DNA of 33,458 bases from a virus. Every line of letters begins with the position of its first letter. The stretch's first letter is position 1. Below are positions 1 through 33,458 of this stretch, one piece after another. The stretch spans positions 1 to 33,458 of IMG/VR virus record IMGVR_UViG_3300020442_003769; one strand, 5' to 3'. A program made the translations under genes and the position numbers. A model generated the notes under the pieces. That model was given only the letters and a program-made list of their open reading frames with translations, did not search any database and was not told where the DNA came from.

Positions 1-920
1 TGTATTCCATGAGCAGCATTTTTTCTATTTTGTAAATCATATAAATTAGTTCCAGGTGAACTAAACCCATAATCAGACCATAGCTCTTTATTAAAAATTG
101 CACTAGAAGGAAAATTCGGCACAATTGAGTTTCTATTAGTTAAGAAATATCCATTATCATATTGCTCATAAAAACTAGGACAATATGATCCGTCTTCTCC
201 ATATGGAAATAAACCCATTGTCTTACCAGCTTCAATGGCACTAAAACCACAATATTCTGTAATAGCTTCATACGCCTTTACAATACCAGCTCGATCTGTT
301 AATATCATCTCATAGTTTTCATCCCAACCAAAAACATGATCTTTAAACTCAAACGGTACGCGGACTGTTCCAATAGTTTGATTTGTTCCCATGTGTTTAT
401 AGATATTTTTAAAATTATCTGGATAAGAAGCTTCTATAACAGATTCTGTTTCAAAACATGCAACGTTACCTACTTGTGGAGAATGTAAATTAGTAAAGCT
501 TCCAGCTCCGTCTACAATAATTACAGTTGCATCCTCGAACCCCGATTTATAAAAAGCACAAGCCGCATGCATTTTATGGTGAATATGTCCAAGATCAATT
601 ACTTGAGGATGATCATCGCCTCTGCTAGGAATACGATCGATCAAACCTATTTTCCGTGCAAAACCAACGTATAAATTATCTCCTGTATAATCTATAGCTG
701 CATCATGTTCAGATAGGTTTACTGTGTGGCTGATTACAAGATAATCTACTCTGTCGACGAATTCTTTAGCTTTTGCAATAGTTGCTAATGGGCCACCATC
801 GTATTTTTGTCTAGAAAAACGTTCTTCTTCAGAAGAGAATACAATTTCACCATTTTTTAAAAGACATCCACCACCGTTATGCCCTCTAGTAATGGCTAAA
901 ATCCATACATCATCACTCAT
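1..920 (-). CDS. NodU/CmcH-type carbamoyltransferase, N-terminal part (runs off the window)
   Basis: This is a partial gene. It starts with ATG at 920 and stays open to the window edge, giving about 306 residues without a stop; the family is usually near 550-600 residues. Family members transfer a carbamoyl group from carbamoyl phosphate to a sugar or other hydroxyl. Visible motifs match the N-terminal Kae1-like domain: GHNGGG at residues 13-18, EEERFSR at 31-37, and HIHHKMHAA at 112-120, whose H114-x3-H118 fits the metal-binding pair. A hydrophobic strand ending in VDGAG follows. The start overlaps the stop of the upstream GT9-like gene by 8 bases, so the two are probably translationally coupled and may act on the same glycan. 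The C-terminal domain lies outside the window, so completeness cannot be judged. Family assignment is strong; the acceptor is unknown. Confidence 0.85.
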   Translation of the reverse strand, partial: MSDDVWILAITRGHNGGGCLLKNGEIVFSSEEERFSRQKYDGGPLATIAKAKEFVDRVDYLVISHTVNLSEHDAAIDYTGDNLYVGFARKIGLIDRIPSRGDDHPQVIDLGHIHHKMHAACAFYKSGFEDATVIIVDGAGSFTNLHSPQVGNVACFETESVIEASYPDNFKNIYKHMGTNQTIGTVRVPFEFKDHVFGWDENYEMILTDRAGIVKAYEAITEYCGFSAIEAGKTMGLFPYGEDGSYCPSFYEQYDNGYFLTNRNSIVPNFPSSAIFNKELWSDYGFSSPGTNLYDLQNRKNAAHGI

Positions 921-1833
921 TCTTTAATCCTTTTTTCACGCTATCAATCACTTGCTTTAGTGTTTTATCATCTAATAACATTAAGTCTTCATTATTTAGG
1001 TCGTCACAAACTTCATAAACTAATCTTATTGGACTATATTTTCTTTCGTTCTTTCCATTATCTATAACAGTAAAATTTGGATTATTTTCATATGTTATAT
1101 TTTCAGGAAATGTAGCACCTATTACTACCGTACATTTTTTATTAAATGCGTTTGCCATATGTTGAGCAACAGAATCACATGCAAGCACATAGTCTGCGGC
1201 ATTTATCACTCCCATCCATCCAAGTAAATCCATATTTTCTGGATACACAACTCCTAGATTTTTTTCTGTTGGAATTTGAAACGAACTCATCATTACTACA
1301 ACAGCTTCTTTATTAAGCTCTTCAATAATTTCTAATACTTGCTTAAGTTCAAAGCTTCTACCACTTCCATCTACAATAAATCTTCCATCTATATGAGCAC
1401 CTTGACCAAATGGTTGAAAAACTACAACTTTATCTTTTTTAAAATTATTCTTAGCTTGTTCTAAGAAATTATATCCTTGAACTTGTTGTTGTCTTGAAAG
1501 AGATAATTCTAATTTTGGAGGAGTACGAACTTCTTCTAAATTATTAATTTGCATATCAAAAGCTTGCATTAAATTACACTTTTGATTAAAATACTCATGC
1601 TGCCTATACGGCTCAGGCGAAAGTATTTTTCTTTCTTTTAAATAATTTTCGAAAAGATTTTTTGTATTTGGAACAAAGCATATATCTCTAAGCTTCTTGG
1701 ATGCTAAAAATAATTCAGCCCAAGCTTCTGTAACTATGATTGTATCTGGATTATTTTCAAGATATGCTTCTAGAGCTGGAATTGCACATAGTACACGTCC
1801 AGCTCCACCGTTAATAAATACGGCAGTCTTCAT
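913..1833 (-). CDS. GT9-like (heptosyltransferase-type) glycosyltransferase
   Basis: The 306-residue protein has the two-domain look of a GT-B glycosyltransferase of the family 9/ADP-heptosyltransferase type. It opens with a short strand and a glycine loop (INGGAGR, then AIPALEAYL), like the family's gGiGD...P start. Near residue 139 is FQPFGQG. The C-terminal donor-site signature NAADYVLACDSVAQHMANAF (about 211-230) carries the Asp-Ser and His of this family and is followed by VVIGATFPEN. ATG at 1833 is preferred over the in-frame GTG at 1839 because a GAGG ribosome site lies five bases upstream of the ATG and overlaps the GTG. It follows the cysteine-rich gene after about 50 bases and overlaps the carbamoyltransferase start by 8. 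Its role is probably sugar transfer to a virion or host-surface glycan; the substrate is inferred only. Confidence 0.75.
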   Translation of the reverse strand: MKTAVFINGGAGRVLCAIPALEAYLENNPDTIIVTEAWAELFLASKKLRDICFVPNTKNLFENYLKERKILSPEPYRQHEYFNQKCNLMQAFDMQINNLEEVRTPPKLELSLSRQQQVQGYNFLEQAKNNFKKDKVVVFQPFGQGAHIDGRFIVDGSGRSFELKQVLEIIEELNKEAVVVMMSSFQIPTEKNLGVVYPENMDLLGWMGVINAADYVLACDSVAQHMANAFNKKCTVVIGATFPENITYENNPNFTVIDNGKNERKYSPIRLVYEVCDDLNNEDLMLLDDKTLKQVIDSVKKGLKNE

Positions 1834-1838
1834 GTTCA

Positions 1839-1842
1839 CCTC
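1839..1842 (-). promoter_or_regulatory. Ribosome binding site choosing the start of the GT9-like gene
   Basis: GAGG on the minus strand lies five bases before ATG 1833. It overlaps the alternative GTG at 1839, which makes that GTG unlikely as the initiator. Confidence 0.6.
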
Positions 1843-1889
1843 ACTGAAGAAATTATTTAAAATATTATGTAATTATATATAAGTCTTTT

Positions 1890-3107
1890 TTATGCAGTAT
1901 CGTATGTGATTCTAACCGCACCCATATTACCTCGTGCACCACAAATACATCCACCACCCATAGCTTTAGAGGCATGTCCACCAGCGCCTGGCATTTTCAA
2001 GAATGGGCTCGTTGTTTGTGAACAGTTACAGCCACCACATGTACTAGAGGTAAATGGAAAACATACTTGAGAGCAAGACTGAAATAATGGAACTGGAGCA
2101 GCTTGATAATAACCATAGTTATTTGTGTCTAGACAATATGGTCCCCACATTCCAGGTATTTTATACATGAATCCTTTACATGTACAACCAAATGCTTGTG
2201 ATAAACTTGTGACACCGCCCATAACACCACATGTAGAACAACTATTATCATAACAGTGATACTTTGCATTACACCAACATTGTCCACTTCCACCTTGTGC
2301 ATTACCATAACACTGGTTAACCATAAAAGAACCAGGGTTAGTACCTCGAAGCCATATTTGAGACACAGCTTTTTCATTACCTGCTTCAATACGAACATTA
2401 CATAATCCCGGACCTTCAATACAAGTAGGATAACTCCATTCCTGATTCATACAACTCCAGTTAGGGTAATTTTGCGCACTACAGCATATAGCACAACCTG
2501 CGCATATACAATATGAATCACCAGGAGTAACTTCTATTTGCATACTTAAAAAGGCACCAGTACTTCCAAAGGGGTTACCACCACAACAATTTGATCCTGC
2601 CGTAAACGCTCCAGGACCCCATGCATCGAACTGAACTTTTGTGACACCAGCTGGAACAGTAAAATTACAGCAACTACCACAACGATAATAACAACCAGTA
2701 TATCCAGAACGATCAGAACATGATGAACCACAACCACTAGGGTGATTACGACCCTGAGGTCCAGTAAAATCACATACCCAAATTGTTTTTACAGTAGAAG
2801 GCGGTATATTAGCCATTACTCCACCATTACAGTGGATTTCTGTACCATTCATATTAGGAATTTCTTCCCAATATTTTAAACAAAACGGCGATCGATTAAT
2901 CTTATTTTGCAGATCGGCCGCTTTTGGTTCTTTGGCCTGAGCTACAGCAGCGTTACAACAACATAGACAACATAAGCAACAAGCAACTGTTTGTGCCTTT
3001 TGTGTTCTCCGACATTCCTCTCTGGCTGCCTGAGCTGTTCTGGCATCCAGCTGAGTATCAATATAGAGATATTGATCTATTGCGTTATACAGTAATGGAT
3101 TAGTCAC
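1890..3107 (-). CDS. Cysteine-rich adhesin-like virion protein B
   Basis: This 405-residue protein contains 43 cysteines (10.6%). Residues 1-75 look helical and include a dense cluster at 43-51 (CCLCCLCCC). From about 105 the layout copies glycine-rich phage tail-fibre tips: VPAGVTKVQFDAWGPG (151-166), then CCGGNPFGSTGAF and IEVTPGDSYCICAG, a long turn-rich middle, and a GARGNMGAVRITY ending. Cysteines occupy many places where such tips have glycines. It is a diverged paralogue of the protein at 3965-5326, sharing the CCGG, GAF, CxxC and terminal GAVR features. The start is GTG, with AAGGA seven to eight bases upstream, and it overlaps the preceding gene by 8 bases. No signal peptide is apparent. 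The role is inferred to be receptor-contacting tip or tail decoration, perhaps disulfide-stabilised or metal-binding; I recognise no named family. Confidence 0.65.
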   Translation of the reverse strand: MTNPLLYNAIDQYLYIDTQLDARTAQAAREECRRTQKAQTVACCLCCLCCCNAAVAQAKEPKAADLQNKINRSPFCLKYWEEIPNMNGTEIHCNGGVMANIPPSTVKTIWVCDFTGPQGRNHPSGCGSSCSDRSGYTGCYYRCGSCCNFTVPAGVTKVQFDAWGPGAFTAGSNCCGGNPFGSTGAFLSMQIEVTPGDSYCICAGCAICCSAQNYPNWSCMNQEWSYPTCIEGPGLCNVRIEAGNEKAVSQIWLRGTNPGSFMVNQCYGNAQGGSGQCWCNAKYHCYDNSCSTCGVMGGVTSLSQAFGCTCKGFMYKIPGMWGPYCLDTNNYGYYQAAPVPLFQSCSQVCFPFTSSTCGGCNCSQTTSPFLKMPGAGGHASKAMGGGCICGARGNMGAVRITYDTA

Positions 3108-3951
3108 TGTGAATATCCTTATAACTTACTGGATTTTCATGCCCGGTTGCAGGGTCAAATCCATCCGTATCAGAGTTATATACTGGAGACATTCCAGATT
3201 CTTTAGCCGAAGCTACTGCAGTAGCTACTGATATTGGCATTTTTGGTGCCCATGTACCAGTATCATGATCAGTTATATACCAAGGTCTTAGCGGATCAAT
3301 GTTTGTTAAAAATTCATCAACCCTTGTGAGATATGCTGCAGCATCTGAATCAGCTTCTGCGCCCATATCATATTCTTTAAAATAATATGCTATTTTAGCT
3401 TTTCTGTCTTTGGCTATAATTTCGCCTGCAGTATCGTTGCCTTTTGTTACATATTCAAAATCAAATTCCCAAGTATTATCTTCTTTTTCTCTACAATAAA
3501 AATTTAAAAATTCATTAGGATTTGGATTTGTACAGTTTTTCCAAGCAACACCATGACCTTCAACTGTCATTGATTTATCTTCGTATTCTAATGTATTATA
3601 CTGCTCTGCGTCTGCCATAAGGGCCGTTCTAGCATCTCCGCCTGAGTGATTCAACATTAGAAACCATGCTGCCATTGCATGCATGTCATCAGTTTGAGGA
3701 GTTACAGTCATTTCCTTTAATTCAGAAGGATTTAGATCTCCTATAATTTTCATCTGTTGAGCTCGATCTTCTTCAGTAGGATGTGAAACGTCTGTAAAGA
3801 CAACTTCTCCATACATTGGATTAATCCAGCATTTTATTTCATCTGGACCTTTATATTTAAGAGACAACGTGTTGTTATTTACAAAAGTTGGCTCCAATAA
3901 GAAATCTTCGTCGGCCCTTTTGTACGAAAATTCTACGGTAACATTCGGCAT
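3100..3951 (-). CDS. Unknown protein between the two cysteine-rich genes
   Basis: The protein has 283 residues. I do not recognise a family. It is acidic and apparently soluble, with only three cysteines, in sharp contrast to both neighbours. The N-terminus looks beta-rich (NVTVEFSYKRAD), followed by a helical, Met-rich stretch (DDMHAMAAWFLML, about 87-99), an alpha/beta middle and a C-terminus rich in Asp, Ser and Thr. A clear AGGAG precedes the ATG. It lies 13 bases after protein A and overlaps the GTG start of protein B by 8 bases, so the three form one translational unit. By position it could be a chaperone, connector or co-structural partner of the cysteine-rich proteins, but no motif shows this. 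Confidence 0.6.
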   Translation of the reverse strand: MPNVTVEFSYKRADEDFLLEPTFVNNNTLSLKYKGPDEIKCWINPMYGEVVFTDVSHPTEEDRAQQMKIIGDLNPSELKEMTVTPQTDDMHAMAAWFLMLNHSGGDARTALMADAEQYNTLEYEDKSMTVEGHGVAWKNCTNPNPNEFLNFYCREKEDNTWEFDFEYVTKGNDTAGEIIAKDRKAKIAYYFKEYDMGAEADSDAAAYLTRVDEFLTNIDPLRPWYITDHDTGTWAPKMPISVATAVASAKESGMSPVYNSDTDGFDPATGHENPVSYKDIHSD

Positions 3952-3964
3952 TTTTAGTTATCTC

Positions 3965-5326
3965 CTAACAATATTTTACTCTTACGGCGCCAGTTCTACC
4001 TCGGCCACCTGTCATATTAGTATATCCGCCACATGTCATATGTGGATCTGCTCCAAGTCCTGGTATTCTTCTAGTAGAACAGTTATTTGGATTAAATAGA
4101 TATGCAGGGCAACACTGCTCTACACATTTACAACACATACCTTCGCCTCTACAGAAAGGAGAACCAGGAGTACACATCCAATAACAGTTATTTGAACCTT
4201 TACCACCAGGATATAATCCTGGAACTGCAAAACATGATCCTGCTACCATGCCAGCACTTCCGAAAGGACTTTCACCTTCTTGATATGTGGTAGTTCCATT
4301 ATAATGTAAACAGAAATTTGGCTGGTTTTCATCACAGTTAAAAACATGTGGCATATCCATGGAAAATACTGAACTAACTCCCCATTGATTATGTCGACAT
4401 TGAATTAAGTAACAAGTATTATAACTCTCATTACATATCGAACTACCACAACTGTATGCTCCCGATCCGCAAGCACATTGACTATACCAATATTTTTGTT
4501 TTGAATTTCCAGGGTCACATTGCATACACCAATTGTCCCAACCAGAACAGTTACCGCTAGGATAAATAGTACTATTTATGCTACACATATCTTGTTTACA
4601 CCAACCATAGCTTGTTTGACCCATAGATTGACGTCTTCTAGATTTCATTTCTCCGCATGAGACTGCATATGGTGAATTTGCTCTTATACAAAAAGTATTA
4701 CCATTCAAAGTTCCACATATATATGCTGGATCTGGAGTATAAAGTCCCGAACCACATATAGAACAATACGGATTACAACAACATGCGCATCCGCTACAAG
4801 CAATCAAACAAGTATTTGCTGGATCAGTTATAACAAACTGAATAGCCATAAAAGCACCATTTGGTGCAAAGCCAGTTCCACCACAACAATTAACACCTCT
4901 AGAAGGTCCACCAGGAGCTATGATTTCAATACCTAATCTAGTAGTTCCTGCAGGAAGACCACCATTATTAATCTGACAAGAACAACCGCCTGTAAACCTA
5001 TTTCCGTCATTATCCCATACACAAATTGTAGTAGTTGAAGTAGCATAATCATCTAAATCTTTAATAGATGCATATCCACGACAATGACACATATGGTTAT
5101 AAAATGTATAATAATCTGAGTCTGGAGTAAATCCATAATTTTGTACGGCATTTTGTATGTATGAATCAGCACTATCGATAAGTGCATCGTAACACGCAAT
5201 TAGAGGGTCATACGCAATTTGAGCAGCAGCGGCAGAATCTCTACATTTTGTTTTTTCTTTTAAGAGATTTCTTTTAATCTCTACCTTTTTAGCTATCGCA
5301 TTAAACTGTAATACGTCTACTGCCAT
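3965..5326 (-). CDS. Cysteine-rich adhesin-like virion protein A
   Basis: This 453-residue protein contains 45 cysteines (about 10%). Residues 1-75 are predicted helical (Lys/Glu then Ala-rich) and probably form an attachment or oligomerisation part. From about 96 it follows the glycine-rich fibre-tip plan: LPAGTTRLGIEIIAPGG (124-140), NCCGGTGFAPNGAF, a strand pair ending in CLIACSGCACCC, then a long Cys/Gly/Asn/Ser/Tyr-rich middle. CC or CxC pairs recur to the end (GMCCKCVEQCC near 396-406), and the terminus reads GGRGRTGAVRVKYC. The ending and the CCGG/GAF block match protein B. It begins two bases after the giant spike gene, with GGGAG seven bases before the ATG, so expression with the spike is likely. 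The likely role is a host-contact tip or decoration; whether the cysteines form disulfides or bind metal cannot be read from sequence. Confidence 0.68.
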   Translation of the reverse strand: MAVDVLQFNAIAKKVEIKRNLLKEKTKCRDSAAAAQIAYDPLIACYDALIDSADSYIQNAVQNYGFTPDSDYYTFYNHMCHCRGYASIKDLDDYATSTTTICVWDNDGNRFTGGCSCQINNGGLPAGTTRLGIEIIAPGGPSRGVNCCGGTGFAPNGAFMAIQFVITDPANTCLIACSGCACCCNPYCSICGSGLYTPDPAYICGTLNGNTFCIRANSPYAVSCGEMKSRRRQSMGQTSYGWCKQDMCSINSTIYPSGNCSGWDNWCMQCDPGNSKQKYWYSQCACGSGAYSCGSSICNESYNTCYLIQCRHNQWGVSSVFSMDMPHVFNCDENQPNFCLHYNGTTTYQEGESPFGSAGMVAGSCFAVPGLYPGGKGSNNCYWMCTPGSPFCRGEGMCCKCVEQCCPAYLFNPNNCSTRRIPGLGADPHMTCGGYTNMTGGRGRTGAVRVKYC

Positions 5327-5328
5327 CG

Positions 5329-8300
5329 TTATACTCCCGTTGTCGTGACGGTTGATATCGTTCCGTCACTGTTATATACAATTGCTACATCTTGTGTCAC
5401 GGTAACGTCTCCAATAGTAGTTGTTTCTCTATAGCTATTTATCTGACCAGAATTACTGTCATATGTAATATTTGAATAACCAAAATTACCTGAAGTAAAT
5501 GACAGCGGCCTCAGTCCACCAGAATCTCTAGCAGAATCTATAAAGAAAACATTTGAATCAGACCCTACATAAGTTGCAGGCTGTCTGGTTGTATTATCAG
5601 AGTCATAGGCGCCAGTTAAGAAATTTTGTGCTATGATTGTAGTTTGAGTTTCAACAAACGTTTTTGTTGCTTTTTCCGTTGGAACAGCAAGGTTTGAATT
5701 ACCAGACATTGTTCCGTCTGATGAGAATTCGTTAATTGATTCACCAATTTGTGCACCAATTGAACCAAGTCTCAAGCTAGTCAAACCAGAGAGATCAAAT
5801 GCTGATGCATCTAATGTTGCTCGTCCAGTAGCCTGATCGATTCTGAAATAATTACCAACTCTAAAGTTACCATCTTGGTCAGTCGAAATATAATAAACTC
5901 GACCTGGAGCTGTCTCAATAACTTCGTTACCTTGAGCAGCAGGTTGAGTTGGAGTTCCAGGATAATTTGTTGTAGTTATCCCGCCAGTACCCACACTTAA
6001 GAAATCGTGACCGGTTAATCGTACTTGTGAATAATTAGTTCTAATTGTTACAGCAGCATCATCAGCTGAAGCATTAGTTTCTAATTTTTGTTGTGACAGC
6101 GTCAATGTTGCTTGTCCGCCACCGTATCCGCTTACAGTAGAAATCACATAAGCTCTATATCCGCCGGCGCTATCTGTATCATCAGCAAATGATATAGACT
6201 GACCAGGTTTTGGCTCAGCTGTTAATCCGTCGACTGTAACAATATATCCATATTGACCTCTAACAAAATTACTATTTACAAGATTTGCACTTACTGCGCC
6301 TTGAGTAATTGTTTCACCGCCAACAAATCCAGGGAATGTTGTATTTTCAACATAGATTTTATCTTCAGATGGTTGTGTATTAATTACAGTAGCACTTGGT
6401 GCTTCAGCATTCCAATGAGCAGAGTCAAAGTAATCTCCTGAGTCCATCAATCTGATTTGACCACCAGAAGTATAAACGTTATATGACTGAGCATTTATAA
6501 ATGGAGGATTAACAATATTAATTTGTCCTCTCATTTGTGAAGCAGAGTCAGCACTATCATAGTTATAATACAATGTTGATGGAGTTGTAGGTCCAACTTC
6601 GAAGATCAGTCCGTCTACAATACTATCAAGAGTTGAATCACCATCCAGTGAGTTTCTACTATTTAAAATTCCAGTTGTATATTCATCTTGAAAATTACTT
6701 GAATCCCAGTTAGTAGATGTTGATAGATAAAAACGACCACCTGCCATAGCAAAAGGAGTAGTACCAACTGTTCTAGGAACGAACCTATATCTTGAACCTC
6801 TGTAAAGCGTAAGTGTTGGTTTTATATCACTGAATCCAACCGCTGATTGTCCACCGACTGTTGCTAAAAAGCTTGGACCAGGAGAGTTATTTCCAGTTGG
6901 ATCATTCTGAACAAAAATCTTTTCATTTTCAGCTTCTCTTGCATACAAAGTAGTAGCAGCAGTTTGAGCACCACTATCAAATGTAGCCCAAATGTTATTA
7001 ATTTGTGTCATACCGCCAACACTTTGAATATAGTGTGGAGCATATGAATCAACGTTAGCAGCTGTTGTAACAGTTATTCTAGCAGGATTCTGTCGAGCGA
7101 TATCTGTAATCGTTGCTGTAACTGTGTTTCTTCCACCAGCTAATTGCGTATCAATCCCTGTTGATCTAGCTGAATCGGTGTAAGGAATAAAGTTAGAAGA
7201 GTCAGTGACTGTTACCCAATAACTATCTGCTGTAAATAATGAGGCCCATGTTGCAGGCGCCACACCTGAGATAGAAATTTTCTCACCTGTTAATAAACCG
7301 TGATTAGGCGAATGGAAAGACACGTTAGCAGCACGTGTCATTCTATTAATACTGTTATCGTTTGCTGCACCAGTAATTGTTGATCCAGCAGAAAACTCAG
7401 TTCCACCTGTAAGTGTATTACCATCGTAGTGAAGCGATTGACCTCTAATATTACCTGTTATAGCAGTTTCGTTTGAATCAAATCCTTCAGCAACCGCACC
7501 ATATGTACCATAAGAGTTATTACAGTTTAGAGCTCGAATTTTACCACCACTTGAAGTTACAAGACCAAAATCACAATAATAAGTAAAACAAGAAACGATT
7601 TCTGATTTACCATTTCTTCGTACCCAGAAACCTGCACCACCGTCATGAACCTGAGTAAATGTATGGAAAACCATTGAACCATTATTATAAGCATTATTAT
7701 TTAAGCCACCATCAATAACAGCACCAATACCACCACTTGAGAAGGCAGTTGATTCTTTAATGTATGGTGATTTTGTAATAACTGCGTTAGGATCTAATCT
7801 AAAATAAACACCACCGATTGTTGCGTATTCAATATCATGTGGATTACCACCAGCAGAATCTAGTGCAAAACCAGTCAATCCAGAAAATTTAAATTCCTCA
7901 ATAAGTGTTCCGTTATTAACAAAGAACATTGTTTTATTTGAATCACCAGCAGCTGGTGCAATTTCAGTATTCCTCTGACCATCACCTCTAAGTGTTATGT
8001 CAGCGCCTACCGTCATAGGTAAGCTTTCTCGATAAGAACCTTCTTTAACATAAATTGTAGCTGGACCTGTTACGTTATCTAACGCAAATTTAACTGATCC
8101 CCAAGCTGTATCAATTGTTTGACCAAGAGCAGAATCTGCATTACCACCTTTTGCAACATAGTAAACTTTTTCAGCTTTACCTGGATATTGCCAACTATAA
8201 GAAACACCATCTGTTGTTCCTAAAAATTTGCCTCTCTCTGCAGCACTAATTGCAGGTAAAACAGAACCACCGCCAGCAGCAAATAATTCCCACTTACCGT

Positions 8301-9528
8301 CTGTAATTTCTTGTCCAAAATTACCTGAAGCTGTAAAGTCTTGTAATGCTATATAAGAACTTGTACTATATTGTACGATGTCGTTAATTGCGTACGTTCC
8401 AGTACTATCATATCCACCTGATCGATAATTAACGCCATTTGTTAATTGTGTCCAATTAGCTGAGTCTAAAGCAAACGTAACAGCTGATGTATGTGAGGTT
8501 CCAGTTTTAATGTGTGATTTATTATTATGGACAACAATATCACCCCGATAATAAAGCGTATTACCTGCCCAATTACCACGGGCATTTGTACCTTCAGCGA
8601 TTCTTTCCCATTGAGTTGTAGATGCATCAGGAGTATTCCCTAAAGTTTGAACTTTAGCTCTATATGAGCCATTACCATATGTTACAACTTGGTTAACATA
8701 ATATGTAGTACCAGCATTATAAGCTCCTTGAGAAGATAATCCATCTCCTATAAGTTGCCATAATGTTTGATCAGAATCTGGACGAACTCCTAATACATTA
8801 TCTCTTTTTGATTTGTATGTTCGTGCACCAAATGTTGCAATGTCATTTCTATAATATTTTGTAGAAGCACTATATGAGTCTCTCCACTCTTGACCATCAA
8901 TTATAGAATTCCAGTTATTTGCTACGTTTGGAGAATCTCCTATAGAAACATCAGTATTAGCTATATAAGAGTTAGGACCCCATTTAACAACTTGACCTGG
9001 TTTATATGTTTGAGTTGAATCGTATGCACTATCAAAAGATAGTCCATCAGCAAAAACATCCCACTTTAATGCTACTAGGGGGTTTTGACCAATTGTAGGA
9101 TCTTCTTTTGCAATATAAGATTTTGGACCATATTTAACAATATCTGATTTTTGATATTGGGTTGAAGCGTCATATACTCCTTCGTATTGAATTCCATCGT
9201 TAAATGTAGAATAAGATGCATGAGGAGGGCGTTGGCCCTGTACACTATTTGCTGTTGTGATATAAACAATACCACCATATGAAAATCCATCGCCAACATT
9301 ATATGTTGTGTCAGAATCATATGCACCTTCAAACTTAAAGCCTTCTACCATTAAGTCCCAATATAGGGAAGCTGTCTGTGGGATATTACCTGAAGTTTTT
9401 AAACCATATTTGTATACGTAAAGGTTGCCACCATACTTGACAACATCATTAGCTTCGTAAGTAGTGGAATTTGACCACTCCCCACGATACTCAAATCGTA
9501 ATTTACCGAGATCTATAATTGTTGCCAT
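5329..9528 (-). CDS. Giant tail spike/fibre: eight N-terminal modules, beta-helix, cupredoxin-like relic
   Basis: The protein has 1399 residues. Residues 10-417 hold eight modules of about 50 residues with the pattern (G)xYxxxTxYxxxDxVxYGxxxYxA...W..xxxG, reminiscent of small aromatic carbohydrate-binding modules. From about 455, YYVAKGGNADSALG begins a pectate-lyase-like right-handed beta-helix (IYVKEGSYRESLP, then many short Gly/Asn-rich turns to about 700). Residues 900-1006 resemble the cupredoxin-like domain of the fibre protein at 28333-29916, but with the copper ligands replaced. The C-terminal part contains NYSQVRLTGHDFLSVGTGG and further fibre-like repeats. Asp-Ser dipeptides are frequent. 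A GGAG lies ten bases before the ATG. It is probably a trimeric tail spike or long fibre that binds a surface polysaccharide; lyase activity is possible but no catalytic residues were identified. Confidence 0.82.
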   Translation of the reverse strand: MATIIDLGKLRFEYRGEWSNSTTYEANDVVKYGGNLYVYKYGLKTSGNIPQTASLYWDLMVEGFKFEGAYDSDTTYNVGDGFSYGGIVYITTANSVQGQRPPHASYSTFNDGIQYEGVYDASTQYQKSDIVKYGPKSYIAKEDPTIGQNPLVALKWDVFADGLSFDSAYDSTQTYKPGQVVKWGPNSYIANTDVSIGDSPNVANNWNSIIDGQEWRDSYSASTKYYRNDIATFGARTYKSKRDNVLGVRPDSDQTLWQLIGDGLSSQGAYNAGTTYYVNQVVTYGNGSYRAKVQTLGNTPDASTTQWERIAEGTNARGNWAGNTLYYRGDIVVHNNKSHIKTGTSHTSAVTFALDSANWTQLTNGVNYRSGGYDSTGTYAINDIVQYSTSSYIALQDFTASGNFGQEITDGKWELFAAGGGSVLPAISAAERGKFLGTTDGVSYSWQYPGKAEKVYYVAKGGNADSALGQTIDTAWGSVKFALDNVTGPATIYVKEGSYRESLPMTVGADITLRGDGQRNTEIAPAAGDSNKTMFFVNNGTLIEEFKFSGLTGFALDSAGGNPHDIEYATIGGVYFRLDPNAVITKSPYIKESTAFSSGGIGAVIDGGLNNNAYNNGSMVFHTFTQVHDGGAGFWVRRNGKSEIVSCFTYYCDFGLVTSSGGKIRALNCNNSYGTYGAVAEGFDSNETAITGNIRGQSLHYDGNTLTGGTEFSAGSTITGAANDNSINRMTRAANVSFHSPNHGLLTGEKISISGVAPATWASLFTADSYWVTVTDSSNFIPYTDSARSTGIDTQLAGGRNTVTATITDIARQNPARITVTTAANVDSYAPHYIQSVGGMTQINNIWATFDSGAQTAATTLYAREAENEKIFVQNDPTGNNSPGPSFLATVGGQSAVGFSDIKPTLTLYRGSRYRFVPRTVGTTPFAMAGGRFYLSTSTNWDSSNFQDEYTTGILNSRNSLDGDSTLDSIVDGLIFEVGPTTPSTLYYNYDSADSASQMRGQINIVNPPFINAQSYNVYTSGGQIRLMDSGDYFDSAHWNAEAPSATVINTQPSEDKIYVENTTFPGFVGGETITQGAVSANLVNSNFVRGQYGYIVTVDGLTAEPKPGQSISFADDTDSAGGYRAYVISTVSGYGGGQATLTLSQQKLETNASADDAAVTIRTNYSQVRLTGHDFLSVGTGGITTTNYPGTPTQPAAQGNEVIETAPGRVYYISTDQDGNFRVGNYFRIDQATGRATLDASAFDLSGLTSLRLGSIGAQIGESINEFSSDGTMSGNSNLAVPTEKATKTFVETQTTIIAQNFLTGAYDSDNTTRQPATYVGSDSNVFFIDSARDSGGLRPLSFTSGNFGYSNITYDSNSGQINSYRETTTIGDVTVTQDVAIVYNSDGTISTVTTTGV
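8278..9501 (-). repeat. Eight tandem aromatic modules inside the spike gene
   Basis: The encoded units are about 50 residues each and start at residues near 11, 64, 113, 163, 213, 264, 314 and 366. Each keeps Tyr-x(6-7)-Tyr, then Asp-x-Val-x-Tyr/Trp-Gly, a Ser-Tyr-x-Ala strand and a closing Trp before Asp-Gly. The units are diverged at the DNA level, so the array is old. Confidence 0.8.
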
Positions 9529-9548
9529 AGATTATTTACTCCGAATCA

Positions 9549-9851
9549 TTAGAATACAACCATTTCAAGGTGGCCGTTATTTTGATTAAATCTAAATGTT
9601 ATTGCGTCCATTGACCAAAAGTGTGCACGATATTCATCAGGGTCAGCAAATGTAACTCCTAATGAATCGACCGTCGAATCAAAGTAAGATGCTGAAGCCC
9701 TTGATGGAAGCTCAACAACATCACTATCATCTGATCGTATAACTGTGCAAGTTAGGTCGCCGGTACTATCGAGCCTAAACCCGTAAAAAGTCTTGTCACT
9801 ATATGAAGTGCCAGTGTATATACCGCCTTCATTGTCGTGTCCATAACTCAT
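9549..9851 (-). CDS. Small virion-associated protein of unknown function (100 aa)
   Basis: I do not recognise a family. The protein is acidic and predicted mostly beta, with Gly/Tyr/Ser-rich N-terminal strands (GGIYTGTSYSDKTFYGF), Asp-Ser pairs as in the neighbouring fibres, and a C-terminal segment ending NNGHLEMVVF. GAGGAAG precedes the ATG, and the start overlaps the stop of the previous small gene by four bases (ATGA), indicating coupled translation. Its place between two large fibre genes suggests a fibre-associated or joint protein; this is inference from position only. Confidence 0.55.
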   Translation of the reverse strand: MSYGHDNEGGIYTGTSYSDKTFYGFRLDSTGDLTCTVIRSDDSDVVELPSRASASYFDSTVDSLGVTFADPDEYRAHFWSMDAITFRFNQNNGHLEMVVF

Positions 9852-10186
9852 GTTTCAACTTCCTCTACAACAGTCATAATCATACTAAACGCATCATCTA
9901 CTGGTGCAGAAACTCTAATTTCGTCACCATTTTCTATCATTATCTTTGAGTTATTTATAAGCAAATCAACTGTATCATTTGCTAAAACTCTTTTATTATA
10001 AGCAATATAAACCGTATCAGAACCTCTAACTAACTTAGCGGTGATAGGTATTGCCGAACCAAATATGTTTGTAGAAACCATGCTAATAATTAAATGCCGG
10101 CCAGTTAAACCTGGCGGCGCAGTATATAATACAGTCTCTGTACTTCCTACATTTTTTACGTAGGTGGTTTCAAATGATGCTGCCAT
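9848..10186 (-). CDS. Small beta-rich virion protein (112 aa)
   Basis: This small protein alternates hydrophobic strands and looks like a single beta-sandwich. TETVLYTAPPGLTGRHLIIS near the N-terminus is the kind of segment seen in small tail-associated proteins of marine phages. Strands about LVRGSDTVYIAYNKRVL and a C-terminal IMTVVEEVE follow. It is headed by its own late promoter (10208-10215) and has an AGGA six bases before the ATG. It is coupled by a four-base overlap to the following small gene. A role in joining or capping a fibre is plausible but not shown. Family recognition is weak. Confidence 0.55.
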   Translation of the reverse strand: MAASFETTYVKNVGSTETVLYTAPPGLTGRHLIISMVSTNIFGSAIPITAKLVRGSDTVYIAYNKRVLANDTVDLLINNSKIMIENGDEIRVSAPVDDAFSMIMTVVEEVET

Positions 10187-10207
10187 AGTTTCCTACTTGT
10201 TTACTCT

Positions 10208-10215
10208 TATTTATA
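10208..10215 (-). promoter_or_regulatory. T4-type late promoter TATAAATA
   Basis: A perfect TATAAATA on the minus strand sits in the 40-base gap downstream of the 1117-residue fibre gene and 21 bases before the ATG at 10186. T4 late promoters need only this element, read by the phage late sigma factor. It would drive the block of small genes, spike and cysteine-rich genes. Confidence 0.75.
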
Positions 10216-10226
10216 CAAAAAACACA

Positions 10227-13200
10227 TTACAAATTAACGAAACTTAAAAGACCGCCGCCGGCTCCACCACCGCCGCCACCGCCGATTTTACTTGCCAAAG
10301 TATCACCTCTAACTTTCACTAATTCACCACCAGTTGTTCCACTATACATTAAGAAATATTCTTGGTTATTAATAAATGAATCTGCATAAACTTCTCTATG
10401 TCTTAGTATATGTCTTGTATGTAAAGCAAATCCACCGTTTGTTCCATATGTTGAATCAAAAATAAGATCGCCAAAGCTATCATGATTATTTTTTAGATGT
10501 TGATAAAATTCTGCTTCAGATGGACCGGTGTAAGTAAATGTACCAGTTGCTGAATCATATGTTAACGATCCATCGCCTCCAGTGTCATTTACTTGAAAGT
10601 GTGCTCTTGCTTCTGTTGGCGAAGGACCGGTATATGTAAATTTACCAGATGCACTATCATACGTAAAACTACCATCACCACCGGCATCAAGAACATTTAA
10701 ATGCTGTCGTGTTTCTGCTGGGCTAGGTCCTGTATATGTAAATTGGCCAGCGGCAGAATCATATACAAAACTTCCATCTCCACCTGCATCAACAACAGAA
10801 AGTGAACTTCTTACTCTTGGAACTGTAAAATAAAGATTTGTAGAACCTTCGGCAAGACTATCCGTATTATGATTTGATATATCAGATACTTGACCAGTTA
10901 CATTACCAATAACATCGCCGACAACATTACCAGTTACGTTACCAGTTACATCGCCATAAAAACTATCGGCTTGAATATTACGATTAAATACAAATCTTTG
11001 ATTAGCATGCGAATACTGAAACGTAGGCTTATCTGTTATATTAGTTCCGCCAAACGTAATTCCAGATCCATCAAGCGCTGATGAATCAGCAGCACTATCT
11101 GCAATTACAATATTCTTATCATTAAGAGATATTGTAGTTGAATTAATAATTGTTTGAGTACCTTCAACTTGAAGGTTACCAAGAATTTTAACTGTACCAG
11201 TATTATCACCAATAGCTGCCGGATCAATTATAAACTCGGCTGGACCACGTAATTGACCAGACTGTGTAATATTTTGAAATCTTACATCACTATTTGAATC
11301 TAGTGCTTGATTTGTTGTAAATTTACCAGTTGCTGAGTCATATGTTAAACTTGGACCAGTATTAAAATATTTTCGTACTTGCTGACGAGATGAATCAGAT
11401 GCAAGATCTGTTCTGAAATATTGTCGTATTCTTGTTTCAGAAGTGCTATCATCTAACGCACTATCAAATCGTGCCCGTGTATAATATAAATTATTAGAAC
11501 CTTCAACGAGATCATTAGTTGTATATGGATCTAATGTAAGTCCAACATTATAACTATCTGTTGCGGTTGTTATTTTTAGATTGCCGGTTGCAGAATCAAA
11601 AACAAAGTTATTAACTGTTGATATAGGAACATCGACTGCGCTAGTGACAATTCCTAAAGAATCTACTGTAATTTGTGAAACATTAGTTGCGTTACCATAT
11701 GTTCCAGCTGTTACTCCGGATGATATAATTCTGTAGATTCCATTTACATTATCATAAGATAAACCAGGACCAGCAGATAGAATACCTTTCATCTGAGCAG
11801 AATCAGGTAATTCGTCTATACGTTTATTAATCGAATCAATCGTTGGTCCAGTTAAAGACCCTTGAACTTCTATTCCGGTATTAACTAAGAATTGTTTATT
11901 GCTGTCGATATACAGCATAAATTTCGATGCTGCACCATTACCAATTACAAATCCACCACGATTAATAGAAGCAGAATCTGTTTTATCTACGGCAAATATA
12001 AATCTATTATCAGTAGCATGTAAAAATTCTGTATCGAATAAAATTCTACCAGAGCTTTTAACAACTAACTCTGCTCCACCATCGATACTTAAAATATTTT
12101 GACTATCAGTTGTTGATATACTATCAACTAATAATCTATTTTGAATCGTAGCTCTATTAATTGTTGCTGAATCAGTTACAGTTAATTGACCGGTAACAAT
12201 ACTACCAGTTACAATATTTGCGGAACTATCAAGTCTAAAAGTACCAGTTGATTCAATATAATCAATACCAAGGCCACCTTCAAAATGTGCTCTTACTTCA
12301 GCAGGACTTGGTCCTGTATATGTAAACACACCTGAAGATTCGTGATATGTAAATGAACCATCACCGCCTTGATCGCTAGCACTAACTTTACCACGAAGAT
12401 CTAAGTCACTTGGACCACTGTGAGTAAAGACACCAGTCGCTTGATCGTATGTAAGATTTGCTCCACCTTCTTGGTCTGATACAACACTAAAGAGAGCACG
12501 TACACTATCATCTTCTAACTTAAGTGTAAATTGACCTTTACTCGAATCAAGAGTAAGTTTACCCATTGAAAGAGAATCAGTATGTGCTGATAGAAGACTA
12601 GATACATCACTGACACCCGGACCCCTATATACTATTCTACCTTGTTTAGTATTATATGTAAGAGATCCTAATCCACCAGAATCTTGTACTGTTAACGAGT
12701 TTCTAATATTTGAATCAGTTGTACCATTAATAGTAAGTACACCGGTACTAGGATCATAAGAAGCCCCACCATAAGGTGAACTATCAAAGGCAGTATCACC
12801 AACAAAATTAACAGAGAAAACTTGACGAGCATCTGAATCTTGATAGTGTGCACCAGTAGTAATACTAAAATTACCGGTCGTATTATTATAGGTTAGATCT
12901 CCACTAGCACTAAAGAGAGATCTAATATCTGTATCTGTTCTTTTATTATATGTAATTGTGCCAGTTGATTGATCATATGAGAGATCACCACCAACTGATA
13001 TAGATCCTCTTATATCAGAATCTGTAACTTTTGTAAACGTAAATATACCAGTAGTATTATCATATGCTAGTGATCCATAGTCACCATTATCATTAACTAC
13101 TGATATAGATTGTTGTGCATCACCGGCATCAAAGCCGCCACCTGTTGTTCCGGTAAATGTAATTTTACCAGTTGAGGAATCATATGCAAGATTTGGTCCA

Positions 13201-13580
13201 ACATTAATAACGCTTCGTACATTTTCAACAGTAGTACCTGTGTATGTTATTTCACCGGTTGTACTATTATATGTAAGAGATCCAAAGCCAGGTAAATCAT
13301 TAGTACTAATCGCAGCTCGAGCGCGCGAGTCGGTATAGTAAAGATTTGATCCTTCTGCTAAATTATCAGTTGTTAATGTTGATATAGCACTATCTGGACT
13401 TACATGATTAAATTTTCCAGTAGCACTATCATATTGTAAAAGAGTATTATTAGCTAAGCCAATAGTACCATTTATATCATCTAAACCTGTGAGTGAACCA
13501 TTTGCTGCCGATCCCACCCGCAATGGAGTTCCAACAGTAATTTTTTTAACGATCGTGTTTTGACCAACAACAACCTTCAT
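10227..13580 (-). CDS. Long tail fibre-like protein with about 18 short beta repeats
   Basis: The protein has 1117 residues. About 18 copies of a motif like LTYDSATGxFTYTG occur: twelve in residues 45-450, three scattered in the middle and three near the C-terminus. Most are followed by a polar helix of the form PSPAEVRAHF. Three copies of an EGSxNLYYTxxR segment and a NLQVEGTQTIINSTTISLND module are standard pieces of fibre proteins in marine T4-like phages. A GNVTG-type turn repeat lies near residues 880-905. The C-terminus ends in a glycine run (GGGGGGGAGGG) and LLSFVNL. Asp-Ser pairs number about 40. AAGGA precedes the ATG, and the gene lies 15 bases after the small Ig-like gene. It is probably a trimeric fibre shaft; the receptor is unknown. 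Confidence 0.8.
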   Translation of the reverse strand: MKVVVGQNTIVKKITVGTPLRVGSAANGSLTGLDDINGTIGLANNTLLQYDSATGKFNHVSPDSAISTLTTDNLAEGSNLYYTDSRARAAISTNDLPGFGSLTYNSTTGEITYTGTTVENVRSVINVGPNLAYDSSTGKITFTGTTGGGFDAGDAQQSISVVNDNGDYGSLAYDNTTGIFTFTKVTDSDIRGSISVGGDLSYDQSTGTITYNKRTDTDIRSLFSASGDLTYNNTTGNFSITTGAHYQDSDARQVFSVNFVGDTAFDSSPYGGASYDPSTGVLTINGTTDSNIRNSLTVQDSGGLGSLTYNTKQGRIVYRGPGVSDVSSLLSAHTDSLSMGKLTLDSSKGQFTLKLEDDSVRALFSVVSDQEGGANLTYDQATGVFTHSGPSDLDLRGKVSASDQGGDGSFTYHESSGVFTYTGPSPAEVRAHFEGGLGIDYIESTGTFRLDSSANIVTGSIVTGQLTVTDSATINRATIQNRLLVDSISTTDSQNILSIDGGAELVVKSSGRILFDTEFLHATDNRFIFAVDKTDSASINRGGFVIGNGAASKFMLYIDSNKQFLVNTGIEVQGSLTGPTIDSINKRIDELPDSAQMKGILSAGPGLSYDNVNGIYRIISSGVTAGTYGNATNVSQITVDSLGIVTSAVDVPISTVNNFVFDSATGNLKITTATDSYNVGLTLDPYTTNDLVEGSNNLYYTRARFDSALDDSTSETRIRQYFRTDLASDSSRQQVRKYFNTGPSLTYDSATGKFTTNQALDSNSDVRFQNITQSGQLRGPAEFIIDPAAIGDNTGTVKILGNLQVEGTQTIINSTTISLNDKNIVIADSAADSSALDGSGITFGGTNITDKPTFQYSHANQRFVFNRNIQADSFYGDVTGNVTGNVVGDVIGNVTGQVSDISNHNTDSLAEGSTNLYFTVPRVRSSLSVVDAGGDGSFVYDSAAGQFTYTGPSPAETRQHLNVLDAGGDGSFTYDSASGKFTYTGPSPTEARAHFQVNDTGGDGSLTYDSATGTFTYTGPSEAEFYQHLKNNHDSFGDLIFDSTYGTNGGFALHTRHILRHREVYADSFINNQEYFLMYSGTTGGELVKVRGDTLASKIGGGGGGGAGGGLLSFVNL
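10522..10827 (-). repeat. Three tandem 102-base units in the fibre gene
   Basis: Units begin on the plus strand at 10522, 10624 and 10726, an exact 102-base period, and encode 34-residue repeats such as DAGGDGSFTYDSASGKFTYT plus a polar helix. These are the best-conserved copies of the fibre's motif and are likely the most recently duplicated. Confidence 0.75.
12231..13448 (-). repeat. N-terminal block of twelve diverged fibre repeats
   Basis: Twelve copies of a Tyr-Asn/Asp-x-x-Thr-Gly hairpin motif lie in this stretch, spaced mostly by 30-40 codons. Sequence between copies varies, so the block shows protein-level rather than DNA-level repetition. Confidence 0.7.
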
Positions 13581-13595
13581 ATGGAATTCCTTAAG

Positions 13596-13946
13596 CTATG
13601 TCACGGATGGTGTGACTGTGATTGTGCCTTCAAGAACTCTTTCTATCACTGTTTGTGCATCGCTATCTACGAAAGAAATTTCTACATCATATACGTATCG
13701 CCCGGCTTTTAATGCGTCTGTCTGAGTGTTTGATAATGAAAGGTTTACAACTCCGCCTGTAGCAGGAGCCTTTACCTCGGCCGTAAAAGAAGTTGCTTCT
13801 CCATCAGGAGTATTATAAGTTTTTTTAACTTTACCTGCAACTGTATAATTTGTAAGATTTTTTGGATTACCGTTAGTATCTTCCAATTCTAATTGGAGGG
13901 TAACGTCAGTGCCTTTATCTATTGTTAATTCTTCATATTGGGCCAT
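13596..13946 (-). CDS. Small Ig-like/BppU-N-like beta-sandwich virion protein
   Basis: The 116-residue protein has the look of a single beta-sandwich domain: IDKGTDVTLQLELED at the start, NLTNYTVAGKVKK, a LSLSNTQTDAL segment, then AGRYVYDVEISFVD and a closing VLEGTITVTPSVT. This pattern resembles the N-terminal domain of baseplate upper-protein (BppU)-type proteins and small tail accessory proteins of marine phages. A late promoter at 13973-13980 lies 27 bases before the ATG; the ribosome site (AGAG) is weak. It heads the fibre block and lies 15 bases before the long fibre gene, so a role in attaching or trimerising that fibre is a fair inference. Confidence 0.65.
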   Translation of the reverse strand: MAQYEELTIDKGTDVTLQLELEDTNGNPKNLTNYTVAGKVKKTYNTPDGEATSFTAEVKAPATGGVVNLSLSNTQTDALKAGRYVYDVEISFVDSDAQTVIERVLEGTITVTPSVT

Positions 13947-13961
13947 TTGAACACTCTAAGG

Positions 13962-14879
13962 TTATTTGTTCTTATTTATATCTTTAATCCACTCCATTTT
14001 CTTGTTTATGAAATGATAAAGTTTTGCCTTAGGATCCATATGTTTTGGTTCAGTTACTAGCTCATCAACGAGCCAATGCCATTCTTTTGCCATGTATTGA
14101 ATTTGTATTTCTCTTGCTTTAACCCAATATGAAAATACTGTTTCGTTATCGTAATTAAATACTCGTTGAATATTCTTTGGATACATAGAAAACTCATCAT
14201 GCTTTACATCAGTCATAAGTTTTATAATATATTCAAAGTCTCTAAAATAATCTAATTGCTTAATTACATCAGACGATGCAGCCATGATTCCTGTATTAAA
14301 TACATCATTCTCAGGATCATACCCTTCTTCCATAAGAAGAGCATGAGTATTCCAATATTTAGTTGCAGGATTACGAATACAAAGATTGTAATCTTCTGAT
14401 TTCATGACTTTACCACGTATTGCTAATCTATTAGATTCAGCAACCGCTAACATTTTATCTACGTTGTGTGATGCAAAAATACAATCACTAGTGTTAGGTA
14501 CAACATCAAAGTCCAAGTAGCAAACGTAATTATATTCATCAGCTAAGTCCCTCATTATTCTATGTTTATAAAAGTTTACTATATCATATTCTGAGATCTC
14601 TGTAAACCTTTTTTTAATATCATTAAAGAATTTTTTATATGTACTATCATATTGAAATAGTATATAGTCGGCACCAATGTCATTCGCGTATTGTTTTTGC
14701 CTTTGTGTAACAAGCTCTGCATTATTAAGTAATGCTAATTTTGTTTGTTTACTTTTATCAGTTGTAACTTGTTCACCATTTTCCCACCACCCAGGATTAT
14801 CTAGACGATCTTCAGGGATATCAATGAATACACTGAATACTACTTTATTTCCCAATGACTGTATACCTTTGAAAATCAC
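13962..14879 (-). CDS. GT-A-type glycosyltransferase-like protein
   Basis: This protein of about 305 residues has features of a nucleotide-sugar-dependent glycosyltransferase of GT8-like shape. Visible are a first strand VVFSVFID, an acceptor/donor helix region, and CYLDFDVVP around residues 120-128 containing a DxD motif (D123, D125) expected to bind metal and the sugar nucleotide. NTGIMAAS at 195-202 resembles the NxG segment of the family. The start is uncertain. GTG at 14879 gives a 35-base overlap with the methyltransferase gene, and TTG at 14855 is the other candidate; neither has a strong ribosome site and no ATG lies nearby. The last codons contain the late promoter of the next gene. 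The substrate is unknown; adjacent fibre genes suggest virion or host-surface glycans. Confidence 0.65.
   Translation of the reverse strand: MIFKGIQSLGNKVVFSVFIDIPEDRLDNPGWWENGEQVTTDKSKQTKLALLNNAELVTQRQKQYANDIGADYILFQYDSTYKKFFNDIKKRFTEISEYDIVNFYKHRIMRDLADEYNYVCYLDFDVVPNTSDCIFASHNVDKMLAVAESNRLAIRGKVMKSEDYNLCIRNPATKYWNTHALLMEEGYDPENDVFNTGIMAASSDVIKQLDYFRDFEYIIKLMTDVKHDEFSMYPKNIQRVFNYDNETVFSYWVKAREIQIQYMAKEWHWLVDELVTEPKHMDPKAKLYHFINKKMEWIKDINKNK
13973..13980 (-). promoter_or_regulatory. T4-type late promoter TATAAATA
   Basis: A perfect element on the minus strand is embedded in the last codons of the glycosyltransferase gene, 27 bases before the ATG of the Ig-like gene at 13946. It would start a transcript for the fibre block. 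Confidence 0.7.
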
Positions 14880-15468
14880 CTAGATCTAAAGTATCTATGT
14901 CAGCGTACCATTCTAAATTTAAACTCTCTGCAAAGAGCTCGGCTGAAGGATAACAATTAATATGAGAATCTAAATCTGTATAATTGTTTGATTGAAAAGC
15001 CACCCAACAATCTTTATTTTTTCTCTCAATAATAGAACAAATGTCTTTTTGTTCCATATGCTCACAAGAGGTGTTTACAATCCCTGTATATTGTGTTATA
15101 ATAAAAGAGTCACTTATGTTGAGGGTGGAGAATGCTATATTATAATCTCCAAATATTTCGTATCCAAACTCCTGACACATAGGATCCATATCAGTAGATT
15201 CTATATTCATCTGAGGTTCAGGCCATTGTTTACGTAGTTGATATGCCATCATTCCATACCAACCACCCAATACTAATAATTTACCGGCGTCATGATTATA
15301 TAATTCATAAAACTTTTTTGCGAGATGTTCTTTTCCAATCCAATGATTGTGATCCATAGAATGAGATAAATCTTTAATTCGATAAAGATCATCTACACCG
15401 TACATAGATTCATTATATACTTTCTCGCTTAGTTTTATAGTACGGTATAATATCTCCGAATTGTACAT
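14845..15468 (-). CDS. SAM-dependent methyltransferase-like protein
   Basis: The 207-residue protein carries class I SAM-methyltransferase features. Motif I is KLLVLGGWYGMMAYQL (63-78), the glycine-rich loop after a hydrophobic strand. Motif II is NIESTDMDP (88-96), whose acidic residue would contact the ribose. A strand GIVNTSCEHM (129-138) sits where the motif IV Asn/Asp-Pro segment usually lies. ATG at 15468 is chosen because GAGGA lies five bases upstream. It overlaps the preceding glycosyltransferase gene by 56 bases, the longest overlap in the window. With glycosyltransferase-like genes on both sides, O-methylation of a sugar is the simplest guess; the acceptor is unproven. Confidence 0.68.
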   Translation of the reverse strand: MYNSEILYRTIKLSEKVYNESMYGVDDLYRIKDLSHSMDHNHWIGKEHLAKKFYELYNHDAGKLLVLGGWYGMMAYQLRKQWPEPQMNIESTDMDPMCQEFGYEIFGDYNIAFSTLNISDSFIITQYTGIVNTSCEHMEQKDICSIIERKNKDCWVAFQSNNYTDLDSHINCYPSAELFAESLNLEWYADIDTLDLGDFQRYTVIGK

Positions 15469-16108
15469 CTAATTCCTCAAACGATACAATAGCTGCATCT
15501 TTTATATTCTTTTCGTGTTTCATAGATCGTACGAAGTCACGTTTAAATGTTTTCATCTTTACGTCTTCATGAGCCAGGAATCTATCCATACCTCCTGAAT
15601 ATTTTCTCATAAAGTAATCTCGTAAACCATGATTATTAAAATGATTCCATATTTCAAAATGACTAAGTGCTTTCCATGCCATTACTGAACTATGTATAGT
15701 TACATCATAACTAGATAATCTACCATATCTTTTTTTATCTTTTTTCCATGGCGCGGGACATACATGTAACGTATCCCAGTCATGATCGGTAAATCGTGTA
15801 AAAATACAGTCTTGCACAAACGTGTCTAAATCTAAGTAAATATTATAATGGCCTTCTCTTACATAAGGCATAGAAGGATCAAAGAGGCGTAGTTTATTCC
15901 ATACGCCTTTTAATGTAGGATCTGTTTTTGCAGGAATAACTTCGATACCAGATGTTAATCCTTCCGGATCATCAGTATAACAATAAAATTTAAACCAGCC
16001 GGCTAAATAATATCCTCTGGCGTGATAACTAATTTCTCTAAAAAGTCTATTAACAAATCTTGAATCGTACTTGCTACCAAACTTAACTGTGATTATGTTG
16101 AATATCAT
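15413..16108 (-). CDS. Glycosyltransferase-like protein with DLD motif
   Basis: The 231-residue protein (from ATG 16108) begins IFNIITVKFGSKYDSRFVNR, typical of a GT-A first strand. CYTDDPEGL near 43-51 and WNKLRLFDP near 70-78 match a glycosyltransferase-like family found in phages. NIYLDLDTFV (89-98) supplies the DxD metal site (D93, D95). An upstream in-frame TTG at 16120 would add four residues and is less likely. No strong ribosome site precedes the ATG, but it overlaps the coiled-coil gene by 26 bases, consistent with coupling. It forms a cassette with the methyltransferase and the second glycosyltransferase. Donor and acceptor sugars are unknown. Confidence 0.68.
   Translation of the reverse strand: MIFNIITVKFGSKYDSRFVNRLFREISYHARGYYLAGWFKFYCYTDDPEGLTSGIEVIPAKTDPTLKGVWNKLRLFDPSMPYVREGHYNIYLDLDTFVQDCIFTRFTDHDWDTLHVCPAPWKKDKKRYGRLSSYDVTIHSSVMAWKALSHFEIWNHFNNHGLRDYFMRKYSGGMDRFLAHEDVKMKTFKRDFVRSMKHEKNIKDAAIVSFEELDVQFGDIIPYYKTKRESI
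15474..15478 (-). promoter_or_regulatory. Ribosome binding site of the methyltransferase gene
   Basis: GAGGA on the minus strand ends five bases before ATG 15468. It supports the long start with a 56-base overlap over the non-overlapping ATG at 15405, which has no well-placed site. Confidence 0.6.
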
Positions 16109-16982
16109 TGTATACTGCAAATAATTCAGGAATGCTTTTTGCTTTCCTTACTTTCATTTTAATTTCACGGTCTTGATTATTTTTAACTTCGGGTAAATTA
16201 AAAATAGCTAATTTAGTTTTAAAAACCATATCTTCATTTTTAAAATTATCTATAATATATTCAGCAACTTTTTCAGGCGTATATCTTATAGGAGCAGAAG
16301 GCTTATTAAATTTACTTAATAAATCTGTTTTAACTTCTTGTTGAATAATATTAATCTGACTTTTTTTATACGCATCAGCTTCTTCATATCTTTGTTTTAC
16401 TTGTTCATCAAGTTCATCTTGAAGAATTGATAATTGCTTTTCTCTATACGTATCAACATCAGCAAATCCCTCAGCGATACGTCTTTCCACTTGTTCGTCA
16501 ACTTCAGCCTGTAATATCTTTAGTTGTTCTTCTTTGTATGCTTCGACTTCTTTATATTGCTTATCTATAGCAGCTTGTATACCCTTATATCCTTCTTGTA
16601 CTCTGCGCTCTACTTGTGCGTCAGCTTCTTGTAATTGTTGTTCTCTGTATTTCTCAAATATTTTATAACGCTCTTCATCTTGTTTGTCTAAATCTTTCTG
16701 AGCATTTATAACCCATTCGTCAAACATCACTTTTGCATGATTAAGAATATTATCGTTTTTAGCCTGTGTAAGATTTTTATAATATTTTTGTGTATTGTCT
16801 TGAATATCTTCAATAGAATATTCTTCAATCAAGTCAAGAAAATCTTGATTATCATAATTCAATTCTACAATGTAATGAGATAATGTTTTTGAATCTGTTT
16901 TTTGTTTATATAAAACTTCTATTGTTTTTTCATTACGATCAACAAATTTTACAGACTCTATTTTATTTGAAAACAGTGCCAT
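16083..16982 (-). CDS. Repetitive coiled-coil protein of unknown function
   Basis: The protein has 299 residues. A small N-terminal domain (about 1-70, Ile/Lys-rich strands and helices) is followed by a long charged helix at about 75-223. Within it a unit like YxEQQLxxLQAEVDEQVERR recurs from about 112, 149, 179 and 205, spaced roughly 26-37 residues. A C-terminal globular part (about 231-299, YTPEKVAEYIIDNF and KAKSIPELFAVYNDI) closes it. AAAGG precedes the ATG. It overlaps the first glycosyltransferase gene. Such a rod could be a fibre, whisker or assembly scaffold; I recognise no family. It is very Lys/Glu/Gln-rich, unlike the Asp/Ser-rich fibres around it. Confidence 0.6.
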   Translation of the reverse strand: MALFSNKIESVKFVDRNEKTIEVLYKQKTDSKTLSHYIVELNYDNQDFLDLIEEYSIEDIQDNTQKYYKNLTQAKNDNILNHAKVMFDEWVINAQKDLDKQDEERYKIFEKYREQQLQEADAQVERRVQEGYKGIQAAIDKQYKEVEAYKEEQLKILQAEVDEQVERRIAEGFADVDTYREKQLSILQDELDEQVKQRYEEADAYKKSQINIIQQEVKTDLLSKFNKPSAPIRYTPEKVAEYIIDNFKNEDMVFKTKLAIFNLPEVKNNQDREIKMKVRKAKSIPELFAVYNDIQHNHS

Positions 16983-16995
16983 AATAAACCTTTCA

Positions 16996-18015
16996 CTATA
17001 GTAATCCTATCCCTAAATAGGTTGTAGTTTGTAATGTTGCTGTTCCATCTGGAACGCTTTGTGCATAATATATAGTCGCATTAGGATTAGGAGCATTTTG
17101 ATCTTGTCTAATAATTTGTCCTGAAGCATATGTATCACCTATACCTGTACCTCTTGCAATCATTCCTTGACCATTTAAAAATGCAGTAGATCCGTATTGA
17201 TAACGTAAAGCAATATTTTGTGATGCTCCTTGTACAGACCAATACTGGACTAAATCTAACATCATATCCTGAAATAAATTTTTAGGAATAGTTTTAAAAT
17301 TTTGATTAGATACCATTACAGCAGGTCTAGTATATGAAAATTCAGAAGGAGCGTTAATTCTATGTAAATAATAATCAACTGTAAATGTATTGTCTATCTG
17401 ATCTACAACTTCTGGTAAACTACCACTTTGAAATGCTGTAATATCTGCAATAGTATCTCTTGCAATAGGACTATTACTTACTAAGGTCGCATCCGTTTCA
17501 GAAGTATTTGTAGAAATAAAATATGTCCCACCAGCAATTGCTGGAACTAATGATTGACTAGCTAATGATTGCAATGCCGGCTTAATAAATGTATCAACCA
17601 TATCTTGCCAACCAGCAGCTTTGACATATCCACTTGCATCGTTATAAAATATAGGATAAGAAAGACCGGTATATGCGCTACCAGCTCTATTTTTATATGG
17701 AAACGGATAACGCCATACCATATCTAAAAGTGTTTCGTTATATGCAACTGCTTTATATGAAACAGAGCCAGGAGTTGGAAATGGAAATGATGCGGTGGCG
17801 GCTTCACTAGCTTGTAATCGATTATCAGTTATCGTGGAAAGTTTATATTCCCAACCTGTTCCATCATCAGGTCCAGAAGTGACAGATAACACTATCCCCG
17901 GATTATTAGCATATAATCTTATTACTTCATTAATAATTAATTGAACTTCTGCAGAAGTCATCTCCTGCAGATCCCCACTAGGTTCGTTAATTTTGAGGGG
18001 CCTTATGACAGCCAT
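16996..18015 (-). CDS. Unknown probable virion protein (339 aa)
   Basis: I do not recognise a named family. The protein is mostly Ala/Ser/Thr/Asn with regular hydrophobic strands and has no cysteine, signal peptide or membrane segment. Notable segments are LDMVWRYPFPYKNRAG (about 98-113), a helix around QDMVDTFIKPALQSLASQSL and a C-terminus rich in Thr/Gln/Gly (TATLQTTTYLGIGLL). AGGAG precedes the ATG, and the gene follows the 128-residue gene by two bases. Position in the late tail cluster and composition suggest a structural protein, perhaps a fibre or tail component. Confidence 0.55.
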   Translation of the reverse strand: MAVIRPLKINEPSGDLQEMTSAEVQLIINEVIRLYANNPGIVLSVTSGPDDGTGWEYKLSTITDNRLQASEAATASFPFPTPGSVSYKAVAYNETLLDMVWRYPFPYKNRAGSAYTGLSYPIFYNDASGYVKAAGWQDMVDTFIKPALQSLASQSLVPAIAGGTYFISTNTSETDATLVSNSPIARDTIADITAFQSGSLPEVVDQIDNTFTVDYYLHRINAPSEFSYTRPAVMVSNQNFKTIPKNLFQDMMLDLVQYWSVQGASQNIALRYQYGSTAFLNGQGMIARGTGIGDTYASGQIIRQDQNAPNPNATIYYAQSVPDGTATLQTTTYLGIGLL

Positions 18016-18017
18016 GT

Positions 18018-18404
18018 TTAAGCTCCTGCGCCATAAAACGTCTTTAAAAGAGTTCCCGCAGAATCATAAACTTCTAGACTTGAAACTGACAAAAGTTGAT
18101 CTTGACCGATTGCATCATTAGCCATTTTTGATAATGTAACAGAAGAGTCTGCAAGGTCTGAAGTATTAACTGGAAACTGACCACCTATAAGATTTAAGAT
18201 TTGCGCAGAATCTAAGAAGCTTAAACCAGCTAATGTAGTAGTATTACTACTAACTTCGGTATGTAATTCGTTAATTGCTTGTACAAGATCTGAATCCCCG
18301 CCAGTGGCAAGGTTAGCTAAGTCACCGATTTTATAACTAATCTCGTTTGTTTTTTCTCGCCATGTATTAACTAAATCATTTAGATCTACAAAGGTTCTAG
18401 CCAT
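18018..18404 (-). CDS. Short fibre-like protein (128 aa)
   Basis: The N-terminus (VDLNDLVNTWREKTNEISYKI) and the segment DSDLVQAINELHTEVSSNT resemble the opening, partly coiled-coil region of longer phage fibre proteins. The rest (LSKMANDAIGQDQLLSVSSL and a DSAGTLLKTFYGAGA ending) resembles fibre repeat modules, so this looks like a fibre head without a shaft. GGTGGA precedes the ATG by a short A run, and the start overlaps the previous gene's stop by eight bases. It may be a short fibre, a connector, or one part of a split fibre with the 339-residue gene that follows. Function is inferred. Confidence 0.55.
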   Translation of the reverse strand: MARTFVDLNDLVNTWREKTNEISYKIGDLANLATGGDSDLVQAINELHTEVSSNTTTLAGLSFLDSAQILNLIGGQFPVNTSDLADSSVTLSKMANDAIGQDQLLSVSSLEVYDSAGTLLKTFYGAGA

Positions 18405-18630
18405 TTTTTTCCACCAATTGTTTTAATAAGGATTTTATGTCAGACATATCTTCCTTCATTTCTTGTACGTCTTCTTTCACTCTTTCAAATTCTAAAGCTC
18501 GTTTTTTTCTTTCAGCCTTTAACGCTCTTGCCTTTTCTATACCAGCAATATCAGTATTTAATATCGCATTCGTATTAGGATCTCTGAATAAATTTTGAGA
18601 TCCTTCTACCTTCTTAAATTTTCTTTCCAT
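18397..18630 (-). CDS. Small basic coiled-coil protein (77 aa)
   Basis: The first 20 residues (KVEGSQNLFRDPNTNAILNT) look like a short conserved hook. The remainder is a charged helix ending in DMSDIKSLLKQLVEK with heptad spacing. Small proteins of this design, with an N-terminal RDxxxNAI-like patch, occur in T4-like phages near structural genes; I know of no assigned function. The ATG shares its A with the stop of the giant baseplate gene (TAATG), a classic coupled start, so its synthesis probably follows that protein. Confidence 0.65.
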   Translation of the reverse strand: MERKFKKVEGSQNLFRDPNTNAILNTDIAGIEKARALKAERKKRALEFERVKEDVQEMKEDMSDIKSLLKQLVEKNG

Positions 18631-21600
18631 TATACAGCCAATGCTATCACGCGTAAATCTTTAAACTGAGGAACTCTAGCGTTATTTGAACTTCTCATTA
18701 CAAATTTAAGTATAAACCTGTTAAATGGTACAGATAATCCTCCTGGTCCACCAACTATATATTCATAATCTCGGAATATACCAGGGTTTTCATCTGATGG
18801 TAAGATTCGCTCTTTTGGAACTTCTATCCAGTTTGTTTCATCAAACGATGCATCATCACTGATTGCTTTATAATAGACATCAAAATCTGCTACAGAAGGT
18901 CTATTGGCAGCAAGAATAATTTTTAAACCAACTGCACTTGCTGCTAATGTCACAGGTCTTGTAATATGTTTAGATAGATGAGTACCACCAGTTTTATCTG
19001 TCTCTACAACAAGATTTATCGGAGTATTGATATTATTTAAACTAGATCCGTTTGAATCCTGATTATCAATTCTATTATGTGTTAGCCATAATGAAGATCT
19101 TTGCATATCAAGTACAGGAGAAACATAAGCAGAAGTAGTTGTCATATCAACTTTAATAGTTGATGACTTTTCACCTGCAGCTAAATTCAATGTTTCAATT
19201 GCATCATTAGCTACAACTCTAGGAGAAGAGAAGAAATTATTTTCTTTTAATACAAGAGTTGAGAAGTCTGCTTCTTGACTATAAGGCGTTTCTGTTCCAG
19301 CATTTGATTTACCAGAAATAAATTTACCGCTAACTTCTATTTTTGTTGATTGTGGTAAGTTTGTTTCAATATATGGGAATACACTTTCAAAAGAATAGTT
19401 TTGAGAATTTGTAATTACAGTTCCACCGATTGAAAGAGAAGCTGAAGCTGCAGAATCAGCAGCAAACGTAATGGTATCATTATCAGCACTATCAATTGTT
19501 CGTGTACCAATAATCGAAGATCCCTTAACTCCAGCATATGTAGTCGATGAATCAAATCCTGAAATGACCACATTATCGCCAGGGACAAAACCGTGATCAG
19601 CATGTCTCATTACCATACGAGTAGCACCATTTGTTGTACTAATAGGATCAGCATCAAGTAATCTCGTAGGTACACTAGCGTTTCTAAGTATAGCATTTGA
19701 AGTAGCAGTACTAAAATCGGCTCTATATAATTTAAACATTAGGTCTTTTGTTTGATCAGGAGACCATGTTGTAGTATTTTGTGATTTAAATAATGAGCCC
19801 AATGTTGGCTGAGATGTAATACGTTTTTCTGTAGAATTTAAAATAAATTGTTCAGTTTCTGCAATATAAACGTTATAGTTATCTGTTTCAGCAATGAGAA
19901 CAACTGCATATTCTTCATATGGAAGTAAAAAGACAGGTTCTTCAAACTCAAATGTAGTTGCAGCAGTCGCATCAGCAGAAGTAGTTACAGCTGACGGTGA
20001 TTTAAATACACGAGAACCAGGTATAGTTTCAGTCGCAGAAGGACTACCATTTACCATTGGTCTTAATTCTAATGATACTGGAATAGTATCATCTTTTGTT
20101 TGGAAGAATATATCAACCTTACTTAAGAAAACACCATCCTGATCTGGAATAAAGAATGATTGAGCTAATGGATCTCTTTGTCGTACAGTTCGTGGAGGAT
20201 TTGTGACAACGTTATTAACACGTCTTTCTCCAGTAACCACATTCCAAGTATTAACGTTTGCTGTACCTCTAGCTGTTCTAGATGAAGCAGAAGACGAAGA
20301 AGTCGTACCGGTTACAATATTTCTAACTCGTGTAGATTGAATCGTTCGTTGTCTAGTTTCAAGAGCACCACTTGAAGTAAATGCAGCTACTCCAATAGAA
20401 GTTGCGGCATCTTCATTATCTGATGTAATGTCTAAAAGTTTTAATTCTCTTGTACCTGTTCTAAATCTTAATCCACTTACATTTGGAATAAAAAATTCAC
20501 CTTCTACAACCCCTTCAGCATTTGTAAATAGCGAAGTCGCTCCATCAGGATGTCCACTATTTCTATCGTATCTATTTCCAACTTCGTTATTGGTTGTAGA
20601 AACTCGTGTAAATGTATCTGATTTGACCCAGTTATCTACGGCAACTCCATCAAAGAATGGAAATACTCGAGTATTCGGTTTCATACCTTGACATTTGAAA
20701 CTTACACGCCGTGATCTCATAAATGGAATCATTGCCACATCTATAACTCTATTTCCTACAACACTTCGAATTGTAGAAAATGACGCAACTCTTGCGGTTG
20801 CACTAGTGGTTGTAGTTGTAGTTGTGGTAATAGTATCTGTACGATCCCATGATCCTCTCCAGTTACCTGAAGAAGAAACAACACCACTATTAACTTGATT
20901 TGTACTTGTACTAGTAGAAGAAGAACTTCCAAGAGTTTGAGATCGAGTAGTACCAACCGTAGATCCTGCCCAGTTCCACTGAGAGTTATTAAATAGTTGT
21001 GATTGATTTCCAGTAAATTGGTTTATTGTTCCACCACCAACAATAACATCTGCAGCTTGTCTTGTTTCTCTCCACTCATCAGATGCTGGTGATAATTCCA
21101 TCGCACCCATATTTGTAATAACAGAGAATGGGTTAATGTTCATAACGCCTGAAACTTGAGGCTGATCAATATATACTACATGATTAAATTTCTTATATAC
21201 ATTATCTCCTTTCAGAACCGTATTGGTAGAAAGATCTGAGTCATATATAAGTCTTATAGCTTCTTCTGAAAATGAAGGTCTTAGTAATTGTGATTGTGGA
21301 TCTATAGCTGCTCTATATTCGTTACTAAATGCACTAGATCCTAACTGATCTTTAAATCCATCAACAAGGAATCCAGCTTTAATTCTGTCATTTCCTGTAG
21401 AATCAAATACGTTAAAGTTAGATAATCCTGTTTCAATTAATGATAATGCAGTAAGTTCAAATAAATTATCTACTTTTTGAGATATGCTACCAATGTCGTC
21501 CATAGTAAACAGCTTTGTTTCATATGGCGCCAAGTCTGCATCAGAATCACTCTTTGTAAAACTTTGTAATTTTACGTCAACGAGTAAAAGATCTCCGTCT

Positions 21601-23867
21601 GGCTTAATTGGAAATTGCGGTTCAAGAGCAGATGTACCAAGCAAGACTTTGATGTTACCATCTTTATCGAGTACGATTTTATCATATCTTGGAAGATAAT
21701 ATTCAACATCAGTTGTAATCAAATCAGTATTAGTTGGTAATTCGTTAATACGAGCAGTACCACCTGTAAAGTCTGAATCGCCGTCAGTTTTACGTGGTCT
21801 AAAATCTAATACGTCATGTAAAAATACTTTTGTTCCATCGTTTAATGTATGAGATGGAATGTCTTTATAATCTACCTGACCGGTATATGAGTTAACTGCA
21901 AAGAAATCTCCAGAAGCACCATGTGTAAAATATCTAAACTTAGCATATACATTACCACTTGGTGCAGCTTTGTCACCTTTTAGAATTAATCGTGCAGGAG
22001 AATACCAGTTATCTCTTTGACCATTATCAACAATAAAATCATTAATTAAATCTGCGCCGTCTGAATCTGAATCACGAAGACGATCAAGCTTAAATAAATC
22101 TGGTTTTTGTAGAGGTATAAATGCTGTACCACTTCCATCAGATTCTATAGCTCGTGTAACAGTAGTTTCGACAAGAGTTTTTGTACGTACACTACCAGCA
22201 GCTTTATTCACCTTCGCGATAATTTCAATATTAGAACTTGTTGGACCACCACTAATTGTTGCGGCCTGGGTACCAGCACCAGTAATTGTCGGATTAATAA
22301 CCGAACCAGATGAGTCAACGACAACGATCCAATCATTTACACTACCAAACGTTTCACCAGTAGCTGTTAATGTTAACGTAGCAGCGCCTGAAGGATCGAG
22401 CGATGCGTTAAATGCACGATATACTTCTAATGATATATCTGATAGAGTTTTTGGCCTTTGGAATGGTAAGTCAAAGAATAGGTTATTATTACCAACATCT
22501 CTTAAGATTGCATTGCCATTATCTAAAACTAAGTTTGCATAATCAAAGGTACTACCACCAATCGATCTGACATTTGCAAAAGATTGTCCAGCATTCATTA
22601 CAACATCAAAGATATAAAATCTATAATATGAACCGTCTTCTTCTACAGCGCGAATACGACATGTACCAATAGTTGAACCACCATGGTCAACAGCAGAACG
22701 CAAGTTTCTATTTTGAAACACGTTAATATTTGGCAAACCTTTAAGATCGGTAACTGTAATATAATTACCATAACTTGCTGGCGATACTTCATTATTATTT
22801 GTTTGAGTATCTCGTGCTTTTGGAATACGTAAACGTGTTGGGAATGTTTTTTCTATTCTATAACCTGATACGTATGCTAATCCTTCAGACACAGTCGCAA
22901 TAAGATTTGCATCATTAGAATCGTCTTCATAATTTACAATAAACGGATTGATAAAAAAATCGCCGTTAATATCTGATGTACGCTTGGCCATTCTATCTTC
23001 AATTCGCGCATATGCATCATCACCAGTTACAACATCAAATACAACACCGTTTCTTATTCTTGCATAGTAAACAAAATTTTGATCTGAGTCTACATCCGCC
23101 TGTTCAATAAGCGTCATCTTAATTCTATAACGGTCAGCACCAGGAGCAGAAGTATTTGGCGTCGCCCCTTGATTATCATAAAGAAGTTCAGAATCCGCAG
23201 CAGTCACAATATCTTGAGTTACTAAAAATCCTACGGTTGCATCAGGTTGTTGACCATATTTACTTAATATAATAGATTGTTTTTCACAAAATACAAAATG
23301 ACCTTGTGTAAAGAAATCACCACGTTCTACCGAAAATCTTGTACCAAATCCTGTAGCAGGGTTTGCAGTAGTATTTGTAGTTTGAACTGTTAATGTAACA
23401 CCTGAATTTGTACCAACTATATCTTCACCAGGAGTCATAACATTTGGTGAAGTAAATGAAGAAGCCGATAATGTGTCTACATATGCAACATAAATTGTTG
23501 CAGGATCGGTTGCGGTTGCAGCAACGACTTCTAAAATTTTAGCTTTAAATGCTGAGCTTTGACCAGTAAATTCATCGCCAACTATAAGAGACGTATCTGA
23601 AGGTAAGTTGTTTGTGGTTGTATTAAGCTTAATGAATTCGTAACGAGTATTAATACTCGGTCCACCAGGATTAACTGATGCGCCTTCTTTAAAGATATTA
23701 CGAGCAAATCTTTCAACTTCTTTTTGTTGTATCGTTTGAGCCTGAGTTAATTCTCTTGCCTGCAGAGCACGGCCAGAATTAAACAGAATTCTATGATAGT
23801 TATTACTGTCTCTATAATCGTCTTTATACGTATCCGCAAAGACTTTTTCCGTAAATTTTGTCGCCAT
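18630..23867 (-). CDS. Giant baseplate/virion protein (DUF4815-type N-terminus)
   Basis: At 1745 residues this is the largest protein here. The N-terminus (DTYKDDYRDSNNYHRILFNS, then GRALQARELTQAQTI and IFKEGASVNPGG) matches the opening of large structural proteins of marine T4-like phages, of the DUF4815 type. A low-complexity Ser/Thr region at about 955-1025, including an eight-Thr run, divides it. Next come MIPFMRSRRVSFKCQGMKPN and a VFPFFDGVAVDNW segment, then DPLAQSFFIPDQDGVFLSKV starting a beta-rich region. It follows gp8 directly, where T4 has gp9-gp10, so a gp10-like role linking the wedge to fibres is plausible; homology to gp10 is not visible. The ribosome site (AGAG) is weak. Confidence 0.75.
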   Translation of the reverse strand: MATKFTEKVFADTYKDDYRDSNNYHRILFNSGRALQARELTQAQTIQQKEVERFARNIFKEGASVNPGGPSINTRYEFIKLNTTTNNLPSDTSLIVGDEFTGQSSAFKAKILEVVAATATDPATIYVAYVDTLSASSFTSPNVMTPGEDIVGTNSGVTLTVQTTNTTANPATGFGTRFSVERGDFFTQGHFVFCEKQSIILSKYGQQPDATVGFLVTQDIVTAADSELLYDNQGATPNTSAPGADRYRIKMTLIEQADVDSDQNFVYYARIRNGVVFDVVTGDDAYARIEDRMAKRTSDINGDFFINPFIVNYEDDSNDANLIATVSEGLAYVSGYRIEKTFPTRLRIPKARDTQTNNNEVSPASYGNYITVTDLKGLPNINVFQNRNLRSAVDHGGSTIGTCRIRAVEEDGSYYRFYIFDVVMNAGQSFANVRSIGGSTFDYANLVLDNGNAILRDVGNNNLFFDLPFQRPKTLSDISLEVYRAFNASLDPSGAATLTLTATGETFGSVNDWIVVVDSSGSVINPTITGAGTQAATISGGPTSSNIEIIAKVNKAAGSVRTKTLVETTVTRAIESDGSGTAFIPLQKPDLFKLDRLRDSDSDGADLINDFIVDNGQRDNWYSPARLILKGDKAAPSGNVYAKFRYFTHGASGDFFAVNSYTGQVDYKDIPSHTLNDGTKVFLHDVLDFRPRKTDGDSDFTGGTARINELPTNTDLITTDVEYYLPRYDKIVLDKDGNIKVLLGTSALEPQFPIKPDGDLLLVDVKLQSFTKSDSDADLAPYETKLFTMDDIGSISQKVDNLFELTALSLIETGLSNFNVFDSTGNDRIKAGFLVDGFKDQLGSSAFSNEYRAAIDPQSQLLRPSFSEEAIRLIYDSDLSTNTVLKGDNVYKKFNHVVYIDQPQVSGVMNINPFSVITNMGAMELSPASDEWRETRQAADVIVGGGTINQFTGNQSQLFNNSQWNWAGSTVGTTRSQTLGSSSSTSTSTNQVNSGVVSSSGNWRGSWDRTDTITTTTTTTTSATARVASFSTIRSVVGNRVIDVAMIPFMRSRRVSFKCQGMKPNTRVFPFFDGVAVDNWVKSDTFTRVSTTNNEVGNRYDRNSGHPDGATSLFTNAEGVVEGEFFIPNVSGLRFRTGTRELKLLDITSDNEDAATSIGVAAFTSSGALETRQRTIQSTRVRNIVTGTTSSSSASSRTARGTANVNTWNVVTGERRVNNVVTNPPRTVRQRDPLAQSFFIPDQDGVFLSKVDIFFQTKDDTIPVSLELRPMVNGSPSATETIPGSRVFKSPSAVTTSADATAATTFEFEEPVFLLPYEEYAVVLIAETDNYNVYIAETEQFILNSTEKRITSQPTLGSLFKSQNTTTWSPDQTKDLMFKLYRADFSTATSNAILRNASVPTRLLDADPISTTNGATRMVMRHADHGFVPGDNVVISGFDSSTTYAGVKGSSIIGTRTIDSADNDTITFAADSAASASLSIGGTVITNSQNYSFESVFPYIETNLPQSTKIEVSGKFISGKSNAGTETPYSQEADFSTLVLKENNFFSSPRVVANDAIETLNLAAGEKSSTIKVDMTTTSAYVSPVLDMQRSSLWLTHNRIDNQDSNGSSLNNINTPINLVVETDKTGGTHLSKHITRPVTLAASAVGLKIILAANRPSVADFDVYYKAISDDASFDETNWIEVPKERILPSDENPGIFRDYEYIVGGPGGLSVPFNRFILKFVMRSSNNARVPQFKDLRVIALAV

Positions 23868-23876
23868 TTAAATACT

Positions 23877-25253
23877 CTACAGTTGAATTATAACTTTAAT
23901 ATCTTCAGTTTGTGCAGGATCTCTTTCAATCGCTGCTCTATTATCAATATACAAAAGGGTACCAGAAAGCGGGCTAACTGTTCCAGCGATATAAGCCAAA
24001 TTATCGCCATCAACAGAAGCTGAATCTAAAATACCTTCACCATTACCATCTGTCTCTGTAATAGTTTCGCCTTCGATAAAAGAAAGGAAGCCAGTAGAAT
24101 CGGTTTGATGATACCATACATAGCTTGAATCTGCATTATCAATATATGCTTTTGCAGCAGATGTAGATCCTTCAATTGTTTTATCTTCACTAAAATTTTG
24201 TGCAATAGAACCAAACTTAAGTTTTCTTAAAACATTTGCTGCAGGCCCTTCAAAATCTGAATCTGCAGAATCTGGACCAACTTTTGGATCTTTAATTATT
24301 CCTACTTGTCTAAAATCATTACTTGTTATGAATGAATTTGTTTCATCGCCAATTAACTGAGTGTTAAACATAATAGCGGTTGAACGAAGATCATCTCTTG
24401 CGTCTCCACCCATTCCTAACGGTGTTGATAAAACAGCACGTGCATGTGCACCCGATCCACCGCCTCCTGAGAAAACAACTGACGCATAATCGTATCCAGC
24501 GCCAAAAGATTTTCCAGCACCAGAATCATTCATCTCAACTTTCACGATTGTTCCGTTATACACAGTAGCAGTTGCACCAGGAGATTTTGTTCCGTTACCA
24601 GTAAATGTAATAGTTGGAGCAGATGTATATCCTGTTCCACCATTATCTATTTTTACTCCAATAACTTGTCCTTTTACAGCGGCATCTTGAATTGCTTTTT
24701 GTTCTTGTTCTAACGCAGGATCTGACGCATCCGCTGAGTCAATGAATTGTACAGGAATATAATTAGCCGATGTAAACTTTGTTGATCGTAAGGCTGTTTG
24801 TCCATACAAAAATTTCCATACGTAACCATCTGCAGTTGTAATAGGATTTACAGAAGATCCAGTTGGCTTCACGGTTGATGCAACAGCTGAACCTGTATTA
24901 TCTTTACCTTGTTGTAAACAAATATAAACAGAAAGTTCGTCAGTCATAACATAATAAGCGTTTGTTGGATAACCTTGAGTATGATCGTCATACGAAGCAT
25001 AGATTGTACCAGAAGACCAGTTATTACGAGGAATCACGTATGAAACATCTTCACCTTTTTTCATAGCTTGTAAATTTAGACGAAAATCTCTTTCTTCTTT
25101 TGCAGTATTTAATGGAGTAGGAGCAACGTCTGTAGCATTCCAATCATTGGATCTACCAATACCAATATAGTACGTAGCCGCAGAATCTACAACGTTTGTA
25201 AAAATATCATTTAAGACTTGTCTTTTAAATTTATCTGTAATAATTGCAACCAT
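23877..25253 (-). CDS. 8: Baseplate wedge subunit gp8
   Basis: The 458-residue protein is longer than T4 gp8 (334), but collinear landmarks match. They are YIGIGRSNDW near the start (T4: TFGRSEPW), VSYVIPRNNW (AVIPRRDW), TADGYVWKFLY (PGDGYVWEYLF), NDFRQVGIIKDP (KGFRQISIITNP), and the terminal LLYIDNRAAIERDPAQTEDI (MIYMENRPPIIM...TEEI). gp8 is a wedge component that binds gp7 and gp10 in T4. The extra length sits mainly in a Gly/Thr-rich insert around residues 200-270 (GGTGYTSAPTITFTGNG...GGGGSGAHA), a type of beta module common in marine phages. AGGGA precedes the ATG. Two fibre-like genes and the protease separate it from the gp7-like gene. Confidence 0.85.
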   Translation of the reverse strand: MVAIITDKFKRQVLNDIFTNVVDSAATYYIGIGRSNDWNATDVAPTPLNTAKEERDFRLNLQAMKKGEDVSYVIPRNNWSSGTIYASYDDHTQGYPTNAYYVMTDELSVYICLQQGKDNTGSAVASTVKPTGSSVNPITTADGYVWKFLYGQTALRSTKFTSANYIPVQFIDSADASDPALEQEQKAIQDAAVKGQVIGVKIDNGGTGYTSAPTITFTGNGTKSPGATATVYNGTIVKVEMNDSGAGKSFGAGYDYASVVFSGGGGSGAHARAVLSTPLGMGGDARDDLRSTAIMFNTQLIGDETNSFITSNDFRQVGIIKDPKVGPDSADSDFEGPAANVLRKLKFGSIAQNFSEDKTIEGSTSAAKAYIDNADSSYVWYHQTDSTGFLSFIEGETITETDGNGEGILDSASVDGDNLAYIAGTVSPLSGTLLYIDNRAAIERDPAQTEDIKVIIQL

Positions 25254-25263
25254 TTTAGATTCC

Positions 25264-26250
25264 CTAGCTCACTGTTCCGCCGTAATTACTGACCAATTGC
25301 CAATTTGTTCCATCCCATATCATTGTACATCCTTCATTATTATCTAAAGCAATACTAGTTCCTGGTCCAAAACTAGCAGGTGTAATTGTCGCTGCACCAG
25401 CGTTCTTATTTGTAAATAGTTTATATTCTCCAACTGTTGTACCATTGGCCACAGTTATTGTGATTGGTGTCGCAGAATTTCCAACAACATATGATTTACT
25501 TGTATCAGCTGCTCCTGTTGCTGTAATCACGTCAGAAGCATAAGCTGCCTTTTCAATTTCTACTGATCCTGTTCCCTTACCGGCTAAGTTTAAATTAAAA
25601 TTAGGATCTGAACCATGTGCAGATAAAACTGGATTAGCGCCAGTTGCGGCATTTTGTACATCAATATGATTAACAGCATTTGCTGCCGGAGTAATTCCAA
25701 AAACCTCAGAACCGTTTACATCTGAAATGTGTCCGCTAATAACCGGTGTAGTTAATGTAGGAGTTGTCAGAGTTTTATTAGTAAGAGTTTGCGTAACATC
25801 GGTTAGACTTAATGTGTCACTGTCAGATAATGCCGGTATATTAATATTATGATTCGCAGTCAATGAACCCGCAATAAAAATATAAGAGTGCGAAGCATCG
25901 TTATCTAATATTTTAACTCCACTTAAAGTTGGCATTGTTAAAGTTTTATTTGTAAGAGTCTGCGTAGCAGAATCAAGTATGACATTACCTGATGCATTTG
26001 GTAAATTAATAACATGATCGGCCGTAGGATCAATTGCTTTTAAAACTGTTTCGTTTAAATCAGCTGTAGTTCCTTCAAAAGATATACCACCTTCAGCTGC
26101 AGCAATTGCACCAACTAAAGTATTACTATCTCCACCGAGTTTTTGATAAAGCTCGACAAAATTTTCATTAATTTTCTGGCCCGCTTGACGTAATGTATCA
26201 CCACTTCCGTCATTGGCAAACGTGCCGGTCGATATGTTTTGACGAGTCAT
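25264..26250 (-). CDS. Beta-repeat tail fibre-like protein (328 aa)
   Basis: The N-terminus (STGTFANDGSGDTLRQAGQKINENF) is a common phage fibre opening. The middle holds repeated LTNKTLTxPTL segments, three of them (about 97, 159 and 168), each next to a strand such as HVINLPNASGNVIL, the familiar tail-fibre shaft repeat. The C-terminus (TITVANGTTVGEYKLFTNKN, then GCTMIWDGTNWQLVSNYGG) resembles fibre-tip beta modules. A late promoter at 26274-26281 lies 24 bases before the ATG, and GAGG gives a good ribosome site. It lies between the S8 protease and gp8. Probably a short fibre; the receptor is unknown. Confidence 0.75.
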   Translation of the reverse strand: MTRQNISTGTFANDGSGDTLRQAGQKINENFVELYQKLGGDSNTLVGAIAAAEGGISFEGTTADLNETVLKAIDPTADHVINLPNASGNVILDSATQTLTNKTLTMPTLSGVKILDNDASHSYIFIAGSLTANHNINIPALSDSDTLSLTDVTQTLTNKTLTTPTLTTPVISGHISDVNGSEVFGITPAANAVNHIDVQNAATGANPVLSAHGSDPNFNLNLAGKGTGSVEIEKAAYASDVITATGAADTSKSYVVGNSATPITITVANGTTVGEYKLFTNKNAGAATITPASFGPGTSIALDNNEGCTMIWDGTNWQLVSNYGGTVS

Positions 26251-26273
26251 TATTACCTCTAATTTATTTTATC

Positions 26274-26281
26274 TATTTATA
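26274..26281 (-). promoter_or_regulatory. T4-type late promoter TATAAATA
   Basis: A perfect element on the minus strand overlaps the last codons of the protease gene, 24 bases before the ATG at 26250. It would drive the short fibre, gp8 and the giant baseplate gene. Confidence 0.7.
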
Positions 26282-28328
26282 CTACTTTATCGAAGTGTCC
26301 TGCGGTTATCGCTATAGGACCTTCCATTTTAAAATCGGCTGGATATGGAGTATTTATAGGTATCGTGGCAGCATATAATACTCTACGATCCGCACCGTGC
26401 AATGCATTATAATCACTTGACCAATTACCATTAGCTGTTGTAACTTCAGTTCCCTCATACATGTCAGAAGAAGGTTGTACTTCTACACTTGTTTCAATCC
26501 AATTACGTAGATTTTCATAAGTCCAACTTCTATTATATTGCATTACGACTGCTATAAATCCAGCACCTACTGGACATGCAGCACTGGTTCCACTAAATCG
26601 TGTATCTCGACATGCAGATATAGCAGATAAATCTGCATACTCATCATCTAGTCTTTCTACATCAACGCCATAAGTTGAATCTGGACATGCTGCTAATGTT
26701 CCATCTCCTGGAGCAAAAAAGTCAATTGCGTTTCCACAATCGCTATAGTTTACTTTTCTATCTTGATCATAACTATTTGTCATGTTATCGTTTAAACAGC
26801 CAACGTTAATAGCTGGAAATTTAACAGTAGTATTTCCTTGAAACGTTTGACTTACGGTTTTTCCAATATGTTGTGGAAATCCTCTACGATTTGTAGATCC
26901 TGTTACATTATAACCAAATTCAGTAAACGTATCTTGATAGAATGTGTTTGTATTATTATTTGAAATACGGTTATCATAATTAGCATGATCAGGATTATAT
27001 TGTGGCTGATTACTATTTCCAGCTGCACATACCATAATAACACCTGCTTGAGTTAATTCATCTCCAGCTTGCGTCATACTATTGTCATACATTTCTGATT
27101 TCCAACGGCCAAGATCGCCTTGTACACCTAACCAGCTAATATAGTTTGGCTCATTAGACGTTCCACCATATGATGCAGCGCCATCACTTCTAAAGTAATA
27201 ATAAGATCCGCTTTTACTGGATGATCTAAATCCCCAGCTATTTGAACTAATTGTTGGATCTCTTGTTCCAAAAATAGGATTTATTGGTTTATTTTGATGG
27301 AATATTTTTTGTACATCAAAACCTATTTCAAAGCTACCAACGTTATAAACAGAACCGTATAAATTTAAATGCCACTTATTACAATTGTATGCCCATCCAT
27401 GTGTACGTCCATATATTAAACTAGCGCATTGAGTACCGTGATCTGCATCATATGCTAATGTTGATGGAGAACCATGTACATTATTTCGTGTATAGTTTGT
27501 TGATACTAATATATTTCCAAATGATGCAAGAGAAACACTACGTTGAGTTGAATCTCTCCACCAATTTTGAGCTGCAGATTCAGTTGGTACAACTGTTCCA
27601 TCCCATCTTGTTTCTAATCTATTATCGGGATCTGCGTTAAACCAATCTGGATCAATATAATAAGGACCATCAAGAACTACATCTAATACATCACAATATC
27701 CTGATCGATCTAAAACATTTCCAGGCTTATAATCAAGTGGATTTACTTGGTTGTTTACGCCTTTATTGATAAATTCAGTATGAGCAATCCATGTACCATT
27801 ATCTGCGCATATAACATCAACATGTTCACCAGCACCTTGTTGTTGTACTTTAGCAGATATTGCAGTATATTCATCAGTGGTTGACGTTTTCCACGGATTT
27901 TGTTTTGTCTGCATCCTATATAATGCAGTAGTTCTATTTTGAGTTGGCTCTGCATTTGAAAACTCTGTTCTAATAGATTGAAATTCATCGGTCCAAGCTT
28001 GATAGTTATTATATGGAGTTTGCCATCTATCTTTCTTTTCTCCCCATACATCAGCTTTAACTTCATCAGAAGGAGGCATATATGTATCAGGATAACGATT
28101 AAAACTTTCGTTAATTATCTTAACTCGATCATCAGCTTGTAATACAGTTACTTCATCTTCTGTTAAAGAGAATTCACCACGTACATCACTGTGTTCTCTT
28201 GCATCAGTAAGATCAACAGCCCTGTCTGGTATTGTTTCAGGAGTTGAATCTGATGACATAAGCTCTGCGCTTATTTCATCGTATTGTTCTTTTGTATATG
28301 TAGTTACTACGTAATACTTTTCGCTCAT
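26277..28328 (-). CDS. Subtilisin-family (S8) serine protease with I9-like prodomain
   Basis: The 683-residue protein shows a complete subtilase set: Asp176 in VDVICADNGTWIAHTEF, His297 in YDADHGTQCAS, oxyanion-hole Asn438 in VCAAGNSN, and Ser582 in SGTSAACPVGAGF. An N-terminal part (about 1-80, YYVVTTYTKEQYDEI then FSLTEDEVTVLQADDRVKII) resembles the I9 propeptide inhibitor that folds and then blocks subtilases. Residues 80-165 and the tail beyond 600 (to FKMEGPIAITAGHFDKVV) are extra to the core. No signal peptide is seen. It lies four bases after the cupredoxin-bearing fibre gene, with only a weak ribosome site. Embedded among baseplate genes, it may be virion-borne, processing a tail protein or cutting a host surface protein; the target is unknown. 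Confidence 0.88.
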   Translation of the reverse strand: MSEKYYVVTTYTKEQYDEISAELMSSDSTPETIPDRAVDLTDAREHSDVRGEFSLTEDEVTVLQADDRVKIINESFNRYPDTYMPPSDEVKADVWGEKKDRWQTPYNNYQAWTDEFQSIRTEFSNAEPTQNRTTALYRMQTKQNPWKTSTTDEYTAISAKVQQQGAGEHVDVICADNGTWIAHTEFINKGVNNQVNPLDYKPGNVLDRSGYCDVLDVVLDGPYYIDPDWFNADPDNRLETRWDGTVVPTESAAQNWWRDSTQRSVSLASFGNILVSTNYTRNNVHGSPSTLAYDADHGTQCASLIYGRTHGWAYNCNKWHLNLYGSVYNVGSFEIGFDVQKIFHQNKPINPIFGTRDPTISSNSWGFRSSSKSGSYYYFRSDGAASYGGTSNEPNYISWLGVQGDLGRWKSEMYDNSMTQAGDELTQAGVIMVCAAGNSNQPQYNPDHANYDNRISNNNTNTFYQDTFTEFGYNVTGSTNRRGFPQHIGKTVSQTFQGNTTVKFPAINVGCLNDNMTNSYDQDRKVNYSDCGNAIDFFAPGDGTLAACPDSTYGVDVERLDDEYADLSAISACRDTRFSGTSAACPVGAGFIAVVMQYNRSWTYENLRNWIETSVEVQPSSDMYEGTEVTTANGNWSSDYNALHGADRRVLYAATIPINTPYPADFKMEGPIAITAGHFDKVV

Positions 28329-28332
28329 TTTA

Positions 28333-29916
28333 TCACACTATGTTTATTGTGTTACCCATACCTGAATGTACAGTACATTGATAATACAATGTAGATGGTG
28401 CACCCATCGGTACTTTAAATACAACTGTTCCTACAGCTTGTGTATTTCCTGTTATACCATCAGCATATGCAGATCCACCATTACTTACACGTATTTGAAA
28501 TGGATGGCCAGAAGCATTTACTACAAAGTAATATGTTTCTCCTCTTCGTAAATAAAGAACAGGATCACTAGTAGTAGAAGTAAACCAATGATTCTCGTGA
28601 TCAGAGAATGTATAATTACTTGATCCACTATTTCCAACATTAAATATATGAGAACCTTTTGACATAGGATGCCATGCACTATGCTCATAAATTTCCATTT
28701 GATTAGTTGTTGTATTGTAAATAATTTCACCGTTAGATGCTGATAATGCATTACGCTCACCAGTTGACATACTACCAACTCTAAATCCACCACCTGCACC
28801 GCTGTTTTGACTTACAGTAACAGAAGCGCTTGTAACCATATTAATATTAGTGGATGAAGTTAATGTTGGAGTACCGGCAGCTTGAGATGTAATATTATCA
28901 ACTACTAGTCCGGTAGAATTAAAATATCCTACGTCTGTACCACCAACTCGAATATCGATTTGATCATCAGTACTTGCGTGTAAACTCGTATCTCCGTCGG
29001 CATCTAATACTAACTCAGTACCATTCATATCAATAGAAGATCCTTGAGAAACGTATGTATTAGCATCAACCGAATAAGTTCCAGATCCATTTGTTTTCAT
29101 GAATCCTGCACTTGGAAAGTCTCCATCTACAACTACATCAGCATGAGAAGTTTCACTCGTTAGATAAGATTGTAAGTCACTTATCTGAGATTCAGTAATT
29201 GATAAAGCAGCTTGATGAGCTGTTACATCACCCTCAGTTACAGTATAACTTGTCAAATAACTTGATAAATCTGGTGGGGTATATGTGTATACACCTGTAC
29301 CATTATTATATGATAAGTTAGCTGTTCCTGCAGATGCAACGGACACACTAAAGTCTGCATAAGTCAGACCTCCGCCTCCACCGCCACCACTTACATCAGT
29401 AGCAGCTATAAACATTCCTTGTGCTGAATCCCATTTTAATATTTTATTATTTGAGATACCAGACATATTAACATTAGATAATTCGCCGATACTATCAACG
29501 CCTTCTCTTGCTTGTACATATGCACTATCAATGAGCGCAATAGTTTTGGCCGAGTCAATACCAGTTCCAAGATCTGCATTATTAGCGAGTCTTACCCATG
29601 CTCCGCCATGTGCAAAATATCCTGCTCCTGTATTATGAACGTGAGCAAACATACCGTGATATGTCGTAGCATTTGGAAGAGCGCCTTCAGAATCCCACAT
29701 ATTGGCATAGTAGATTTTTTTAGACCCGAAATCTACGTCTGAATCGCCTGCAAGTGTATTAATATGTGTCGGAATAACTTGTGCGTTATCTAATGCTTGT
29801 GCAATAGAAGTGACAGCCGCTGAATCAAGGTCAGCGTTCTGTAATGTGGTAAAGTTGGCATCGAGTTCGACGTGGGTCAATGCCGTACCTTTAGTATTTC
29901 GTAATGTGATTGCCAT
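28333..29916 (-). CDS. Fibre-like virion protein with C-terminal cupredoxin-like domain
   Basis: The protein has 527 residues. Residues 1-30 (LRNTKGTALTHVELDANFTT) are a fibre-type start. FAHVHNTGAGYFAHGGAWVRL (about 90-110) is a module seen in tail proteins of marine phages. A glycine run lies at 177-183, one copy of the YNNGTGVYTYT motif at about 203-213, and fibre repeats follow. Residues 424-527 form a cupredoxin-like domain: LYLRRGETYYFVV, then GHPFQIRV with His471, and PSTLYYQCTVHSGMGNTINI with Cys514, His517 and Met520. These four match type 1 copper ligands (His, Cys, His, Met). AGAGG precedes the ATG. It is likely a baseplate-attached fibre; copper binding is inferred. Confidence 0.8.
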   Translation of the reverse strand: MAITLRNTKGTALTHVELDANFTTLQNADLDSAAVTSIAQALDNAQVIPTHINTLAGDSDVDFGSKKIYYANMWDSEGALPNATTYHGMFAHVHNTGAGYFAHGGAWVRLANNADLGTGIDSAKTIALIDSAYVQAREGVDSIGELSNVNMSGISNNKILKWDSAQGMFIAATDVSGGGGGGGLTYADFSVSVASAGTANLSYNNGTGVYTYTPPDLSSYLTSYTVTEGDVTAHQAALSITESQISDLQSYLTSETSHADVVVDGDFPSAGFMKTNGSGTYSVDANTYVSQGSSIDMNGTELVLDADGDTSLHASTDDQIDIRVGGTDVGYFNSTGLVVDNITSQAAGTPTLTSSTNINMVTSASVTVSQNSGAGGGFRVGSMSTGERNALSASNGEIIYNTTTNQMEIYEHSAWHPMSKGSHIFNVGNSGSSNYTFSDHENHWFTSTTSDPVLYLRRGETYYFVVNASGHPFQIRVSNGGSAYADGITGNTQAVGTVVFKVPMGAPSTLYYQCTVHSGMGNTINIV

Positions 29917-29925
29917 GTTTTACCT

Positions 29926-30936
29926 CTAAGTAAGTTCTACGTAATCTGAGTCAACATACCCAATAGTCATATATCTTGGGTTACCAGCATCAGAATCATA
30001 GAACCATCTGTTTCTATCCATTCTTTCAACGTCGTTGCTCATTCTCACGCCGTATTGATATACAGCGTCTTTTGCCGAATCATCCATTGTCGGCGAGTTA
30101 ATATCTTTTGCTTGATCGATTCTACCGTATGATGCAGCAAATATATCTGCCGGCATATCTTTGTATCGACCAACTGTTGCTTTCAAACTGATACGTTCAA
30201 TAACAGTATCAGAATCTGCATCGTCAGGTAGAAAGCCAATTGGCTCTACCAATCCGTTTGGTATTTGATAAGTAGCCGTACCCTCAACAAATAATGGTGG
30301 TGGAGGCTGAGCAATATTATCTGGCATAACCAAAAGTTCAGAGTTTGTAGATGGAATTTCTAGAACAACTTGACCGCCTAGAAAAAATCCAGCTGGATGT
30401 ACAAACTTTTTATATAAGTCTTTCCATGTATTTAATGGAATAGATGACTTAATAAGAACGGAGAATATTTGATATAATCCACCGTCTTGTATAAAATGTA
30501 ATGACTCAGTACCAATTGTTGACTGAGACTGATTTAATTTAAATATTCTATTTTTTGGATAATCTACTTCAATATCAATTCCAAAGAATGCACGAAAGAA
30601 ACCTTCGGCAGAATACTTTGTACCTTTTACTCTATAAAAATTAGCAAAGTTACGAAGTACTTCACGTGGTTCAGTAAAATATGTAGAGTTAGCACCATCT
30701 GCAATTGTACCAAAAATATATTCTAAATTATCTAATGATGTGCTTTCAATGTCATAAACACTAAATAAATCTTGTATTGCACTAATCGCTTCATCGGAAT
30801 CAACATATTCATAATATGATTCCATAAATGTAATAAGATTAGGATATTCGTCTCTAAAGTATTGTGGTAAAACTTCCGCAATACTATAGTTCCTTAAATT
30901 TGGATTTATTCGATTAAAATCAGCACGATGTGCCAT
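29926..30936 (-). CDS. Baseplate wedge protein, gp7-N/tail-protein-I-like
   Basis: The 336-residue protein starts with segments typical of the tail protein I group: VLPQYFRDEYPNLITFMESY, then a DNLEYIFGTIADG helix, REVLRNFANFYRVKGTKYSAEG, and FFRAFFGIDIEVDYPKNRIF. These helices are the wedge-forming part in P2 gpI and, by structural analogy, the N-terminal part of T4 gp7. It directly follows gp6, as gpI follows gpJ and gp7 follows gp6. Its length is far below T4 gp7 (about 1030), so other gp7 regions are absent or replaced. The C-terminus (MDRNRWFYDSDAGNPRYMTIGYVDSDY) is characteristic but unassigned. GGAGG overlaps the last codons of gp6, seven bases before the ATG. Confidence 0.68.
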   Translation of the reverse strand: MAHRADFNRINPNLRNYSIAEVLPQYFRDEYPNLITFMESYYEYVDSDEAISAIQDLFSVYDIESTSLDNLEYIFGTIADGANSTYFTEPREVLRNFANFYRVKGTKYSAEGFFRAFFGIDIEVDYPKNRIFKLNQSQSTIGTESLHFIQDGGLYQIFSVLIKSSIPLNTWKDLYKKFVHPAGFFLGGQVVLEIPSTNSELLVMPDNIAQPPPPLFVEGTATYQIPNGLVEPIGFLPDDADSDTVIERISLKATVGRYKDMPADIFAASYGRIDQAKDINSPTMDDSAKDAVYQYGVRMSNDVERMDRNRWFYDSDAGNPRYMTIGYVDSDYVELT

Positions 30937-32844
30937 TTAGTAGCCTCCGCCAGCACCACCGCCTGTACCATAACTAACTGATACGCCTACACCTGTATTA
31001 CCTGATCCGCCTAAAACAACATCAGTATCTTGTCTATCAATCTGACCGGTTGCAAATGATGGGCCTTCGTCAATATCTAAAATATAACTACGCAACGGTC
31101 TGATTGTTGCTTGGTTTGCAGGAGTACAAGAAATTTTTAAAAAGTTCGCACCTGCCGTAATAGAAGCTGGAAGAAACCCTGTAAGAGTCACTGTACCAGT
31201 TAACGCATCATAAGATCCTATATTATCAACTTCAACTATACCAATATTATCTACAATTTGTAATTTAGTTAAATTTAAAGCGTTTTTAATAGAACATACT
31301 TTATTATTGAATATAAACGTAGAAGATGATATGATGTGATCTGTCGGAGAAGGACCAGCAATTTCTACCGGAAAATATAAATTATATGTTGCACTTTGTG
31401 TAAGATCTGGTGTAAAACGCTGTTGCATTTTCACAGTAGCTTTAGAGTTTAGAATCGCTTCACTAATATCATCTATTTGTGTTAAGAGTTCAGAACGTCT
31501 AAACACCCCGCCAAACTGTTTAAGTTCAGTATTAATATAATTCTTTAGTGTATCAAATACGTTTGCTTCTGTTGCTTTAATTGTTTGACCAGTTAAACTT
31601 GGATCAAAGTTAAATGTTAGAATAATTTCTAAAAATGTAGTGATTGGATCTTGAAATGCAGTATCGATCGATAAAATAGAAAGATTCGAAGCCACATCTG
31701 TTACAATAGCATCTTTAACTGCTTGTTTTTGTAATTCAGTTGTACCGTCTTCAAATACAAGAGACAGATAAACTTTACCAAAATCAGCAGGCACGTTATC
31801 TTCTCCGCCCCATGCAATAGAATCTACTACTGTTGGATAGTTTCTTTGTATCACAGCTTTATAGTCGGCAGCTGTCACAAGTCTTTGTTGTGCGGCAAAA
31901 GCAATTGGAGCATTTAATCGAATTGATTCAATTGTTTGTCTTGGACCGCCTACACCAGCTTGAGCTACTGTAGAAATTTGTAAATTAAATTGTGTATTAT
32001 TAACAGTTACAGTACTGGTTGGGGAGAATACTGCCGCACCATTTGCTTCTGCTCCAAGACAACTTAGATATTGTACTTGAATCATTTGCCCAGCTTCAGG
32101 AGCTTTACCAAAAGAAATACCATCACCAAAGTTTAATTCATAAAAACCATTTGGGGCTTCAGATATTTGAAAATAACGTGAATTAGAATTAACAGTAACG
32201 GCATTTGTAATTGGTGCATAGTTCACATAGTTAGTACTACTTGGTGTATCATATACTCTCACGTCTGCAGTTGTTGTATCAATACTATTATCTTGTATTA
32301 CATAAAGTTGTCTTTCACCTTTTTCACCAACAATAAATCTTTTTCTTGTCATGGTACCTTCGTAAATTAAAACATCACGAGTACCATCACTATTTAAAAA
32401 ATTATATACACCGACTCCGTTATCTGTCGCAGTAAGATCGGATAGTGTTCTAAATGTATAAGTGTTTTCTCCAACAGGAGCAGTAAATGTTGTACCAGCT
32501 TCTAATACAACTGCCGAAGGTCTATTAAGTAAGCCTGATAAATTTACGCTCAGATTTACAGTAGCACGAGATGCAATACGAGATCTTGGTACATATCCTA
32601 ATGTAGCGGCATGAGATACAACCGAACTACGTAATTGTGCAGTTGTAAGAAACGCTTCATTCAAGGCAAAGTTAGCGGTCAAAGCATTGTAATGTGTATT
32701 ATAAGCAAGTACGTCTAAAACATTTGAAAGACCAGAAGCCTCAAAGTCAAAATCTGCAAATTCACTTTTTTCTTGAAAAAATGCTTTTAAACTATTTTTG
32801 ATATTATCAAAATCTAATTTAGTATTCTGAACTGTTGTAGCCAT
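30937..32844 (-). CDS. 6: Baseplate wedge subunit gp6
   Basis: At 635 residues this is close to T4 gp6 (660). The N-terminus LDFDNIKNSLKAFFQ, the segment DFEASGLSNVLDVLAYNTHY, then NEAFLTTAQLRSSVVSHA and LGYVPRSRIASRA are the gp6/Baseplate_J hallmark. The middle holds NGFYELNFGDGISFGKAPEAG and a Baseplate_J-type core (VTAADYKAVIQRNYPTVVDS). The C-terminus carries a Gly-rich tail ending GTGGGAGGGY, which also encodes the next gene's ribosome site. gp6 joins neighbouring wedges into the inner baseplate ring and attaches to gp25 and gp53 in T4. It lies one base after gp25, with GAGG about ten bases before the ATG. Confidence 0.9.
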   Translation of the reverse strand: MATTVQNTKLDFDNIKNSLKAFFQEKSEFADFDFEASGLSNVLDVLAYNTHYNALTANFALNEAFLTTAQLRSSVVSHAATLGYVPRSRIASRATVNLSVNLSGLLNRPSAVVLEAGTTFTAPVGENTYTFRTLSDLTATDNGVGVYNFLNSDGTRDVLIYEGTMTRKRFIVGEKGERQLYVIQDNSIDTTTADVRVYDTPSSTNYVNYAPITNAVTVNSNSRYFQISEAPNGFYELNFGDGISFGKAPEAGQMIQVQYLSCLGAEANGAAVFSPTSTVTVNNTQFNLQISTVAQAGVGGPRQTIESIRLNAPIAFAAQQRLVTAADYKAVIQRNYPTVVDSIAWGGEDNVPADFGKVYLSLVFEDGTTELQKQAVKDAIVTDVASNLSILSIDTAFQDPITTFLEIILTFNFDPSLTGQTIKATEANVFDTLKNYINTELKQFGGVFRRSELLTQIDDISEAILNSKATVKMQQRFTPDLTQSATYNLYFPVEIAGPSPTDHIISSSTFIFNNKVCSIKNALNLTKLQIVDNIGIVEVDNIGSYDALTGTVTLTGFLPASITAGANFLKISCTPANQATIRPLRSYILDIDEGPSFATGQIDRQDTDVVLGGSGNTGVGVSVSYGTGGGAGGGY

Positions 32845-32845
32845 A

Positions 32846-33289
32846 TTATCTTAACCTCGATAAGTTCGTTTCTATCACCACGTCTTCACCTGTATTTTTT
32901 ATAGCAAATGTAGTAGTGATATGTATTCTGTTTGCATCTTCATTTAAGTTCACAATCACGGATCTAATTATTGCACGTGGTTCATATGATTGTACAGCTA
33001 ACTTAATTGCTAATTCTAATTCAGGCTCAGTATCTTCACTAATATTTTCAAATAATAATGTACCCAGTCCTCCACCGAAACCTCCGTTAAATGGTTTCTC
33101 ATGAAATCCTGTCATTAAAAGATTTTTTATGGCTTGCTTAACAGCAGCCGCATCTGTCTTTTTATATACGTCACCCGTTGGATTTGCACTAAATGTAAGA
33201 TCAATATCAGAATAGGCTCTTTGACGAGAAGCGTTTAAGCTTCCAGTAGCTAAGTTACCATCTTCGATTGAAAAATTTCTAAGTGCCAT
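32846..33289 (-). CDS. 25: Baseplate wedge subunit gp25 (GPW/gp25 family)
   Basis: The 147-residue protein (T4 gp25: 132) has the GPW/gp25 lysozyme-like fold signature. It shows DIDLTFSANPTGDVYKKTDA, AAVKQAIKNLLMTGFHEKPF, a glycine turn, LLFENISEDTEPELELAIKL, then YEPRAIIRSVIVNL and a closing beta strand pair. gp25 connects the wedge core to the sheath in T4-like baseplates. Order gp25-gp6 with one base between them is as in many contractile tails. A late promoter lies 22 bases upstream; the ribosome site (GGA) is weak. Confidence 0.92.
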   Translation of the reverse strand: MALRNFSIEDGNLATGSLNASRQRAYSDIDLTFSANPTGDVYKKTDAAAVKQAIKNLLMTGFHEKPFNGGFGGGLGTLLFENISEDTEPELELAIKLAVQSYEPRAIIRSVIVNLNEDANRIHITTTFAIKNTGEDVVIETNLSRLR

Positions 33290-33310
33290 ATTCGATCCAA
33301 TAGTTTAATC

Positions 33311-33318
33311 TATTTATA
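33311..33318 (-). promoter_or_regulatory. T4-type late promoter TATAAATA
   Basis: A perfect element on the minus strand in the 34-base gap upstream of gp25, 22 bases before its ATG at 33289. It fits the start of the wedge-gene transcript. Confidence 0.78.
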
Positions 33319-33323
33319 TGTTA

Positions 33324-33458
33324 TCACGCAAGGATTTCCAGAAGTTCGCCGTTTGTTTGCACATTACCATTAAACGTCGTCGATAATTCTTTTTTATATC
33401 TTGTAGTAAAATCTTCTGGCATTTCTGGCATCACTAAAATAACGTGACATTCTAAATG
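33324..33458 (-). CDS. C-terminal end of an unidentified upstream gene
   Basis: The last 44 codons and a TGA stop (33326-33324) of a gene that begins outside the window. The readable end starts HLECHVILVMPEMPEDF, continues with RYKKELSTTFNGNV and closes ELLEILA. Open frame, spacing to gp25 and lack of a competing frame support coding. Too little is present to assign a family. Confidence 0.5.
   Translation of the reverse strand, partial: HLECHVILVMPEMPEDFTTRYKKELSTTFNGNVQTNGELLEILA

Follow-up and report, generated by a model that had tools for sequence, protein, structure and literature searches.

A conserved pair of cysteine-rich proteins predicted to form tail-fibre tips in aquatic T4-like phages

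The stretch of viral DNA analysed here, referred to as the window, is the whole 33,458 nucleotides of IMG/VR record IMGVR_UViG_3300020442_003769. On its minus strand an ORF with an ATG start (3965–5326) encodes a protein of 453 residues (protein A), of which 45, or 9.9%, are cysteines, in agreement with the count given in a preliminary description of this DNA. The other 22 predicted proteins of the window, leaving out A and its paralogue B, together hold 48 cysteines in 10,113 residues (0.47%); the cysteine density of A is approximately 20-fold that of the rest of the window, and the binomial probability of its 45 cysteines at the window background is ~1e-43. A genome-wide cysteine bias is ruled out both by this low background and by the presence of cysteine-poor Gly_rich_2 proteins within the same genomes, e.g. 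a glycine-rich protein of 485 residues with two cysteines in Prochlorococcus phage P-SSM2. On the basis of its cysteine count, homologues and fold, A is predicted to be a cysteine-rich tail-fibre tip, the first (upstream) copy of a pair.

The N-terminal part of A (residues 1–95; 5042–5326, minus strand) is predicted to be helical, with helices at residues 5–34 and 41–63 in an AlphaFold model, and carries the family consensus motif DVLxYNAxxE; by analogy with the tail fibre of phage Pam3, it is a candidate docking or trimerisation stem. The distal part (residues 96–453; 3968–5041, minus strand) is assigned TNF-like strands followed by a glycine/cysteine-rich domain, on the evidence of a structural match and of profile-level similarity to Gly_rich_2 domains. 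This distal part corresponds exactly to the interval singled out in the preliminary description, and the segments listed there (PAGTTRLGIEI, CCGGTGFAPNGAF, GRGRTGAVRV) are all present, although that interval omits the N-terminal helical part and also B. Within the distal part, the CSGCACCC motif (residues 177–184; 4775–4798, minus strand) corresponds to a family consensus of CxxCxxCC, the best-conserved cysteine cluster, with column cysteine frequencies of 0.92–0.96. A C-terminal strand is predicted at residues 447–452 (3971–3988, minus strand), where the family has a conserved GxxGxVxVxY consensus.

Protein B (1890–3107, minus strand; 405 residues, 43 cysteines) is a paralogue of A, with 39% identity across the core, and its sequence, model and position in the family tree mark it as the second copy of the predicted cysteine-rich fibre tip. 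It contains a CCLCCLCCC run (residues 43–51; 2955–2981, minus strand), i.e. seven cysteines in nine residues, located between two predicted stem helices; its nearest relatives (loci L005 and L006) carry related cysteine clusters in a similar position of their B-type copies. Between A and B lies a gene for a protein of 283 residues (3100–3951, minus strand). Directly upstream of A is a tail-fibre-like protein of 1399 residues with three cysteines (5329–9528, minus strand), and profile matches and locus comparison identify, downstream of B, a glycosyltransferase-9-like protein of the xKAFFINGGAGRV family (phrog_8954; 913–1839, minus strand) and a Nol/NodU-like carbamoyltransferase that is incomplete at the contig end (3–920, minus strand). 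Elsewhere in the window, inspection by eye suggests a serine peptidase in the tail module (26277–28328, minus strand; 683 residues, with subtilase-like motifs DHGTQ and GTSAACP), glycosyltransferases and a methyltransferase-like protein among three consecutive proteins of the tail cluster (13962–16120, minus strand), and a resemblance to a cupredoxin-like C-terminal domain in a tail protein (28333–29916, minus strand) ending FQIRVSN...YYQCTVHSGMGNTINIV.

Sequence searches with A alone gave no match in phage records, even at an E value of 10, and none in viral contigs. The family was reached via B, which matches PSSM2_306 of P-SSM2, and via P-SSM2 itself, where PSSM2_304 and PSSM2_306 each contain 36 cysteines in ~355 residues. 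A six-member profile search of viral contigs yielded 71 loci, and the family so assembled comprises 125 distinct homologous ORFs in ~65 aquatic phage contigs, all of them with cysteine contents of 6–12%. Homologues found with a cysteine-free search pattern still contain 6.6–11.4% cysteine, a similar range, which shows that the search itself did not create the enrichment. More divergent relatives, with 8–12% cysteine, occupy the same locus in S-SSM7, Sf-FS3, S-CAM1 and S-CAM3 as three tandem copies. Searches of cellular genomes gave 12 pattern matches, none of which was a relative, and the family is absent from the three cyanophages with published virion proteomes that were checked (S-SM1, S-PM2 and Syn9). 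The phage represented by the window does not have to infect a cyanobacterium, given that psbA was found in two of 32 records searched and that the baseplate gene of the window is nearest to that of phage C48C1 and next to those of Methylophilales phages.

The profile of phrog_35878 is matched by A (7.7e-6), by B (8.7e-32) and by all 92 of the aligned relatives, and the family sequences fall within PHROGs 35878 and 4205, both of which are annotated as of unknown function; the relatives in P-SSM2, S-SSM7 and S-CAM1 are annotated as hypothetical. The earlier remark that no described family accommodates A thus holds with respect to function, but not with respect to grouping, since the sequences do belong to these PHROGs. 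Literature searches for cysteine-rich cyanophage fibres returned nothing relevant and no description of the family. The fold and the plan of a fibre with its chaperone are already known; the cysteine-loaded version, as a conserved pair, is undescribed in anything we found.

Gene order around the pair is conserved, running from a tail fibre through A, a small gene and B to a glycosyltransferase-like gene and a carbamoyltransferase. The cysteine-rich genes nearly always occur as two copies flanking one small gene, and in 57 of 58 two-copy loci a single ORF of 212–288 residues lies between them; where the flanking sequence is long enough, most loci continue with the FFINGGxGRV glycosyltransferase-like gene and the carbamoyltransferase. 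P-SSM2 has the same order as the window, with PSSM2_305 separating PSSM2_304 from PSSM2_306, the glycosyltransferase-like and carbamoyltransferase genes next, and PSSM2_301 (annotated as phage tail fiber-like) at the position of the 1399-residue gene. In the family tree, A clusters with the first copies and B with the second copies of their nearest relatives, implying that the pair has been inherited as a pair. Annotated cysteine dioxygenase genes are present a few genes downstream of the cysteine-rich fibre genes in S-CAM1 and S-CAM3 (L081 12805–13158; L105 12019–12375), and a glutaredoxin lies ~8 kb downstream of the pair as nrdC in P-SSM2 and as a similar ORF in AG-345-F15 (L001 17554–17802; L002 14273–14530), possibly just the usual T4-like nrdC.

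The middle gene of the window is a probable tail-fibre assembly chaperone, at a distance of two homology steps. Its product has no phrog_9740 match of its own, nor a PF16778 match above cut-off, but is homologous to the L005 and L006 proteins (3e-26 and 1e-23, respectively), the latter of which matches phrog_9740, as do 33 of 40 middle-gene proteins overall; in S-SSM7 and Sf-FS3, the members of phrog_9740 in turn carry PF16778 (Phage_tail_APC) above cut-off (1.1e-9 and 5.3e-11). Pfam matches of single members of the middle-gene family were judged to be chance, and a sequence-profile search of solved structures with the middle gene gave chance matches alone.

AlphaFold models of both A (mean pLDDT 67.5, moderate, with central cysteine-rich loops below 50) and B (mean pLDDT 80.5) comprise an N-terminal helical stem, including a helix at residues 4–38 of B, and a β-rich distal part. 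The Pam3 fibre tops the structural match lists of both proteins: A aligns with 7ypx with a VIA-align Z of 10.7 (rmsd 3.4 over 178 residues, model residues 93–453) and with 7yfw with a Z of 10.5, and B aligns with 7yfw with a Z of 11.4 (rmsd 3.4 over 195 residues), whereas unrelated entries score below a Z of 5. Both models also match the Bxb1 tail tip (Z 10.0 for A) and ALK/LTK glycine-rich domains (Z 6–9 for A). Among the predicted viral structures of BFVD, the relatives in P-SSM2 and S-CAM3 come first, followed mostly by glycine-rich-domain and collagen-like proteins; a sequence-profile search of solved structures returned only chance coiled-coil matches.

At the level of sequence, neither A nor B matches PF21722 (Gly_rich_2) at E ≤ 1, and both are below the Pfam gathering cut-off, but seven of 92 relatives match it at E ≤ 0.01 and those in S-CAM1 and S-SSM7 do so above the cut-off. 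Comparison by hhalign of the family with cysteine-poor Gly_rich_2 domains gave a probability of 94.2% over 52 columns, with column-shuffled controls at ≤0.2%. The glycine-rich fibre-tip plan put forward in the preliminary description is therefore supported by the monomer models, by the profile comparison and by those members that carry PF21722 themselves. The lattice is not glycine-dominated, with 16% glycine in the domain compared with 25–31% in several cysteine-poor Gly_rich_2 proteins of the same genomes; over the reading frames compared, such cysteine-poor members contain 0–2% cysteine and ~14–38% glycine.

Some 13 alignment columns are cysteine in >80% of family members, and the remaining cysteine columns are variable. 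Where cysteine columns are occupied by another residue, it is Lys, Arg, Asn, Gln or Thr, with glycine depleted (0.46–0.55-fold in two alignments); glycine columns exchange with Ser, Asn and Ala, and are depleted in cysteine (0.39–0.61-fold in two alignments). These exchange patterns imply that cysteine is not a stand-in for glycine, contrary to the earlier suggestion that cysteine occupies many of the places where glycine would be expected. Of 125 members, 65 have an even number of cysteines, and the even share is 48–52% across counts. A Fisher correlation analysis of cysteine columns gave many hits that were confounded by ancestry and fell to chance level in a tree-aware version, in which, with other residues as controls, the variable cysteine columns displayed no correlated gains or losses beyond chance. 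Parity and lack of co-change together make obligate one-to-one disulfides unlikely for the variable cysteines, the invariant ones lying outside the reach of this argument. The ten most conserved cysteines are lost without a fixed partner, and the four of the CxxCxxCC motif go missing one at a time or in changing sets while the protein itself is retained. Spacings of the CC and CxxC type are slightly over-represented. Lineage-specific insertions keep 9–10% cysteine, as if it were the density of cysteine that is maintained.

The closest known system is the Pam3 fibre protein gp24, which has a helical N-terminal stem, TNF-like strands and a distal glycine-rich domain, as predicted for A and B, and which co-expression and cryo-EM show to fold with the aid of the chaperone gp25; its lattice strands are ~5 Å apart (PMC9608196). 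A chaperone-family gene adjoins the fibre gene in Pam3 and probably here too, the window's own link to that family being distant. In contrast to the two paralogues here, with ~16% glycine and 11% cysteine, Pam3 has a single fibre protein with a domain of 39% glycine, and cysteine is not mentioned in its description (PMC9608196). PF21722 proteins and the ALK/LTK glycine-rich domain share with A and B the fold and an N-terminal strand pair (VPaGVTxxxFxxWGaGG ... GAYA ... VTxGxxYtL), but A and B fall below the Pfam cut-off and cysteine-poor PF21722 members contain only 0–2% cysteine. PSSM2_304/306, S-SSM7 114–116, S-CAM1 224–226 and S-CAM3 156–158 belong to the same family or are close relatives at the same locus, with 8–12% cysteine; S-SSM7, Sf-FS3, S-CAM1 and S-CAM3 differ in having three tandem copies rather than two around a middle gene. 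The S16-type long-tail-fibre adhesin gp38, which to our knowledge is not cysteine-rich, likewise presents a glycine-rich receptor-binding lattice at the fibre tip; it is not among the structural matches listed for A and B, a list that does not exclude likeness. It differs in its β-helix middle domain and in attaching to gp37 through short N-terminal helices (PMC9608196). Raised cysteine in phage structural proteins has a precedent in Agrobacterium phage Milano, whose virion is disulfide bonded, but there 2.1% cysteine is spread over the structural proteins (PMC10811340), compared with ~10% confined to the fibre tips here and 0.47% in the other window proteins.

The computation supports the homology, gene order, fold and cysteine density of the family and the kind of position that its cysteines occupy. 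Taken with the chaperone-domain members of the middle-gene family, the models make it very probable that A is a fibre tip that binds receptors. We infer that it would be the distal end of a trimeric tail fibre built in the simplified manner of Pam3 gp24, in which a helical N-terminal stem would attach to the virion, TNF-like strands would follow, and the distal glycine-rich lattice would touch the host; A would be made together with B, and its folding would be aided by the chaperone-family protein encoded between them. The family lattice appears to have lost glycine (~16% rather than ~25% or more) and gained ~11% cysteine at otherwise polar, probably exposed positions. Strands spaced ~5 Å apart are within disulfide reach, and the cysteines would most likely staple adjacent lattice strands via redundant disulfides, set when virions exit the reducing cell, a redox state that we infer. 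If disulfide partners can swap, individual pairs need not be conserved, which would account for the parity and absence of co-change, for the partner-free losses and for the cysteine-dense insertions. We give the proposal as a whole, a Pam3-type fibre tip with redundant disulfide stapling, about an even chance; redundant stapling is the most likely role of the cysteines, with metal binding as the main rival.

In the metal-binding alternative, which we consider rather unlikely, the fibre tip is the same, but CxxCxxCC, CC and nearby cysteines serve as thiolate or cluster ligands of Zn, Cu or Fe, the metal stabilising the tip or being presented to host uptake receptors in a thiol variant of the Ferrojan horse idea of iron in marine phage tails. 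That the best-conserved cysteines are CxxCxxCC, CC and single cysteines in the core is consistent with this, odd cysteine numbers and partner-free losses suit multi-ligand sites better than pairs, and iron held by HxH in phage tail fibres is an existing proposal. However, histidines are few (1.6% of domain residues) and HxH shows no enrichment, the protein persists when motif cysteines are lost singly or variously, and cysteine is dense even in lineage-specific loops, beyond the needs of a defined site.

Exposed free thiols at the host surface, through which the tip would join to host surface proteins covalently or by thiol-disulfide exchange, are a more doubtful explanation. Exchange of cysteine columns with polar, probably exposed residues is compatible with such a role, as is the abundance of cysteine in low-occupancy, lineage-specific loops, the variable distal loops of Pam3 gp24 being the proposed receptor contact. 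Free thiols would, however, tend to oxidise in water, and a variable receptor contact leaves the conserved core cysteines unexplained. It is similarly improbable that A and B are late-infection cysteine-rich proteins with another role rather than virion components; the absence of the family from the virion-proteome phages checked would fit this, but the stem-strand-lattice fold is that of tail-fibre tips, and the adjoining tail-fibre and chaperone-family genes are kept across loci. Least probable of all is that cysteine, chemically idle, merely takes the place of glycine as a small lattice residue: although glycine and cysteine combined (16% + 11%) approach the glycine content of cysteine-poor glycine-rich proteins in the same genomes (~25–31%), the exchange patterns of the two sets of columns argue against it.

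Redundant disulfide stapling of a fibre tip remains our first choice. Because virions are assembled in a cytoplasm that is reducing, families with ~10% cysteine are unexpected in them; Milano, with 2%, is the strongest precedent that we found. More tentatively, the working surface of the fibre tip in these aquatic T4-like phages may be a dense thiol lattice that either carries metal or is set by oxidation-reduction after lysis, in which case metal or redox chemistry at the host surface would govern adsorption. The analysis provides a predicted function, that of a receptor-binding fibre with its chaperone, for genes annotated as hypothetical in isolates and for PHROGs of unknown function, and the isolates P-SSM2, S-SSM7 and S-CAM1, which carry the family or its relatives, are open to direct testing. 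If the cysteines act in adhesion, phage attachment would be tied to the redox or metal chemistry of natural waters.
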